DNA of 64,000 nucleotides from Kangiella sp. HZ709 (GTDB lineage Bacteria; Pseudomonadota; Gammaproteobacteria; Enterobacterales; Kangiellaceae). Positions 1-64,000 of this stretch are shown here, in pieces. The position numbers and the translations under genes are program-made. Each line of letters opens with the position of its first letter. Position 1 is the first letter of the stretch. The DNA lies in contig NZ_WKJC01000001.1 in the NCBI RefSeq assembly GCF_009674675.1, positions 1,619,031 to 1,683,030 on the forward strand, written 5' to 3'. The notes beneath the pieces were generated by a model. The model did no database searches and was not told the DNA's origin. It worked only from the letters and a program-made list of their open reading frames with translations.

Positions 1-1244
1 AACATACCTTGCACGGTCATTCCAAGCATCCCAGTTTTAGGCGACAACAAACGGCCTGTTCTACTTCGACCGCCTTCTTGGAAATATTCCACAGGAATAC
101 CTTTATTGAGTAAACGGTAAAGATATTCATTGAACACAGTAGAATAAAGTTTATTTCCTTTAAAGGAACGTCTTAAGAAAAAAGCACCACCTTTACGCAA
201 AATAGATCCAATTGGCCAGAAGTTTAAATTAACGCCAGCAGCAATGTGCGGAGGTGCTAAGCCTTCGCGGTAAAGTTGATACGAAAGCAAAAGGTAATCG
301 GTATGGCTACGATGGCAAGGAACATAGATCAATTCGTGTTCTTGCGCTAGTTCGCGAATATTTTTTATGTTATTAACTTCGATGCCAGTGTAAATCTTGT
401 CCCAAAGACGACTTAAAGCAGACGATAGAAAGCGGATCATTCGCGGACTATAGCTAGCGGCGATTTCTTTAACGTATTTTTCGGCATCGGTTTTTACTTT
501 AGCAATACTTTTATTAGTTCGAGACGCTTCTTCAATAATGACATTCTGTACGTCATTCGATGCAACGATACCAGCAACCAACCCTCGACGGTTTTCACTA
601 CGAGGTCCCATAGATGCAACCCAATGACGATTAAAATAAACGCGAAGGATACGAGAAATTTTATGCGAAGTCTTAGAAGTGTCTTGAGTAAGATTTACGG
701 CTTTAGAATTTAGACGGATAGGCTTGCCATATTGGATAAAGCATTGTCGCCCCAAAAACAGAATAATAAGTAACTTACCTAAACGACCTGTTTCTTCCAT
801 ATTTGAAATAAAATAGCGTAAAAAGGATTTTTCTTTGCCAGGATTACGCCCCCAATAAATGGAAACAGGGACTAACTTATAATTTTTATTCGGATTTTGC
901 TTTTGCTGATCTAATAGATTGGCAATATAGGCTTTGTGTTCGGTGAGTTTACGCTTATAACTGAACCATTTAGGTCGATTATTGATAAATAAACAGGCAC
1001 CAGACTCCGGTGACTGTTGATCATTGTAATGTGCAGCAGGTAACTTTAAATCTTTAGTCTTTTGCTTAAGAATTTTTATTGTAGAGATAGATTTTGTTCG
1101 AAGCACATACACAATATGATCATCTGCATCCAATGAAAACTCTTGCTTTGGATCCGCTGGAACATGATGTGCTTTGACTAGCCAATTAAAAGGGGCTTTA
1201 AATAGCGATAATGTAAAACGACTAATAGTATCTGCTAATGACAT
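1..1244 (-). CDS. plsB: Glycerol-3-phosphate 1-O-acyltransferase PlsB (C-terminal part cut by window edge)
   Basis: Membrane-associated enzyme that acylates sn-glycerol-3-phosphate at position 1, the first step of phospholipid synthesis. I translated the reverse strand from the ATG at 1244: 414 residues are visible of a family that is usually about 800 long, so the frame continues beyond base 1. The acyltransferase signature HRSHTDY is at residues 311-317, followed by GGAFFLRR at about 352 and FQEGGRSRTGR at about 388, all in the order seen in E. coli PlsB. It starts 9 bases after the stop of the upstream decarboxylase on the same strand and is probably the third gene of that operon. Identity is secure; the unusual part is the partnership with exosortase-type genes. 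Confidence 0.96.
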   Translation of the reverse strand, partial: MSLADTISRFTLSLFKAPFNWLVKAHHVPADPKQEFSLDADDHIVYVLRTKSISTIKILKQKTKDLKLPAAHYNDQQSPESGACLFINNRPKWFSYKRKLTEHKAYIANLLDQQKQNPNKNYKLVPVSIYWGRNPGKEKSFLRYFISNMEETGRLGKLLIILFLGRQCFIQYGKPIRLNSKAVNLTQDTSKTSHKISRILRVYFNRHWVASMGPRSENRRGLVAGIVASNDVQNVIIEEASRTNKSIAKVKTDAEKYVKEIAASYSPRMIRFLSSALSRLWDKIYTGIEVNNIKNIRELAQEHELIYVPCHRSHTDYLLLSYQLYREGLAPPHIAAGVNLNFWPIGSILRKGGAFFLRRSFKGNKLYSTVFNEYLYRLLNKGIPVEYFQEGGRSRTGRLLSPKTGMLGMTVQGM

Positions 1245-1253
1245 AAAGTTCTC

Positions 1254-2501
1254 TTAAAGTAATAATTCGATAGGATGCGAGTGACTTAGAAAGTCACGTG
1301 GGCTGGCAGTATAACCGTAGGCACCGGATTGATGAACCGCGATTAAATCGCCAATAGTCGCATGTGGTAATTCCATTTTACTGGCAAGTATATCTAAAGG
1401 AGTGCATAAAGGCCCGACTACATCGACCAGTTGCGTATCGGAAGAATCCATTTTATTAGCGACGACAACAGGATAATTCTTTCTGATGATTTGTCCAAAA
1501 TTACCAGAAGCAGCAAGATGATGATGTAAGCCGCCATTGGTAATTAGATAAGTTTTATCACGCGATGTTTTTTTATCAGTGACTTCACATACATAGAGTC
1601 CAGCATTGCCAACAATATAACGACCCAGTTCCAATATAATTTCACAATCGTTAGTGATGTCTTGGTATTCGTTAAAAAGCTTTTTAAGATTATCAGAAAT
1701 TTCGGTTAGCTCTAGATGTTTATCCCCTGGAAAGTAAGGAATGCCTAAGCCGCCGCCAATGTTCAAATGCTCGAGTGTAAACCCGTATTGCTTATGTAAT
1801 CGTTGTACTAAGGCAAAAATATTATCGTGAGCAGAAATTATAGATTGCGGATTAAGGTTTTGTGAGCCGGTAAAAATGTGCAAACCTATCAACTGTAGAT
1901 GTGGGTCTTCTAATAAAGTAAAAACAGGACCCAGCTGCTCTACATCTATACCAAATTGCTGTGAGCCACCACCCATCTTCATGCCCGAAGATTTAAGTTC
2001 AAAATCTGGATTGATTCGAAGTGCGATATTGGCTATGGCATTAGTAGCTTCAGCAATATTTTTTATTCGTTCAAGCTCTGTTAATGACTCAACATTGATA
2101 GTAATGCCGCTGGCAATTGCCATCGCTAATTCTTGCGGATTCTTAGCAGGGCCAGCGAAACTGATTTTTTCTGCCGGCATATCGCTTGCTAAAGCAATAT
2201 TTAATTCTTTACCGGAAGCCACATCTAAACCATCAACTAAATTAGCAATATAAGAAACTAATTGCGGCATTGGATTAGCTTTTATCGCATAATGTAAACT
2301 AACTTGCGGGAAATATTTCTTTAAGCGGTCGATATTCGTTTTAATTGCTTCTTTGGAATAAATATAAAAAGGAGTTTGCCCTGCGATAGTGGCAATTGTA
2401 CTGATGCTACAGCCGGCAATATTGATTTCATTATCTCGTACAGCAAATTGTGTCATGCTGGCATGCTTGATTTGCTTTTTAGGTTTTTTTAAATCACTCA
2501 T
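1254..2501 (-). CDS. PLP-dependent decarboxylase, exosortase A system-associated (DapDC/ODC fold)
   Basis: Fold-type III PLP enzyme of the diaminopimelate/ornithine decarboxylase family, 415 residues. The lysine expected to bind PLP is K74 in HYAIKAN; a glycine-rich phosphate-binding segment LNIGGGLGIPYF lies mid-protein, and the end carries GAYGYTASPRDFL, where family members have their aromatic active-site region. The overall pattern fits the subfamily found beside exosortase A (TIGR03099) rather than biosynthetic LysA: there are no lysine genes nearby, and the gene before it is an acyl-CoA ligase of the matching exosortase type, 5 bases upstream. The substrate is unknown; it is thought to act in exopolysaccharide or lipid-linked modification. 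The N-terminus has a basic 15-residue extension (KKPKKQIKH). Confidence 0.85.
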   Translation of the reverse strand: MSDLKKPKKQIKHASMTQFAVRDNEINIAGCSISTIATIAGQTPFYIYSKEAIKTNIDRLKKYFPQVSLHYAIKANPMPQLVSYIANLVDGLDVASGKELNIALASDMPAEKISFAGPAKNPQELAMAIASGITINVESLTELERIKNIAEATNAIANIALRINPDFELKSSGMKMGGGSQQFGIDVEQLGPVFTLLEDPHLQLIGLHIFTGSQNLNPQSIISAHDNIFALVQRLHKQYGFTLEHLNIGGGLGIPYFPGDKHLELTEISDNLKKLFNEYQDITNDCEIILELGRYIVGNAGLYVCEVTDKKTSRDKTYLITNGGLHHHLAASGNFGQIIRKNYPVVVANKMDSSDTQLVDVVGPLCTPLDILASKMELPHATIGDLIAVHQSGAYGYTASPRDFLSHSHPIELLL

Positions 2502-2506
2502 TAAAA

Positions 2507-4075
2507 TTATTGTTCCAAGTGTTTAAACTGTTGCTTCAGTTGCTTGCGATCAATTTTACCATTAGGATTGCGCGGTAATTTTTTGACCAGCTCAATGTAT
2601 TTAGGCTGCATAAAGTTTGGTAAATTTTTCATGCAGTATTTTTTGATGCTAGCTTCTTCAATTTGTGCGTCAGCATTAATTACTAACATGACAGCTTGAC
2701 CTAGTTGGTCATCGGCGATGCCTAAAGCTGCAACTTCTTTAATGCCATCCATTAAAAATAGAGTGTCTTCGAGCTCGCTAGGACTTATGCGATAACCTGA
2801 GCATTTTATCATATCATCTGCTCTGCCGATAAAGTATAAAAAGCCATCTTTATCACGGCGCACCTGATCGCCTGACCAAACTGCAAGCTCTGTTAGATAA
2901 TTAGATGATTTACCGATAGGTCTAAAACGCTTGGCAGTTTTTTCAGGTGCATTCCAATAGCCTAAACTGACATGACTGCCTCTATGAACTAACTCGCCGG
3001 GCTCTTCATCATCGCAAACAGATCCATCTTCCCTTAGTACTAGAATTTCAGCATTAGGAATGGCTTTACCGATCGAATCAGGTCGTTTTTCAATTTCATT
3101 AGGATCTAAATAGGTAGAACGAAACGCTTCTGTCAGTCCATACATTAAATACGGACTGGTGCCTGGCAACTCTTTTTGTAAAGCGGTTAAGGTCGCTTTG
3201 GGCATAGCGCCGCCACTATTGGTAATGTAGCGTAGGCTTTGCTGACAGGACTCCGGCCATTCCAATTGCGCCAATTGAAACCATAAAGGCGGCACTGCGG
3301 CTAACCCAGTGACATGATGCTTTTCTACTTGGCGGATAACGTCTCTTGGCAGCAGATATTCCATTAAAATTACGGTTGCACCCACTAAGAGGCTGGTAGT
3401 AATTTGGCTTAAACCATAATCGAAACTTAAAGGCAGCACTGCAAGTATAATGTCGTCACTCGTGTTTTTTAAATAAGAGCTAACGCTTTGCGCACCAGCG
3501 ATTAAGTTACGGTGAGAGAGACAAACACCTTTAGGATTTCCAGTTGAGCCAGAGGTATAAAGAATCGCTGCTAAATCTTGATCGATACGTTGGCGGCGTG
3601 CCAGTGTCTTAGAGTCATCATTCAGTAAACTATTCCAAAAAGAAATAGAAAGATGTTTAACTAAATCTGTATCGAACTTGTCATCTACTAAAACCAAATG
3701 CTTTAGCTCTTTAGCATTGCTATATATCTCAGCTAATTGTTTACTCCGCGGCCCACTGGTAACCAAAAGTTCTACATTACAATCTTGTAGAATATAGCTG
3801 ACTTGATGTGGTTTTAATAAAGGATTGACTGGAACAAAAACCAAGCCGGCACGACTAGCGGCAAGTTTACTGACTACGGCTTCAATTTGTTTCGGCAGAT
3901 AAATGGCAATGCGACTACCAGCGGCAAGCCCTAATTGAATTAACCGATCCGCGAAGATTGAGACTTGTTGCTCAAGAGTTTGGTAATCGAGTTGTTGCTT
4001 ATTATCATTTAGCGCAACTTTTTGCGGAAATTGCAAAGCAGTTTGCGTTAGAATTTTATCTAGCTGACTATACAT
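2507..4075 (-). CDS. Acyl-CoA ligase (AMP-forming), exosortase A system-associated
   Basis: ANL-superfamily adenylating enzyme of 522 residues that activates a carboxylic acid with ATP and transfers it to CoA or to an acyl carrier protein. The phosphate-binding loop YTSGSTGNPKG is at residues 173-183, the A5 region reads YGLTEAFRSTYL, the hinge is GRADDMIKCSGYRISPSE, and the catalytic C-terminal lysine lies in NGKIDRKQL near residue 507. The pairing with the PLP decarboxylase 5 bases downstream is the hallmark of the TIGR03098/TIGR03099 exosortase set. An acyl carrier protein of matching type occurs at 62992. First gene of a leftward operon; a good sigma70 promoter lies just upstream. Confidence 0.86.
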   Translation of the reverse strand: MYSQLDKILTQTALQFPQKVALNDNKQQLDYQTLEQQVSIFADRLIQLGLAAGSRIAIYLPKQIEAVVSKLAASRAGLVFVPVNPLLKPHQVSYILQDCNVELLVTSGPRSKQLAEIYSNAKELKHLVLVDDKFDTDLVKHLSISFWNSLLNDDSKTLARRQRIDQDLAAILYTSGSTGNPKGVCLSHRNLIAGAQSVSSYLKNTSDDIILAVLPLSFDYGLSQITTSLLVGATVILMEYLLPRDVIRQVEKHHVTGLAAVPPLWFQLAQLEWPESCQQSLRYITNSGGAMPKATLTALQKELPGTSPYLMYGLTEAFRSTYLDPNEIEKRPDSIGKAIPNAEILVLREDGSVCDDEEPGELVHRGSHVSLGYWNAPEKTAKRFRPIGKSSNYLTELAVWSGDQVRRDKDGFLYFIGRADDMIKCSGYRISPSELEDTLFLMDGIKEVAALGIADDQLGQAVMLVINADAQIEEASIKKYCMKNLPNFMQPKYIELVKKLPRNPNGKIDRKQLKQQFKHLEQ

Positions 4076-4107
4076 CCGTTATTATAGCATCTATAAACTT
4101 TGCTGAT

Positions 4108-4136
4108 ATTGTAGCTTTTTCAATCAGTTGCGTCAG
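4108..4136 (-). promoter_or_regulatory. Sigma70-type promoter for the ligase-decarboxylase-plsB operon
   Basis: Read on the reverse strand, a -35 element CTGACG (4136-4131) and a -10 element TACAAT (4113-4108) are separated by exactly 17 bases. The predicted start near 4101 leaves a leader of about 25 bases before the ligase ATG at 4075. Position and match are both good; no experimental support. Confidence 0.6.
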
Positions 4137-4189
4137 CTTTATAGGCTAAAACTCTAATAATTATTAAAGTAAGGATTTAAGGATATCCG

Positions 4190-5326
4190 ATGCGACTTAT
4201 TTGGTTGACCGTTATCATTCTCATTGCCTATGGCTCGCTGTATCCGTTTAACTTTGATTTTAACCGCTCATTGCCAACTGATTTAGTCGCCTGGTTGCAG
4301 AATTGGGAACAAAGAACCATCCGCAGTGATTTGATCGCCAATATTTTGCTTTTTATTCCATTTGGGTTTTTAGGAGCTTTAAATATACAGCAAGATGGGC
4401 GACGTTCACCGCTTTTGTCAGCAATATGGTTGGTTTTTATGGGTGTTGGCTTCGCATTGTCATTGCAGATTTTACAGTTTTATTTGCCCTCTAGAGTGCC
4501 TCATGCAGCCGATGCGCTGGTTAATAGCATTGGGATCTTGTTAGGAATTTCGGTAGCAGCCTATACCAATAGCCAGCGTATTCGACGCTTGATCCCACAG
4601 CAATTCCAATTCCATTTAACTCCGGCACTGTTGGTTTTATGTTTATGGTTAGGCTGGGCATTTTTCCCTTATATTCCAGTTTTTGAAACAAAACAAATCG
4701 GTATAGGCATAGAGTCCGTTTATAACAGCCAATGGTATTGGCAGGACTGGTTGAAATTTATTCTCTTCTGGTTAATGTTTTATCTGAGTTTTAGCCGCGT
4801 TATGAATCGAGATTATTCAATCAATGTTTTGCTTGTTGTAACCATTTTTATTTTAGCAATAAAGCTCAGCATGTTTTGGAGTCAAATCGGTTGGAGTGAA
4901 ATTAGTGCCGTACCTTTGGCGGTAATTTTACATCGAAGCCTCTCTGGTCAATTTAAGTTTATGATGATTGCCTTATTAGCAGCGTTAATCTTGTTATTAG
5001 AATTTGTATTTCCTTTTCAGTGGATCACAGATCTTGGAACCTTAAATACGATCCAATGGATCCCGTTCAAGAAATTCTTAGGCGGTAGCACCTGGTTTCA
5101 TTTGAGTAATTTATTCCAATATTCTTTGCTGGTGACTTCTTTGGGTTATGCGTTAGCACGTTGGTTTAGCAGCTATCGCTTGGCATTTCTATTTGTGATG
5201 TTACTGATCTTGCTGTTAAGTACTTTACAGTTATTCTTACAGGGTCAATCACCAGATGTGACCGACTGGATTTTAGCCCTAGTGTTAATGACCTTCTTGG
5301 AAAGAGTAGATTCTATTAGGCGCTAG
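4190..5326 (+). CDS. VanZ-like family integral membrane protein
   Basis: 378-residue polytopic membrane protein. The N-terminal third has the VanZ-like layout: a first helix with YGSLYPFNF, a second block NILLFIPFGFLGAL, and the acidic/polar loop before SIGILLGISVAAY. A second set of hydrophobic segments follows from residue 145 to the end, including a repeated-looking TIQWIPFKKF / SNLFQYSLL block, so the protein may hold two VanZ-like halves. It begins after a good ribosome site AAGGAT (from 4178) and is divergent from the ligase operon. VanZ-like genes are often found near exosortase/EPS genes, but no biochemical role is established; function here is unknown. Confidence 0.75.
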   Translation: MRLIWLTVIILIAYGSLYPFNFDFNRSLPTDLVAWLQNWEQRTIRSDLIANILLFIPFGFLGALNIQQDGRRSPLLSAIWLVFMGVGFALSLQILQFYLPSRVPHAADALVNSIGILLGISVAAYTNSQRIRRLIPQQFQFHLTPALLVLCLWLGWAFFPYIPVFETKQIGIGIESVYNSQWYWQDWLKFILFWLMFYLSFSRVMNRDYSINVLLVVTIFILAIKLSMFWSQIGWSEISAVPLAVILHRSLSGQFKFMMIALLAALILLLEFVFPFQWITDLGTLNTIQWIPFKKFLGGSTWFHLSNLFQYSLLVTSLGYALARWFSSYRLAFLFVMLLILLLSTLQLFLQGQSPDVTDWILALVLMTFLERVDSIRR

Positions 5327-5444
5327 TTTCTACTCATGTAATTTCTGCGATGCCTTATTACCGAAGCACAGCTAGATAGGCTGTTATATAAATCCGGCAT
5401 TGGGTACAATAGAAACAATTATCGACAAAGTGGTACGAATTCTT

Positions 5445-6116
5445 ATGAAAGATCTTCTAATTGCACCATCAATTTTATCAGCTGACTTTGCACGTTTAGG
5501 CGAAGAGGTGGAAAATGTTCTGGCTGCGGGCGCAGATTGGGTGCACTTTGATGTAATGGACAATCACTATGTTCCAAATCTAACTATTGGTCCAATGGTA
5601 TGCCAAGCTTTACGTGATTATGGAATTAAAGCCCCAATTGATGTGCATTTGATGGTAAAGCCTGTGGATCGAATTATTCCAGACTTTGCTAAAGCGGGCG
5701 CCACTTATATTAGCTTCCATCCTGAAGCCACTGAGCATCTTGATCGAACCATCGGTTTGATTAAAGAGCAGGGTTGTAAGGCAGGCCTTGTGCTTAATCC
5801 AGCAACGCCACTTGATTGCTTAGAATATGTGATGGATAAATTGGACTTAATTTTATTGATGTCAGTGAATCCAGGTTTCGGCGGGCAGAAATTTATCCCT
5901 TCGACTTTAGAGAAAGCCAAGAAAGTACGTAAGCTTATCGATGAATCAGGTTACGACATTCGTCTTGAAATTGACGGCGGAGTCAAAGTAGATAACATTG
6001 GCGAAATTGCAGCTTGTGGGGTTGATACTTTCGTAGCGGGTTCGGCAATTTTTAATACTGACGACTACCAAGCGACTATTAGCCAGATGAAACAAAATGC
6101 TAAGGCGAGTCGTTAA
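5445..6116 (+). CDS. rpe: Ribulose-phosphate 3-epimerase
   Basis: Cytosolic (beta/alpha)8 enzyme interconverting ribulose-5-phosphate and xylulose-5-phosphate in the pentose phosphate pathway. I start it at the ATG at 5445, giving [17 protein letters not shown] at the N-terminus exactly as in the family; an in-frame TTG at 5400 would add 15 unconserved residues and overlaps a TACAAT that looks like a -10 element (5405-5410). Metal and catalytic motifs are present: [28 protein letters not shown] and LEIDGGV. 223 residues, the normal length. Followed after 9 bases by the membrane-TrpG frame. The usual gph-trpE neighbours are missing. Confidence 0.97.
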
Positions 6117-6125
6117 TTTTAAGCG

Positions 6126-7079
6126 ATGCGCAAACTAGTATGGCTACTAGCCATCTTATTAACCTTCGGGCTCATTGCTCATTATTTTAATGATCAAACC
6201 GCTATAAAAAACTGCCTAGAACAAGCGGGCAGTTTCAATTATCAAACTGACTTTTGTTCACTTAAAGAAACTTATCAAGGCTCTGATAGTTTTATTCTCA
6301 ATCACTTGCCCTTTGTTTTAATGTGGCTGATCGCAACGGTTATTGCGGTCATGAGTGTAGTAATGGGTATTGTTAAAACGCCTGTGGAATATGAAGAGTT
6401 TTTAAAGAAAAAGTTAAATAAAGATTTGCTCGCGGAGACTTTAGGCGAAAAAAAACGGCTGTTAATGATCGATAATTACGATTCGTTTACCTATAACTTG
6501 CTCCAGTATTTTGGTGAGATCGGCTTAGAGTTAGAGCGGCAACCTAAAGATGGGATGTATAGTTTAGAGCTTATTGTTAAGCGTAATGATGAAATAACAC
6601 TCGAACAAATAGCAGAATTAGATCCTGATTATCTAGTGATATCGCCGGGACCTTGCACCCCGAATGAATCTGGTATTAGTTTAGAAATCCTAAAAAAATA
6701 TGCAGGAATAAAGCCAATACTCGGAGTTTGCTTAGGGCATCAAGCGATGGCTCAAGTTTATGGTGCAACTATTATTCGTGCGGAAAAAGTGATGCACGGA
6801 AAAACTTCCGATATTTATCACAATGGACAAGGTGTCTTTAAAGATGTACCAAATCCATTCAAAGCAACACGCTACCATTCTTTGATCATTGAGCAAACAA
6901 GTTTGCCAAATGAATTTGAGATTACTGCTTGGACGCAGGACTCAGTAGGGAATCTTGAATATATTATGGGTATTCAGCATAAAGACTTATCAATGCAAGG
7001 AGTCCAGTTTCATCCAGAGTCGATACTTTCTGAGAGTGGACACCAAATCTTACGCAATTTCTTAAGCAGAACTGCCTAG
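6126..7079 (+). CDS. trpG: Glutamine amidotransferase TrpG/PabA type, with an N-terminal two-helix membrane segment joined in frame
   Basis: 317 residues in one open frame. Residues 1-113 form a small membrane module with hydrophobic helices at about 4-20 and 61-84 and two cysteines (30, 44) between them. From M114 on it is a class I glutaminase that feeds ammonia to anthranilate or aminodeoxychorismate synthase: [29 protein letters not shown], catalytic C202 in GVCLGHQ, and H296/E298 in QFHPES. TrpG normally starts exactly at that methionine. The junction crosses eight A (6448-6455); with seven A the upstream frame would stop at a TAA overlapping the TrpG ATG at 6465 (TAATG). So this may be two coupled genes with a homopolymer change, or a true fusion. 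No trpE is present here, so TrpG versus PabA cannot be decided. Confidence 0.85.
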
Positions 7080-7101
7080 TCTCAGTATAGCCTCAAAACT
7101 C

Positions 7102-7123
7102 AATGTTAAAAATTTTTGACATT
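7102..7123. promoter_or_regulatory. Operator-like palindrome overlapping the -35 element
   Basis: Near-perfect inverted repeat with half-sites ATGTTAA (7103-7109) and TTGACAT (7116-7122) separated by six bases; one mismatch in 22 bases. The right half-site contains the -35 hexamer TTGACA of the promoter for the membrane-protein/XRE pair. A second site with the same architecture lies 44 bases downstream. Confidence 0.6.
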
Positions 7124-7145
7124 GATTGGTTGATTAATGCATAAT
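7116..7145 (+). promoter_or_regulatory. Promoter of the membrane-protein/XRE operon
   Basis: Consensus -35 TTGACA (7116-7121), an 18-base spacer, and -10 CATAAT (7140-7145). The predicted start near 7152 falls inside the second palindrome, so a dimer bound at either palindrome would block RNA polymerase. Confidence 0.65.
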
Positions 7146-7146
7146 G

Positions 7147-7166
7147 ATGTTAAATATTATTAACAT
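7147..7166. promoter_or_regulatory. Second operator-like palindrome at the transcription start
   Basis: Perfect inverted repeat ATGTTAA-N6-TTAACAT (half-sites 7147-7153 and 7160-7166). Same half-site and spacing as the site at 7102-7123; centres are 44 bases apart, about four helical turns, which would place two bound dimers on the same face. The obvious candidate ligand is the XRE regulator encoded at 7617. Confidence 0.62.
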
Positions 7167-7176
7167 CGAGATTTAT

Positions 7177-7614
7177 ATGACCTTTAATGAAAAATCTGCT
7201 TGGGTGATGGTTTTAGCACTTCTAATCGGAACTGGGATATTGGCGTTCCTGATCAACGGTACTATGGAGTACCATTCACAAATACCTTCTGAAGCTAGTA
7301 GGATGATTGTTCTTGGTCCATTCGTGGTGTTTATTATTGCTCTAATCTTTATGTCGATATTTGGTCATATTGTTATAGCTTTATTTGCTCCAAAAGATGC
7401 CAATAGCAGCGATGATGAAAGAGACAAGTTAGTAAAGTTACAGGCGTCAAAATATTCGGCGATAGTTCTTGGTGTAATGCTTAATCTATTGCTCGTGAGT
7501 TACTTTATTTGGGATTTCAATGGTCTGCTTTTTTATGGAATATTGGTTTCTTTAATCGTTAGCCAGCTAACAGAATATATCCTTCAATTAATTTTTTATA
7601 AAAGAGTCCTGTAA
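7177..7614 (+). CDS. Small four-helix membrane protein of unknown function
   Basis: 145 residues with four hydrophobic helices (about 8-28, 40-62, 88-106 and 112-132) and a charged loop SSDDERDK between helices 2 and 3. I choose the ATG at 7177 (MTFNEKSAW) rather than the one at 7144, because 7144 lies upstream of the predicted transcription start and inside the operator region. It is followed two bases later by a 71-residue XRE regulator; such membrane-protein/small-regulator pairs are common in bacteria, but the role of the membrane partner is not known. I do not recognise a named family with confidence. Confidence 0.7.
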   Translation: MTFNEKSAWVMVLALLIGTGILAFLINGTMEYHSQIPSEASRMIVLGPFVVFIIALIFMSIFGHIVIALFAPKDANSSDDERDKLVKLQASKYSAIVLGVMLNLLLVSYFIWDFNGLLFYGILVSLIVSQLTEYILQLIFYKRVL

Positions 7615-7616
7615 AT

Positions 7617-7832
7617 ATGACAAAGCGCTTTCCAATTAATAATAAGGTGCGTGAGCTTAGAGAACAGCATGGACAGCTCTCTCAATCGGAACTGGGTAAA
7701 ATTGTGGGAGTCACTCGGCAAACCATTGCAGCAATAGAGCAAAGACGATACTCACCGTCACTGGAGGTTTCTTTTAAGATTGCTAATTATTTTAATTGCG
7801 ACATTGGAGAAGTGTTTCAATGGGAAGAATAA
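7617..7832 (+). CDS. Small XRE-family helix-turn-helix regulator
   Basis: 71-residue stand-alone DNA-binding domain. The helix-turn-helix reads LSQSELGKIVGVTRQTIAAIEQRRYSPSLE without further domains, matching the compact YgzD/YvaO-like regulators that are usually autoregulated and co-transcribed with a membrane protein. It starts two bases after the stop of that partner. The two identical-architecture palindromes upstream of the operon are its likely operators. DNA-binding function is secure from the motif; target and signal are inferred. Confidence 0.9.
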   Translation: MTKRFPINNKVRELREQHGQLSQSELGKIVGVTRQTIAAIEQRRYSPSLEVSFKIANYFNCDIGEVFQWEE

Positions 7833-7833
7833 A

Positions 7834-7858
7834 AAAGCCTGAGATTAACTCAGGCTTT
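7834..7858. terminator. Rho-independent terminator shared by the XRE operon and crp
   Basis: Ten-base perfect stem AAAGCCTGAG / CTCAGGCTTT with a five-base loop (attaa), flanked by an A-run on the left. It lies 2 bases after the XRE stop and 43 bases beyond the crp stop, so it can serve both convergent transcripts; the run of T is better for the leftward (crp) transcript. Confidence 0.75.
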
Positions 7859-7900
7859 AAAGGATTTGTATTTTCTACAAAAAAAGGAAAATAAAAAAAG

Positions 7901-8536
7901 CTATCGTGCCCCAAAGATGACCATGGTTTTACCTTTGACATGAATATGACCTTGCTCTTCCAGTGCTTTTAAAACTCGGCCAACCATTTCACGAGAACAA
8001 CCAACAATACGACTTAGTTCTTGACGAGTGATTTTAATCTGCATACCGTCTGGATGAGTCATAGCATCTGGCTCTTTAGCAAGTTCAAGTAAAGCATGTG
8101 CCACACGTCCAGTAACATCTAAGAAAGCTAAATCACCTACTTTACGACTGGTTTTTTGTAACCGTATAGCTAGTTGAGTGGATAGCTTAAACAAGATATC
8201 TGGATTATCTTTAGTGATTTGACGGAAGCGCTCATAACTGATTTCTGCGACTTCACACTCAGTCTTGGTACGAACCCAGGCGGTACGATCATGCTCATCA
8301 GTGAATAAGCCCATTTCACCAAAAAAATCACCAGGATTTAAATAAGCTAAAACTAATTCGCGTCCTTCGTCATCTTCAATTAATACTGAAACTGAGCCTT
8401 CTAATAAGAAGTACAAAGTATTGGATGAATCACCAGCATAAATTAAAGTGCTTTTAGCAGGGAAGCGTCTTCGCTGACAGCTGTCTAAGAAGCTTAAAAT
8501 AGTTTCATCTTGCGCCAAGTGAAAAGGTAAAGGCAT
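7901..8536 (-). CDS. crp: cAMP receptor protein, Crp/Vfr type
   Basis: Global transcription activator of 211 residues. The N-terminal cyclic-nucleotide domain has the phosphate-binding cassette FFGEMGLF...RTAWVR (arginine and threonine at the cAMP phosphate positions), and the C-terminal winged helix reads [25 protein letters not shown]. The wording around [19 protein letters not shown] and [15 protein letters not shown] is closer to Pseudomonas Vfr than to E. coli Crp. As in E. coli, the neighbour across the divergent promoter is a YhfA-type OsmC protein. A GTGA-N6-TCAC site for it occurs at 27876, ahead of a secreted protease. Confidence 0.95.
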
Positions 8537-8665
8537 CTAACAATCCCGAATTATGATATTTATGCATTAAATACTAATCTTCTACCTGACCAAAAGCAAA
8601 TTAACGATTAAACTATAAGTCTTGATATATTAACTGGGTCACAAAAAGACCGTTGGGTGAGATAG

Positions 8666-9064
8666 ATGAAAGTAACTGTTGATTGGATAGAAGGTTTAAA
8701 TTTTGTTGGCGCCAATGAAAAAGGACAAAGAGTAACTTTTGGTGGTGAAGGCGACTATGTTTCACCTATGGAAACTTTGTTGATGTCGGTTGGTGCCTGT
8801 GCTTCTATTGATGTGGTGATGATTTTAGAGAAAGCTCGTCAGAAAGTTACAGGCTGTCGCTGTAAATTAGAAGGAGGCCGTGCTGAAGAGCCACCAAGAA
8901 GCTTTACCGGACTTAATTTACACTTTGTGGTTGCGGGTAGTGATTTATCAGTAAAGCATGTGACTAAAGCTATAGACCTATCAGTAGAAAAATATTGTTC
9001 AGTGATGCACTCTTTAGATAAAGAAATGCCAGTGAGCACTAGTTTTGAAATAGTACCGGTGTAA
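8666..9064 (+). CDS. OsmC family protein (YhfA-like)
   Basis: 132-residue OsmC/Ohr-superfamily protein. Family members form dimers and reduce organic hydroperoxides with two cysteines. Here C46 in SVGACASID is the conserved first cysteine and C110 in KYCSVMHSL is the second, so both redox residues are present. The gene is divergent from crp, the same arrangement as yhfA-crp in E. coli, which supports the YhfA branch rather than OsmC or Ohr themselves. The physiological substrate of YhfA is not known. Confidence 0.88.
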   Translation: MKVTVDWIEGLNFVGANEKGQRVTFGGEGDYVSPMETLLMSVGACASIDVVMILEKARQKVTGCRCKLEGGRAEEPPRSFTGLNLHFVVAGSDLSVKHVTKAIDLSVEKYCSVMHSLDKEMPVSTSFEIVPV

Positions 9065-9085
9065 TTAGCGGAATATAACAGAGGG

Positions 9086-9502
9086 ATGAGTAATTTGAAA
9101 AGACCTGACAATCATTTAGGCATGCGTCATTTGGCACTATTTGTCGAAGAGTTTGAAGCTACTGAAAATTTTTATGTGGAGCTGCTGGGAATGGAGGTTG
9201 AATGGCGACCGGATGAAGATAATGCTTACTTGACTTCAAAAGGTCATGACAACTTAGCGCTGCATCGTAAACGGTCAGAACTGGATACCTCTGGTGGTCA
9301 AAAGCTCGATCATTTGGGTTTTATTATGAATACAGCAGAAGAAGTTTATGAATGGTATGAATTTTTGAAGATTAATGACGTGGAAATTTTTACCAAGCCA
9401 AGATTGCACCGCGATGGTGCTACGAGTTTCTATTGTGCGGATCCGGATGGGAATCGAGTGCAAATGATTCACCACCCTCCAATATCGAGTAAGAGCTCCT
9501 AA
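9086..9502 (+). CDS. VOC (glyoxalase/dioxygenase fold) family protein
   Basis: 138-residue metalloenzyme-fold protein with two beta-alpha-beta-beta-beta modules. Metal-ligand candidates are H15 in GMRHLALFVEE, H72 in LDHLGFIM-like context and E/H residues near DPDGNRVQMIHHP at the end. It starts 21 bases after the OsmC stop, so the two may be co-transcribed; an oxidative or electrophile-detoxification role would suit both but is inference. Substrate cannot be told from sequence. Confidence 0.82.
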   Translation: MSNLKRPDNHLGMRHLALFVEEFEATENFYVELLGMEVEWRPDEDNAYLTSKGHDNLALHRKRSELDTSGGQKLDHLGFIMNTAEEVYEWYEFLKINDVEIFTKPRLHRDGATSFYCADPDGNRVQMIHHPPISSKSS

Positions 9503-9507
9503 TTGTT

Positions 9508-9528
9508 AACAATACTTTATATATTGTT
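9508..9528. terminator. Possible weak hairpin terminator between convergent genes
   Basis: Perfect seven-base AT-rich inverted repeat AACAATA / TATTGTT with a seven-base loop, directly after the VOC gene and facing aroE. It overlaps a perfect 12-base palindrome ATTGTTAACAAT (9502-9513). No G+C-rich stem and no long T-run, so the terminator call is weak. Confidence 0.35.
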
Positions 9529-9593
9529 ATTTAAATATGCTCATCTATAGTTATAGGGTTTGCAGTAGATATTTCTATATTGCTTTAAGGCGA

Positions 9594-10370
9594 TTAGTTG
9601 AATTTAATCTTTGAAGTATCCGGATGTTTCCCTGTCCATAACCCAAAAGATTCAGCTCCTTGTTCGATGAGCATGCCGAGGCCATTTATTTGTTGAGTGG
9701 TAAATTGTTTGGCATTAGCTAAAAAGATTTCTGCTTTTTCACCATAGTTTAAATCATAAGATTTAGCATCAAGATCAAAGTAAATATCTTTTAAATAATG
9801 CTCACCATTTTTGCTTACCGAATTAACCACTAAATCGATATGATCTTCTTTTTCATAAACTTTAATATGACCAAGATGCTTTAGATCTTCTGCTAGTTGC
9901 TGCGCTTTAGATTGAGTTCGATTGATCAAATAAACTTCAAAACCATCGAGTAATAAAGAAGAGGCGATACAGCGGGCGACAGCGCCAGCACCAAGCAAAA
10001 CAGCGCGCTTATTATTAAAATCGATTTGCTTATTATAAAGATCTCGAAGAAAGCCCATACCGTCAGTGCTATCACCAAGAATACCATCTTTAGTCATAAC
10101 TAAGGTGTTAACACTGTTGGCATCTTCCGCACGCTGAGTGATCATATGGGCATAATCGAGTGCCTGAAGTTTAAATGGCGCAGTAACGTTTAACCCTTTA
10201 CCGCCGCCTTGAAAAAAATCATTCAAAACACGATTGAAGCCTTTGCTAGTGGCACAGATTTTTGAATAACGAATATCCAAAGCAAATTGTTTAGCAAACT
10301 GTTGATGTAGGTTTGGCGACAGACTGTGGGAAATAGGATTGCCGATAACCCCATATCGTAATTTGCTCAT
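9594..10370 (-). CDS. aroE: Shikimate dehydrogenase
   Basis: NADP-dependent reduction of 3-dehydroshikimate to shikimate in aromatic amino acid synthesis. The N-terminal substrate domain begins YGVIGNPISHSLSP (shikimate-binding serines) and contains NVTAPFK with the catalytic lysine and DANSVNTL; the Rossmann loop is GAGAVARC and the NADP-selecting motif NRTQSKA. C-terminal GLGMLIEQGAESFGLWTG is typical. I start at the ATG at 10370; a TTG four codons upstream would overlap the antiporter stop. Length 258, normal. It lies 4 bases after the antiporter gene on the same strand. Confidence 0.95.
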   Translation of the reverse strand: MSKLRYGVIGNPISHSLSPNLHQQFAKQFALDIRYSKICATSKGFNRVLNDFFQGGGKGLNVTAPFKLQALDYAHMITQRAEDANSVNTLVMTKDGILGDSTDGMGFLRDLYNKQIDFNNKRAVLLGAGAVARCIASSLLLDGFEVYLINRTQSKAQQLAEDLKHLGHIKVYEKEDHIDLVVNSVSKNGEHYLKDIYFDLDAKSYDLNYGEKAEIFLANAKQFTTQQINGLGMLIEQGAESFGLWTGKHPDTSKIKFN

Positions 10371-10374
10371 AGGC

Positions 10375-11745
10375 CTACCCAATCACACCAGCTATTAGAT
10401 AAAAGACAATGGTGATTGAGCCAGCGAATAAGGCATAAGGCAATTGAGTTTTAACATGCTCTAATAAGTCACAACCTGCGGCCAGAGAAGAGATCACGGT
10501 GGTATCGGAAATGGGTGAAGCATGATCGCCAAACACGGCTCCGCCCAAGACAGCACCTAACAGTAAACTCGGATCGATACCAAGTTGTAAAGCAATAGGC
10601 ATAACGATACCGATTAAGATGCCAAATGTGCCCCAAGAAGTACCGGTGGTAAAAGCAATAAATCCAGCGAGCACAAAGGTTAAAGCTGGAATAGACCAAA
10701 CCGGTAAATTATCACTGATGGCTGAGGCGACAAACTCGCCAGTTCCTAATGCTTTCATAGCAGAAGATAAAACAAAGGCAAGTAACACTAGGGTCACTAA
10801 GGGCAAAAGTTTACCCATACCGGTAAAGCACTCTTCAGTTAATTGCTCGGTGGTTTTATTTCCATTAAAACGAAGTAATACAACAGCTACTAAAATCGCG
10901 ATAATAATCGCCCATAGTACTGAAGAGGAACCTGAGCCTTGGGTAATGTTGCCATTACCTGTGATATACATAAAAATTAATATGCTCGCTATCATGGTCA
11001 CTAAAGGGATCATCATAAACCGCTTTTTTGTAGCACTGATACTTTCCGCAGGAATGCTGGTTTCAACAGCTTTAAGTTCTGCGGTTTTCATAGGACCATA
11101 AACTTTAGTGCTAATGACAGTATAGAAAACAATGGCTAAAGTAATTAAGGCGTAAAAGTTAAAGGGAATACTGCCAAAGACAACCGCATTAGCATTTTCA
11201 ACAGGAGTGTCGCTAACATAACCAAGAATTGCGGCTCCCCAACCATTGATTAAAATTAAAACACTAATAGGCGCGCAAGTAGAGTCGATAATATAAGCTA
11301 AACGAGCGCGACTCATCTTGAAACGATCGAATAAGCTTTGCGAAGAAACACCGGCGGTCAAAACGCTCATATTGGTATCGATAAAAATACTAGAGCCTAA
11401 GATCGCAGGAAGCAAACCAGCACGTCTTTGGTTATGTACATATTTTTTTGAGGTCAACCAGTGTACTAAAGCGCCAACACCACCCGATTGCTGGATCAGA
11501 TGAATCAAAGCACCGATTAATAAACTAAATAATAAGACCTTAGTGCTATAGCCACTCGAGAAAATACCGACAGTTCTATCAACCATTTGCACAAAAGCAC
11601 TGAAAGGATTGCCGGCTGTCAGCAATAACTCAGCAGAGAAGATAGCAACAACGAGTGCTAAAATAACGTGGCGTTTCCAGATAGCAATGATAATTGCTAA
11701 AATAGGTGGCAAGATAGTGAGCCAGCCGAGTTCTGATAGTGGCAT
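10375..11745 (-). CDS. Na+/H+ antiporter, NhaC family
   Basis: Integral inner-membrane carrier of 456 residues with about eleven hydrophobic helices, predicted to exchange Na+ for H+ or a related organic ion pair. Family features include the broken-helix region with GSSIFIDTNMSVLTAGV, the C-terminal GTSWGTFGILIGIVMP and GAVFGDHASPISDTTVISSLAAGCDLLEHVKTQLPYA, the last being a strong signature of NhaC-type transporters. Substrate specificity (Na+/H+ versus malate/lactate exchange) is not decidable here. aroE follows 4 bases later, which may simply be read-through coupling. Confidence 0.88.
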   Translation of the reverse strand: MPLSELGWLTILPPILAIIIAIWKRHVILALVVAIFSAELLLTAGNPFSAFVQMVDRTVGIFSSGYSTKVLLFSLLIGALIHLIQQSGGVGALVHWLTSKKYVHNQRRAGLLPAILGSSIFIDTNMSVLTAGVSSQSLFDRFKMSRARLAYIIDSTCAPISVLILINGWGAAILGYVSDTPVENANAVVFGSIPFNFYALITLAIVFYTVISTKVYGPMKTAELKAVETSIPAESISATKKRFMMIPLVTMIASILIFMYITGNGNITQGSGSSSVLWAIIIAILVAVVLLRFNGNKTTEQLTEECFTGMGKLLPLVTLVLLAFVLSSAMKALGTGEFVASAISDNLPVWSIPALTFVLAGFIAFTTGTSWGTFGILIGIVMPIALQLGIDPSLLLGAVLGGAVFGDHASPISDTTVISSLAAGCDLLEHVKTQLPYALFAGSITIVFYLIAGVIG

Positions 11746-11801
11746 AATGTTATCGAATTATTGGAATAAGCAAACCATAAATCAAAGCTAAACTAATTAC
11801 A

Positions 11802-12005
11802 ATGACGATAGAGCAAAGTAAAAAAAAACAATTTATTGCCGGAGCAAAATGCCCCCAATGCGGTGAAATGGATGCATTGGTTTTTTATCGTGAAAAGGAT
11901 AAGCCGGTGCGCGAATGTGTTGAGTGTGACTTTATTGAAGTTCTAACCGAAGAAGAAAAAGAGCAGCCTGATGCCGCTCTTAATATAAAAATTATTGAAT
12001 TGTGA
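11802..12005 (+). CDS. yheV: YheV family putative zinc-ribbon protein (DUF2387)
   Basis: 67-residue cytosolic protein with a single zinc ribbon: CPQC at residues 18-21 and CVEC at 37-40, inside the conserved frame FIAGAKCPQCGEMDAL...RECVECDF. This is the YheV/DUF2387 family of unknown function, which in enterobacteria sits near kefB. Here it is divergent from the NhaC antiporter. The start has no clear ribosome site. Function not known. Confidence 0.88.
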   Translation: MTIEQSKKKQFIAGAKCPQCGEMDALVFYREKDKPVRECVECDFIEVLTEEEKEQPDAALNIKIIEL

Positions 12006-12028
12006 TAGTTGTAATTAGAAACCAATAA

Positions 12029-13219
12029 TTAAGAGTTTGCAGCTAATTTTAAACCTTTCTGATAGGTTTCCTGTGCATTTATTGGATGGCCAGATTGCTC
12101 ATAAGATTGAGCTAAAGCGTAAAAAGCTTTTGCACTGGCTGAAATTTCGATGCTTTGCTCTAGATAATTGCTGGCTTTGCCCCAAAGTTTTGATTTTAGA
12201 GATAAGTACCCAAGGCAATACAAAAGCTCCGCATTTGCAGGATTAGCCTTTAACCATTGCTCGGCGTGACTTAGTAGTTTACTCGGATTGTTACTATTAA
12301 TAGTGGCATATAGTGAAACTAGCTCGTTATCCCATTCCTGCTTTAGACTTTGCTTAATGGTTTGCTCGGCTAAATCGGTTTGTTCATCTTCTAATAAAGC
12401 AGTGACATACACTTTGACTATACATGGATCTTTTTTCAAAGAGCGATGTAGCTCTTCCCATAGACCAAATATCTTACCATTGCCTTTAGTTTCAGAAGAT
12501 TTTGCGCGATTAAAGCGTTGTCGCCAAGCTTCTAATTCAAGCTTCTGAAAATATTCTTCATCAAAAACACCATGTTTTTTTATCTTAGGCAAGATTTCTA
12601 TAATGGCTTTCCAATCGTTAAGGTTTACGTAAACTTTGTGCAGTAATTTCAATACAAAAGGATGGTTTGCATTAATGGTTTTAAGATGATTTAACCCAGC
12701 CAATGCGCTTTCGTATTCTTTACTGCCAATTTGCAACTCAACTTGTGTAAGGCCAACCGCCATTTGAGCTTCGGGTTCGGAGTTGGCGGCTAATTTTAAA
12801 TAATGGTCGCGCTGTTTAATATCTCCTTGATATTGGGCAGCCCTAGCAGCGCCGAGGTAATTAATAAGTTTGGTATTGTTAGCCGAAGCGCTTTTACTAA
12901 GTAAACCTTCTGCCGTTTTCCAATGACCCTCAGATAAGGCAATCATGCCATCGATAGTTTGTTGACGCGCTTTTAAAGATTTTCTACCACCAAACCAACC
13001 TAGGGTTTTATTGCTAGTGGTCAGTAAATAACGAATTAAAATCCAACCTAGCCATAAAACTAATGCGGCGATAATTAATACCGTAACTGCAAAATAGTTT
13101 TGGAACTCGATAGCAGTTTTGTCAAATAAAATATAAGTAGAACCTTTTATGTTTCTAACAAATGGAACCGATAGTAAACCAATGAAAAGGCCTGCCAATA
13201 AATACCAACGCAATTTCAT
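12029..13219 (-). CDS. hemY: HemY, heme-biosynthesis-associated TPR membrane protein
   Basis: 396-residue inner-membrane protein with two N-terminal helices (about 4-20 and 43-67) and a long tetratricopeptide-repeat domain facing the cytoplasm/periplasm boundary. The signature GGRKSLKARQQTIDGMIALSEGHW after helix 2 is the HemY N-terminal domain. Its exact biochemical role in late heme synthesis of gammaproteobacteria is not established; it should not be confused with Gram-positive HemY oxidase. The ATG overlaps the stop of hemDX (TAATG), so the two are translationally coupled. Last gene of hemC-hemDX-hemY. Confidence 0.92.
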   Translation of the reverse strand: MKLRWYLLAGLFIGLLSVPFVRNIKGSTYILFDKTAIEFQNYFAVTVLIIAALVLWLGWILIRYLLTTSNKTLGWFGGRKSLKARQQTIDGMIALSEGHWKTAEGLLSKSASANNTKLINYLGAARAAQYQGDIKQRDHYLKLAANSEPEAQMAVGLTQVELQIGSKEYESALAGLNHLKTINANHPFVLKLLHKVYVNLNDWKAIIEILPKIKKHGVFDEEYFQKLELEAWRQRFNRAKSSETKGNGKIFGLWEELHRSLKKDPCIVKVYVTALLEDEQTDLAEQTIKQSLKQEWDNELVSLYATINSNNPSKLLSHAEQWLKANPANAELLYCLGYLSLKSKLWGKASNYLEQSIEISASAKAFYALAQSYEQSGHPINAQETYQKGLKLAANS

Positions 13220-15333
13220 TATTGTTCTCCGTCCTTTTTAGAGTCATCAGACGTTTTTTCTAAACGCTCTAAAGTGTTTTTTATCTTAGCGTCGATATTA
13301 CCGCTTTCACCTATTTCATCGTCTTCTACAATATCAGTGGCGGTTGATGCAGCAGGAGATTCTAATGGTGAGCTTTGTAGCCATTGATTTAATCGTTCTT
13401 GATTATTCGATTTAATAAAATCCAACGATTGAAATTTATTCGGAAGTTGCACAGATACTTTGGCTTTAGCCAACTGTTGCAATTGTTCTTGAACAAAATT
13501 GGAAGCGCTATCTTTTTGATAGTATTCATTAATCCAGCTGGCCACTTCAGCGATAGAGCGATCATAACTTTGCTGTTGATGACGCAATGCTGATAGTTGA
13601 GCAGTTTGCAGACTTAACAAAATATTCTGCTGTAATAAATCCGATTGTTGTGGGCTAATAAATGGTTTAACGGATTGGTCGTAACTATGCACTTTGTAAT
13701 AGTCACTAAAAGTATTTTTAATATTGCCTTTAAAAGTTTGCCATGCAGAATCTTCGGTGATTTCGGTTTCGATGAACTCGCTGGAAGCTGCCTCTTCAAA
13801 TTTTACGCTGGCTAAGGTTAGGTCTTTAAGTTGTGACTGAATCGTATCCAGTTTAACTAAAATACCGTCGATGTCGATGCTAACATTTGATTTGATTTGC
13901 CCAATGTCTTGACTAATGGCGCGGCGTAAACCTAGCAAATTAGTATCACCACTGGCTAATATTTGTTGGTCAGCGGCTTCTAATAAAGCAATGATTGAAG
14001 CAGTATCGTCAGAGTAGTGGACTTTTTGGGCAGCTTGTCTAATTAAATATTCAGCTTCGGCAACTTGCCAGTCACGAGCTTGAGTCGCAGCGTCCGCACT
14101 TAAAGATTGGAATTTACGCTGACTGGCGACCAATTGCTGTTGTAATGATTCTACCTGCCTTGCTAACTCTTGCTTTAGTTCGTCATTGGATGCACTTTGC
14201 TGATTATTTGAGTTGAGTAGATTCTCAATTTGTAGGCTTTGAGATTTAAGCTGTTTTTCGAGAGCCACAATACGGCTGAGTTCATTATTAGTTTCAGTGT
14301 TGCTAGCAGTGCCACTAAAATAATCTTGATTCCATAACCAATAGCCGCCATAACCTATTGCTGCTAACAACAATAACCAAAAAACGGTTTTCAGCATGCC
14401 GCCTTTTTTTGCAGGTTTCTGATTGTTATCTTGTTCCTGATCAAGCTCTAGGGCTTCGATGATTTCATTTTCGTGTTGATCCGATTCACTCATGGTATCA
14501 CTCTGCTGTGTAAGGTTTTGTTCTGTAAAGTTGGCTTGAATAATATTGTCGTTAGCCTGAAGCTGTAAACGCCAATTGATCGCTGCTTCCAACATGTCTT
14601 CATTCGAAGCACTGGCGGCAACTAAAGTATTTTTGATTCCAAGCTCTTTAGCGCTATGCTCTATTCTGCTACTTGCACAAATAAACACAACCGATTGTAG
14701 CAAAGAATTTTCAGTTGTTTGCATTTGTGGCGTTTGTTGCAAAGACAGTTGATGGGCACTTAAACTCAACAATTGCTCGCTGGTAGCCAATACTGCTGTC
14801 TTAGTAGGATTGTTAATTGAAGGAAATGTTTGTGCAATGGCAACTCGTTGGTAGACTTCCAGTCGCTTAACGGTATGTTCAATGGCAAGTTCTGCTTCAA
14901 GAAGTTTTCTGCCTTGATTACCACAAACTAACAGAATATTCGCTGGTTGCTTTGAATCGAGCAAGCTTGAAAGTAACTCTAAAATACCTTCGCTATCCGC
15001 AGTGAGAGGAGTTTTGGATTCTAAATTAAAACCCGAGATAACCTTTTGAGTAGCTTTGCCTACGGCAATAATGCCTGATCGTTTAATTGTTGAAACTTGC
15101 TGTTTGTCGAGTGGCTGCAAGAAAAATTGCGCAGCTTGTTGGCTTATGAAAATAATGTAGTCGTAACATTCTTTCTCATTGAGCCAGTTAGATAGATCTG
15201 GAGTATCATTTTCAACAAATTCGATTAAGGGGCAGTTTTCGACATGAAATTGATTGGCGATAAGTTGATCGCAAAGTTCGTCGGCATAAGGTTGTGGCCT
15301 AGTGACTATGATCAATTCATCGCAATCAGACAT
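13219..15333 (-). CDS. hemD: Fused uroporphyrinogen-III synthase HemD / membrane protein HemX
   Basis: 704 residues in one frame. Residues 1 to about 260 are HemD, which cyclises hydroxymethylbilane with inversion of ring D: IIVTRPQPYADEL, FISQQAAQFFL, GIIAVGKAT, LLVCGNQGRKLLEAEL and VFICASSR are recognisable. Then a Gln/Glu/Asp-rich linker, a single helix at about 316-333 (KTVFWLLLLAAIGYGGYWLW), a coiled coil rich in Q and L (about 345-415), and the HemX domain to the end. M281 (ATG at 14493) begins the HemX part and could be an internal start, but its ribosome site is weak. Such fusions are annotated in other gammaproteobacteria. Starts 2 bases after hemC. Confidence 0.92.
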   Translation of the reverse strand: MSDCDELIIVTRPQPYADELCDQLIANQFHVENCPLIEFVENDTPDLSNWLNEKECYDYIIFISQQAAQFFLQPLDKQQVSTIKRSGIIAVGKATQKVISGFNLESKTPLTADSEGILELLSSLLDSKQPANILLVCGNQGRKLLEAELAIEHTVKRLEVYQRVAIAQTFPSINNPTKTAVLATSEQLLSLSAHQLSLQQTPQMQTTENSLLQSVVFICASSRIEHSAKELGIKNTLVAASASNEDMLEAAINWRLQLQANDNIIQANFTEQNLTQQSDTMSESDQHENEIIEALELDQEQDNNQKPAKKGGMLKTVFWLLLLAAIGYGGYWLWNQDYFSGTASNTETNNELSRIVALEKQLKSQSLQIENLLNSNNQQSASNDELKQELARQVESLQQQLVASQRKFQSLSADAATQARDWQVAEAEYLIRQAAQKVHYSDDTASIIALLEAADQQILASGDTNLLGLRRAISQDIGQIKSNVSIDIDGILVKLDTIQSQLKDLTLASVKFEEAASSEFIETEITEDSAWQTFKGNIKNTFSDYYKVHSYDQSVKPFISPQQSDLLQQNILLSLQTAQLSALRHQQQSYDRSIAEVASWINEYYQKDSASNFVQEQLQQLAKAKVSVQLPNKFQSLDFIKSNNQERLNQWLQSSPLESPAASTATDIVEDDEIGESGNIDAKIKNTLERLEKTSDDSKKDGEQ

Positions 15334-15335
15334 GG

Positions 15336-16265
15336 TTACTGCTCGTCAATATAAGCTTGCATCAATTGATGTGCGCCTTGAACCACCAATTTTTCAGCAG
15401 CTTGATTACCCAAAGTGACGGCTTCCTGCTTATGACCGCTGGCTTCAGCCCATATCATACTATTATCACTCGCGCCCACTAGAGCTTTTAATTGCATATG
15501 ATCGTTATCTAAAGTCGCAAAAGCAGCGACAGGAACCTGGCAACTTGCCTCGAGAGTTTCGGTAATGCGGCGCTCAGCTAATACTCTTAATTGGGTATCG
15601 CTATCGTTCAATGGCGCTAGAATCCGATCAAGTGCTGGGTCATTGCTTCGGGCTTCAATACCAACGGCTCCTTGCCCTGGAGCGGGTAGCATTTGTTCAG
15701 GACTGATGCTAGAAGCAATTCGCTCTGATAGTTTTAAGCGCTTAAGCCCAGCTGAAGCAAGAATAATGGCATCGTATTCACCGTTATCGAGTTTAGATAG
15801 GCGGGTACCTACATTTCCGCGTAAATCTTTAATTAACAGATCGGGTCTTAGCGCCAGAATTTGTATTTTACGGCGCATGCTAGAAGTACCAACAATCGCG
15901 CCAACAGGCAATTCATCTATATTATTATAGCGATTAGAAACAAAAGCATCGGTTGGATCTTCTCGCGGGCAGATGACTTTTAATTCTAGTCCTTCTGGAA
16001 ATTTATAGGGGACATCTTTCATTGAATGAACCGCGATATCGGCTCGACCATCTAACATGGCCTGCTCAAGTTCTTTAACGAATAGTCCTTTACCACCGAT
16101 TTTAGTAAGGGGTGTGCCAAGAATTTTGTCACCTTGAGTGGTCATAGGTACCAGCTCAACTTTAAGCTCGGGGTGGTGTTTTTTGAGTTCTGATTGAACG
16201 TATTCTGCTTGCCATAACGCTAACGGGCTTTGGCGGGTTGCGATGCGTAAAGTGTTGGTACTCAT
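15336..16265 (-). CDS. hemC: Hydroxymethylbilane synthase (porphobilinogen deaminase)
   Basis: Polymerises four porphobilinogens to hydroxymethylbilane. 309 residues. N-terminal [17 protein letters not shown], the loop [13 protein letters not shown], the catalytic aspartate in [12 protein letters not shown], arginine-rich SSMRRKIQ and [10 protein letters not shown], and the dipyrromethane-binding cysteine C242 in [12 protein letters not shown] are all present. First gene of hemC-hemDX-hemY, located directly after algZ-algR as in Pseudomonas. Confidence 0.98.
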
Positions 16266-16335
16266 GTATTACTTTTGAGTGATATTCAATAAGCAAATCT
16301 TATCATAAATAAAGCCTTTAATGCCTGCTGATCTA

Positions 16336-16349
16336 TTGAATTAATTCAA
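16336..16349. promoter_or_regulatory. Perfect 14-base palindrome between algR and hemC
   Basis: TTGAATTAATTCAA, perfectly self-complementary, 71 bases upstream of the hemC start and 11 bases past the algR stop. It could be an operator in the hemC promoter or the weak stem of a terminator for algZR; there is no T-run to favour the latter. Confidence 0.35.
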
Positions 16350-16359
16350 CAATCAAAAG

Positions 16360-17058
16360 TTAGACTTTAAGGAAATTGCGTATATCGGCCTGGTGGCGTC
16401 GACTAACTTCGGGTTTGTTGTCAGTTTCATTGAGTAAAGCCAGCATGGTTTGTCGATGCTGCTCTACTCCTTGTAGAAATTTTGGATTGATAAGACTTGA
16501 GCGATGTATGCGCAAAAAAATGTTAGGGTAGGCATGTTCAAAATCTTTAAGGCTGTCATTGGTTAGGTAAGTTCTTTCTTTGGTATGTATTTCGGTATAT
16601 TTTTGATCTGCATGTAACCAGATAATGTCCTGAATATTTAGCCGATAAGTGGATTGGCCATCTTTGATGCTATAAAAAGTAGTCGTTTCAGGGATTAGTT
16701 TTTGTACGGCTTTTTGTAAGCGTTCGCGTCTGATCGGTTTTAGCAGGTAGTCAGTAGCATTGACGTCAAAGGCTTCTAGTGCATACTCGTCATAGGCAGT
16801 GGTGAAGATGATTTTTACCGCTGGATATTGCTCGGAAAGCCAGTTGGCCAATTGAATACCATTCATACTAGGCATCGAAATATCTAAAAATACTAAATCT
16901 GGCTGTTGCGCTTGTATTTCCTTGATGGCGGTTTCTGCATTCTCAGCCTCGCCGATGGCATTGAGTATATCAATCGAACTAATAAGACGTTGTAAACGTT
17001 GGCGAGCAGGAGCCTCATCATCGACAATTAAAACGGATAGCTGGTTTAAGTGATGCAT
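16360..17058 (-). CDS. algR: LytTR-family response regulator, AlgR-like
   Basis: 232 residues: receiver domain at about 6-120 with acidic pocket DDE at 13-15, phosphoacceptor D59 in LVFLDISMP and K107-type LLKPI, followed by a LytTR DNA-binding domain at about 130-232 (DIIWLHADQKYTEIHTKE, FLRIHRSSLINPKFL). The pairing with an AlgZ-like kinase and with hemC downstream reproduces the Pseudomonas algZ-algR-hemC order, where AlgR controls alginate, twitching and virulence. The regulon here is unknown; the window carries exosortase/EPS genes that would be reasonable targets. Confidence 0.9.
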   Translation of the reverse strand: MHHLNQLSVLIVDDEAPARQRLQRLISSIDILNAIGEAENAETAIKEIQAQQPDLVFLDISMPSMNGIQLANWLSEQYPAVKIIFTTAYDEYALEAFDVNATDYLLKPIRRERLQKAVQKLIPETTTFYSIKDGQSTYRLNIQDIIWLHADQKYTEIHTKERTYLTNDSLKDFEHAYPNIFLRIHRSSLINPKFLQGVEQHRQTMLALLNETDNKPEVSRRHQADIRNFLKV

Positions 17059-17068
17059 AAGATCCTTC

Positions 17069-18109
17069 TTACTCGAAATTAAAACTGGCTTTTTTAGGCA
17101 CTTTTATAATGCAGTAAAAAGTGTCTGCTGATTGATGATAGTTTAATTCTGCACGACCTTGATAGAGCACTTCTAAGCGTTGACGAATATTCTTTAAGGC
17201 CAATGAATTGCCCTTATGAATAGACTCGGTAGAACTAGGCAACGGATTGGTAATTTCAAGTTGAATATGCTGTTTGGTACTTAAACCTTTAATTAAAATT
17301 TTGCCGCCATCGGTGCGATTTTGCACCCCATGATAAACGGCATTTTCAATAATGGGCTGCAATAATAAAGGTGGAAAAGGTACTGAGTCGCGAATAGTAT
17401 CCGTTTGCCACTCATACTCAAGCCTTTCTCCAAGTCGCTGCTTCTCTAGCTGTAAGTACTGATTACAAAGCTGTTTTTCATCTGCAAATGGGATCAATTT
17501 ATCGGAACGTTGCATACTGGCACGAAAAATATCCGCTAAATCTAAAATAGATTCTTCGGTTTTTTGCGAGTCCACGGGCGCTAGATTGGCCAAAGTATTT
17601 AAGCTATTGAATAAAAAATGTGGGCGTATTCGCGATTGTAATGCTTGTACCCTGGCTTCCGCTTCTGCTTGAATTTTTAACTGATTGTATTGCTGTAAGT
17701 AGTAGTAGCGGAAAAAAATACTACTGACGATAAAGGCAATAGCGGTATTTCTAAACAGAGTCCAAAGATTAATTTCACCAGTGAGATAAGTCATCAGGAG
17801 CAAGCTGTATATAATCGCAACTAACACGGTAGTGATAAGAGCGACTAAAGAAAACTGTTGTAAATTAAGTTCGGCAAAACGTTTTTTTATGAGGCATAAA
17901 ATACCGACGCTGGTTAAAGCGGTCCATAAATTAAACAGTGCAAAGCTGGATAGGTTTAGCCAAAAGCTAAGGCGCCAATTATCAATAACCAATGCCATGA
18001 GCAAGGCTAATAACAAGCAAGCAATAACAGTGAGATACAAAATGCTCACCTGACAAAAATCAGGGAGCTCTGACATGGTAGGTAAAACTTTGGTGGTATC
18101 CTTGCTCAT
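17069..18109 (-). CDS. algZ: Membrane sensor histidine kinase, AlgZ/LytS-like (HisKA-type His_kinase domain)
   Basis: 346 residues with four N-terminal helices (about 22-42, 48-70, 88-108, 117-133) and no periplasmic sensor domain. The phosphoacceptor is H164 in SRIRPHFLFNSLNTLANL, the motif of the LytS/AlgZ class. The ATP-binding domain has PPLLLQPIIENAVYHGVQNR and the G-box NSLALKNIRQRL. The algR partner starts 10 bases after its stop. Signal sensed is unknown. Confidence 0.9.
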   Translation of the reverse strand: MSKDTTKVLPTMSELPDFCQVSILYLTVIACLLLALLMALVIDNWRLSFWLNLSSFALFNLWTALTSVGILCLIKKRFAELNLQQFSLVALITTVLVAIIYSLLLMTYLTGEINLWTLFRNTAIAFIVSSIFFRYYYLQQYNQLKIQAEAEARVQALQSRIRPHFLFNSLNTLANLAPVDSQKTEESILDLADIFRASMQRSDKLIPFADEKQLCNQYLQLEKQRLGERLEYEWQTDTIRDSVPFPPLLLQPIIENAVYHGVQNRTDGGKILIKGLSTKQHIQLEITNPLPSSTESIHKGNSLALKNIRQRLEVLYQGRAELNYHQSADTFYCIIKVPKKASFNFE

Positions 18110-18158
18110 TTGGCTAATAGTCGCTGATTTGAAGCAAAAAAGCCAATAAAATCAAGAC

Positions 18159-18842
18159 TCAATCAGTTAATTGACGCTGAATGTATTGACTAACTGCGGT
18201 GATTTCAGGGGGGCAAACCGCATGTGGCATTGGATAGTCTTGCCATAAAACTTGAAAACCACTATCCGTTAGCGTTTTAGCGCTAAATTGAGCGCGCTGC
18301 ATAGGCACCACTGGATCTTGTGAGCCATGAGCCATAAAAATAGGAGTGGCAAGGTTGGCGTCAGCTTTCTCTTCAGCTAAGTGATCAGCCATGGTTAGGT
18401 AGGTAGATAAAGCAATCACTCCAGCGATTTTAAAGTCTAAGCGAGTGGCCAAGTGTAACGTCACTGCGCCGCCTTGAGAAAAGCCTGCTAAGATAATTTT
18501 ATCTGCAGGAATACCGTTATCCAGTTCTGCTTGGATGAACTCCATTATAAAGCCTGCTGACTGTTTGACTCCTTTTTGGTCTTCTCTTTGCGCCAAATCG
18601 GCATTACGAATGTCGTACCACGCTCGCATAGGATAACCATTGTTAATGGTTACTGGAATAATCGGGGCATGCGGAAAGATAAATTTGATCCCTAAAGATT
18701 CAGGCAGTTGTAGCTGTGGCACAATCGGTTCGAAATCATGACCATCGGCACCAAGACCGTGCAACCAAATAACAGTCGCTTTGTGCTCCGATTTAGGTTC
18801 AAGGATAACGCTGTCTAATAATTTAGATTCTGACATAGGCAT
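18159..18842 (-). CDS. Carboxylesterase / lysophospholipase-like alpha/beta hydrolase (EstB type)
   Basis: 227-residue cytosolic alpha/beta hydrolase of the phospholipase/carboxylesterase family. N-terminal VIWLHGLGADGHDF holds the oxyanion hole, the nucleophile is S122 in GFSQGGAV, the acid is the aspartate in HGSQDPVVPM and the base the histidine in MPHAVCPPEI. An RAWYDI motif is also conserved in this family. Natural substrate not known. It lies 49 bases beyond the algZ start on the same strand. Confidence 0.9.
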   Translation of the reverse strand: MPMSESKLLDSVILEPKSEHKATVIWLHGLGADGHDFEPIVPQLQLPESLGIKFIFPHAPIIPVTINNGYPMRAWYDIRNADLAQREDQKGVKQSAGFIMEFIQAELDNGIPADKIILAGFSQGGAVTLHLATRLDFKIAGVIALSTYLTMADHLAEEKADANLATPIFMAHGSQDPVVPMQRAQFSAKTLTDSGFQVLWQDYPMPHAVCPPEITAVSQYIQRQLTD

Positions 18843-18903
18843 AGTTACTTCTAGAGTTTAGTGGTTACGGTAATAGATATTAAAGGTAAAGCTCAGACGA
18901 GCT

Positions 18904-19239
18904 TTAATAATCAAACTGGAAGTTAGCTTTAATACCAGTTTGCTCAGTAAAGACACGGTTAAATAGGTCATGCAAAGACTCATGATCACGATCGCTATAC
19001 CAATCATCATTTTTCCAATCTAGGTGATAGCCACCACTTTTAGCAGCTAACCATAATTGCTGAACAGGGGCTTGGCGATTGAGGATTAATTTGCCGCCTG
19101 CACCTAAACTGATAGTTAGAATCCCGGAGCTGGTTTCATAGTCCAAATCCATATCGGTCTCTTGAATCAATGCTTCTATCGCATCTTCAATAACTAATAA
19201 GGTGTCGTCAATTTTTTGATTAAATTCGCTCGAGTTCAT
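18904..19239 (-). CDS. cyaY: Iron donor protein CyaY (bacterial frataxin)
   Basis: 111-residue frataxin homologue that binds iron and modulates IscS during Fe-S cluster assembly. The acidic first helix (IDDTLLVIEDAIE...TDMDLDYETSSGIL) and the beta-sheet motif NRQAPVQQLWLAAKSGGYHLDW are diagnostic. Divergent from lptM-dapF, exactly as in E. coli. No odd features. Confidence 0.97.
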   Translation of the reverse strand: MNSSEFNQKIDDTLLVIEDAIEALIQETDMDLDYETSSGILTISLGAGGKLILNRQAPVQQLWLAAKSGGYHLDWKNDDWYSDRDHESLHDLFNRVFTEQTGIKANFQFDY

Positions 19240-19365
19240 TGGCTGTATAAGTCTCAGGCTTAATTGGGTAAGGTTTTAATCCTTAGATTGTAAACTTATC
19301 TTGCAGATATTGCCAAGCTGATGCAAGATATTGAGCATTCAAATTAAGCGAATTGCTGGCCTGTT

Positions 19366-19500
19366 ATGAAAAAAATCCAACGTCTTGGATCTGGCATTAT
19401 CATTGCCTGTTTTGTGACCACTATTTTAGCCGCATGCGGACAAAAAGGTCCGCTTCGCCAACCTGAACCTGCTCCACAAGCAGTCACAGAGCGTCGATAA
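19366..19500 (+). CDS. lptM: LptM (YifL) small outer-membrane lipoprotein
   Basis: 44-residue lipoprotein. A basic start and hydrophobic stretch lead to the lipobox LAAC, then GQKGPLRQPEP, the invariant motif of LptM. In E. coli LptM binds LptD and assists maturation of the LPS translocon. Two bases separate its stop from dapF, the usual arrangement. Short enough to be missed by automatic calling; identity is nonetheless clear. Confidence 0.93.
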   Translation: MKKIQRLGSGIIIACFVTTILAACGQKGPLRQPEPAPQAVTERR

Positions 19501-19502
19501 AG

Positions 19503-20345
19503 ATGTTATTGCACTTTAGTAAGATGCACGGGCTTGGCAATGACTTCATGGTCATCGATGGTATTAATCAATCGGTTTTCTTAAATCAGGCACAAATTAG
19601 CCGCTTAAGTCACCGAAATTTTGGGATTGGTTTTGATCAATTAATATTGATTGAGGCGCCACAACATCCTGAAACAGACTTTCACTTTAGAATTTTTAAT
19701 TCAGATGGTAGTGAGTCAGGACATTGTGGCAACGGGGCTCGGTGTGTGGCGAAGTATGTTCGCCAGCGCGGTTTAAGCTGGAAAAAACAATTACGTTTAT
19801 CCACTAATACCGCAACCATGCAAGCCGAGCTTGAAGATAATGGTTTAGTCTCTATTAACATGGGAGCCCCAAAATTTGAGCCAGAGCAAATTCCGTTAAG
19901 GTATGCGCAAAAAGCACTGAGTTATGGGCTGGAAGTTGAAGGTGTACGCTATCAAACTGCGGCTCTGTCTATGGGCAATCCGCATGGTGTGATAACAGTG
20001 CCAGATATTGAAAAGGCGACGGTCGAAAAAACTGGACCAGCTTTAAGTCAGCATAGCTATTTTCCTGAGCAGGCAAACATTGGTTTCATGCAAATTATGG
20101 ATAGGGAAACTATCAAGCTCAGAGTGTTTGAACGTGGAGTTGGCGAGACGCTAGCATGCGGAACCGGTGCTTGTGCAGCAATGGTGGTGAGTAGACTACA
20201 AAACTTAACGGAAAAGCGGGTGAAAGTAATACTACCAGGTGGTAGCCTATGGATAGAGTGGGGGGGCACTAGTCAAAATCATAGCGATGAAGTAAAAATG
20301 ACTGGGCCGGCGAAATGGGTATTTGAGGGGCAAATTGAACTATGA
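19503..20345 (+). CDS. dapF: Diaminopimelate epimerase
   Basis: Converts LL- to meso-diaminopimelate for lysine and peptidoglycan. 280 residues, a duplicated fold with two catalytic cysteines: C75 in SGHCGNGARC and C219 in ETLACGTGACA. MHGLGNDFMVID at the start is diagnostic. The stop overlaps the start of the DUF484 gene by four bases (ATGA). Part of the conserved lptM-dapF-yigA-xerC-yigB string. Confidence 0.98.
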   Translation: MLLHFSKMHGLGNDFMVIDGINQSVFLNQAQISRLSHRNFGIGFDQLILIEAPQHPETDFHFRIFNSDGSESGHCGNGARCVAKYVRQRGLSWKKQLRLSTNTATMQAELEDNGLVSINMGAPKFEPEQIPLRYAQKALSYGLEVEGVRYQTAALSMGNPHGVITVPDIEKATVEKTGPALSQHSYFPEQANIGFMQIMDRETIKLRVFERGVGETLACGTGACAAMVVSRLQNLTEKRVKVILPGGSLWIEWGGTSQNHSDEVKMTGPAKWVFEGQIEL

Positions 20346-21019
20346 ATCCGGATAAGAGACTTCCGAGAAATGGCATCATTGAACAAAAAGTTGTCGAGTA
20401 TTTAGAAAAAAACCCTGATTTTTTTCATTACCATGATGAGTTGCTCAATAAAATTAAGTTGAACCACAATGTTTATGGTTCTGTATCTTTGGTAGAAAAG
20501 CAAATTTTGAATTTGCGAGAGCGTGAGCAGCAGTTAAAAGCACAGTTAAAGGTGTTGATGCAAACGGCAAATGACAATAGCGAGCTCTTGTTAAGAGCCA
20601 GCAATCTATCAGTAAAGTTGATTTCTGCTCGCTCAGAACAGGAATTGGTAGATTCACTACAACATCAAATGATCAATGGTTTTGGTTTAGATGCATGTCG
20701 TATTTGGTTGTTTGATCCTAGTGGTACTTTAAATCACGTTAACTACGGTGAGTTAGCAACCATTCAACAATTATCCGATCAAAGGTTTATTACTGAAGAG
20801 CCTGCTTGTGGTCGAGTCACAGATAGTAGCGTACAAATTTTTGATGGCGAAAAGTCCATAGAGTCATATGCCCTAATTCCGTTAGGAGAAGGCGCGCAAA
20901 TGGGAATTATAGCTTTAGGATCTAAGGATGCTAATTTATTTACTGCCGATTTAGGGACCTTGTTCCTTCGCTTGATTGGCGATGTGATGTATTCTTGTAT
21001 GGAGAAATACCAAGAATAG
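20342..21019 (+). CDS. DUF484 family protein (YigA-like, GAF-type fold)
   Basis: 225 residues: an N-terminal helical region (VVEYLEKNPDFFHYHDELLNKIKLNH, then a coiled coil around LNLREREQQLKAQLKVLM) and a GAF-like domain from about residue 85 to the end. This architecture is the DUF484 family, always between dapF and xerC. Function unknown. Overlaps dapF by four bases; xerC follows 45 bases downstream. Confidence 0.92.
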   Translation: MNPDKRLPRNGIIEQKVVEYLEKNPDFFHYHDELLNKIKLNHNVYGSVSLVEKQILNLREREQQLKAQLKVLMQTANDNSELLLRASNLSVKLISARSEQELVDSLQHQMINGFGLDACRIWLFDPSGTLNHVNYGELATIQQLSDQRFITEEPACGRVTDSSVQIFDGEKSIESYALIPLGEGAQMGIIALGSKDANLFTADLGTLFLRLIGDVMYSCMEKYQE

Positions 21020-21064
21020 CGAGAGTTGAAAGTACCGAGAATCAATCGAGGCAATACTAAAAGT

Positions 21065-21964
21065 ATGCAAAATGATATTGATGCCTATTTAGATTATTTA
21101 AGTCATCAGAGGCATTACTCCGAGCATACGATTTCTAATTACAGGCGACAATTAATGCGTTTACAAGATTTTTGTGAACGTAAATCCTTAGTCAAATATT
21201 CTTCAATTCAATCGCAAGACATGCGTATGCTGGTGGCAGAAACTCACAGGAAAGGAGCTTCTGCGCCAACTATTGCTTTAATGCTATCTGCTATTCGTAA
21301 GTTTTTTGATTATCTGATTGCTAATAAAATAACTCTGGATAACCCTGCTAAAGGGGTTCGTGGCCCAAAAAAGGCAAAGCGTTTGCCGCGAAATATAGAT
21401 GTAGATTCATTGAGTCAATTGCTCGATACAATGCCAACGAATACAGTGTTAGAAATTCGAGATAAAGCCATTATGGAATTGTTTTACAGCTCTGGAATTC
21501 GCTTAAGTGAATTGGTGGGAGTTGATCTGGCTGATTTGGATATAGCAAATACAGAATTGAGGGTATTAGGTAAGGGTAAAAAAGAACGACAGGTCCCTGT
21601 AGGTGCCACTGCCATTAAAGCCATCAAAAGTTGGTTGAAAGAGCGCTTTACTTTACTCAAAGATGAGTCGCAGCAAGCCTTGTTTTTAAATAAAAATGGC
21701 GATAGGTTTGGCCAACGTGGCATCCAACAAAGGTTAGCTCACTGGGGAAAAGCTTTAGGGTTAAATGATCGATTGCACCCGCATAAGCTTCGCCATTCTT
21801 GTGCAACCCATGTCTTAGAGTCATCAAGTGATTTAAGAGGAGTACAAGAGCTGTTAGGTCACGCCAGTATTGCCACCACCCAGGTGTACACACATTTAGA
21901 TTTTCAGCATTTAGCCAAGACTTATGATGCTGCTCATCCGCGAGCCAAGAAGAAGAAAGAATGA
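21065..21964 (+). CDS. xerC: Tyrosine recombinase XerC
   Basis: Site-specific recombinase that with XerD resolves chromosome dimers at dif. The ATG at 21065 gives 299 residues, the normal XerC length, beginning DIDAYLDYLSHQRHYSEHTISNYRR. A TTG at 21026 would add 13 unconserved residues. Catalytic set: arginine in SSGIRLSELVGV, K in the beta-hairpin GKGKKERQVPV, HKLRHS, the histidine of LLGHASIATTQVYTHLD and its tyrosine nucleophile. Overlaps yigB by four bases. Confidence 0.96.
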   Translation: MQNDIDAYLDYLSHQRHYSEHTISNYRRQLMRLQDFCERKSLVKYSSIQSQDMRMLVAETHRKGASAPTIALMLSAIRKFFDYLIANKITLDNPAKGVRGPKKAKRLPRNIDVDSLSQLLDTMPTNTVLEIRDKAIMELFYSSGIRLSELVGVDLADLDIANTELRVLGKGKKERQVPVGATAIKAIKSWLKERFTLLKDESQQALFLNKNGDRFGQRGIQQRLAHWGKALGLNDRLHPHKLRHSCATHVLESSSDLRGVQELLGHASIATTQVYTHLDFQHLAKTYDAAHPRAKKKKE

Positions 21965-22617
21965 CTAGCACAATAGAATCAATCGAGTGGCATCAAATAA
22001 AAGTTATCAGCTTTGACCTCGATGATACGCTATGGGATAACTCTGGAGTTATAGAAAAGTGTTTAGCAGAGTCGTATCAATACCTCTGTCAGCGCGAGCC
22101 TTTAATTAAGAAGCACTTTACGATTGATTCAATGGAGCGAATTACCGAGCAATTAATAGAACTGGAACAGCCTGAATATGAAAATATGACGGTTTTACGA
22201 AAAGCAGTAATTAAGCAGGTACTGCAAGAAGTTAATGGCGACATATCTTTAGTGAATCCTGCCTTTGCAATTTTTTATCATTGGCGTAATCAAATAGTAA
22301 TTCCAGAAACAACACACCGAGTACTAGAGTATTTAGCCAGGAAATATACTTTGGTGGCGACTAGCAATGGTAACTCGAATTTAAAAAAAGTTGGGCTAAG
22401 TGATTATTTTGATCGGCACTTGATCGCAGGTATTCATGGTCGGGCTAAGCCCTCGGCGGAAATGCTCAGTAACTTATTAGAACATTACCAAATAGATGGG
22501 GGGCAGTTAGTACATATTGGCGATAGCATTTTAACCGATGTAATGAGTGCAAAAGCGGCTGGGGTTCAATCATTAGAAATGAGCATTAAAGAAGTACCTC
22601 AATTGTTGGAAATTTAA
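21961..22617 (+). CDS. yigB: HAD-superfamily phosphatase, YigB-like
   Basis: 218 residues. HAD motif I is FDLDDTLWDN (nucleophile and acid aspartates), motif II TSNGN, motif III the lysine in GRAKPSAEM, motif IV IGDSILTDVMSAKAAG. In E. coli YigB is a flavin mononucleotide/sugar phosphatase downstream of xerC; the ATGA overlap with xerC and the order support the same gene here. Exact substrate inferred only. Confidence 0.9.
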   Translation: MTSTIESIEWHQIKVISFDLDDTLWDNSGVIEKCLAESYQYLCQREPLIKKHFTIDSMERITEQLIELEQPEYENMTVLRKAVIKQVLQEVNGDISLVNPAFAIFYHWRNQIVIPETTHRVLEYLARKYTLVATSNGNSNLKKVGLSDYFDRHLIAGIHGRAKPSAEMLSNLLEHYQIDGGQLVHIGDSILTDVMSAKAAGVQSLEMSIKEVPQLLEI

Positions 22618-22699
22618 AAATTTGTAAACTGAGAACTGACGTTGTAACAAAGCTCAAAACTATGTTTCTATTACACGAAGCTTATATTTAGGAATTATT

Positions 22700-23143
22700 A
22701 TGAAAAAATTATTAGTTATATTTACCTTGTTATTTTCAACTTCTGTAATGGCCAAAGAAGATGCGGTTTATTCGAGTTTTTTTGGTGGTGCCATTGATGG
22801 CTATGATGCTGTTGCTTATTTCACGGAAGGTAAGGCGGTAGAGGGCAGTAAAAAAATTACTTTTGAGTATAAAGGTGCTAAGTGGCGATTTGCTTCAGAA
22901 GAGAATCGAGAATTATTCAAGGCTAATCCGGAAAAATATGAACCGCAGTATGGCGGCTACTGTGCTTTTGCAATGTCTGCCGATCGATTCGTATCGGTTG
23001 ATGGAGAGGCTTGGCATATCGAAGATGGCAAACTTTATTTGAACTACAGTAAGTCGGTACAAAAACATTGGTTGGAAGATAAGGCTGCGCTTATTCTAGA
23101 AGCAGACGATAATTGGAAAAACTATTGGCAAGAAAACCAATAA
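22700..23143 (+). CDS. Secreted YHS domain protein, copy 1
   Basis: 147 residues with a signal peptide (KKLLVIFTLLFSTSVMA|KE). The rest is a YHS-type domain: GGAIDGYDAVAYFTEGKAVEGSKK, WRFASEENRELFKANPEKYEPQYGGYCAFAMS, ending in NWKNYWQ. The single conserved cysteine, in GGYCA, is encoded by TGT; in some relatives this position is selenocysteine. YHS domains are small metal- or heme-related modules; no function is proven for this exported group. A very similar gene follows at 23216. Good start: ATG after AGGAATTATT. Confidence 0.85.
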   Translation: MKKLLVIFTLLFSTSVMAKEDAVYSSFFGGAIDGYDAVAYFTEGKAVEGSKKITFEYKGAKWRFASEENRELFKANPEKYEPQYGGYCAFAMSADRFVSVDGEAWHIEDGKLYLNYSKSVQKHWLEDKAALILEADDNWKNYWQENQ

Positions 23144-23147
23144 TTTT

Positions 23148-23174
23148 AAAAGGCTATGTAACATAGCCTTTTTT
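23148..23174 (+). terminator. Rho-independent terminator between the two YHS genes
   Basis: Inverted repeat AAAAGGCTATGT / ACATAGCCTTTT around 23160 followed by T. It suggests that the second YHS gene is transcribed mainly from its own promoter; a TTGACT (23176-23181) just after it could be a -35, but no convincing -10 follows. Confidence 0.8.
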
Positions 23175-23215
23175 ATTGACTCAATTATGTATTAGTAAAT
23201 GAGAGGTCATTAAAA

Positions 23216-23746
23216 ATGAAATATGTAATTGGTTTATTGTTAGTTTTATTTTCTGTAGAAGCGTTTGCAAAAGATCGCTTTTATCAAGGGCGCAGTTCAG
23301 GCGCTATTCGTGGCTATGATGTTGTGGCTTATTATACTCAAAGTGATGCGGTACGTGGTAGTAAGAAAATTACTCATAAGTATGGCGGCGCTGAGTGGCG
23401 CTTTGCCTCGGAAGAGAATCGTGATTTGTTTAAAGCGGATCCGGAAAAATATGTGCCACAATACGGTGGTTATTGTGCAAAAGCCATGTCTGGCGATCGT
23501 TTTTTAAAAATTGATCCTAAAGCTTGGACCATCATTGATGATAAGTTGTATTTAAATTACAGTTCAAGAACTCGTGCCACCTGGAGAACGGAGCAAGGAG
23601 ATTTGATCGCGCAAGCTGATGGCTATTGGGAGAATCACCTAGTAGAAACTTTTGGCGAAACTCCAAAGGCATCTGAGCCCGCTAAAGCGATTGCAACTGA
23701 AAAAGTGAAAACAGCGGAGCCAAAACTTCAGCAACTAGTTAATTAA
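23216..23746 (+). CDS. Secreted YHS domain protein, copy 2, with C-terminal tail
   Basis: 176 residues, a tandem paralogue of the preceding gene: signal peptide (YVIGLLLVLFSVEAFA|KD), then GAIRGYDVVAYYTQSDAVRGSKK, WRFASEENRDLFKADPEKYVPQYGGYCAKAMS with the same lone cysteine (TGT). After the domain it carries about 30 extra residues rich in A, K, E and T that copy 1 lacks. Strong ribosome site GAGAGG. The close sequence match implies a local duplication. Function unknown. Confidence 0.84.
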   Translation: MKYVIGLLLVLFSVEAFAKDRFYQGRSSGAIRGYDVVAYYTQSDAVRGSKKITHKYGGAEWRFASEENRDLFKADPEKYVPQYGGYCAKAMSGDRFLKIDPKAWTIIDDKLYLNYSSRTRATWRTEQGDLIAQADGYWENHLVETFGETPKASEPAKAIATEKVKTAEPKLQQLVN

Positions 23747-23756
23747 ATTTAATGAG

Positions 23757-24710
23757 CTAAATGATAGCCTCAAGTTGAAGTTTGATTTTAGCTATTAAAC
23801 GTTGTTTAGCTTCTTGTGAAGCCCAAGCAATGTGTGGAGTGACTACCAGATTAGACAAATCTTTTACTAGCAACGGATTGTCTTTTTCTGGAGGTTCTTG
23901 AGATAGGACGTCCAATGCCGCTCCAGCAATGATTTTTTTCTCTAAAGCGCTAGCTAAATCTTCTTCATTAATAATTGGACCTCTGGCTGTATTTATTAAA
24001 TATCCAGAGGTTTTCATTTTCTGCAAAAAACCACTATCGACCATCTGATAAGTATCATCAGATAAAGGGCAATTGAGGCTAATAAAGTCGGCTTGTTTGA
24101 TAGCATCTTCCAATGAAACTTGATTGTCACGCTTTGGACGATTTGGCAATTGAGCGAACTGCACATTCATTTGAAATGCTTGTGCCATTTTAGCTAAATT
24201 TTTGCCAATATTACCTTGCCCAATAATCAATAAATTTTTGCCAGCAACTTCTATAGTCGGGTAATTGGTTAAAGTGAAAACGCGGCTTGTTTGCCAAGCT
24301 CCAGATTTGACTAATGCATTATGCTCAATGGTGCGAGTCGCAAAATTCAGAATAAATTGGAAGGCCAACTGAGCGACGGTAAAGCTTGAATAGTCTTCGA
24401 CGTTGAGTGCTGTAATACCTAATTCTTTACAGGCCTCTAAATCTACATTATTCATTCCAGTTGCTGTTAGTTGAATGATTTTTAACTCAGGTAATTGCTC
24501 TAACAAGGCTTTGTCTAAGATCACTTTATTGGTGATGATAACTTGCGCATCTTTACAGCGCTCTAGGCGTTGTTCCGGAGAGGTTAAAGGATAAGCTTTA
24601 AAGTGGGTAAATAAATTGGCCATTGGCGACAGGTCAACAAATCCTGGATCGCTTTCATTCCCTTGCCAGTTGCCCAAAGTATCGGCGTCTAAAAGAACTG
24701 CTGTCGTCAT
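23757..24710 (-). CDS. D-2-hydroxyacid dehydrogenase (glycerate/hydroxypyruvate reductase-like)
   Basis: 317-residue NAD(P)-dependent dehydrogenase. Rossmann motif GQGNIGKNLAKMAQ, catalytic arginine in NTARGPIINEEDLA, glutamate in AALDVLSQEPP and histidine in VVTPHIAWAS are present. It has no ACT domain, unlike the SerA at 61575. The N-terminal substrate domain (ATGMNNVDLEACKELGI) resembles HprA/glycerate dehydrogenase. It ends 11 bases from the second YHS gene, tail to tail, and lies 6 bases after the hydratase-fold lipoprotein, so these two are probably one transcript. Confidence 0.88.
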   Translation of the reverse strand: MTTAVLLDADTLGNWQGNESDPGFVDLSPMANLFTHFKAYPLTSPEQRLERCKDAQVIITNKVILDKALLEQLPELKIIQLTATGMNNVDLEACKELGITALNVEDYSSFTVAQLAFQFILNFATRTIEHNALVKSGAWQTSRVFTLTNYPTIEVAGKNLLIIGQGNIGKNLAKMAQAFQMNVQFAQLPNRPKRDNQVSLEDAIKQADFISLNCPLSDDTYQMVDSGFLQKMKTSGYLINTARGPIINEEDLASALEKKIIAGAALDVLSQEPPEKDNPLLVKDLSNLVVTPHIAWASQEAKQRLIAKIKLQLEAII

Positions 24711-24716
24711 GAATAA

Positions 24717-25463
24717 TTACCTAATAGAAAAAGAGAGTTGGCCTAATGGACCAAAATCGGCATCGTACTGGCCAACTTGTGCTGGGATCATGCTGCCCAA
24801 AGCGCCAGTGATTAAAATATCCCCTTTTTTAATACTATAGCCTGATTTTATTAATCGATTCAGCAGCCACTGCAAAGCGATTAATTGATCACCCATGGCA
24901 TCTGTAGCCTGACCTTGAATTAAGGTTTGTCCGTTGCGTAATAATTGGGTTTGAATAGCATTTAATTGAATATCGCCAAGCGGCTGTTGTCTACCAATTA
25001 ATATTTGGTTAGTAGCAACATTGGTTTTTATTAATGTTAATCCTGTTACTTTGCTTAGATCAGGATAGGCTAAATTTGGTAATTCAATCACTGGAAAAAC
25101 TGTGTCGATAATCTTGTGAAGCTGTTCAGGTTTATTGATCGAATGGTTTAAATCAGAATTAAGGGTAAAGCCAATTTCTGTTTCCAACATAAGTTTTTGG
25201 TAATGAGCTAATTGGTAGGCTTGTCGGTTAGTGGACAAACCCGATTTGAATAAAACACCGGCTACTGGCTCAGTAACACCAAACTTAGCTTGCCCTACTT
25301 TTGAGGTGAGCCCTGCTTTATAGCCAATAATGGTTTTATTAGAGTTTTCGACTAATGATTTTTGTTGGACATAAGCTAGTGAAATAGAATCTTGATTTTC
25401 AAATTTAATAACTGAAGAACAAGAAAATAACGAAAAAGCTAATAATGCTGTCAGTTTTTTCAT
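24717..25463 (-). CDS. Lipoprotein with a 2-keto-4-pentenoate hydratase / fumarylacetoacetase-type fold
   Basis: 248 residues. The body is the hydratase/decarboxylase family (MhpD, HpcG): GYKAGLTSKVGQAKFGV with the catalytic lysine, PVAGVLF, LMLETEIGFTLN with the paired metal-ligand glutamates, VFPVIELPN with the third glutamate, and DQLIALQWLLNRL near the end. The cytosolic relatives act in aromatic meta-cleavage. Here the N-terminus is MKKLTALLAFSLFSC, a lipoprotein signal with cysteine at 15 (the -2 residue F is less usual), so the enzyme fold would be exported and lipid-anchored. Paired with a hydroxyacid dehydrogenase. Substrate unknown. Confidence 0.8.
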   Translation of the reverse strand: MKKLTALLAFSLFSCSSVIKFENQDSISLAYVQQKSLVENSNKTIIGYKAGLTSKVGQAKFGVTEPVAGVLFKSGLSTNRQAYQLAHYQKLMLETEIGFTLNSDLNHSINKPEQLHKIIDTVFPVIELPNLAYPDLSKVTGLTLIKTNVATNQILIGRQQPLGDIQLNAIQTQLLRNGQTLIQGQATDAMGDQLIALQWLLNRLIKSGYSIKKGDILITGALGSMIPAQVGQYDADFGPLGQLSFSIR

Positions 25464-25504
25464 AGAATAGTTAACACTGAATATTTTTAATAAGCATAAC
25501 TCAA

Positions 25505-27679
25505 ATGGATGCCGCTAGCATACTCGATTCCTTAAACGATCCGCAAAAAGAAGCGGTTACTGCGCCGAACAAGGCTTTGCTAGTTTTAGCGGGAGCAGGC
25601 TCTGGTAAAACTCGGGTATTGGTGCATAGAATCGCGTGGCTGGTTCAGGTGGAGCATGTTTCTGCTCATAGCGTCTTGGCAGTAACTTTTACTAATAAAG
25701 CCGCGCACGAAATGCGTGGACGAGTTGAAGATATGCTAGCAATGCCTGCCAGAGGAATGTGGATAGGTACTTTTCATTCGATTGCTCATCGCTTGTTACG
25801 TGCTCATTACAAAGATGCTGGTTTACCCGAAGGGTTTCAGATCCTTGACTCACAAGATCAATTACGAGTAATTAAGCGAGTTATGAAAGAGCTTAATTTA
25901 GATGATAATGAATGGCCACCAAAGCAAGCCCAATGGTATATCAATGCTAAAAAAGATGAGGGATTAAGGCCGGGCAGTATTCATCATCATGGTGACTTTT
26001 TTATTAGCACTATGGTTAAGATCTATTATGCTTATGAAGAAGCTTGCAAAACGGCTGGTTTAGTCGATTTTAATGAGCTGTTGCTAAGAGCCTATGAGCT
26101 GTGGGCAAATAACCCAACTTTATTGAAGCATTACCAAGATCGTTTTCAGCATATATTAGTCGACGAATTTCAAGATACTAACCATATTCAATATGCCTGG
26201 ATCAGGCTACTGACCAATGATAACAATCGGATAACGATAGTGGGTGATGATGATCAATCGATTTACGGTTGGCGTGGTGCCAAGATAGAAAACATTCGGC
26301 AATTTGAAAACGATTTTCCAGATTGCAAAGTTTCTCGACTTGAGCAGAACTATCGTTCTACCTCTACCATTTTGCAGGCGGCCAATGCCGTTATTGCTAA
26401 TAATAATGATCGCATGGGTAAAAATCTTTGGACGGAAGGAAATCAAGGTGATCCTATTTGTTTATATGCAGCCTTTAATGAGCAAGAAGAAGCGCGCTTT
26501 ATCGCTTCACGAATTCAGGACTGGGTAGAGCAGGGTGAATCCTATAACGATATTGCTATTTTATATCGCTCAAATGCTCAATCGAGAATTTTAGAGGAAG
26601 CCATGCTGCTCAAAGGTATTCCTTACAGAATTTATGGCGGTTTGCGATTCTTCGAACGTGCAGAAGTTAAAGATACCTTGGCGTATTTACGTTTAATGAC
26701 TAATCGCGATGATGATGCTTCTTTTGAGCGAGTAGTGAATCAACCAGCGCGTGGCTTAGGGCAAAAATCTGTGGATTCGGTTCGAGAAGTTGCACGTGCA
26801 GAGCAAATTTCGTTATGGCAGGCCGCTACCAAAATGGTAAGTGAGCAGTTGTTAACTCCAAGAGCAAGAAATGCTCTGGAGGGATTTATTAAGTTAGTAG
26901 ATGAGCTGGACTCGGATACGCAAGAACTAGAGCTAGGAGAACAAACCGAAATTGTGATTGAGCATTCTGGCTTGCTTGAAATGTATTCCAAAGAAAAAGG
27001 TGAAAAAGGACAGGCGCGCAAAGAAAACCTGCAAGAATTGGTCAATGCTGCTAGAGAATTTGATCCCGATGAAATGGTACCAGAAGAACTTCCTGATATG
27101 AGTGAATTAACCGCATTCTTATCGCATGCTTCATTGGAAGCTGGAGATAATCAAGCGGAAGAGTATCAAGAGTCGGTTCAGATGATGACTTTACACTCAG
27201 CAAAGGGCTTGGAATTTCCTTTAGTCTTTATCGCCGGTGTTGAAGAGAAATTATTTCCACACCAGATGTCAGTTGATGAGCCCGGTGGATTAGAAGAAGA
27301 AAGGAGGCTCGCATACGTTGGCATTACCCGAGCTATGAAGCAGCTTTATTTAACCTACGCGGAGAAGCGTCGCTTATTTGGCCGGGAGTCTTACCCCCAA
27401 GTATCACGATTTGTACGTGAAATACCTTCAGAACTCCTGACCGAAGTGCGTCTTAATACTCAGGTGCAAAGACCGGTGTTTGTTAAGGAATCACCTATCC
27501 GCAAGAAAGGCCCGGAGGGTTTCTATTTAGGGCAATTGGTAAAACACCCAAAGTTTGGCAAGGGTATCATCATTAATTATGAAGGCGATGGCCCCCAAGC
27601 CTCGGTCCAGATTAATTTTGAAAGCGAAGGCTTGAAAAAATTAATGGTGGCTTATGCAAAGTTAGAACCTATCAATTAA
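25505..27679 (+). CDS. uvrD: DNA helicase II UvrD
   Basis: 724-residue superfamily 1A 3'-5' helicase for mismatch and nucleotide excision repair. Q-motif LNDPQKEAV, Walker A AGAGSGKTR, motif II VDEFQDTN, motif III GDDDQSIYGWRGA, motif IV LEQNYRST, motif V TLHSAKGLEF, motif VI VGITRAMK are in order, and the C-terminal Tudor-like region ends KHPKFGKGIIINYEGDG. Full length for UvrD. In E. coli uvrD follows yigB directly; here four genes sit between. Divergent from the lipoprotein across only 41 bases. Confidence 0.97.
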   Translation: MDAASILDSLNDPQKEAVTAPNKALLVLAGAGSGKTRVLVHRIAWLVQVEHVSAHSVLAVTFTNKAAHEMRGRVEDMLAMPARGMWIGTFHSIAHRLLRAHYKDAGLPEGFQILDSQDQLRVIKRVMKELNLDDNEWPPKQAQWYINAKKDEGLRPGSIHHHGDFFISTMVKIYYAYEEACKTAGLVDFNELLLRAYELWANNPTLLKHYQDRFQHILVDEFQDTNHIQYAWIRLLTNDNNRITIVGDDDQSIYGWRGAKIENIRQFENDFPDCKVSRLEQNYRSTSTILQAANAVIANNNDRMGKNLWTEGNQGDPICLYAAFNEQEEARFIASRIQDWVEQGESYNDIAILYRSNAQSRILEEAMLLKGIPYRIYGGLRFFERAEVKDTLAYLRLMTNRDDDASFERVVNQPARGLGQKSVDSVREVARAEQISLWQAATKMVSEQLLTPRARNALEGFIKLVDELDSDTQELELGEQTEIVIEHSGLLEMYSKEKGEKGQARKENLQELVNAAREFDPDEMVPEELPDMSELTAFLSHASLEAGDNQAEEYQESVQMMTLHSAKGLEFPLVFIAGVEEKLFPHQMSVDEPGGLEEERRLAYVGITRAMKQLYLTYAEKRRLFGRESYPQVSRFVREIPSELLTEVRLNTQVQRPVFVKESPIRKKGPEGFYLGQLVKHPKFGKGIIINYEGDGPQASVQINFESEGLKKLMVAYAKLEPIN

Positions 27680-27875
27680 ATTGTGTAAGAATATAAAAAA
27701 ATCCGACCCTAAAAAAATTATTTAACGATTTCAAATACTGGTCAAAACTCCGACCAGATGATTCCATATTTTTTAACTAATTGATTTGTATTAAGTTTTT
27801 ATATTAGAAAAAATAATGCTTCGAATTATTAAAAATAATGATTGATTTTTATGTAATGAATTGTAAAAATCAAAG

Positions 27876-27891
27876 CGTGATGTAGATCACA
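27876..27891. promoter_or_regulatory. CRP-type binding site
   Basis: CGTGATGTAGATCACA: perfect GTGA-N6-TCAC core on both sides. The centre is 92 bases upstream of the protease start codon; a start from the TATATA at 27944 would place it near -72, a class I position. A Crp/Vfr regulator is encoded at 7901. Confidence 0.7.
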
Positions 27892-27898
27892 GGTCAGA

Positions 27899-27944
27899 CC
27901 TCATTGCTATAAAGCTTAGAAGTTTTATAGCAATGAGGTTTTTT
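27899..27944 (+). terminator. Strong hairpin with T6 tail in the subtilase upstream region
   Basis: Perfect 15-base stem, CCTCATTGCTATAAA (27899-27913) and its complement (27924-27938), a 10-base loop, and six T. It is a textbook intrinsic terminator, but it lies only 7 bases downstream of the CRP site and 220 bases after uvrD. It may end uvrD read-through or an untranslated transcript. Confidence 0.8.
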
Positions 27945-27975
27945 ATATAACAATATTTCATTCGTTGGGGTAACT

Positions 27976-29784
27976 ATGAAATTTAAAATGAAATTAGCAT
28001 GTGCTGCTTCTTTATTAGCACTAGGCACAGCTGCTCATGCAGAGCGTATGATCGTAACGCACGATGGTAGTAATGGTAATGGTCTTAAAAATGGCCACAG
28101 CGTAAAAGCTGAAGGTAATGGCTGGTTCGCGGTTGAACTGGATGAAAATGGCAAAAGCGCAATGCGTGGCAAGAAAGGCTTCAAGAATATGGAAGTTGAC
28201 GCAAAGCGTTTTCCAATGAGCTTTTCTGATAGCGCCGGCAATCCTAACAGTGTTCAGGTTCTTCCTTACAACTACTTGCAAGTTGAAGGCGACCAATTAA
28301 CATTAGACAGAAATGCTGGCATGAAGGTTTGTGTTATCGATTCTGGTTTAGCGCGTGATAATGGCGAAACTGGTGGTCGTAACAACGATTTCGATTTCTC
28401 AAGAATTACGGGTGACAACGATTCAGGTACGGGCGATTGGTTCCGTGACGGTGGTGCTCACGGTACTCACGTAGCGGGTACTATCGGTGCAGCAGACAAT
28501 GGCGTAGGTATTATTGGTGTTGCTCCTGGTGTTGACATGCACATCATCAAAGTATTCAACGCAGCAGGTTATGGTTACTCTTCAGATTTAGCTAAAGCGG
28601 TTAACCTATGTGGTGCAGCTGGCGCAAACATCATCAATATGTCACTGGGTGGCGGTGGTGCTAACTCTACAGAAGAAAATGCAATCCAAAACTTCGTAGA
28701 CAATGGCGGTATCGTGTTAGTAGCCGCAGGTAACGACGGTAACACTACTCGTTCTTACCCAGCAGGTTATGAAGCTTCTATGATGGTTGGTGGCGTAAAC
28801 AAAGACAACGAGAAATACGCAGCTTCTCAGTTCCCTTCGTGTGAACAGACTTCTGGTCGTGGCAAAAACCGTACAACCGTAACTAACGAAAGAATTTGTG
28901 TAGAGATTTCTGCAGGTGGCCAAGACGTATTATCTACAGTACCTTCGGGCACTGGCGTTTCTGCAGGATTGACAGTAGATGGTACACCGGTATCAGTTGC
29001 TTCTACCTCAAATACTGGTAGCGTAACCGCTGATACATTCTTTATGGGTACAGCAGAAGCTACTAACTCTGGGGCGAATGGTAAAGTTTGTATCATTGAC
29101 CGCGGTAACATTTCTTTTGCAGATAAAATCAACAACTGTGCAAATTCTGGCGGTGTTGGAGCAGTAGTAATCAATAATGTAGCTGGCGAAGGTCCTGTAA
29201 ACATGGACATCACTGGGGCAGAAGGTACAGTTCCAGCAGTAGGCGCAGCATTTGAAGATCGTGCAGCTATCGTAGGTGCAGCTTCGGCAACTATTGAAAG
29301 CGGTGCTGGCGACTATGCAGTATTCTCAGGTACTTCAATGGCGACACCAACGGTTGCAGGTACAGCAGCATTAGTATGGTCAAATCACCCAACTTGTACA
29401 GGTGAAGAGATTCGTGAAGCACTAAAAGCGGCAGCGCAAGATGTTGGCCCAGCTGGTCGTGACGTAGACTTCGGATATGGTATTGCTAAAGCAAAAGCCA
29501 CTAGCGATTACCTAACTGCTAATGGCTGTAATGGTGGTCCGGTTGACCCTCCAGGTGGAGACGCTACTTTAACTGGCAACACTTCTAAAGGTGGTCGCCA
29601 AGCTAATATTAGCTGGAGTGGTTTGAATGGTTCTAGCGTTGACGTATTCATCAACGGTAGTAACAACGGTTCAACTGCGAATGATGGCTCAGCTTCTTAC
29701 AGCGTATCTAAAGGTTCTTCAAATACCTTTAAAGTATGTGAGTCTGGTTCTACAACGGCATGTACTAACGAAATAACTCTATAA
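27976..29784 (+). CDS. Secreted subtilisin-like serine protease (S8) with PA domain and C-terminal beta domain
   Basis: 602 residues. Signal peptide ending AHA|E at about 22; short propeptide to about 95; catalytic domain with D122 (VCVIDSGLA), H162 (AHGTHVAG), oxyanion N253 (AAGND) and S454 (SGTSMATPTVAG). A protease-associated domain is inserted at about 330-440 (VCIIDRG...ADKINNCANSGGVGAVVINN), as in lactocepin/cucumisin-type enzymes. After a GGPVDPPGGD linker, about 75 residues form a fibronectin-like module (NISWSGLNGSSVDVFI). No sorting tail of PEP-CTERM or GlyGly-CTERM type. Extracellular nutrition is likely. CRP site upstream, terminator downstream. Confidence 0.94.
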   Translation: MKFKMKLACAASLLALGTAAHAERMIVTHDGSNGNGLKNGHSVKAEGNGWFAVELDENGKSAMRGKKGFKNMEVDAKRFPMSFSDSAGNPNSVQVLPYNYLQVEGDQLTLDRNAGMKVCVIDSGLARDNGETGGRNNDFDFSRITGDNDSGTGDWFRDGGAHGTHVAGTIGAADNGVGIIGVAPGVDMHIIKVFNAAGYGYSSDLAKAVNLCGAAGANIINMSLGGGGANSTEENAIQNFVDNGGIVLVAAGNDGNTTRSYPAGYEASMMVGGVNKDNEKYAASQFPSCEQTSGRGKNRTTVTNERICVEISAGGQDVLSTVPSGTGVSAGLTVDGTPVSVASTSNTGSVTADTFFMGTAEATNSGANGKVCIIDRGNISFADKINNCANSGGVGAVVINNVAGEGPVNMDITGAEGTVPAVGAAFEDRAAIVGAASATIESGAGDYAVFSGTSMATPTVAGTAALVWSNHPTCTGEEIREALKAAAQDVGPAGRDVDFGYGIAKAKATSDYLTANGCNGGPVDPPGGDATLTGNTSKGGRQANISWSGLNGSSVDVFINGSNNGSTANDGSASYSVSKGSSNTFKVCESGSTTACTNEITL

Positions 29785-29804
29785 GTAATAAAAATTAGAG
29801 TAAG

Positions 29805-29831
29805 AACCCCGCTTTATGCGGGGTTTTTTTT
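29805..29831 (+). terminator. Rho-independent terminator after the first subtilase
   Basis: AACCCCGC / GCGGGGTT stem with a five-base loop and eight T. Confidence 0.92.
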
Positions 29832-29903
29832 AGGAATGACTAAAGCGGATAAAAATTATAATGGTGTCCTGGTTTGACCATTAATTTTATTAATGAGTTT
29901 GAA

Positions 29904-29932
29904 TTGTTCTGAACTGAAGAAATTGGTATAAA
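29904..29932 (+). promoter_or_regulatory. Promoter of the second subtilase
   Basis: -35 TTGTTC (29904-29909), 17-base spacer, -10 TATAAA (29927-29932). The leader of about 50 bases contains a small hairpin CTCATG-N3-CATGAG ahead of the ATG at 29989. Confidence 0.55.
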
Positions 29933-29988
29933 GTTAATGCTCATGTTTCATGAGAAATAACAATTCATTAATACATATGGGGTAGGAA

Positions 29989-31107
29989 ATGAAATTAACA
30001 TTAGTAGCCGGTGCAGTTTCACTGGCGGTAGCCAATGTGGCTATGGCAGATAAACCAACATTCGGTGGCGACACTGATTTGTTAAATGTACAGAATCGTT
30101 GTATCGTTCAATTGCAAGACAGCATCGACGGTAATCAAGTAAAAGGCTTAGCCAATGCATTAACAAGACGCGGTAATGCGTCTGTTCGCGATGTCTATAA
30201 GCATTCAATAAAAGGATTCACCGCTAATATGCCATGCCATGCGGCACAAAAAGCTTTTGGTGATGACGCTAGCGTTAAAGCCATGTATCCAGATGGCATA
30301 GTAACCGCTTCCTTCAAAGGTAAGCCTGGCGGCGGCGATGGCGGTGGCGGAGGCCAGCAAGTTTCTTACGGTACCACTCGAGTTGGCGGCACTGTAAATG
30401 GAGTTGGTAAAACAGCTTGGATTGTAGACTCCGGGATTGATTTAGATCACCCTGATTTAAATGTTGATGCAAGCCAAGGTTTCGTAGCCTCTGGAATTAA
30501 GGGTGGTATGGAAGATCAAAATGGTCACGGTACCCATGTTGCTGGAACAGTAGCTGCTATTGATAATGGTATTGGTGCATTGGGTGTAGCGCAGGGTGCT
30601 ACGGTAGTACCGATTCGGGTTTTAAATCGTCGTGGTTCTGGCTCTTACTCAGGTATTATTGCGGGAGTTGATCATGTTGCGGCAAGAGCCGGATCAGGTG
30701 ATTGCGTGAACATGAGTTTAGGCGGACCAGCAGACGGAGCTGTTAATGCCGCGGTTGAGGCTGCAGCGAGAAGTACTAATGCGCACTTTGTGATTGCAGC
30801 AGGTAATGATGCTCGCAACGCAAGTGGTTTCTCACCAGCAAGTGCCAATGGTAATAATGTTTATACCATCGCTGCAATGGGGCAAGGTGATACTTGGGCA
30901 TCGTACTCTAACTATGGTAATGATGTTGATTATGCAGCACCAGGTTCGAGTATTTTCTCATTATGGAAAAGCGGTGGCACTAACACTATTTCAGGTACTT
31001 CAATGGCATCTCCGCATGCTTGTGCAGTATTGATGATGGGAAGTTCAAGAACCGATGGCTCAGTGAGTGATGGCCGAGGCGGTTCTTATCCAATTATTGT
31101 GCTTTAA
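29989..31107 (+). CDS. Secreted subtilisin-like serine protease (S8) with I9-type propeptide
   Basis: 372 residues. Signal peptide to VAMA|D (20), inhibitor-type propeptide (RCIVQLQDSIDG...HSIKGFTANMP) to about 105, a glycine-rich linker (GGGDGGGGG), and a compact catalytic domain with D147 (AWIVDSGIDLDHPDL), H180 (NGHGTHVAG), N273 (AAGND) and S338 (SGTSMASPH). No PA domain or C-terminal appendage, in contrast to the preceding protease; the two are therefore not recent duplicates. Own promoter and terminator. Confidence 0.94.
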   Translation: MKLTLVAGAVSLAVANVAMADKPTFGGDTDLLNVQNRCIVQLQDSIDGNQVKGLANALTRRGNASVRDVYKHSIKGFTANMPCHAAQKAFGDDASVKAMYPDGIVTASFKGKPGGGDGGGGGQQVSYGTTRVGGTVNGVGKTAWIVDSGIDLDHPDLNVDASQGFVASGIKGGMEDQNGHGTHVAGTVAAIDNGIGALGVAQGATVVPIRVLNRRGSGSYSGIIAGVDHVAARAGSGDCVNMSLGGPADGAVNAAVEAAARSTNAHFVIAAGNDARNASGFSPASANGNNVYTIAAMGQGDTWASYSNYGNDVDYAAPGSSIFSLWKSGGTNTISGTSMASPHACAVLMMGSSRTDGSVSDGRGGSYPIIVL

Positions 31108-31130
31108 ATATAGCGCTTAAATATAGCTAG

Positions 31131-31160
31131 AAAAAAAGCGCTCTTTAAGAGCGCTTTTTT
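31131..31160. terminator. Bidirectional terminator between the subtilase and the 2OG oxygenase
   Basis: AAAAAAGCGCTCTT, one-base centre, then its complement ending in six T. A-run on the left and T-run on the right let it serve both convergent genes. Confidence 0.85.
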
Positions 31161-31175
31161 ATGGTAGAGAAATGA

Positions 31176-31883
31176 TTATTTCGATTCGCCGTACATATCT
31201 TGCGCACGGTTATATAAGACCCAGCTAGTAAAAATGTATTTGTCATTAGATACAGGTTTTTGACCACGATGAGTATGGGTAAAATCACCCGGGAAAATGA
31301 CCAGGGAACCTTGTTTTGGTTTGCTTTTAAATTTTTGGTAAAAGAATTCAGTTTCACCACCTTCGTCAACATCATTCAAATAAAACATCCAGACTAAAGT
31401 TCTATGCAATGAATCTTGATGTGGATCTGTTGGGTGCGGGTAATGCTCAGAATGCCAATGAAAATAACCGCCTTCACCTTTATGATACTTTTGTAGATTT
31501 ACAGAGCCTAGGCGATAAACAGCGCCGATAAAATTACCTAAAGCTTCGTCATCCATTTGCTCAACATCAACATAACTTAATTGCTCCATACCACCGTCTT
31601 GGTTTTGATACATAAGCGAAACAGCGCCAGCTAAAAGGAAAGGATTTTGTCGAACATAATGAATCAAGCCTTTTAATACAACTTGCTTAACATGTTGCAT
31701 CTCATCATTCCACTCGTCAGGGAAGTTGGTGCAAGTTAAATCTAAGCTGTTCTTTTTGATTTTATCAACACCTTGGCCAGTCTCACCTTGATGTTTGTTT
31801 GAACTTTTCTCAAATTTATCGATGCAGGCACGACAAAATTCTGGCGACAAAGCATTCTCGTAAATATTGATGAAACTAGACAT
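31176..31883 (-). CDS. 2-oxoglutarate/Fe(II)-dependent oxygenase (prolyl 4-hydroxylase-like)
   Basis: 235 residues from the ATG at 31883 (MSSFINIYENALSPEFC); a start 12 codons upstream has no support. Double-stranded beta-helix fold with iron ligands in GYFHWHSEHYP and FPGDFTHTHRG, and the substrate loop DEGGETEFFYQKFKSKPKQGSLVIFPG that typifies the PiuC/P4H group. HRTLVWMFYLND carries conserved hydrophobics. Natural substrate unknown. Convergent with the second subtilase and divergent from dctP. Confidence 0.88.
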   Translation of the reverse strand: MSSFINIYENALSPEFCRACIDKFEKSSNKHQGETGQGVDKIKKNSLDLTCTNFPDEWNDEMQHVKQVVLKGLIHYVRQNPFLLAGAVSLMYQNQDGGMEQLSYVDVEQMDDEALGNFIGAVYRLGSVNLQKYHKGEGGYFHWHSEHYPHPTDPHQDSLHRTLVWMFYLNDVDEGGETEFFYQKFKSKPKQGSLVIFPGDFTHTHRGQKPVSNDKYIFTSWVLYNRAQDMYGESK

Positions 31884-31973
31884 TGAAAAGCCTTTTATAA
31901 ATTTGTAATAATTTGCCATAGCCTATTATAGTAGGTACATTGTTGCCAGTAGTTTTTGAGGGATATTTGACCC

Positions 31974-33092
31974 GTGAAAAGAAGAAAATTTATAAACACC
32001 TTAGGTCTTTCGGCTGCTGCAGTGGGATTGACAGCTTGTGGTCAAGGTGAGCAACAAGAACAAACTAAAGTTAACAAAACTTCTACTAAGAAAAATTATA
32101 AAGGTAAAGTTATTGAATGGACCATGGTTACCACCTGGCCAAAAAACTTTGCTGGTTTAGGTGAAGGAGCTGAATATTTAGCGCAGTTAATTAATAGTAT
32201 GAGTGGCGGTCGCATGCAGGTGAAAGTCTATGGCGCGGGGGAGCTAGTGCCAGCTTTGCAAGCATTTGAATCGGTAGCAATTGGTGCTGCGCATATGGGA
32301 CATGGCGCAGCCTATTATTGGCGCGGTAAACTTAATATGGCCCCTTTCTTTGCTGCAGTGCCTTTCGGTTTAAATGCGCAAGAAATGAATGGCTGGCTAT
32401 TGCATGGCGGCGGTCTAGAGTTATGGCGAGAGCTGTATGAGCCAGTAGGTTTAATACCTGAGCCTGCCGGTAATACTGGCGTGCAAATGGCGGGTTGGTT
32501 TAACAAAGAAATTAATTCTTTAGGCGATGTGAAGGGGTTAAAAATGCGTATTCCTGGCTTAGGCGGTGAAGTGTGGAAGCGCGCTGGAGGCATCCCAGTA
32601 TTAATGCCAGGTTCAGAAGTTTTTACCTCACTAGAGACCGGTGTGATAGATGCTGCTGAATGGGTTGGGCCTTATAACGATTTAGCCTTTGGTCTATTTA
32701 AGGCAGCGAAATATTATTATCATCCAGGTTGGCATGAGCCAGGAACTACTTTAGAAGCCATTATTAATAAAAAGGCCTATGAAGAGCTCCCTGAAGATTT
32801 ACAGCAAATTGTGACTAATGCCTGCCGTACTGCTAACGCTGATATGCTTTCACAATTTACAGCGCGTAATAATGAAGCGTTACAAACCTTAGTGGAGAAG
32901 CATGGCGTTATATTAAAAGAATTGCCGCAGGATGTGCTAAACGAATTAGCGACGATTTCTGATGCAATGCTGGCTGAGCAAGCTAAAACCGATTTAGATA
33001 AAAGAATTTTAAATTCATTTATTAAGTTTAGAGATGAGGCGCGTCAATGGCATAAAATTTCTGAACAAAGCTATTATGGTGCTCGAAGTTAA
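31974..33092 (+). CDS. dctP: TRAP transporter substrate-binding lipoprotein (2-oxo-acid type DctP)
   Basis: 372 residues starting at GTG. The N-terminus combines a twin-arginine motif (KRRKFINTLG) with a lipobox (LTAC), so the protein is probably exported folded and lipid-anchored. The body matches the TakP-like group that binds 2-oxo monocarboxylates: TTWPKNFAGLGEGAEYL, YGAGELVPALQAFE, AAYYWRGK, MRIPGLGGEVW, and DAAEWVGPYNDLAFG with the ligand/metal-binding tryptophan and glutamate. Its permeases are on the opposite strand at 34118-36080, separated by murI. Overlaps the next small gene by one base. Confidence 0.9.
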   Translation: MKRRKFINTLGLSAAAVGLTACGQGEQQEQTKVNKTSTKKNYKGKVIEWTMVTTWPKNFAGLGEGAEYLAQLINSMSGGRMQVKVYGAGELVPALQAFESVAIGAAHMGHGAAYYWRGKLNMAPFFAAVPFGLNAQEMNGWLLHGGGLELWRELYEPVGLIPEPAGNTGVQMAGWFNKEINSLGDVKGLKMRIPGLGGEVWKRAGGIPVLMPGSEVFTSLETGVIDAAEWVGPYNDLAFGLFKAAKYYYHPGWHEPGTTLEAIINKKAYEELPEDLQQIVTNACRTANADMLSQFTARNNEALQTLVEKHGVILKELPQDVLNELATISDAMLAEQAKTDLDKRILNSFIKFRDEARQWHKISEQSYYGARS

Positions 33093-33361
33093 TGCTGCTA
33101 TTTTGGATAACACTGGTTTTGTTTATTATAGTTTTATCGGTTGGAAATTATTTATATTTTAATCGTGTATTACCCGCAATTAATAAAACATCTGAAATAA
33201 TGCCTAGAGAGCAAGGTAAACAAATTGAAAATTATTTAAATACATTAGCAGCGGAGCAAAGCAAAGGCTTGGCTTATGTATTTCTTAAATATTATCAGCA
33301 CATTCAATCGCTAATGGGGTTGCTTTTAATCTGCAATATAATTTACATGAGTGTTTTTTAA
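33092..33361 (+). CDS. Small membrane protein, unknown function
   Basis: 89 residues with a helix at each end (about 2-21 and 72-88) and a charged middle (NKTSEIMPREQGKQIENYL). Its ATG overlaps the dctP stop (TAATG), implying translational coupling, and its last 36 bases overlap the end of murI on the other strand. I recognise no family. A helper for the TRAP binding protein is possible only from position. Confidence 0.6.
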   Translation: MLLFWITLVLFIIVLSVGNYLYFNRVLPAINKTSEIMPREQGKQIENYLNTLAAEQSKGLAYVFLKYYQHIQSLMGLLLICNIIYMSVF

Positions 33362-34117
33362 TAATAAATCGGAAAATACACTTGGTAATGTTTTTGAGTT
33401 AGAGCTGGAAAAAAAAGCATCCGATTCATGAGCGTGTAAATTTAATAGACCTAGCTCGGTTAAGACGCGAGTAGCTTGCAATGAAACAGCATTGGCATTA
33501 TCTATAATAGTTAATGGGTGTTGGCCAGCAACTAATTTAATGGTCTCGCTTAAAAAAGGATAGTGTGTACAGCCTAAAACTAAGGTATCAATATTATTAT
33601 CTAGCATTGGCAATAAGTATTGCTCGATTAAGCCAATGGTTCTTAAAGAATCGAGTTCACCTTTTTCAACCTGTTCAACAAATCCTTCGCAAGCCGATTG
33701 GTAAATAGTTTTATCTTTCGCGAAACGTTTTAACAAGGAGCGGTAGCGCTCACTATTTAAAGTATGTTGTGTTGCAAAAACACCAATGGTATTAGTTGTT
33801 GTGATCTGAGCAGCCGGCTTTATCGCAGGTTCAATAGCAATGATAGGGATATCATATTCAGCCCTTAACCATTCTGCCATTAATGCGGTGGCAGTGTTGC
33901 AAGCAACCACCATCGCCTTAGCATTTTTTTGAATGAAAAAATCAGCAATAAATAAGCAGCGCTGTTTTAATATTTTTTCATCCAGTTCACCATAAGGCGC
34001 GTATTGAGAGTCTGCAAAGTAGAGTAAATTTTCATTAGGCAAGTGTTGTTTGATAACCTTGAAAATAGAAAGGCCACCTACACCTGAATCAAAAATACCT
34101 ATAGGTTGTTTGGACAT
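33326..34117 (-). CDS. murI: Glutamate racemase
   Basis: Makes D-glutamate for peptidoglycan. 263 residues. N-terminal IGIFDSGVGGLSIFK, first catalytic cysteine in VVACNTATA, second in LVLGCTHYPFL, with DSQYAPYGE and the following KAMVV strand. It begins immediately after the dctM stop with no gap, so it is the third gene of dctQ-dctM-murI. Tail overlaps the small membrane gene by 36 bases. Confidence 0.96.
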   Translation of the reverse strand: MSKQPIGIFDSGVGGLSIFKVIKQHLPNENLLYFADSQYAPYGELDEKILKQRCLFIADFFIQKNAKAMVVACNTATALMAEWLRAEYDIPIIAIEPAIKPAAQITTTNTIGVFATQHTLNSERYRSLLKRFAKDKTIYQSACEGFVEQVEKGELDSLRTIGLIEQYLLPMLDNNIDTLVLGCTHYPFLSETIKLVAGQHPLTIIDNANAVSLQATRVLTELGLLNLHAHESDAFFSSSNSKTLPSVFSDLLLKNTHVNYIAD

Positions 34118-35503
34118 CTAGCTCATCACCATAGGAAGCCAAGTGGCAAGAGAGGGCCAGGCAGCGATTAAAATTAAAACTAAGATTTGAATAATAATAA
34201 AAGGAATAACGCCCCGATAAATATGCTGGGTGGTCACTTCTGGTGGGGCAACTCCGCGTAGATAAAATAGGGCAAAACCAAACGGAGGTGTTAGAAATGA
34301 CGTTTGTAAATTAATCGCAATTAATACCCCTAACCAAATAGGGTCTGCACCCATTAATAATAAAACCGGCCCCACTATAGGCACTATCACAAAAGTAATT
34401 TCGATAAAGTCTAAAATAAAACCGAGTAAGAACATAACGATCATGACGATCAATAGTGCTGTAAAGAGTCCGCCGGGGAGCTGGCTAAAGAAATGATGAA
34501 TCATCTCATCACCACCTAACAAGCGAAAGACTAAAGAAAAAATTGAAGCGCCAATTAAAATCAAAAAGACCATGCTAGTGGTTTTAACAGTGCTGCGCAT
34601 AACATCCTGTAATCGTGAAAGAGAAAATTGCTTGCGGCCAATGGCTAATAAAATTGCGCCTAAAGCGCCAATAGCTGCTGCTTCAGTTGGGGTCGCATAA
34701 CCCTTCAAAATGGAACCTAGTACAGCGACGATGAGTATCAACGGCAAGCTTAAATTTTTAAGCGCAGCGATATAAATTTGGCGAGTGCTTATCGATTCGT
34801 CTTGCTTAATTGCTGGCGCCCGTTCTGGGTGACGCCAAGCAGTGAAAGCCACATAAATCATGTAAGAAATAACCAGTAGCATGCCTGGAATGATTGCGCC
34901 CATAAATAGATCGCCAATAGAGGCTACTTGGTCGGTTTTCAGCCCTTGTCCTTTAGCTTCAGTCATGGCGTTAGCTAGTACATCGCCAAGCAGGACTAAG
35001 ACAATTGAGGGTGGAATAATTTGTCCTAAAGTACCAGAAGCACAAATAACACCAGTGGATAACTCTGGCTGATAACCGCGTTTTAACATAGCGGGTAAGG
35101 ACAATAAGCCCATGGTGACAACTGTAGCGCCGACAATACCAGTGCTGGCAGCGAGCAACATGCCAACTAATGTTACAGCAATGCCCATGCCGCCGCGCAA
35201 CTTACCAAATAAGGTAGCCATCGACTCTAAGAGATTTTCGGCAATTTTAGCCCGCTCTAGCATCAGTCCCATAAAGATAAAGAGTGGAATAGCGATTAAG
35301 GTGCCGCGCTCCATTATTTTGAATAAACGGCCACCTAAGAAATTAAAGCGGGTAGGCTCGATCACTCCTAAGAAAACGCCAAGTGCGGCGAATAGTAATG
35401 AAACCCCGGCTAGACTGATGGCTACTGGGTAGCCAAATAAAAGCACCAAACAAACAGTGGCGAATAATAATAGCGGCAAGATATCAATCAATAGTTCAAA
35501 CAT
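34118..35503 (-). CDS. dctM: TRAP transporter large permease DctM
   Basis: 461-residue inner-membrane subunit with about 12 helices that carries out Na+-coupled transport. Family motifs: LFGYPVAISLAGVSLLFA, GTLIAIPLFIFMG, AASTGIVGATVVTMGLLSLPAMLKRGY, ASGTLGQIIPPSIVLVLLGDV, GYATPTEAAAIGALGA, LQTSFLTPPFGFALFYLRGVAP. The long form (TakM-like) matches the 2-oxo-acid-type binding protein at 31974. Overlaps dctQ by 8 bases. Confidence 0.95.
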   Translation of the reverse strand: MFELLIDILPLLLFATVCLVLLFGYPVAISLAGVSLLFAALGVFLGVIEPTRFNFLGGRLFKIMERGTLIAIPLFIFMGLMLERAKIAENLLESMATLFGKLRGGMGIAVTLVGMLLAASTGIVGATVVTMGLLSLPAMLKRGYQPELSTGVICASGTLGQIIPPSIVLVLLGDVLANAMTEAKGQGLKTDQVASIGDLFMGAIIPGMLLVISYMIYVAFTAWRHPERAPAIKQDESISTRQIYIAALKNLSLPLILIVAVLGSILKGYATPTEAAAIGALGAILLAIGRKQFSLSRLQDVMRSTVKTTSMVFLILIGASIFSLVFRLLGGDEMIHHFFSQLPGGLFTALLIVMIVMFLLGFILDFIEITFVIVPIVGPVLLLMGADPIWLGVLIAINLQTSFLTPPFGFALFYLRGVAPPEVTTQHIYRGVIPFIIIQILVLILIAAWPSLATWLPMVMS

Positions 35504-36080
35504 GACCTTGCTCCTGAATATTAGTTTGGGTGCTAGTATGCGAGCGCTTATGCGGGTTATCGGCTTGGTCTAATAAAAATAATAGGTTCCGTAAGGCATT
35601 GGCAAAACCTTGTATGAAAAGACTTAGCGGCAAAATAAGTAATAAACCCATCAGTACATATAGGAAGGGGATTCCGCCAGGATCATTAGAACCGGTTTTT
35701 AACGCCCAGTTAAAAATGACTGTATGGTAAGAGTAGTAATAGATAAACCAAGACACTGGCGTTAATAGAAATAGAAATCCTAAGATTTCAACCCAAGATT
35801 TTTTTCTAGGGCTAAATTTTTGGTAAAAGACATCAACTCGTACATGCTCATCATGCTTTAATGTATAAGCAGCCCCAAGCATAAAGACGATGGCGTGCAT
35901 ATAAGTTACTGACTCTTTAAGTGAAATGGCACTAAGGTCGAAGCCATGACGCAAAACCAGAACCGTTACAATGGTTAGCACCATAAACAGTGTTAACCAA
36001 GCAATGATTTTGCCAGCCCATTCGATTATCCAATCAATGGTAGTAATAAGCGCTTTAAGAATAAGAAAAAGTGTTTGCAT
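35496..36080 (-). CDS. dctQ: TRAP transporter small permease DctQ
   Basis: 194 residues with four helices; the segment AYTLKHDEHVRVDVFY between helices 2 and 3 is the family signature. Works with DctM and the periplasmic DctP. First gene of the leftward dctQ-dctM-murI operon; its start abuts a 410-base intergenic region that holds the paired DnaA boxes. Confidence 0.93.
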   Translation of the reverse strand: MQTLFLILKALITTIDWIIEWAGKIIAWLTLFMVLTIVTVLVLRHGFDLSAISLKESVTYMHAIVFMLGAAYTLKHDEHVRVDVFYQKFSPRKKSWVEILGFLFLLTPVSWFIYYYSYHTVIFNWALKTGSNDPGGIPFLYVLMGLLLILPLSLFIQGFANALRNLLFLLDQADNPHKRSHTSTQTNIQEQGHV

Positions 36081-36490
36081 TATGATTGTTTAGGAAATGC
36101 ACAAAGAGGCTTTTCCACAGGTTGAAAGTGCACAGGAGCATATTTTGACTTCATAAGGAGCTTTCAGTTGATTTTCTAACCATTTGTTTTTAAAGGCTTT
36201 ATTTGCTATTTAACAAGGCTCCAGGGTGCATTCTTTCCTTCAGACTCCAATTATTAGTAATTTTTTAAATTTTTTATCACAGAGTTATCCACAGAAATTG
36301 TGTCTGTGTGGATAATCCATTGATCATGGACTCCCAAGATACTGAAAAAAGGGTAAATGATCCAATGAATTGCACTATATCGAGAACAAACCACTGAAAA
36401 CATCTTTTGAAACATTTTTGGTGGGGAATAGGGAATTTCTTTAATACTTTTTCGTTATTATTAATAACAGTTAACGAGAAGGATACAACA
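36081..36490. other. 410-base gene-free region with DnaA-box motifs
   Basis: Divergent spacer between dctQ and the serine hydrolase. It contains TTTTCCACA (36111-36119), an AT-rich run (about 36250-36278), and a pair of perfect DnaA boxes in inverted orientation. Near the right end is an inverted repeat GTTATT-N3-AATAAC (about 36453-36467) and then the ribosome site GAGAAGGA for the ATG at 36491. No convincing reading frame. Confidence 0.6.
36285..36315. other. Two consensus DnaA boxes, inverted, 13 bases apart
   Basis: TTATCCACA at 36285-36293 and TGTGGATAA at 36307-36315. Both match the strict consensus. A third, one-mismatch box is at 36111. AT-rich sequence lies immediately upstream. Confidence 0.75.
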
Positions 36491-38149
36491 ATGAAAAGAA
36501 AATTATTATCAATATTGCTAGTCACAACCTTATCTTCGGTTTCGTATGCCGATGGCAGCTTGAGCACAGAATCGTCTGATAAACAAAGTTCAGTAAGTAC
36601 AATCACTAATAACTATAAGCAACTAGATCAATACTTTGAAGTTTTGGCAGAAAAAGAGAGGGTACTTGGATCTTTCGCAATTTATCAAAATGGCAAAAAT
36701 ATTTACAGCAAAAATTATTTAGCGGTAGATGGCAAAGTAAAAGAAGAGGAGCTTGGCCATCGATATAAAATAGGCTCTATAACAAAAACTTTTACTGCAA
36801 CGTTAGTTTTGCAATTAATTGAAGAGGGCAAGCTGACGTTAGATACTAAACTGGCAAAGTTTTTTCCTGAAATAAAAAATGCAGATAAAATTACCATTGA
36901 AATGATGCTCAACCATCATTCAGGGATTTTTAACTATACCAATCATGAAGAGTTTTTAAGTTATTACCAGCAGACTCAGTCAAATAAAGAAATGGTAGAG
37001 AGGATTAAGACTTATGAACCTGTGTTTGAACCTGGTGAGCGTGGTGAATACAGCAACAGCAATTATTTATTGCTAGGTTATATTCTAGAGGTAATTACCG
37101 GCAAAGATTATGGCGTTTTAGTTGCCGAAAAAATAGCGAAACCCTTAAATTTAAAAGCTACCTATTTAGAAGAAAAAACAGAACCTGAAAATAATGAAGT
37201 CTTTTCGTATCAAAAGTCAGGAAGTTTGGTTGCAACAGAGCAATGGAATATGTCTACAGCTGATGCAGCTGGAGCAATAGTATCAACAACGCATGATTTA
37301 AATCTATTTTTTAAAGGTTTGTTTGATGGGAAATTAATCTCTAAAGAATTATTGAATAAAATGATTGAAGTTACAGATACTTATGGTTATGGAATTTTCA
37401 AGAGGACGATTGAGATAGATGATAAAGAGTACGTAGGTTATTGGCATAACGGACGTATTGAAAGGTTCTCTTCAGGTATGATGTACTTTCCGGAGCAAAA
37501 AATTGGTGTAGCCAGCTTATTAAATGCGGATCTGTATGATGGCAGTAAAATTTTTAGAAGTATGACTAACGCTGCATTTGGTAAAGAGATAGCGATTCCT
37601 GAATTTAAAGTTATTAAATTGACTGAAAAAGAATTGCAGCAATATGTTGGAGATTACAGTAGCGATACACACCCTTTAGGGATCAAAGTCATGGTTGAAG
37701 ATAAGCAGTTAAAGGCTCAAGCTGATGGTCAAGGTGCTTTTCCATTGACAGGAATTGATAAGGATAAATTTGAGTTTTCTGCTGCAGGAATTGAAATAGA
37801 GTTTGATCCTAGTAGCAAGCAGTTTGTAATTAAGCAAGGAGGCCGTGCAGACATCTTTGTGGAAAAATCTAAAAAAAGATCTGAGAAAAATTTTAACGTG
37901 CCCGAAGATACTTTGAAATTGTATGTTGGAGTTTATAAATCAGATGATTTTCCTTTAGATATTGAAGTTTTTATAAAGGATGAAAAATTTCAAGCACAAG
38001 CTACAGGTCAGCCTGCTTTTCCGTTAACGGCTGTATCTGAAACAGAGTTTAAGTTTAAATTAGCAGGCATAAGCATAAAATTTGATGCAGAAAAAAATCA
38101 GCTCGCAATAACTCAGCATGGTAATACTAATATCATGACGAAAGAATAA
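36491..38149 (+). CDS. Secreted beta-lactamase-family serine hydrolase with two C-terminal repeats
   Basis: 552 residues from the ATG at 36491 (strong ribosome site GAGAAGGA); an upstream GTG/TTG-type extension lacks support. Signal peptide to SYA|D (20). Catalytic domain about 40-365 with S96-I-T-K99 (nucleophile and base), Y187-S-N and a later WHNGRIERFSS in the KTG position. Class C/D-Ala-D-Ala peptidase fold; peptide or ester substrates are equally possible. Residues 376-458 and 470-552 are two homologous repeats (YVGDYSSDTHPL / YVGVYKSDDFPL; QGAFPLTGIDKDKFEF / QPAFPLTAVSETEFKF), similar to DUF3471-type tails. Confidence 0.88.
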   Translation: MKRKLLSILLVTTLSSVSYADGSLSTESSDKQSSVSTITNNYKQLDQYFEVLAEKERVLGSFAIYQNGKNIYSKNYLAVDGKVKEEELGHRYKIGSITKTFTATLVLQLIEEGKLTLDTKLAKFFPEIKNADKITIEMMLNHHSGIFNYTNHEEFLSYYQQTQSNKEMVERIKTYEPVFEPGERGEYSNSNYLLLGYILEVITGKDYGVLVAEKIAKPLNLKATYLEEKTEPENNEVFSYQKSGSLVATEQWNMSTADAAGAIVSTTHDLNLFFKGLFDGKLISKELLNKMIEVTDTYGYGIFKRTIEIDDKEYVGYWHNGRIERFSSGMMYFPEQKIGVASLLNADLYDGSKIFRSMTNAAFGKEIAIPEFKVIKLTEKELQQYVGDYSSDTHPLGIKVMVEDKQLKAQADGQGAFPLTGIDKDKFEFSAAGIEIEFDPSSKQFVIKQGGRADIFVEKSKKRSEKNFNVPEDTLKLYVGVYKSDDFPLDIEVFIKDEKFQAQATGQPAFPLTAVSETEFKFKLAGISIKFDAEKNQLAITQHGNTNIMTKE

Positions 38150-38169
38150 GCGATAAAAATAATGCAAAA

Positions 38170-38193
38170 AAAGGCCTCTTTATTGAGGCCTTT
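38170..38193. terminator. Bidirectional terminator between the serine hydrolase and DUF2339 genes
   Basis: AAAGGCCTC / GAGGCCTTT stem with a six-base loop, preceded by a run of A, so the best T-tail is on the leftward transcript. Confidence 0.8.
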
Positions 38194-38199
38194 ACTTTC

Positions 38200-41088
38200 C
38201 TACACTTTTTCCTGCTCGCGTTCTTTCTCTGGGGGCAGTGGCACGAAATAACCAATCGCCAACATAATGGTACCAACAATCAAGAAAGATAAAATGCGGG
38301 CTAGCGTACCAGAGTCAGCCATATCAAACATAATGAGTTTGAGTAATATTGCTACTAACAAAGCTGCCCCTGTGAACCAAAAAGTTCGAGATTGTTTAGC
38401 TTTTGCAAAATACATGACAACAATTGCTAATAGTGACCAGATAATCGTTAATGTTAGTAAAAAATTCGGTGACTGCATCAGATCAATTATAGTAAAAGGT
38501 GTTTCTGTATAATGATGATAGCTACGTGCTACTAGCATATTTATACTGATAAACAATGCTGCTGGTAAAACATACTTGATCGGGGGGGATTTAATGGATC
38601 GCACAAGATTATTATCGGGAGCGGAGGTAATCACTTTATATATGAGGGTCATGATAACGATATGACTAATATCAAGCGGATTCAAGATGCTCACAAAGAG
38701 TAAATTTTCAGGATGTATAACACTAAAGGTGCTAACAAGTAGCCATAAACCAACATAGGCCATTAAAATCTTAGAAGAAATATTAAAAGGCATTCTTCCA
38801 ACGTCATCTATTGTAAGCTTTTGACTTTTTAGATGACATAAATACAAGCACGCAGCAGGAATCAGCCCAAACATAATTGGATACCAATCACCATTAACGG
38901 ATAGGTGTCGGGCAAAAGCAGCTATCACCCAGCTGATAATAAATGAAGTGGCGACAATTAGCATGATCAAAAATAATTGATAGAAATTATTATCGATTAA
39001 TTTAAGATTAACAGATACCTGGCAGAAATAATAACCACAAAAAATTGCAATTGGGAACGAGATATAGCCAATATGCATTAAGGGATTTTGATAGGGATCA
39101 TTAACGAATAGAGCAACACTTACTACGGCCACTAGCGGGATAATGGCAAGTGATACATTACTGAGCTGTTGCCAGTTAATGGCACGAGCGGAAAAAAAAT
39201 AAATGCTTGAAAGTGCAGCAACAAAAAGGGTAAAGCCGTTAAGTAGAATAGCAGTCTCGTTGATGCTTTGAAGCTCAAAAAATCCTAGTAGAGCTATAAA
39301 GAAGCTGAAGAATATCAGTAACAGCAAGGAAATTAATGCCGCGTTTTGCTGAATAATATCGCTTTGCTCTCCATCGGCTTTGTGAACAATGACGTTGTGA
39401 TAAAAATAACCAATGGTTAGAGCTGAAACTGTCAGTATTAGCCCACTGAGAAAGCTGGCATTTAGGAATGGATTAACTACTAAATATTGAGAGTAATTTT
39501 CAAAATATAAGACAGTAGATAAAGCAATCAGTACTAGCCCGGCTAACTTAGGAAGCCACTCTTTTTGACGTAGACCGAGCCAAGTCAGGCCCACAGCTTC
39601 TAATGACCATAAGATCGAGGTAATGTCTTGTTCAAACAAATAGAAAACAAAGATGGAAAAGAAAATAACGCCTATCGCGATATAAGAGGTTAATAGATTT
39701 TTACCTTCTGGTTCAGATTTATTCTTAAGATTATAGATAACAAAGCTGGCAATGAAATAACAAATTGACCAACCAAGAGCTGAATAAGTATTGCCATTAA
39801 TAAAATCTCGAACCAAGTAGAGCTGTAATAAAAAACTGATGGTCGGTAAGGCAAACACTAAACTCGTTTGGACAATTGGTTTTTCTGGAGCGTACTTTTT
39901 GCGTAGAAACAGAATGGGAATGCTGAGATAAAGTATAAAGTGGAATAACAGAAAAGGTTCTGTAGTTGAAAAGTATTCCAGCTGGTAAGACTTATAGCCC
40001 CACAAGCTACCGATCACGAAAGTAAAAATAAAACCCAACCAGCATAAATATCGCCATGATTTGAATAGGCTAATAATTAATATTCCAACATTTAGAACAG
40101 CATAGTAACTAAATAGTTTTATGTAAGCATTGCTACCACTAGAGGTGAGAATTGGGGCTAAGAAGCCGCCAAAAACCGCAATGATGGCTAGAGACGGAGA
40201 GTCTTGCTTGATGGCAAGTAGTGCGCCAACTATGGCAATTATTAACAGTAAGGTAAAAGTAACGGGTAGCGGGATTAAAGAATAAAGTCCACTGGCAGCA
40301 TAGCTGGTTAAATACAGGACACCAATACTTAAGCCTTGAATTATTAGTCCATATTGACGATTTTTTTTGGTTAATTTTATTCCCCAAATCAATAAACCGA
40401 CCGAAACTAATGCAACACATATTAGACGCCATTCGATTGGAAAATAATTTTGCTCAGCAGCATATTTTAATAGAAAAGCAACACCAAAGAATAAAACGAT
40501 ACTGGCTACTTTAACAATGGGGTTCCCTTCTGAGAAAAATCTTTTCACAAAGCCAATAACTGCAGGTTGTTCAGCTTGTTTGCTAGGTTTTGTCGGCGCG
40601 GTTTCTTTTTGTTTATTAGGATCTGATTGATGGGACGCGGCACCTAGATTGTTATTCAATTCATTCTCGAAATGAACTGTAGAATTGGTTTTGGGCGTTA
40701 CTTGCTGTGACTTAAGCGGTATTGGTGCTGGTGACCCCTGATCGTAGTCTACAGAAATATCAAAGGAAGCCTCCTTCTCTTCGGTAGGGCTTTCTAGCTC
40801 TGTAACTTTAGAGGGTAACTCTGAATGAAGAGGTTGAGGAATTTGCTCAGGTTGCGTGTTTAGAGGAGGGGTTTGATTAATATCAAATTGGTGCCTTTCA
40901 TAATGTTGACTTAGGGTTTTGAATTGTTTGTCTAAAGTTGAGTGTTTTTTTGACAGTTCTTCATAACGTTGCTTTAACTGAATCAGCATTCCAGTGATAA
41001 AGCCTAACGCGCTGCCGAAAATTGCCCCTGGGATATAGCCTATAGAGGCTCCGATAAAAAGACCAATTAATATAAAAATTATTATCAT
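38200..41088 (-). CDS. DUF2339 family large membrane protein
   Basis: 962 residues. N-terminal hydrophobic stretch (1-38, glycine-rich GASIGYIPGAIFGSALGF), a coiled coil at about 39-75 (LKQRYEELSKKHSTLDKQFKTL), a low-complexity Pro/Gln/Ser linker to about 185, then some 24 hydrophobic helices to the end. VIGFVKRFFSEGNPIVKVASIVLFFGVAFLLKY and WSLEAVGLTWLGLRQKEW are the diagnostic DUF2339 stretches. Function unknown; members are large polytopic proteins, possibly envelope-related. Single gene between two terminators. Confidence 0.9.
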   Translation of the reverse strand: MIIIFILIGLFIGASIGYIPGAIFGSALGFITGMLIQLKQRYEELSKKHSTLDKQFKTLSQHYERHQFDINQTPPLNTQPEQIPQPLHSELPSKVTELESPTEEKEASFDISVDYDQGSPAPIPLKSQQVTPKTNSTVHFENELNNNLGAASHQSDPNKQKETAPTKPSKQAEQPAVIGFVKRFFSEGNPIVKVASIVLFFGVAFLLKYAAEQNYFPIEWRLICVALVSVGLLIWGIKLTKKNRQYGLIIQGLSIGVLYLTSYAASGLYSLIPLPVTFTLLLIIAIVGALLAIKQDSPSLAIIAVFGGFLAPILTSSGSNAYIKLFSYYAVLNVGILIISLFKSWRYLCWLGFIFTFVIGSLWGYKSYQLEYFSTTEPFLLFHFILYLSIPILFLRKKYAPEKPIVQTSLVFALPTISFLLQLYLVRDFINGNTYSALGWSICYFIASFVIYNLKNKSEPEGKNLLTSYIAIGVIFFSIFVFYLFEQDITSILWSLEAVGLTWLGLRQKEWLPKLAGLVLIALSTVLYFENYSQYLVVNPFLNASFLSGLILTVSALTIGYFYHNVIVHKADGEQSDIIQQNAALISLLLLIFFSFFIALLGFFELQSINETAILLNGFTLFVAALSSIYFFSARAINWQQLSNVSLAIIPLVAVVSVALFVNDPYQNPLMHIGYISFPIAIFCGYYFCQVSVNLKLIDNNFYQLFLIMLIVATSFIISWVIAAFARHLSVNGDWYPIMFGLIPAACLYLCHLKSQKLTIDDVGRMPFNISSKILMAYVGLWLLVSTFSVIHPENLLFVSILNPLDISHIVIMTLIYKVITSAPDNNLVRSIKSPPIKYVLPAALFISINMLVARSYHHYTETPFTIIDLMQSPNFLLTLTIIWSLLAIVVMYFAKAKQSRTFWFTGAALLVAILLKLIMFDMADSGTLARILSFLIVGTIMLAIGYFVPLPPEKEREQEKV

Positions 41089-41180
41089 TGTTGTTAATCC
41101 GCTGATTCGTTAAATTAAGAATAAAGCAGAACGCTTAGAATATCTAAAAAAGTTTCACATTGAGCTCTAAAGGTTTTTGC

Positions 41181-42749
41181 TTAAGAGCTACAACTGAGCA
41201 TTGAACAGCCTGCTTTATGGCGTGCCCATTCGGGACGTTTTTGATAATAATCTTGGTATTGAGGCTGTTCAGCGTAAGGGTTGCGCATTATCTCTAGCAG
41301 TATTTCTATTTCCGAGCAATCACCAGCATCGGCTTTATCAATCGCAACTTGCGATAAAAAATTACGTAATAAATATTTTGGGTTAGTTCTATTCATTAAA
41401 GCTATTTTTTCAGCCTCGGTAATTGAGTTTTGTTGCAAGCGAGCGCTATAAGCAAAAAACCATTGATTGCGGGCTTTTAAATAATCATTAGATAGAGACT
41501 GAGGATTATAGTAAGCGGATTCTGTAAGTGAATTAACCGAGTCTAATTGGCCGTCAAACTTTGCTAGTTCCCGATAGAAAATGGTCATATCCGTTTCTGC
41601 CATGGCGAGTAGCTTTTCGAGATCTTTAAACAAGCTGGAATCTTGTTCTGAAACAGTATCAAGCCCAAGCTTATGGGCCATCATGTTTTGCCATTGATCT
41701 TCATAATATTGTGGAAATTGATTTAAAATATCTTCTAAAGGTTTCGTATCTTCTATTAAAGGATAAATGGCTTCTGCGAGTTTGACTAGATTCCAATGAG
41801 CTATATAAGGTTGATTGGCATAACGATAGCGCTTGCCTTGTGCGTCAGTGGTATTCGGCGTCCAGTCGGGATCAAAATTATCTAAGAAACCATAAGGCCC
41901 ATAATCAATGGTTAAACCATGAATAGACATATTGTCGGTATTCATCACGCCATGCACAAAGCCCACTCTTTGCCAGTGCACAATCATATCAGCAGTATTA
42001 TGACAGATTGCACTAAACCAGGTGATATAAGTCTCTTTAGTAATAGAGCCTGATTGCGGTATCAGGTGTGAAAAATAGTTGCGAATAGTAAAGTCAGCGA
42101 GCTGCTTTAAAAGATCCAACTCTTGGTAGGCGGCATGGATTTGGAAATTGCCAAAACGGATAAAGGAAGGCGCCACGCGGCAAACAATAGCGCCAATTTC
42201 TTTTTCTGGATGGCCATCATAAAACATATCGCGGGTAACGCTATCGCCACTGGCCATCAGTGACAAAGCACGAGTCGTTGGGATCCCTAAGTGGTGCATG
42301 GCTTCGCTACATAAGTATTCACGAACTGAAGAGCGTAAAACGGCAAAACCATCACCTGCGCGAGAGTAAGGCGTCGGGCCAGCTCCTTTGAGTTGCAGCT
42401 CTAAAGGTTGGTTATTGACGACTAGATTACCAAGGTTTATGGCGCGCCCATCACCCAGTTGTCCTGCCCAGTTACCAAATTGATGCCCCGCATAGCGCAT
42501 GGCAAAAGGTATTGAATTTTCTGCCAGCTTTGCGCCAGCTAAAATAGCTTGCCATTCTGCTGATAAAGAATTGGAAGTATTGATTTGTAGTAAATCTGCC
42601 ACTTCCTTTGAATAGCTTAATAGCTTAGGAGCTTTTGGTTGCACTGGATGACAATAAGAAAAATTGGCTGCACTAACCTGCCGTATGAAATTTTCTGATT
42701 CTGTATCAGCGGTTAATTCTTTAGTAAATAAGTCAGAAAAAACAGGCAT
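41181..42749 (-). CDS. selO: Protein adenylyltransferase SelO (YdiU)
   Basis: 522-residue pseudokinase-fold enzyme that transfers AMP from ATP to protein Ser/Thr/Tyr. The nucleotide site has FAMRYAGHQFGNWAGQLGDGRA, LQLKGAGPTPYSR, and the flipped kinase loop VHGVMNTDNMSIHGLTIDYGP. The C-terminus ends CSMLSCSS, two cysteines where the family has its conserved redox (or selenocysteine) motif CxxC-like tail, here spaced four residues apart. Cysteine codons, no TGA. Divergent from the BVMO gene. Confidence 0.95.
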   Translation of the reverse strand: MPVFSDLFTKELTADTESENFIRQVSAANFSYCHPVQPKAPKLLSYSKEVADLLQINTSNSLSAEWQAILAGAKLAENSIPFAMRYAGHQFGNWAGQLGDGRAINLGNLVVNNQPLELQLKGAGPTPYSRAGDGFAVLRSSVREYLCSEAMHHLGIPTTRALSLMASGDSVTRDMFYDGHPEKEIGAIVCRVAPSFIRFGNFQIHAAYQELDLLKQLADFTIRNYFSHLIPQSGSITKETYITWFSAICHNTADMIVHWQRVGFVHGVMNTDNMSIHGLTIDYGPYGFLDNFDPDWTPNTTDAQGKRYRYANQPYIAHWNLVKLAEAIYPLIEDTKPLEDILNQFPQYYEDQWQNMMAHKLGLDTVSEQDSSLFKDLEKLLAMAETDMTIFYRELAKFDGQLDSVNSLTESAYYNPQSLSNDYLKARNQWFFAYSARLQQNSITEAEKIALMNRTNPKYLLRNFLSQVAIDKADAGDCSEIEILLEIMRNPYAEQPQYQDYYQKRPEWARHKAGCSMLSCSS

Positions 42750-42835
42750 ATGGCTGGTGATTTATAAAAATTAATCCTAGTATAACCTAAGAAAATCAAT
42801 AAGTAGTGATAGATAATAAAGAGAATGGCAAATCA

Positions 42836-44299
42836 ATGAAAAAATTTGAAAGCTTAATTATCGGCAGTGGCTTTAGTGGGATCGGGTTAGCGATTAAGCT
42901 AAAGCAGGCTGATCGACATGATTTTGTCATTCTAGAAAAAGCCGACTCTGTAGCTGGCGTTTGGAGGGATAACAGTTATCCGGGCGCAGCTTGCGATGTT
43001 CCTTCGCATCTATACTCTTTTTCATTTGAACCAAATCCAAATTGGTCACGTCGATACTCGCCTCAATCTGAAATCAAAAATTACTTAGAAAATTGTGTAG
43101 TGAAGCATCAACTAAAGAAACATATAGAATTTAAGCATGAAGTGGTTAGTGCCAAGTTTGATCAGGATAAGGGCGTCTGGGATGTGATCACAAAATGCGG
43201 CACTCAATACCAAGCGACATATCTGATACCTGCTATGGGGCAGTTGAGTTTACCAGCTATTCCGTCCATTGACGGTCTAGAAAACTTTAAAGGTGATAGT
43301 TTTCATACTGTCCATTGGCCTGATGATTACGACTTTACCGATAAAAGCGTAGCAATGATTGGAACAGGGGCTAGCGCAATCCAATTAGTTCCTGAAATAG
43401 TTAAAGAAGCTAAACAGGTACATTTATTGCAACGAACCGCGCCTTATATTTTGTATAAATCGGATAAAGAATATAGTCCAAGCCAGATAAAAAGATTTAA
43501 CCGTTGGCCTTGGCTTTTAAAACTATCCCGACTATCGGTTTATCTTATCCATGAATTTAGATCGATTGCTTTTGGTGGTCAGCAATGGATGCGGAAACTG
43601 CCGCAGCTGCAATGGAAAATGCAAATGCAGAAAATAATCAAAGACCCTGCTTTGAGGAAAAAGTTAACCCCTAATTACCAGATAGCCTGCAAAAGAGTGT
43701 TAATTAGTGATAACTATTATGCTGCGCTGAATTTACCCAATGTTAGGCTAAGTACAGAAACTATCGATACTCTTAGTAATGATGGCATAAACACCAGCGA
43801 TGGCGAGTCGATAAAAGTGGATACGATTATCTATGCCACGGGATTCAGGACTGAAGATTTTTTAGCTCCTTTGAATATTCAAGGCTTAGGGAATAAAGAT
43901 TTGAATCAAAGTTGGAGGGATGGAGCTGAAGCTTATTTAGGCATGGCTATTAGCGGCTTTCCCAATATGCTAATGATGTACGGCCCTAATACCAATAGTG
44001 GTCATAATTCAATCATTTATACTTTAGAAGGGCAAATGGATTATATCTTGCAGTATATGAACTCTAAAGAAAAGTCCGCTGCTGACTACTTGGATGTTAA
44101 AGCTACAAGCCAAAAAAACTTTAATAGCAAAATCCAAAAGAAGCTCAAAAGTACTGTTTGGAATACTGGCGGTTGCAATAGTTGGTATCTCACCAAAGAA
44201 GGTAAAAATACCAGTAATTGGCCGGGTTTTAGTTTTCTATATCGCAAGGCAGTGAAGAAATTCAATTTATCGGATTATGATGCTAAAAAAAGCAAATGA
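42836..44299 (+). CDS. Baeyer-Villiger flavin monooxygenase (type I BVMO)
   Basis: 487 residues from the ATG at 42836 (ribosome site AAAGAGA about 10 bases upstream; a GTG at 42806 has none). FAD motif GSGFSGIG, NADPH motif GTGASA, and between them the BVMO fingerprint FxGxxxHxxxWP, here FKGDSFHTVHWP. These enzymes insert oxygen next to a carbonyl, turning ketones into esters or lactones. The alpha/beta hydrolase 13 bases downstream would cleave such an ester, so the pair looks like a ketone-degrading module. Substrate unknown. Confidence 0.9.
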   Translation: MKKFESLIIGSGFSGIGLAIKLKQADRHDFVILEKADSVAGVWRDNSYPGAACDVPSHLYSFSFEPNPNWSRRYSPQSEIKNYLENCVVKHQLKKHIEFKHEVVSAKFDQDKGVWDVITKCGTQYQATYLIPAMGQLSLPAIPSIDGLENFKGDSFHTVHWPDDYDFTDKSVAMIGTGASAIQLVPEIVKEAKQVHLLQRTAPYILYKSDKEYSPSQIKRFNRWPWLLKLSRLSVYLIHEFRSIAFGGQQWMRKLPQLQWKMQMQKIIKDPALRKKLTPNYQIACKRVLISDNYYAALNLPNVRLSTETIDTLSNDGINTSDGESIKVDTIIYATGFRTEDFLAPLNIQGLGNKDLNQSWRDGAEAYLGMAISGFPNMLMMYGPNTNSGHNSIIYTLEGQMDYILQYMNSKEKSAADYLDVKATSQKNFNSKIQKKLKSTVWNTGGCNSWYLTKEGKNTSNWPGFSFLYRKAVKKFNLSDYDAKKSK

Positions 44300-44312
44300 A
44301 TAAGAGTAGCTG

Positions 44313-45194
44313 ATGAAATTAAATTTACCTGCCAATCTATTAAGAAATATAAACCGCTTGGTTTCCTATACTATTTTAAATAATTGGATGCCGATCATTA
44401 TTCAGCGAGGCGTATTAAATCTGTTAGGTGGATTTGCTCCTATACCTAATGGGTTGATTTGTAAAAAAATCGAAATGGGTTTAACCAAAGGTAGAAACTT
44501 TACTCCAAAAGAAACATCTGATTCAGTTATTCTTTATTTTCATGGTGGTGGCTATGCCATTGGCTCATCGCGCTCGCACAGAGATCTTTGCTCGCATCTG
44601 TCGGATTATGCGAGCGCAGAATTAATTAGCGTTGATTATAGGCGAGCACCAGAAAATCCTTATCCTACGGCATTAGAAGATTTTGAAAGCGCCTATCAAT
44701 GGCTGTTGGGAAATTATCCAGAACATAAAATTATTCTGGCAGGTGATTCCGCAGGTGCGGGAATAGTAGTAAATGGCTTACAAAAAATCTGTGGTAAAGT
44801 TAAAAATACGCCAGTGGCTTTGTATTTAATTTCGCCTTGGCTGGATATTGAAAAAAATTACAGTCACACAGATTGGAAAAAATCCAAAGATCCTTTATTG
44901 AAACCACAATGGCTACATCGATTGGCTAAGCTATATATGGCTGGCAATAAAACCGCCAACCCTTTAGAGCAATCGTTTGAGCAATTTCCTAGAACCTTAA
45001 TTCAAGCGGGTGAACAAGAAATACTATTAAAGGATAGTCAGCAACTGTTTGCTAAGTTAGAAGCAGATGGTGTAGATGTAGATCTACATATTGAAGAACA
45101 GCTTTGGCATGTGCATCAATTCAATCCTTCATTATCAAAAGCCGCCAGATCATCTTTAGAGCGATCGGCAGACTTTATTAAAGCGCTCAATTAA
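44313..45194 (+). CDS. Alpha/beta hydrolase, hormone-sensitive-lipase family esterase
   Basis: 293 residues. HSL signature HGGGYAIGSS (oxyanion hole), nucleophile serine in ILAGDSAGAGIV, acid in the EQEILLKDSQ region and histidine in LWHVHQF. Acts on short acyl esters. Directly follows the BVMO, supporting sequential ketone to ester to acid plus alcohol. An inverted repeat AAGCGCTC / GAGCGCTT spans its stop codon but lacks a T-run. Confidence 0.9.
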   Translation: MKLNLPANLLRNINRLVSYTILNNWMPIIIQRGVLNLLGGFAPIPNGLICKKIEMGLTKGRNFTPKETSDSVILYFHGGGYAIGSSRSHRDLCSHLSDYASAELISVDYRRAPENPYPTALEDFESAYQWLLGNYPEHKIILAGDSAGAGIVVNGLQKICGKVKNTPVALYLISPWLDIEKNYSHTDWKKSKDPLLKPQWLHRLAKLYMAGNKTANPLEQSFEQFPRTLIQAGEQEILLKDSQQLFAKLEADGVDVDLHIEEQLWHVHQFNPSLSKAARSSLERSADFIKALN

Positions 45195-45306
45195 GAGAGC
45201 GCTTACTCTTGGTAATTGAAAAGCGACTACTCTATAGAGGTTTAAATTGTGCCAAACTTAAAGCATGAGTTACACTAAGCCTAATCAATAAAAAAGAATT
45301 TATGTA

Positions 45307-48048
45307 ATGTCAGATAAAAAGTCCCCATTTATCCTAGTCGATGGCTCTTCATACCTTTTTCGAGCTTTCCATGTGCCTCAATTACAACGTATGACCAACT
45401 CGAAGGGCATGATGACTGGCGCTGTGTTTGGCGTTATCAATATGCTGAAGAGTTTAATCAATGAATATCAACCAAGCCATATGGCGGTAGTGTTTGATGC
45501 TAAGGGTAAGACTTTCCGGAATGAACTTTATCCAGAATATAAAGCGAATCGCCCACCCATGCCTGAAGAATTGCGGGAACAGATAGCCCCTATCCATGAG
45601 ATTGTAAAAGCTATGGGCCTGCCGTTATTGGTGATTGATGGAGTCGAAGCGGATGATGTGATTGGGACTTTGGCCGATCAAGCCAGCCGATCTGGCATAG
45701 AAACTATCATTTCTACCGGCGATAAAGATATGGCACAACTGGTGACAGAGCATGTAACCCTGATTAATACCATGGATAAGAATAACCCTATTACTGATCG
45801 GGAAAGAGTGATCGAAAAATTTGGAGTAAAGCCTGAGCAGATTATCGATTACTTAGCGTTGGTAGGCGATAAGGTCGACAATATTCCTGGGGTTGATAAG
45901 TGTGGTCCGAAAACTGCGGTTAAATGGTTAGCTGAATACGAGAGTATGCAGGGTGTTATCGATAACGCAGATAAAGTAGGCGGAAAAATTGGCGAAAATT
46001 TACGCTCGGCGTTAGAGCAGTTGCCGCTTTCTTATGAACTAGCGACCATAAAGTTAGATTGTGAGTTAGAAAAAACTCCGCAGGAATTGCAGATCGAAGA
46101 GCCTGATTTTGAAGAGTTAAAAGCGCTTTATGGCGATATGGAGTTTAAGCGTTGGTTAACTGAGGTGCTACAGGCAAAAGGTGAGCAAAGCGATGAAAGT
46201 GCTGCAGAAGAAAATAGCCTGCAAATTGATCGTTCAAAATATGAAACAATTTTTGATAAAGAGCATTTTGCCAAATGGTTACAAAAGTTAACGAAGGCCG
46301 AACTGTTTGCTTTTGATACCGAAACTACCAGCTTGGATTATGTGGAAGCAGAATTGGTCGGTATGTCTTTTGCCTTTGAGAATGATAAAGGCGAGACAGA
46401 AGCAGCTTACTTACCTGTGGCCCACAGTTATATGGGCGCTCCAGAACAGCTAGAGCGAGACTGGGTTTTATCAGAAATGAAACTACTACTGGAAAGCGAA
46501 GAGCATAAAAAAGTGGGGCAAAATTTAAAATATGATAAAAGTGTTTTAGATAAATACCAAATTAAACTTGGCGGGATAGAATTTGATACCATGCTGGAGT
46601 CATACTGTTTAAATAGCGTAGCTTCTCGTCATGATATGGATACTTTGGCACTGCATCATTTAAACCATGCCAATATTAAGTTCGAAGAAATTGCAGGTAA
46701 GGGTAAAGCCCAATTAACCTTTGATCAAATCGATCTAGAACAGGCCTCTCCTTATGCCGCAGAAGACGCCGATATCACTTTAAAGCTGCATCAAAAATTA
46801 TGGCCAGAATTAAAAGCAGCAGAAGGTCCGAAGCAAATTTTTGAAGAAATTGAAATGCCGCTATTAAAAGTCTTGTCTGATATCGAATTGAATGGCGTAT
46901 TAGTTGACGGCAATTTATTGGGCGAAAAAAGCCATCAGTTTGGAGAGCGGTTAGTTGAGTTAGAACGTGAAGCTTATGAGATTGCTGGCGAAGAATTTAA
47001 TTTAGGTTCGCCAAAACAATTACAAGCGATCTTTTTTGAAAAGCTAGGTTTGCCAATCATTAAGAAAACGCCAAAAGGACAACCGTCTACCGCTGAAGAA
47101 GTGCTGCATGAACTGGCTTTAGACTATCCATTACCAAAATTGATTTTAGAGCATCGAAGCTTGTCTAAACTAAAGTCTACTTATACCGATAAACTGCCAA
47201 AGATGATCAATGCCACTACAGGTAGAGTGCATACCTCTTATCATCAGGCGGTGGCTGCCACAGGCCGTTTGTCTTCTAAAGATCCTAATTTGCAAAATAT
47301 CCCTATTAAAACCAAAGAAGGGCGTTCCATAAGAACTGCTTTTGTCGCTCCTCAGGGTTATCAAATTTTAGCGGCGGATTATTCGCAAATCGAATTAAGA
47401 ATTATGGCCCATTTATCGCAAGACGCAGGTCTACTTAATGCATTTGCCAATGATTTAGATGTGCACTCGGCAACGGCAGCTGAAGTTTTTGATGTTGCAA
47501 TTGATGAGGTAACGACAAACCAAAGGCGGAATGCTAAAGCAATTAACTTTGGTTTGATTTATGGCATGTCAGCGTTTGGTTTAGCAAAACAAATCGATAC
47601 CGATCGCAATACTGCTCAGGATTACATCAATACTTATTTTGCACGTTATCCTGGGGTAGAAACTTATATGGAATCTACTAAGGAAAAGGCAGCTGAGCTT
47701 GGTTATGTTGAAACTTTATTTGGCCGTCGTTTGTACTTGCCTGAAATAAACTCAAAGAACGGGCTGCGTCGAAAAGGCGCTGAGCGAACGGCAATTAATG
47801 CACCAATGCAAGGTAGCGCAGCTGACATTATTAAATTAGCAATGCTCAAGGTTGGTGAGTGGTTACAAGCACAACAAGGTATCAAGATGATTATGCAGGT
47901 GCATGATGAATTAGTATTTGAAGTTAGAGATGATTTGATCGAAATGGCGAAAGAAAAGATCCCAGCTATCATGGGTTCAGTCGTTCAATTATCAGTACCA
48001 TTGATCGCTGATGTTGGGGTAGGTGACAACTGGGATCAAGCACATTAA
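45307..48048 (+). CDS. polA: DNA polymerase I
   Basis: 913 residues. 5'-3' exonuclease domain about 1-290 (VDGSSYLFRAFHV, STGDKDMAQL, GDKVDNIPGV), 3'-5' proofreading domain about 310-500 with intact DEDDy residues (FDTETTSLDY, KYDKSVLDKY, YAAEDADITLKL), and polymerase domain with motif A LAADYSQIELRIMAHLS, the O-helix RRNAKAINFGLIYGMSAFGLA and motif C QVHDELVFEV. Functions in Okazaki maturation and repair. Downstream come the small RNA gene and engB, the order seen in E. coli and Pseudomonas. Confidence 0.99.
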   Translation: MSDKKSPFILVDGSSYLFRAFHVPQLQRMTNSKGMMTGAVFGVINMLKSLINEYQPSHMAVVFDAKGKTFRNELYPEYKANRPPMPEELREQIAPIHEIVKAMGLPLLVIDGVEADDVIGTLADQASRSGIETIISTGDKDMAQLVTEHVTLINTMDKNNPITDRERVIEKFGVKPEQIIDYLALVGDKVDNIPGVDKCGPKTAVKWLAEYESMQGVIDNADKVGGKIGENLRSALEQLPLSYELATIKLDCELEKTPQELQIEEPDFEELKALYGDMEFKRWLTEVLQAKGEQSDESAAEENSLQIDRSKYETIFDKEHFAKWLQKLTKAELFAFDTETTSLDYVEAELVGMSFAFENDKGETEAAYLPVAHSYMGAPEQLERDWVLSEMKLLLESEEHKKVGQNLKYDKSVLDKYQIKLGGIEFDTMLESYCLNSVASRHDMDTLALHHLNHANIKFEEIAGKGKAQLTFDQIDLEQASPYAAEDADITLKLHQKLWPELKAAEGPKQIFEEIEMPLLKVLSDIELNGVLVDGNLLGEKSHQFGERLVELEREAYEIAGEEFNLGSPKQLQAIFFEKLGLPIIKKTPKGQPSTAEEVLHELALDYPLPKLILEHRSLSKLKSTYTDKLPKMINATTGRVHTSYHQAVAATGRLSSKDPNLQNIPIKTKEGRSIRTAFVAPQGYQILAADYSQIELRIMAHLSQDAGLLNAFANDLDVHSATAAEVFDVAIDEVTTNQRRNAKAINFGLIYGMSAFGLAKQIDTDRNTAQDYINTYFARYPGVETYMESTKEKAAELGYVETLFGRRLYLPEINSKNGLRRKGAERTAINAPMQGSAADIIKLAMLKVGEWLQAQQGIKMIMQVHDELVFEVRDDLIEMAKEKIPAIMGSVVQLSVPLIADVGVGDNWDQAH

Positions 48049-48088
48049 ACCCGATCTGCAAAAGGAAAGATGAGAGTAAAGTCTTGAT

Positions 48089-48117
48089 TTTACAATGGTG
48101 ATACAACTCTTTACAAA
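48089..48117 (+). promoter_or_regulatory. Possible promoter for the polA-engB small RNA
   Basis: TTTACA (48089-48094), 17 bases, TACAAA (48112-48117). A start near 48124 would give an RNA of about 150 bases ending at the 48276 terminator. A TATATA (48163-48168) closer to the structured part is an alternative -10, with only weak -35 partners. Confidence 0.4.
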
Positions 48118-48169
48118 AGTCTTACAAAAAATTTGAAACGTTTTTCCAGGTTGAACAGTCAGTATATAT

Positions 48170-48276
48170 AAGGGCAATGAATGCCCTTCCCGCGACTCCC
48201 TCCTTCTTGCGGGTATTACAGTTTGACCTCCCCAAGTCGACTGTCTTTTTAGGGGCTCTTTTTGAGCCCCTTTTTT
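48170..48276 (+). ncRNA. Probable small RNA in the polA-engB gap with two C-rich hairpin loops
   Basis: Three successive hairpins and an intrinsic terminator with no reading frame. Hairpin 1: AAGGGCA / TGCCCTT (48170-48188). Hairpin 2: CCCGC / GCGGG (48189-48213) with a 15-base loop containing CTCCCTCC. Hairpin 3: ACAGT / ACTGT (48218-48244) with inner GAC/GTC and a loop CTCCCCAA. Terminator 48252-48276. The loops are complementary to GGAGG-type ribosome sites, typical of antisense regulators. E. coli Spot 42 and Pseudomonas ErsA lie in this same gap. The 5' end is uncertain. Confidence 0.72.
48252..48276 (+). terminator. Intrinsic terminator of the polA-engB small RNA
   Basis: GGGGCTC / GAGCCCC perfect seven-base stem, loop of five T, tail of six T. 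Confidence 0.92.
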
Positions 48277-48317
48277 AATTCATGTAAATAATCTTTATTA
48301 GCAGTCGGTAATCGAGT

Positions 48318-48731
48318 TTAAAGATATAAATCTTCTTTGCTGTAATGTAGTTCCAGTAGTTCGCGTTCTGATTTTTTAAGACTTCTGACAATCAATGAGT
48401 AGGAATGGTTAATCATGTTCTCGATTTCTGCATTGGGAATTGAGCCATCGAGTATCACGGTGTTCCAATGAGTGCGGTTCATATGGTAGCCCGGAATTAC
48501 TGCAGGAAAGATAGAGCGAAGAGCATCCGCGTGATCGGGTTTGCATTTTAAGTTCATGCACCAATGACCAGCCATTTTACCTTGGGTATTTTTTTCGTTG
48601 CCAGTTCCAAGCGCTAAGGTTGCAAACATTTTGCCCTTGATTTTGAAAACCGCAACTTCAGGACCGAATGGAAAATCTTCTATCGCTTCGGGTTTACTAA
48701 GGATGAATTGCTTGGCTTGTTGACGATTCAT
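48318..48731 (-). CDS. MmcQ/YjbR family protein
   Basis: 137 residues from the ATG at 48731 (MNRQQAKQFILSKPEAIEDFPFGPEVAVFKIKGKMFA); a TTG three codons earlier is less likely. Small alpha/beta protein of the YjbR/CyaY-like fold with the conserved WCMNLKCKPD, GYHMNRTHWNTV and IENMINHSY segments. Family members are proposed DNA-binding proteins, but function is not established. It follows engB on the same strand with a gap of 9 bases. Confidence 0.88.
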   Translation of the reverse strand: MNRQQAKQFILSKPEAIEDFPFGPEVAVFKIKGKMFATLALGTGNEKNTQGKMAGHWCMNLKCKPDHADALRSIFPAVIPGYHMNRTHWNTVILDGSIPNAEIENMINHSYSLIVRSLKKSERELLELHYSKEDLYL

Positions 48732-48740
48732 ATTTAACAA

Positions 48741-49352
48741 CTATTCCAACATGGGTGGCTCATACCAATTATCCAATTTAGCAAAAAGCTGATCGAGACC
48801 ATCGCGCTTAAGAGAAGAGAAGGTTTGTACGCTAGCCTTGGGATGAATAGTCTTGAGCTGTTTTTTGCATTGCATCAAGGCTTTAGACTTAGCACCAGAT
48901 TTTAATTTATCTGCTTTACTCAATAAGCAATGTACCGGTAAGGCTACACTTGAAGCCCATTCTAACATTTGTACATCAGTATCTTTTAAAAAATGGCGAA
49001 TATCCATGAGCAGGACTAGGCCATGCAAGCACTTGCGAGTGCGGAGATATTTGCCAAGTTCAGCTTGCCACTGCTCTTTCATGGCTTGCGGAACCTTGGC
49101 GTAGCCATAACCAGGTAAGTCAATTAAGCGTCTACCTTCATCTAATGTGAATACATTAATTAGCTGGGTACGACCAGGCGTCTTACTGGTTCTAGCTAGG
49201 CTTTTTTGTTGAGTCAGGGTGTTAAGTGCACTGGACTTGCCGGCATTTGAACGACCGGCAAATGCGACTTCAATTCCAATGTCTTCTGGAAGTTGATGAA
49301 GTTTTGCTGCGCCTAAAAGGTATTTAGCTTGCTGGTAATTCATATGAGTCAT
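48741..49352 (-). CDS. engB: Ribosome biogenesis GTPase EngB (YihA/YsxC)
   Basis: 203-residue GTPase needed for large-subunit maturation. G1 [10 protein letters not shown]3 [12 protein letters not shown]4 SKADK and G5 SSLKR are present, with [12 protein letters not shown] as switch I. Start [12 protein letters not shown] parallels E. coli YihA, so I keep the longer ATG at 49352. Opposite polA and divergent from the cytochrome c4 gene, as in Pseudomonas. Confidence 0.96.
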
Positions 49353-49482
49353 TTTTTGAAGTCAAAGATGGCATTTTACTGGTTAGTTCCCTATAATTCA
49401 CCGAACTTTTGTATTTTCCTCAAGATTTTTGGTCATTCAAGCAATAAAAGCTTGGCCGTTTTTGTGTTTTTGAAGGTGTGTA

Positions 49483-50109
49483 ATGAAAAAAGTAGCATTT
49501 TTAGCTTTATTATTAGGTTCGAATTTAGTGCTTTCTAGCTCAGTAGTAGCTGGCGATGCGACTGCAGGTGCACAAAAAGCTGCACAATGTGCCGCTTGTC
49601 ATGGTAAAGATGGCAATAGCGTTAACTCTGATTGGCCAAAATTAGCAGGTCAAAATGAAAAATATCTAGTGAAACAAATCAAGGATTTCCGTTTAGGCGC
49701 TAAAGAAGCAGGCAAAGGTCGAACTGGCGCTCAAATGGCAGCTTTGTGGGGCAATGTTAGTGAAGAAGATGCAGCTGACATTTCGGCATTCTTTGCAGCC
49801 CAACAGACCCAACTTGGTGGTGTTGATGAAGAATTTTTAGCGCTCGGCAAAAGACTTTATTTCCAAGGTGATGCTGAGCGTGGCGTACCAGCTTGTGCGG
49901 CTTGTCATGGCGCTACAGGTCAAGGTTTGAATGCTGCTGGTTACCCTTCGGTTTCTGGCCAATTTCCTGAGTATGCAGCTAAGCAATTAAAAGCTTTTGC
50001 TTCAGGCACGCGTAATAATGACGACAATGCAGTAATGCGTGATATAGCTGTTCGTATGTCGGATAAGCAAATTGAAGCAGTGGCAAACTTTATGCTAGGT
50101 TTGCATTAA
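49483..50109 (+). CDS. Diheme cytochrome c4
   Basis: 208 residues. Signal peptide to VVA|G (23). Two homologous class I cytochrome c domains with heme motifs C36-A-A-C39-H40 and C138-A-A-C141-H142; GKDGNS...WPKLAGQ and GATGQG...YPSVSGQ repeat between the halves. Periplasmic or membrane-associated electron carrier, generally to cbb3 or other terminal oxidases. Located between engB and dsbA as in Pseudomonas. Good ribosome site GAAGG. Confidence 0.96.
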   Translation: MKKVAFLALLLGSNLVLSSSVVAGDATAGAQKAAQCAACHGKDGNSVNSDWPKLAGQNEKYLVKQIKDFRLGAKEAGKGRTGAQMAALWGNVSEEDAADISAFFAAQQTQLGGVDEEFLALGKRLYFQGDAERGVPACAACHGATGQGLNAAGYPSVSGQFPEYAAKQLKAFASGTRNNDDNAVMRDIAVRMSDKQIEAVANFMLGLH

Positions 50110-50138
50110 TAGTTATTGAATTTACGTATTATTCTTTC

Positions 50139-50166
50139 AAAAGGTAGCCTAAGGTTACCTTTTTTT
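50139..50166 (+). terminator. Rho-independent terminator after cytochrome c4
   Basis: AAAGGTAGCC / GGTTACCTTT stem (one G-U pair), three-base loop, run of T. The DsbA-like gene downstream probably has its own promoter. Confidence 0.82.
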
Positions 50167-50232
50167 ATGCAATAATATTTTTTGATAACCATATAGTGTA
50201 TTGATAATTTGGATTCTTGAGAGACAAAAAGT

Positions 50233-50811
50233 ATGGAATTGAATAAAGCTATTGTCGGCCTAATTGTATTTGCCTCGACATTATTTTCTGGAGTAATAAT
50301 TGGGGCAACATATTGGGAGCTAACACCTGAAAATGAGGTAAAAGAAAGTGATAACCTTTATTTTACCTGGTTAGGCTGTGATTCGTGCCTAATGATCGAG
50401 CAGGAGATAGATGATTCCGATTATAAAACGTTACCCTTGATTGCCCGTAGTGATTGGCGACCAGCTGCAAAAATATTACTAGCTTTGCAATTATTGGCTG
50501 TGGAGCTTGAGTTACAACAGAAATTTAGACAATTGCTATTGGATAAGAAACTAGATCCAACTGATTTGAGTGCGATGACTGCAGCATTGGTTGAGCTCGG
50601 GGTTAACAAGGAAGACTTAGATAGCACTTTAAAATCTAAAGAGCTGTTTACCGCTGTGCAGCGATCACAAGAGTTGGCACGCTATTATCAAGTTAAGTAT
50701 GTGCCGACATTTATTGTAAACGGAAAGTTTGCAACAGATGCTAAAAGCAACAAAAGCATTAAAAAATTAAAGGCCACATTGGCGACATTACAGACGAAGC
50801 AAATTAAATAA
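50233..50811 (+). CDS. Divergent DsbA-like thioredoxin-fold protein, membrane-anchored
   Basis: 192 residues. One N-terminal helix (about 7-26) acts as signal anchor, then a thioredoxin fold with an inserted helical domain. The active site reads C49-D-S-C52 after a WLG lead-in, and the cis-proline is P158 in KYVPTFIVNGKF, as in DsbA. Standard DsbA has CPHC and about 170 mature residues; CDSC is unusual and the protein is shorter in the first strand. It occupies the dsbA position next to cytochrome c4. Whether it is an oxidase, a reductant or an inactive relative cannot be told. Confidence 0.78.
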   Translation: MELNKAIVGLIVFASTLFSGVIIGATYWELTPENEVKESDNLYFTWLGCDSCLMIEQEIDDSDYKTLPLIARSDWRPAAKILLALQLLAVELELQQKFRQLLLDKKLDPTDLSAMTAALVELGVNKEDLDSTLKSKELFTAVQRSQELARYYQVKYVPTFIVNGKFATDAKSNKSIKKLKATLATLQTKQIK

Positions 50812-50917
50812 TTGGTTTTTAATTAAAAAGCTTGTATATACCTTTGATTTTTATTGGAAATTGTTTAAAACTGTATAGCCTACCAAACAGAATAATAACC
50901 CTAATCAAAGAGGATTG

Positions 50918-53900
50918 ATGAAGGCTCTATTGTTTTCACCCATCGTGCGTGCTGCGCTAATGTTTTTGTTGCTAGTTGGTATGGGCTGGCAGAGCACTTA
51001 TTCTGTTTATGCTCAATCGGGTTCGTTGAAGGTCTTTGAGATCGAAAGCGAGCTGTCACACAGTATCATTACAGATATTATTCAAGATAATAAAGGCTAT
51101 ATTTGGGCTGGAACTGCTGCCGGGTTGAATCGTTATGATGGTCATAGTAGCCAACAATTCTTTAAACGCACTGACAATTTAAGCTCTGATGATATTAGGA
51201 TATTAGAAACAGATTCTTACGGGAATGTTTGGATTGGGACCGATAATGGGTTGAATGTTTATTGGCAAGAACAAGGCGTGTTTGAAAGTTTTTTTCATAA
51301 TCCAGCAAATCAGCAATCCATTAAAGGAAATCAGATTCTAAGTATAGCAAAAGCTTATACTGGAGACATGTGGATTGGGACTGAAAATGGAGTTTCATAT
51401 TTTCAAGCAGATACTAAGAACTTCTTACCAATAGAGTTAACCAATGCTATTGATATTCCTTTAGCGAATAAAGAAGTTTCAGCACTGATCAATACTAAAA
51501 GTCACACTTTATTAGGCACTAGTGGTGGCAAAATAGCGATTTTAAATGATAAAGGTTATTTTCAACAGATCGATAATAAGAATGTTATCGGTAACATCAA
51601 GCAATTTGCACAAAAATCCGAAACAGAAGTTTATGTTCTAAGTAATAGCGGTTTATATGTATGGAATATTTCTGAGCAAGAATTGAGTTTAGTGGATGTT
51701 GCCAGTTATGGGATTGATGAGCCGTTTCTGGAGATTAGCAGTATTATTGAGGGCAATGATAAAACCTTATGGCTTGGAACTGAGCGGAAAGGTTTGTTCC
51801 ATATAGAGCTGGATACAGTGAATAGTCATTCGTATTTTAGCCGACGAGGAAAAGATGGTCTTGAAGGTGTGGAAAGAATTAATACCCTGCTGAAAGATCG
51901 AACCGGCATTGTATGGATAGCAACAGATGCTAATCTTCATCACTTAAATCCTAACCTTATTGAGTTTGATTTCTTTTCCCATCATGGTGACAGTGACTAT
52001 AGGCTGACAGGAGACTCGGTATTTTCAGTGATGCAAGATGCTGACGGCTGGTATTGGTTTGGAACTGAATTTGATGGGTTAAATGTATTTAAGCCGGGAG
52101 TAGATGGTTTAGTTTACGCAGAAGAGATTCAATTACCTGATGTAAGTGGAAATGCAATTAATGAGATCATTGAAGGGGCTAACGGTCAGATTTGGATTTT
52201 TGCAGCGGATAGCGTTTGGACTTATGACAAAAATACTGAGGAATTCAATAAATTAAATGCCCAACAGCTGGAGCCCGCAACTTTGTATGCGGCGGAATAT
52301 TACAGAGGTGAAATTTGGATTGGTACCGATTTTGGTTTGTGGCGTTTAGATCAGCAAGGTAAGTTAAAGCAATATTTATTGGATAGGCAGCAATACAGTT
52401 TGATTAATAAAGTTGTTGCATTAGACATCGACGAAAAAAATAAAAAAATTTGGTTGGGAACGGAGCAAGGTATTGTTCAGTTTGATATAGCTACTGAAAG
52501 CTTAAAGAATCTAAATGAATTGATTAGTCCATTGCCAACAGGTATCACCGGCTCTATTTATGATGTTTATCAAGATATTCATCAGAGACTTTGGGTCGGT
52601 ACCTATCAAAATGGACTCTATAAAGTAGATTTTGCGACGCAAAAAATTTCGGTTTTAAATAATGCTACTTCAATGCTAAACAATACCGTGTACTCTATTA
52701 TGGCAGATAAAAATAATTTCTTATGGGTGGCAACTGCTAGAGGATTATTTCGTTTAGATGCAAATGAGAATAGCCTCACTCACTTTAGTTTAGCTCAAGG
52801 CCAGCCAATTCGTGATTTTAACTTAGGAGCTAAAGCACTTGATAACAAAGGTAAAGTGTTATTAGCAGGCATTAATGGCGTGATTCATTTTGATTCAAAC
52901 TCTTTCCAAAAGGATCCTTATCTGGCAATACCTATAATTACCAATATTCTAATAAATGGCGAGGTAGCCAAAGTAGGTTTGGAAGATGCACATATCAACA
53001 AAGCGATCAGTTCAACTGAAGAGTTAACTCTGTATCACGATGAAACGTCTTTATCGATTGCTTTTTCTGCTATGCATTACGCGAGTCCGAAAAACAATCG
53101 TTTTCGTTACCAACTTGAAGGTTTCGATAAAGATTGGATAGAAGTAGATGCCAACGATCGTCGGGCAGTATATGGAAAGTTAGAACCTTCTGATTATCAA
53201 TTTAAATTATTAGCTTCGAATAAGGATGGTGTTTGGAATAAAGAACCAAGGTTGCTGAACATCAAAGTTTTGCCTTCACCTTACTTTTCTAATTTTGCCC
53301 TATTGTTTTATACCATTTTATCCTTATTAGCCATGCTAACGATTTTCGCATTGTATCAAACTAGGGCAAAGGAGAAGAAGGCAGCTAGTCAGAAACTCGC
53401 TGAATCAGAGGAACGGTTAAAGTTGTCGTTGTGGGGAAGTGGTGATGAGTTGTGGGATTGGAATATTCAATCAGGAGAATTATTTTTATCCAATGAGTGG
53501 AACATGGATTTCCCACGCGACGGTATGCGCAGTGGCTATACAGAAAGTAATTCGAATATTCATCCCAATGATTTACCGTTTGTAAAACGGGCTCTTCAAG
53601 CGCACATCAATGGCAAGTCAGGGCACTTTGAAAGCACTTACCGCATTAGCGATGAAAAAGGCAAATGGCTCTGGGTGTTAGATCAGGGGAAAATTGTAGA
53701 GTCCGACGGTAATCGAGCAGTCCGGATGGCTGGCACACTTAAGAATGTTTCTGATTTAAAAGAAGCTGAGCAGAAACTTAGCATTATTGTGAAATCATTT
53801 GAAAATATTTCTGACGCAGTTTGGATTTTGGATGCTGAACTAAAGTATGTGGCCATTAATCAGGCTTTTGAAACCATCACTCATTACAGTGCCGAAGAAG

Positions 53901-55489
53901 TTGTTGGCGCTCCTATGCAAGAAAGTGCGATTAAAGACATGAATGATGGCTTTTATGCGCGCTTGATGAAGTTACTGGATGAGAAAGGTAGTTGGCAAGG
54001 CGAATTAGAAGCCATAAGAAAAGATGGCAGCGTTTACCCCATTGATATTAATATTGATGTGGTGCGAGATAATGATGGGAACATTACTAACTATGTTGGG
54101 GTTTTCTCTGACATTACTTACCGTAAGATTGCCGAAAAAGAGTTACGCCGATTAGCGACTACCGATCAATTAACGGGTTTGCCTAATCGAAATACATTCC
54201 GAGCAGAAGTAGAAACTATTTTGAGTCATTCTTCTGAAGGTAAACAACATGCTTTATTGTTTGTAGATTTGGATAATTTCAAACAAGTAAATGATTCTTT
54301 AGGACACAGTGTTGGAGATGAACTTTTAATAAAAGTTGCAGAAAATCTCATTGAGGTGTTGGGTAATAGCAAAGGAACTATTGCTCGTTTAGGCGGGGAT
54401 GAATTTATAATGTTTCTTGAAGATGTAGAAGTATGGAATCAGCCAGCCGAGATTGCGCAAGCTGTATTAGATAAATTTACTCACAAGCTTGAATTGAGTG
54501 AAAGTCGAATTTTAGTGTCCCCTAGTATAGGAATTGTAATGTACCCGGAAAATGGAGCTTCGGCGGATAAATTACTGCGCAATGCCGATACAGCGATGTA
54601 TTATGCTAAGAAGAAAGGTAAAAACACTTTTCAGTTCTATACTAGGCAAATGAACGAGCAAGCAAAGTTGCGCTTAAATTTAGAAACAGAGTTAAGAGCG
54701 GCAATCGAGAAAGATGAGTTCGTGGTGTTCTACCAGCCTAAGGTGAGTTTGGCAAGCGGGAAAATTACTGGCTTTGAGGCTTTGATTCGATGGCGTAGTG
54801 AGAAACGCGGCTTGGTGATGCCAAATGAATTTATACCATTAGCGGAAGAAACGGGTTTAATCATTCCTATCAGCCAGCAGGTCATTGAAAAATCTTGTAT
54901 TCAAGTTAGGGACTGGCAAAAGCGGGGGATTTTTGATGGAAAAATGGCCATTAATCTGTCTGCGATTCAGTTTTATCATGAAAACTTATGGGAAACCGTT
55001 AAGAATGCTCTGCACTTAGCGAATGTGGATGCTAGCAGTATCGAGTTTGAAATTACTGAAGGTATGGTTATGCAAGATTTAGCCCATTCGATTCAGCAGA
55101 TGCACACCTTGAAGGATATGGGGGTATCATTAGCCTTGGATGATTTTGGTGTGGGTTATTCTTCGTTAGGTAATTTGAAAGACTTCCCTATTGATACCTT
55201 AAAGGTTGATAGGTCGTTTGTTTGGGATCTGGATGATTCTGAGCGAGACAAGAAATTAGTGGCATCGATTATCACCTTGGCGCATAACTTAGATATTAAG
55301 GTTGTGGCTGAAGGGGTGGAGACCATTAAACAGGTTCAAGCGCTTGAAGAAATGAAATGTGAAGAAATTCAAGGGTTTATCTACAGTCGTCCCTTACCAG
55401 CTTTTGAAGTAGAGAAGCTCTTAATCGACAAAGGTGCTACCTTAAGCCGAGCGTTAAAAGAGGCTCATGAAGATGAGATGAGTGATTAG
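50918..55489 (+). CDS. Two-component-type beta-propeller sensor with PAS-PAS-GGDEF-EAL output
   Basis: 1523 residues from the ATG at 50918 (ribosome site AGAGGA). Signal peptide to about 33; about fourteen propeller repeats with IWAGTAAGLNRYDG-type blades to about 700; Y_Y_Y domain about 715-780; transmembrane helix about 792-813; two PAS domains; GGDEF with the intact motif at 1159-1163; EAL with E1287-A-L. The periplasmic half is the sensor type usually attached to histidine kinases in Bacteroidetes, here joined to c-di-GMP synthesis and degradation. Both catalytic signatures look intact. Single gene, no partner. Confidence 0.92.
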   Translation: MKALLFSPIVRAALMFLLLVGMGWQSTYSVYAQSGSLKVFEIESELSHSIITDIIQDNKGYIWAGTAAGLNRYDGHSSQQFFKRTDNLSSDDIRILETDSYGNVWIGTDNGLNVYWQEQGVFESFFHNPANQQSIKGNQILSIAKAYTGDMWIGTENGVSYFQADTKNFLPIELTNAIDIPLANKEVSALINTKSHTLLGTSGGKIAILNDKGYFQQIDNKNVIGNIKQFAQKSETEVYVLSNSGLYVWNISEQELSLVDVASYGIDEPFLEISSIIEGNDKTLWLGTERKGLFHIELDTVNSHSYFSRRGKDGLEGVERINTLLKDRTGIVWIATDANLHHLNPNLIEFDFFSHHGDSDYRLTGDSVFSVMQDADGWYWFGTEFDGLNVFKPGVDGLVYAEEIQLPDVSGNAINEIIEGANGQIWIFAADSVWTYDKNTEEFNKLNAQQLEPATLYAAEYYRGEIWIGTDFGLWRLDQQGKLKQYLLDRQQYSLINKVVALDIDEKNKKIWLGTEQGIVQFDIATESLKNLNELISPLPTGITGSIYDVYQDIHQRLWVGTYQNGLYKVDFATQKISVLNNATSMLNNTVYSIMADKNNFLWVATARGLFRLDANENSLTHFSLAQGQPIRDFNLGAKALDNKGKVLLAGINGVIHFDSNSFQKDPYLAIPIITNILINGEVAKVGLEDAHINKAISSTEELTLYHDETSLSIAFSAMHYASPKNNRFRYQLEGFDKDWIEVDANDRRAVYGKLEPSDYQFKLLASNKDGVWNKEPRLLNIKVLPSPYFSNFALLFYTILSLLAMLTIFALYQTRAKEKKAASQKLAESEERLKLSLWGSGDELWDWNIQSGELFLSNEWNMDFPRDGMRSGYTESNSNIHPNDLPFVKRALQAHINGKSGHFESTYRISDEKGKWLWVLDQGKIVESDGNRAVRMAGTLKNVSDLKEAEQKLSIIVKSFENISDAVWILDAELKYVAINQAFETITHYSAEEVVGAPMQESAIKDMNDGFYARLMKLLDEKGSWQGELEAIRKDGSVYPIDINIDVVRDNDGNITNYVGVFSDITYRKIAEKELRRLATTDQLTGLPNRNTFRAEVETILSHSSEGKQHALLFVDLDNFKQVNDSLGHSVGDELLIKVAENLIEVLGNSKGTIARLGGDEFIMFLEDVEVWNQPAEIAQAVLDKFTHKLELSESRILVSPSIGIVMYPENGASADKLLRNADTAMYYAKKKGKNTFQFYTRQMNEQAKLRLNLETELRAAIEKDEFVVFYQPKVSLASGKITGFEALIRWRSEKRGLVMPNEFIPLAEETGLIIPISQQVIEKSCIQVRDWQKRGIFDGKMAINLSAIQFYHENLWETVKNALHLANVDASSIEFEITEGMVMQDLAHSIQQMHTLKDMGVSLALDDFGVGYSSLGNLKDFPIDTLKVDRSFVWDLDDSERDKKLVASIITLAHNLDIKVVAEGVETIKQVQALEEMKCEEIQGFIYSRPLPAFEVEKLLIDKGATLSRALKEAHEDEMSD

Positions 55490-55565
55490 TAAATAACGAG
55501 CTCGCAAGATTTAGAGTTTTCATTACCCGATAAGCGAAAAATTGTTTTAAATTTGGGCAAATCAT

Positions 55566-55594
55566 TTGCTTGGCTGTAAAGGGTTTGAGACAAT
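55566..55594 (+). promoter_or_regulatory. Promoter of the tkt-gap-pgk-fba cluster
   Basis: -35 TTGCTT (55566-55571), 17-base spacer, -10 GACAAT (55589-55594); the start codon is 38 bases downstream. Both hexamers are moderate matches. Confidence 0.5.
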
Positions 55595-55631
55595 ATGCGC
55601 CTTAAAAATACCCTATCTAATTGGAGATTCG

Positions 55632-57644
55632 ATGTCTGCATCAACGCCAAGTCGTTTTGAGATGGCAAACGCCATTCGTGCATTAAGTATGGACGCTGTG
55701 CAAAAAGCCAAGTCTGGTCACCCTGGCGCCCCAATGGGCATGGCAGATATAGCCCAAGTTCTTTGGAACGATTTCTTCAAACACAACCCAACCAATCCTA
55801 ACTGGGCTAACCGTGATCGCTTTGTGATGTCCAATGGTCATGGCTCTATGATGGTGTATTCTGTATTGCATTTGACTGGCTATGATGTGTCAATCAATGA
55901 CATCAAAAACTTCCGCCAAATTCATTCTAAAACTCCTGGGCATCCAGAATATGGTTATACTCCAGGGGTTGAGACTACTACCGGTCCATTAGGTCAAGGT
56001 ATTGCTAATGCGGTAGGCTTTGCTTTAGCTGAAAAAACTTTAGCTTCACAATTTAATCAACCCGGACATGAAGTTATTGATCATAACACTTATGTCTTTA
56101 TGGGTGATGGCTGTTTAATGGAAGGTATTTCTCACGAAGTCTGCTCTTTAGCGGGAACTTTGGGTTTAGGTAAGTTAGTTGTTTTTTGGGATGACAATGG
56201 CATCTCCATTGATGGCGAAGTTGAAGGCTGGTTCTCTGATGATACGCCGAAACGTTTTGAAGCTTACGGCTGGCAAGTTATTCCAGCAGTGGATGGCCAT
56301 GACCCTGAAGCAATCAAAGCAGCGGTAGCAGAAGCTAAAGCGGATGCAAATCGTCCGACCTTAATTTGTTGTAAAACGGTGATTGGCTTTGGTTCGCCAA
56401 ATAAAGAAGGTAAAGAAGATTGTCATGGCGCACCATTAGGTGAAGACGAAATCGTTTTAGCACGTAAAAAATTAGGTTGGACTGCGCCGGCTTTTGAAAT
56501 TCCAAATAGCATTGCCGATGCTTGGAATGCGCAAGAGCAAGGTCAAAAGTATGAAGCTGCATGGAATGAGAAGTTTGCTTCTTATCAAGCAGCGCATCCA
56601 GAATTAGCTTCAGAATTAACTCGTCGCCTTGCGGCAAAATTACCAGATACCTTTGCCACAGAAGCGCAAAAGTATATTGAAAACTTACAAGCAGAAGGTC
56701 CAACGGTTGCATCGCGCAAGGCTTCGCAAATGGCACTTAATGCTTATTCACCATTGCTACCTGAAATGGTTGGCGGCTCTGCAGATTTAGCGGGTTCAAA
56801 CTTAACGATTAGTAATACATCTAGAGGGATTGATGCAAAGGACGCATCAGGTAATTACCTTTATTATGGTGTTCGAGAGTTTGGTATGTGCGCCATTATG
56901 AATGGTATGACGCTACATGGCGGTTTAATGCCTTACGGCGGTACTTTCCTAATATTTATGGAGTACGCCAGAAATGCGGTGCGAATGGCTGCTTTGATGA
57001 AGCAACAAGCAATTTATGTGTTCACTCACGATTCGATTGGTTTAGGTGAAGATGGTCCTACCCATCAACCGGTAGAGCAATTAGCCAATATGCGCTTAAC
57101 GCCAAACTGTTCGGTGTGGCGTCCATGTGATGCAGTAGAAACTGCTGTAGCTTGGAAAGCTGCGATTGAAAATCGTAACGGACCAACGGCTTTGAGTTTA
57201 AGTCGTCAAAATTTGCAGCATCAAGATCGTAATCAAGAGCAGTTAGCAAATATTGCAAAAGGTGCTTATGTTATTAAAGATACGGTTGGCACACCGGATG
57301 CTATTTATATCGCAACTGGTTCTGAAGTTGAATTAGCAATTGAAGCTGCCAATGAAATGGCAAAACTAGACAAAAACATACGTGTGGTATCAATGCCATC
57401 GACTGATGTTTTTGATGCACAAGATGCAAGTTATAGAGAGTCAGTTTTACCAAGTGCTGTAAGCAAAAGAGTGGCGATAGAAGCTGGTATTGCTGATTAC
57501 TGGTATAAATATGTTGGTTTGAATGGTGCTGTTGTCGGTATGACGACTTTTGGTGAGTCGGCACCAGCAGGTGAGTTGTTCAAACATTTTGGTTTTACGG
57601 TTGAAAATATTACTGCTAAAACTAACGAGCTTTTTAAAGATTAG
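55632..57644 (+). CDS. tktA: Transketolase
   Basis: Thiamine-diphosphate enzyme of the pentose phosphate pathway moving two-carbon units. 670 residues from the ATG at 55632 (GGAG ribosome site); an upstream in-frame start is unsupported. [16 protein letters not shown], the ThDP motif [52 protein letters not shown] and [14 protein letters not shown] are diagnostic. First gene of tkt-gap-pgk-fba, all on one strand. Confidence 0.98.
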
Positions 57645-57699
57645 AGCTAAAGATTTATCAAATTTATTTTACGAACTGTAGTATTTCGGAGATTTTAAA

Positions 57700-58701
57700 A
57701 TGACAGTTAAAGTTGCAATTAATGGTTATGGTCGTATTGGCCGCACAGCACTTCGCGCAATCTATGAGCACGGTTATCGTGATCGTATTCAAGTAGTTGC
57801 AATCAATTCATCGCACCCAGCGGAGACTACTGTACATTTAACTAAGTATGATACTACCCATGGTCGTTTCAATGCAGATGTGTCTACAGACGGCGAACAC
57901 ATGATGGTTAATGGCGACAAAATTAAATTATATGCCGAACGTAACCCGGAATTAATTCCTTGGGGTGATCAAGAAGTTGATGTGGTTTTTGAGTGTACTG
58001 GAGTATTCAAAGATCAAGCCGGTGCTGCTAAGCACTTTAAAGGCGGAGCGAAAAAAGTGTTGATCTCAGCACCAGGTGCAGCTGATGTTGATGCAACTGT
58101 AGTATTTGGTGTGAATGATGATATTTTAAAATCTGAGCACCGTGTTGTTTCTAATGCTTCTTGCACTACTAACTGTTTAGCACCGTTAGCAAAAGTATTA
58201 AACGATACAGTTGGAATCAAATCAGGTTTGGTTAACACTATTCACGCTTACACCAACGATCAAAAATTAATTGATAATCAACATAAAGACTTGCGACGCG
58301 CTCGTGCGGCAGCACAAAGCATTATTCCAACTAAAACTGGTGCAGCTAAAGCCGTTGGTTTAGTGTTACCAGAACTGAATGGTGTGATGGATGGCTTTGC
58401 GATGCGTGTTCCAACCATTAACGTATCCTGTGTTGATTTAACTTTTGAAGCAGGTCGTGATACGTCGGCAGAAGAAATTAACGAAATTGTAAAAAAAGCA
58501 GCAGATGATCATGTGCTTTGCTACAACGATGAGCCATTAGTCTCTATCGATTTTAACCACAGCCCAGCATCTTCTACTTTTGATGCAGGTCAAACACGAG
58601 TTATGAATGGTAACTTGGTTAAGGTGGTGACTTGGTATGATAATGAGTGGGGTTTTAGTAATCGCATGTTAGATGTTGCTATAAAAATGATGTCTGTTTA
58701 G
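57700..58701 (+). CDS. gap: Type I glyceraldehyde-3-phosphate dehydrogenase, GapB-like
   Basis: 333 residues. Rossmann GYGRIGR, catalytic cysteine in [63 protein letters not shown] and [12 protein letters not shown]. The residue after AIN that is normally the NAD-selecting aspartate is serine ([18 protein letters not shown]), the pattern of Bacillus GapB, so NADP use or a gluconeogenic/Calvin-type direction is likely. It sits in the tkt-X-pgk slot where many gammaproteobacteria have epd, but the catalytic-region wording is GAPDH, not erythrose-4-phosphate dehydrogenase. Confidence 0.9.
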
Positions 58702-58832
58702 GTTCTTTTTCTTGTATTGCGAGAAAAATCTTTCTAACCGAGAGGGATTTATTTAGGTAATTTAAAAGGCTTTTTTCGGAAAGTCTTTTGCGTTTTAACT
58801 ATTGTAGTTTTATTGATAAAAGGTTCTAAAAC

Positions 58833-60029
58833 ATGAATGTTTTAAGAATGGCTGATTTAGATTTAAATAATAAGCGTGTGCTTATTCGTGAAGATCTAAA
58901 TGTTCCTGTTAAAGATGGAAAAATCACCAGTGATGTACGTATTCAAGCATCAATTCCGACCATTAAGTTAGCTTTAGAAAAGGGTGCTAAAGTAATGGTG
59001 ATGTCGCACCGTGGTCGTCCTACAGAAGGGGTTTTAACTGAAAAAGACTCCATGAAAATTGTAGTGGATTACTTAAACGAGCAATTAGATGTCCCTGTTC
59101 GTTTGGCTACTGAATACTTGAATGGAATTGAGGTTGAGCAGGGCGAACTAGTCGTTTTTGAAAATGTTCGCTGTAATGTTGGTGAAAAAGCTAACGATGA
59201 TCGCCTTTCAAAAATGTATGCTGATCTTTGCGATGTATTTGTGCATGATGCTTTTGGCACTGCACATAGAGCTCAAGCTTCAACTCATGGTGTAGCTAAA
59301 TTTGCTCCAGTAGCTTGTGCGGGTTTACTATTGGCAGGTGAGTTAGAGGCTTTAGGTAAAGCTTTAGATAATCCAGCGAGACCGATGGTTGCGATTGTCG
59401 GTGGTTCTAAAGTTTCTACGAAATTAACGGTATTAGAAAAACTATCAGGAATCGTTGATCAATTGATTGTCGGTGGGGGTATTGCGAATACATTTATTGC
59501 TGCTACCGATAAAAATGTTGGCAAATCATTGTATGAAGCAGACCTAATTCCTGAAGCACAACGGTTAATTGCACAGGCAAAAGCTAGTGGCGGTGAGATT
59601 CCTGTACCAGTAGACGTGGTTACTGGTAAAGAATTTTCTGAGTCAGCAGCAGCAGAAGCTAAGTCTGTTTCTGAAGTGCAAGATGATGATATGATATTTG
59701 ATATCGGGCAAGAGTCTGCAGAGTATTTGGCAAAGATTTTGGCTAATGCAAAAACTATTGTTTGGAATGGACCAGTAGGGGTTTTTGAATTTGATCAATT
59801 TGGTAAAGGTACGGAAATAATTTCCCGGGCAATTGCCGATAGTGATGCTTTTTCGATTGCTGGTGGTGGTGATACCGTTGCGGCAGTTGATAAATACGGA
59901 ATTAAAGAACAGGTCTCTTACATCTCAACTGGTGGTGGAGCATTTTTAGAATTCTTAGAAGGTAAAGAGTTACCGGCGGTGGCAATTCTTGAGCAAAGAG
60001 CTCAGGAAACTGCAAAAGAAAGCGCTTAA
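58833..60029 (+). CDS. pgk: Phosphoglycerate kinase
   Basis: 398-residue glycolytic/gluconeogenic kinase. [16 protein letters not shown] (substrate aspartate/asparagine), [56 protein letters not shown] and the nucleotide motif [14 protein letters not shown] are all present. 131 bases after gap, 33 bases before fba. Confidence 0.98.
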
Positions 60030-60062
60030 TAAAAATTATAGGATTAGGTAAAGGTAAAAGTT

Positions 60063-61127
60063 ATGGCATTAATTACATTAAGACAATTATTAGATCATGC
60101 AGCAGAGCATGGTTACGGTATTCCAGCGTTTAACGTTAATAATTTAGAGCAAATGCGTGCAGTAATGCAGGCAGCTGATGAGACGGATTCTCCGGTAATC
60201 GTTCAGGCTTCTGCCGGAGCACGCAAATACGCAGGATCGAATTTTTTACGCCATTTGATCTTAGCCGCTACCGAGGAGTTTCCGCATATTCCAGTATGTA
60301 TGCATCAAGATCATGGTGCTTCGCCGGCAATTTGTCAGCAATCGATTCAACTGGGTTTTAGTTCGGTAATGATGGATGGCTCCTTAGAGGAAGACATGAA
60401 AACACCAGCGTCTTACGAATACAATGCGCGAGTAACTAAACTGGCAACAGATATGGCGCACGCTTGCGGTGTATCAGTTGAAGGTGAGTTAGGATGCTTA
60501 GGTTCTTTAGAAACTGGCATGGCTGGTGAAGAAGATGGTTCTGGCGCTGAAGGTATTTTAACTGAAGATCAGTTACTTACAGATCCTGAAGAAGCAGCAC
60601 AGTTTGTCAAAGACACGGGAGTTGATGCGCTAGCAATTGCTATTGGTACTTCACATGGTGCATATAAATTTACGCGCCCGCCTACAGGCGATGTTTTATC
60701 AATTCAACGCATTAAAGAGATTAATAAGCGTATTCCCGATACGCATTTAGTAATGCATGGTTCTTCTTCAGTACCGCAAGATTGGCTGGCAGTCATCAAT
60801 GAATATGGCGGTGATTTAGGCGAAACCTACGGCGTACCGGTTGAAGAAATTCAAGAAGGTATTAAGTATGGAGTTCGTAAAGTTAATATCGATACGGATT
60901 TACGTTTAGCCGCAACCGGTGCTGTACGTAAATTTTTAAAGCAAAATCCAAAAGAATTTGACCCTCGTAAATATAACAAAGTTGCTCAAGATGCAATGCA
61001 ATCTATATGTAAAGCACGATATGAATCTTTTGGAACGGCGGGTAACGCTTCAAAGATTAAGCCAATTAATATGGAACAAATGGCAATAGATTATAAGGCT
61101 GGAAAATTGGATCCGAGAGTTAACTAA
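60063..61127 (+). CDS. fba: Class II fructose-bisphosphate aldolase, Calvin-cycle subtype
   Basis: 354-residue zinc aldolase. Zinc histidines in [20 protein letters not shown] and [24 protein letters not shown] and [22 protein letters not shown] are typical of the CbbA-like class IIA/B subgroup. Last gene of the cluster; ends before a very strong hairpin. Confidence 0.97.
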
Positions 61128-61140
61128 TTTACTAATAAGA

Positions 61141-61176
61141 GAATGAAAAAACCGGCATGAGCCGGTTTTTTCATTC
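61141..61176. terminator. Bidirectional terminator between fba and the lipoprotein gene
   Basis: Perfect 16-base stem, GAATGAAAAAACCGGC (61141-61156) and its complement (61161-61176), loop ATGA. The leftward gene's stop codon (61171-61173) lies inside the right arm. Confidence 0.9.
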
Positions 61177-61575
61177 AAACACATATGGACATCCGTCATA
61201 TTCATTATGTTTGTCATCCCATCGTCTAACATCATTTGCTCTCCGCCATCTTGAGTGAAAGAATTCCATTAAACAATTACCCTGTTCTACTTGCACTAGA
61301 AAAGTATCAAATTCCTCTACTTGCTCATAAGTTGGATATTGCTTTCCTTTTCCCCAAGTCAGACCTCCATTTCTTTCGGCATAGGCAAGCCAAAAGTCTT
61401 CTACTGCTAGCCACTGCTTAGTTTCGCTATTCCAAGCTTTAAGTTGCTCATCGATACTTTTAATATGGCCATCATAAATTTGATCAGTTGAATTACTATC
61501 GCTAGTTTTGCTAACGCCGCAAGCGGTTAATAAAAAAAATAATAGTATTGATAATTTACGCATAGTTTTGTCCAT
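61171..61575 (-). CDS. Small lipoprotein, unknown function
   Basis: 134 residues. Lipobox LTAC follows a hydrophobic stretch (LSILLFFLL). The mature part is acidic with several tryptophans (LKAWNSETKQWLAVEDFWLAY, FFHSRWRRANDVRRWDD) and two later cysteines. The ATG overlaps the serA stop (TAATG), or translation may begin at the ATG four codons later (61563). I recognise no family. Predicted to be envelope-located. Confidence 0.7.
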   Translation of the reverse strand: MDKTMRKLSILLFFLLTACGVSKTSDSNSTDQIYDGHIKSIDEQLKAWNSETKQWLAVEDFWLAYAERNGGLTWGKGKQYPTYEQVEEFDTFLVQVEQGNCLMEFFHSRWRRANDVRRWDDKHNEYDGCPYVFE

Positions 61576-62807
61576 TAATATAAAATTCTGGCTCGAATAG
61601 TCCCTTCGATTTTACGCATTTGTTCTAACGCAATTTTACTTGAGCTTTCGTCAATATCGGTAACAACATAACCAATTTGATCTTTAGTCTGCAAATATTG
61701 CGCTGAGATATTCACATTATTATCAGCCAAAATATGGGTGATCTGGGATAAGACACCGGGCTGATTTCTATGAATATGTAAAATCCTATGGGTACCAGTA
61801 TGAGCCGGTAAAGCTGCCTCTGGGAAGTTAACAGACGAAACAGTGGAGCCATTGTTACTGTATTTGATCATTTTTTCGGTAACTTCGATGGCAATGTTTT
61901 CTTGTGCTTCTAAGGTCGATCCGCCAATATGAGGAGTCAAAATAACATTATCAAACTGCCTCAATGGAGATTGAAAAGTTTCATTGTTAGATTTTGGCTC
62001 TGTAGGGAAAACGTCTAGTGCCGCACCGGCAATGCCTTTGTTCTCTAAGCATGAAACTAAGGCATCAATATCAACCACAGTCCCGCGTGAGGCATTTATT
62101 AAAATAGCATGTTTTTGCATTTGAGATAATTGAGACGAAGAGATGAGCCCTTTGGTTTGAGGGGTTTCTGGAACGTGCAATGAAATGACGTCAGATTGAG
62201 CTAATAAAGTATTAAAGTCTGCTTCTTGTTCGGCATTGCCAAGAGAGAGTTTGTTTTCAATATCGTAGAAACGAACTTTCATACCAATACCCTCAGCCAG
62301 AATACCGAGCTGAGTGCCAATATGGCCATAGCCAATAATACCTAAAGTTTTACCACGTGCTTCATTCGAGTTGGTGGCGGACTTTTGCCATTCGCCACGG
62401 TGGGCAGCGGCATTTTTTTCAGGGATTCCACGTAGCAACATAATCATCTCGCCCAAAACCAGCTCGGCAACACTTCGGGTGTTGGAATAAGGAGCATTAA
62501 AAACAGGAACGCCTCTAAATTGAGCAGCATCTAGGTTTACTTGGTTGGTGCCGATACAAAAGCAACCGATGGTGACTAATTTCTCTGCGGAATCTAACAC
62601 GTCTTTAGAAATTTGCGTCCTTGAGCGAATACCCACAAAATGGCTATCAGAGATTTCTTGCTTTAACTCATCTCCCGATAAGGCAGTGCTATATTTTTTG
62701 ATGTTATTATAGCCATCATGGCGAAATAACGCTTCTGCTTGAGGATGAACGCCTTCGAGCAATAAGACTTTTAACTGATCTTTATTAAATGAAGTTGGGT
62801 TTGCCAT
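61575..62807 (-). CDS. serA: D-3-phosphoglycerate dehydrogenase with ACT domain
   Basis: First enzyme of serine synthesis, 410 residues. Rossmann motif GYGHIGTQLGILAE, active-site R in NASRGTVVDIDALV, E in DVFPTEP and H in TPHIGGSTLEAQ. C-terminal ACT domain from about 335 (HRILHIHRNQPGVLSQITHILADNNVNISAQYL) allows serine feedback as in E. coli. Coupled to the small lipoprotein gene by a TAATG overlap. Confidence 0.97.
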   Translation of the reverse strand: MANPTSFNKDQLKVLLLEGVHPQAEALFRHDGYNNIKKYSTALSGDELKQEISDSHFVGIRSRTQISKDVLDSAEKLVTIGCFCIGTNQVNLDAAQFRGVPVFNAPYSNTRSVAELVLGEMIMLLRGIPEKNAAAHRGEWQKSATNSNEARGKTLGIIGYGHIGTQLGILAEGIGMKVRFYDIENKLSLGNAEQEADFNTLLAQSDVISLHVPETPQTKGLISSSQLSQMQKHAILINASRGTVVDIDALVSCLENKGIAGAALDVFPTEPKSNNETFQSPLRQFDNVILTPHIGGSTLEAQENIAIEVTEKMIKYSNNGSTVSSVNFPEAALPAHTGTHRILHIHRNQPGVLSQITHILADNNVNISAQYLQTKDQIGYVVTDIDESSSKIALEQMRKIEGTIRARILY

Positions 62808-62932
62808 AACAAATCTGGTTTGACCATTTGTACCTATTTAACCAAAAGCGTGAGCTTGATAAAAGGGGAAAATTGCAATTGTTAAAGATGGTGAAAAAAG
62901 TAGCAGTTTTAGGCGATTTCAAAGAATCTTCC

Positions 62933-62941
62933 TGATACAAT
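62933..62941 (+). promoter_or_regulatory. Extended -10 promoter for the acyl carrier protein
   Basis: TGATACAAT: extended -10 (TG at 62933-62934, TACAAT at 62936-62941). No good -35, which is usual for this class. Start codon 51 bases downstream. Confidence 0.45.
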
Positions 62942-62991
62942 GTGCGCCGCTTGGCTGCGACTTATCCGTAATGTAATTTTAAGAGGTTTAG

Positions 62992-63255
62992 ATGTCTGTG
63001 AGCCCAAATTTAGACAAATTAATAGAAATTCTTAGTGAAACTTTGTCTATTGATGCTGAGGAATTTTCTTCAGATACATTATTGCTAGGAAATTTCCCAG
63101 AGTTTGATTCAATGGCTATTGTTTCTATATTAATGGAATTGGAAGAGCAATTCTCTATTAGTGTGGCTGAAGATGAACTTACGGGTGATGCGTTTGAGTC
63201 AGTGTCAACACTCTTGGAATTTATTGACATTCAGCAGGCAGCAACTGCAATCTAA
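62992..63255 (+). CDS. Acyl carrier protein, exosortase A system type
   Basis: 87 residues. Phosphopantetheine attachment serine S40 in EFDSMAIVSILMELEEQF; the usual DSL is DSM. Sequence pattern fits the stand-alone carrier linked to exosortase/EPS loci rather than fatty acid AcpP (no KPLAEL-type end, different helix II). Strong ribosome site AAGAGG. It would be a logical acceptor for the acyl-CoA ligase at 2507, far away on the other side of the window. The next gene begins 109 bases later. Confidence 0.82.
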   Translation: MSVSPNLDKLIEILSETLSIDAEEFSSDTLLLGNFPEFDSMAIVSILMELEEQFSISVAEDELTGDAFESVSTLLEFIDIQQAATAI

Positions 63256-63364
63256 AATATCTATCAAAGCTGCTCACAACTTCTCAGTGAATCATTGGCT
63301 TTTTTATAAAAATTCTTTTATAACAATAAGATAATCAACTTATAACATCTTTAAATAGAATTTA

Positions 63365-64000
63365 ATGGAATTTGTAATAGCATTGGGATTGCTGCTAATT
63401 GTAATTTCTATCCTTGCTTTGCGTAGGCGTTTACCTAAATATATTAGGTTATTTACTCCTGCCTTGGCATTGCTCTTTGGTGTTTATTGGTTACTGCACA
63501 AATGGCCGTCCTTATATAATAATTTTACCCTTCTAATAATAATATTACTGCTGGCTTTATTATTAGCCTTAGCAATACTCTGGTTTAGTCTCAATCAAAG
63601 AGCCCGCAGTCAATTAAAGGTCAAGATAGCTAAGGCTTTTTCTCTCTATAAATATGACTATCGCGAATCCTGGCTGGGTTTTAATAGTGCTCTGGATTAC
63701 GCTCATCAAGAACAAAACTTTTATCCAAAAACTATTCAAGCTTTAGCTGAAATGGTGACTAGTCCAGGCGGTAAGTTATGGGCAAAAAATGCGGGTCGAT
63801 TTGGTTATGTTGACCATTGGAACTCTCCTCTTACTAGCGAACAAAATTATCGATTGCCATCAGAATTAATTGAGTTTGTTGATCGCTATAATTGGGTTAT
63901 CGATGTAACTGAATATCAAAAAGATCCGAAAATTTATAACAATCTAAAATTAGACCTGAGTCAGTTTGATAAAAGTGCTATAAAAATTTTTGTACCTTTG
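63365..64000 (+). CDS. prsK: PrsK-like sensor histidine kinase of the exosortase/PEP-CTERM system (N-terminal part)
   Basis: 212 residues up to the window edge, no stop. Three hydrophobic segments lie at about 1-20, 29-45 and 54-76, then SLYKYDYRESWLGFNSAL and YPKTIQALAEMVTSPGGKLWAKNAGRFGYVDHW, the characteristic linker and GAF-like region of PrsK (TIGR02916). The kinase domain would be beyond the edge. An in-frame stop a few codons before the ATG shows that the short membrane part is real in this frame. The response regulator PrsR and exosortase should follow. Confidence 0.75.
   Translation, partial: MEFVIALGLLLIVISILALRRRLPKYIRLFTPALALLFGVYWLLHKWPSLYNNFTLLIIILLLALLLALAILWFSLNQRARSQLKVKIAKAFSLYKYDYRESWLGFNSALDYAHQEQNFYPKTIQALAEMVTSPGGKLWAKNAGRFGYVDHWNSPLTSEQNYRLPSELIEFVDRYNWVIDVTEYQKDPKIYNNLKLDLSQFDKSAIKIFVPL

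Follow-up and report, generated by a model that had tools for sequence, protein, structure and literature searches.

The 64,000-nucleotide stretch of DNA analysed here (the window) carries, 3' of polA, a locus of about 107 bases (48170-48276, plus strand) that is probably the gene of a trans-acting small RNA with its own promoter and terminator. We place it in a polA/engB-linked family that would include anti-hemB, ErsA and, distantly, sX13; the window RNA itself would be switched on by sigma-E and block translation through pairing of its loops. The conserved structure, the family, the position and, in most relatives, the promoter were established computationally. The features of the locus are as follows, with changes on both sides of a base pair counted in the alignments A2 and A3 described below.

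45307-48048, plus strand: polA, upstream neighbour of the sRNA, an open reading frame named from the earlier note and a reading of its translation
48091-48127, plus strand: four copies of TACAA (starts 48091, 48102, 48112 and 48123; spacing 11, 10 and 11), a possible regulator site upstream of the putative promoter
48135-48163, plus strand: putative sigma-E/AlgU-type promoter (GAAAC at 48135-48139, GTCAGT at 48158-48163; AAC-to-TC offset 22)
48170-48188, plus strand: hairpin 1, from the fold; both-side changes in 4/6 pairs in A2
48189-48213, plus strand: hairpin 2, with C-rich loop CTCCCTCCTTC at 48196-48206; both-side changes in 5/5 pairs in A3
48218-48244, plus strand: hairpin 3, with C-rich loop CTCCCCAA at 48228-48235; both-side changes in 6/10 pairs in A2 and 10/10 in A3
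48251-48276, plus strand: intrinsic terminator (stem 48251-48271, T run 48271-48276)
48318-48740, minus strand: YjbR/MmcQ-type gene (PF04237), between the sRNA and engB
48741-49352, minus strand: engB-type GTPase (PF01926), taken to be engB as in the earlier note

A sequence-only reading of this DNA had described, at the position that Spot 42 and ErsA occupy, three hairpins followed by an intrinsic terminator, two of the loops being C-rich, and this description held. Folding of 48170-48279 on the plus strand gave a minimum free energy of -42.6, where shuffled sequences averaged -24.42 (sd 3.06; z -5.94) and 0/200 of them folded as low. The minus strand of the same segment folds equally well (z -6.20), so the strand is not set by folding but by the T run of the terminator and the promoter core. 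The same reading had placed the RNA in the polA-engB gap, which is correct as to the position next to polA, although the YjbR/MmcQ-type gene separates it from engB.

A DNA search found the sRNA in 19/41 genomes, all of its own family. It lies 3' of polA in 19 of the 20 sampled same-genus genomes, that is, in all those in which polA was found; the twentieth (G002) is 55% complete and yielded neither polA nor the sRNA. Direct reading of the sequence after polA placed it there in one genome of another genus as well. Across 20 sequences CCCGCGACTCCCTCCTT, GCGGG and CCCCAAG are invariant. Alignment A2 (16 distinct rows) had 97.0% of its cells paired compared to 90.0% when shuffled (0/500) and a covariation of 0.375 compared to 0.222 (0/500 shuffles as high). 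Both-side changes occurred in 10 of its pairs (2/500 shuffles) and 22 further pair types were seen (23/500); the signal was lost when the pairing partner was slid. Neither hairpin 2 nor its loop varies in A2, which is therefore silent on that hairpin either way. In A3, whose 44 rows were fitted to the model and which hence leans towards it, 95.8% of cells were paired, both-side changes were found in 21/21 pairs, and covariation was 0.692 compared to 0.257 (0/500 shuffles). Compensatory changes in relatives, proposed earlier as a check, were thus found in hairpins 1 and 3 in A2 and in all 21 pairs of the model-fitted A3. The sRNA is a real conserved structure.

Two covariance models, R1 and R2, defined how far this structure extends. 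R1 matched 34/40 genomes of the family, in 6/6 genera, and 23/369 genomes of the class, the window's own genome among them. R2, built from 44 sequences, matched 107/369 genomes and 84/272 genera of the class; both class scans used stricter search filters and took the class as grouped by the search tool. The window RNA agrees with the R2 family in position and structure as well as in score, although its 78.3 bits (E 1.9e-12) are a match by construction, the window sequence being part of the model. Position is invisible to R1 and R2 and was the test we trusted most. Of the 22 R1 matches in other genomes, 18 have polA and/or engB as a neighbour (L078 among them, at 1.7 kb from engB), 1 is at a contig end and 3 are elsewhere. 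For R2, neighbours were checked in the best 49 of 84 non-training genomes with a match, up to 1.5 or 3 kb per side and less at contig ends: 40 matches have polA and/or engB beside them, 4 have just a cytochrome c4 gene and 5 have none of these. Families absent from R2 training supplied 41 of these best 49 (34 by polA/engB, 4 by cytochrome c4, 3 by neither), and the remaining 8 have a family in common with a training genome.

Six genomes of the window's own family carry the sRNA away from polA (L067-L071 and L073). Five of these, L067-L071 (L144-L148), belong to two other genera and have a uvrD-like helicase gene within about 2 kb of the sRNA; at L073 a transporter-like gene adjoins it (both names are from translations). 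Tandem copies of the sRNA, two to four in number, were seen near the polA-engB locus at L242, L247, L181 and L196 and in genomes G202 and G375.

Upstream sequences were scored against a sigma-E consensus (GGAACTT ... GTCTAA at a fixed offset), to a maximum of 13, similar boxes having been noticed before scoring. A score of at least 10/13 was reached by 38 of the best 49 of 84 new relatives (11 scored under 10), by 19/22 training relatives, by 11/11 family members outside the genus and by 1.7% of 2015 control windows. Restricting the best 49 of 84 to families absent from training, 31/41 reached a score of 10. In 36 of the 38 high-scoring new relatives from the same best 49 the match ends 4-9 bases 5' of the model start; in L174 and L187 it lies further away. 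The window promoter scored 8/13 with the full consensus (p 0.70), which is below significance and fails by score, and 0/19 same-genus sequences reached 10, with 12 reaching 9. The core AAC...GTC nevertheless stands at the same place in 20/20 family gaps, and upstream of the window genome's rpoE gene (319.5 bits) there is GGAACTT...GTCATT, again at an offset of 22. Because of this core and the rpoE box, and despite the failing score, we read the window sequence as a putative sigma-E promoter in weakened or altered form; the genome has both RpoE and Hfq genes. The TACAA repeats upstream, with their spacing of 10-11 bases, resemble tandem sites of OmpR-type regulators, and TTTACA-type elements are again found upstream in same-genus sequences.

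The Rfam search that had been proposed earlier returned no family for the window RNA. At gathering thresholds no family was over threshold anywhere in the 64,000-nucleotide window, and a permissive search covering 48050-48320 and the 3.1 kb locus L002 gave nothing convincing (the lowest E, 0.88, was for a match on the opposite strand). Permissive searches of relatives gave RF02837 anti-hemB at up to 56.4 bits; L090 and L181 exceed its threshold (49.5) and the other matches stay below it. At the sRNA spot of relatives the other matches were all below threshold: RF02232 sX13 at up to 39.5 bits, RF02344 ar14 at up to 36.2, RF01719 ErsA at 31.6 (L213) and 25.9 (L078), and RF02342 ar7 at 25.0 (E 0.6). 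The sequence-only reading had called the RNA a positional homologue; the position stood, but on homology it was too cautious, as the anti-hemB, ErsA and sX13 models match relatives, mostly below and sometimes above threshold, though none matches the window RNA itself. For anti-hemB and ErsA there was no match at the window RNA at E<=10, and for sX13 none there either; elsewhere in the same genome no match was found to ErsA at E<=0.05 (stricter filters) or to sX13 at E<=0.01. The genome (G000) does have one sub-threshold anti-hemB match (E 3.0e-4), away from the window RNA.

Class-wide, the three Rfam models were overlaid on the R2 matches. Anti-hemB rows, of which only the 104 with E<=1e-6 among the matches listed were used, fell on the same spot and strand as R2 in 54 of the 57 genomes with both, and 44 of these 54 (again among the matches listed) were outside R2 training. 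A broader anti-hemB count of 203/369 genomes at E<=0.01 was set aside because 4/14 control genomes also matched. ErsA rows lay on R2 matches in 14 of the 19 genomes with both (14/37 rows; 12 genomes outside training) and 23/37 rows lay off them; the ErsA model matched 0/14 control genomes. sX13 rows coincided with R2 in 4 of 21. ErsA of P. aeruginosa PA7, found in locus L116 via a published probe sequence, scored 137.8 bits with its own model. Tried on 20 of the 47 Pseudomonas loci, R1 and R2 failed as ErsA finders, their best score at ErsA being 12.2 bits (E 2.5). Three sX13 loci over threshold (L238-L240) all lie by polA, with CTCCCCAAG in two of the three (L238 and L240); R2 gave 13.2 and 9.2 bits on two of the loci (E 0.5 and 3.1) and missed the third. 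L241, with 49.5 bits for sX13 (gathering 50) and 34.0 for R2, and one copy in L242, with 48.3 and 29.7, appear to bridge the two models.

A relation of the window RNA to anti-hemB is well supported, a relation to ErsA via intermediates is supported and one to sX13 is likely. Anti-hemB and ErsA, and more distantly sX13, appear to belong to the same polA/engB sRNA family, of which we read the window RNA as a new, Rfam-invisible branch with C-rich loops.

Three other explanations were weighed against an sRNA of this family. The RNAs could be positional analogues only, unrelated molecules in one gap whose C-rich hairpins resemble each other by convergence. In its favour, R2 misses ErsA and nearly misses sX13, Spot 42 occupies the same gap while unrelated by the models tried, and the anti-hemB model matches 4/14 controls at E<=0.01, so that it likes generic C-rich hairpins as well, and finds a match at E 3.0e-4 in the window's genome yet none on the window RNA. 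We nonetheless consider convergence improbable: coincidence on the same strand was seen for anti-hemB (54/57 at E<=1e-6, among the matches listed) and for ErsA (14/19, with 0/14 controls), the intermediates between models are graded, and the type of promoter and its distance to hairpin 1 are common to most relatives.

That the element acts in cis, forming the 3' end or the terminator of the polA mRNA with no separate RNA function, is very unlikely. Its first base lies 121 bases beyond the stop codon of polA, and a terminator closes it, but a terminator has no need of invariant loops, the promoter core is conserved, and the same RNA occurs away from polA in the six family genomes noted above. 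A cis-acting leader was rejected since the next gene is convergent, so that the sRNA is no leader. To a small protein gene we give hardly any weight. The sequence-only reading had reported no reading frame, which overlooked an ATG frame of 33 codons from 48177, and a frame starting before loop 1 (ATG, GTG or TTG, at least 19 codons) and, in most relatives, open through loop 1 is present in 19/20 sequences. The frame is not conserved as coding, however, since one of the 20 relatives lacks it and the spacing of the loop motifs is 41 bases in 14 relatives, 42 in 5 and 43 in 1; the phase of the longest frame also differs, with 3 sequences using one and 16 another. Changes in the stems, moreover, compensate pairing. 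The candidate at 48177 was rejected on phase, spacing and these compensating changes.

For the preferred reading, a regulatory sRNA of the polA/engB family, we infer transcription, sigma-E control, pairing and targets. Under envelope stress the sRNA would be switched on by an RpoE/AlgU-type ECF sigma factor, and its two exposed C-rich loops would bind selected mRNAs at their G-rich ribosome-binding regions, leading to a block in translation. That the loops mask G-rich ribosome-binding sites is the mechanism we predict as likeliest, by analogy with sX13. There, reporters showed that the C-rich loops repress mRNAs carrying G-rich motifs close to the start (PMC3771888). Available portions of another report describe ErsA as repressing oprD translation with Hfq (PMC7264166).

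Masking of Shine-Dalgarno sequences had been proposed from the sequence, and the target tests gave it no general support. Over 51 start regions in the window the loops did no better than shuffles, duplex energies being as low or lower in 155/200 shuffles of loop 1 and 76/200 of loop 2. Exact 9-base complements in the 2.41 Mb genome fell mostly in open frames or tRNA-like sequence: AAGGAGGGA had 4 sites (control pattern 4), one being the sRNA itself and two tRNA-like by eye, and CTTGGGGAG had 12 (control 2), one being the sRNA itself, 10 in frames of more than 100 codons and 1 in neither. By rough first-ATG starts, 3/51 window start regions contain GGGG, GGGAGG or GGAGGG; G-rich ribosome-binding sites are thus rare in these regions and masking would be selective. 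Canonical Shine-Dalgarno sequences are likewise scarce, with GGAGG or AGGAG within 20 bases in 1/51 of the same first-ATG regions. Two adjacent secreted subtilases (27976-31107, starts 27976 and 29989; PF00082) carry GGGGTA before the start and are among the best candidates for loop 2. GGGGTA also precedes 7/7 readable starts of subtilase matches in six relatives, the match in L274 being 35% identical (matches in L270 and L273 stop short of the start and L271 has no match). The motif is not a canonical Shine-Dalgarno sequence, and the subtilase pair, picked post hoc from 51 genes, is a candidate target and only a lead.

The kind of RNA described here is known in pieces, and the unification of its families is the interesting part. 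We lean towards one old sRNA family, with sigma-E-type promoters and anti-Shine-Dalgarno C-rich loops, at the polA-engB locus across the class, of which ErsA, anti-hemB and sX13 would be fragments and which Spot 42 would have replaced in the window's order. In the open-licence literature we found no paper naming two of anti-hemB, ErsA and sX13, and the only paper linking the polA locus with an sRNA was that on sX13 (PMC3771888), whose authors, in the text available to us, raise the polA locus as an open question. The present analysis offers a computed answer across many genomes, joining Rfam families that are at present kept apart, and a single RNA model would allow a test for a common sigma-E arm in the control of envelope stress. 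The host may be useful for such a test given its small genome and the few G-rich ribosome-binding sites in the 51 sampled start regions.

Set beside the known systems, the window RNA is not recognisably related to Spot 42. The sequence-only reading had seen no Spot 42 match, and indeed the RF00021 model had none to the window or the sRNA region, at gathering or permissive settings; R2 in turn had none in nine order loci, Spot 42 loci among them, and membership was rejected on both searches. The likeness is one of place: Spot 42 is above threshold in the gap after polA in L038, L040 and L041, of the same order (Rfam scans of order relatives covered these and L042 and left out L035-L037, L039 and L043). 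Since Spot 42 sits in the same gap in the same order, turnover of RNAs at this site seems likely.

Anti-hemB (RF02837, Burkholderia RNA 7) resembles the window RNA in that its model matches relatives at the same coordinates and strand, L090 and L181 above gathering, and differs in that the model has no match on the window RNA. ErsA (Pseudomon-1, RF01719) adjoins engB, where it was entered as SPA0122, a putative Spot42, in the accessible part of PMC3349714, and is sigma-22/AlgU-dependent according to extracts of PMC8395346. Like ErsA, the window RNA adjoins polA/engB, with the YjbR gene before engB; upstream of ErsA in L116 stands GAACTT...GTCAGA, and at the window RNA there is the putative promoter whose core recurs in 20/20 family gaps and whose full-consensus score of 8/13 (p 0.70) is below significance. 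The ErsA model also falls, below threshold, on R2 matches in 14 genomes. Unlike the window RNA, ErsA has a C-rich run in its terminator loop and other hairpins, and it is missed by R1 and R2.

For sX13 of Xanthomonadaceae, PMC3771888 describes a gene located 175 bp past polA, whose RNA forms three stems with three C-rich loops and acts without Hfq. The window RNA is likewise linked to polA, and CTCCCCAAG is found in two of three sX13 loci. The window RNA has two C-rich loops where sX13 has three, and the sX13 model has no match on it. A third C-rich loop, TTCCCTC, is present in the terminator hairpin of L007-L012, L014-L019 and L033, and is absent in the window and in L001-L006.
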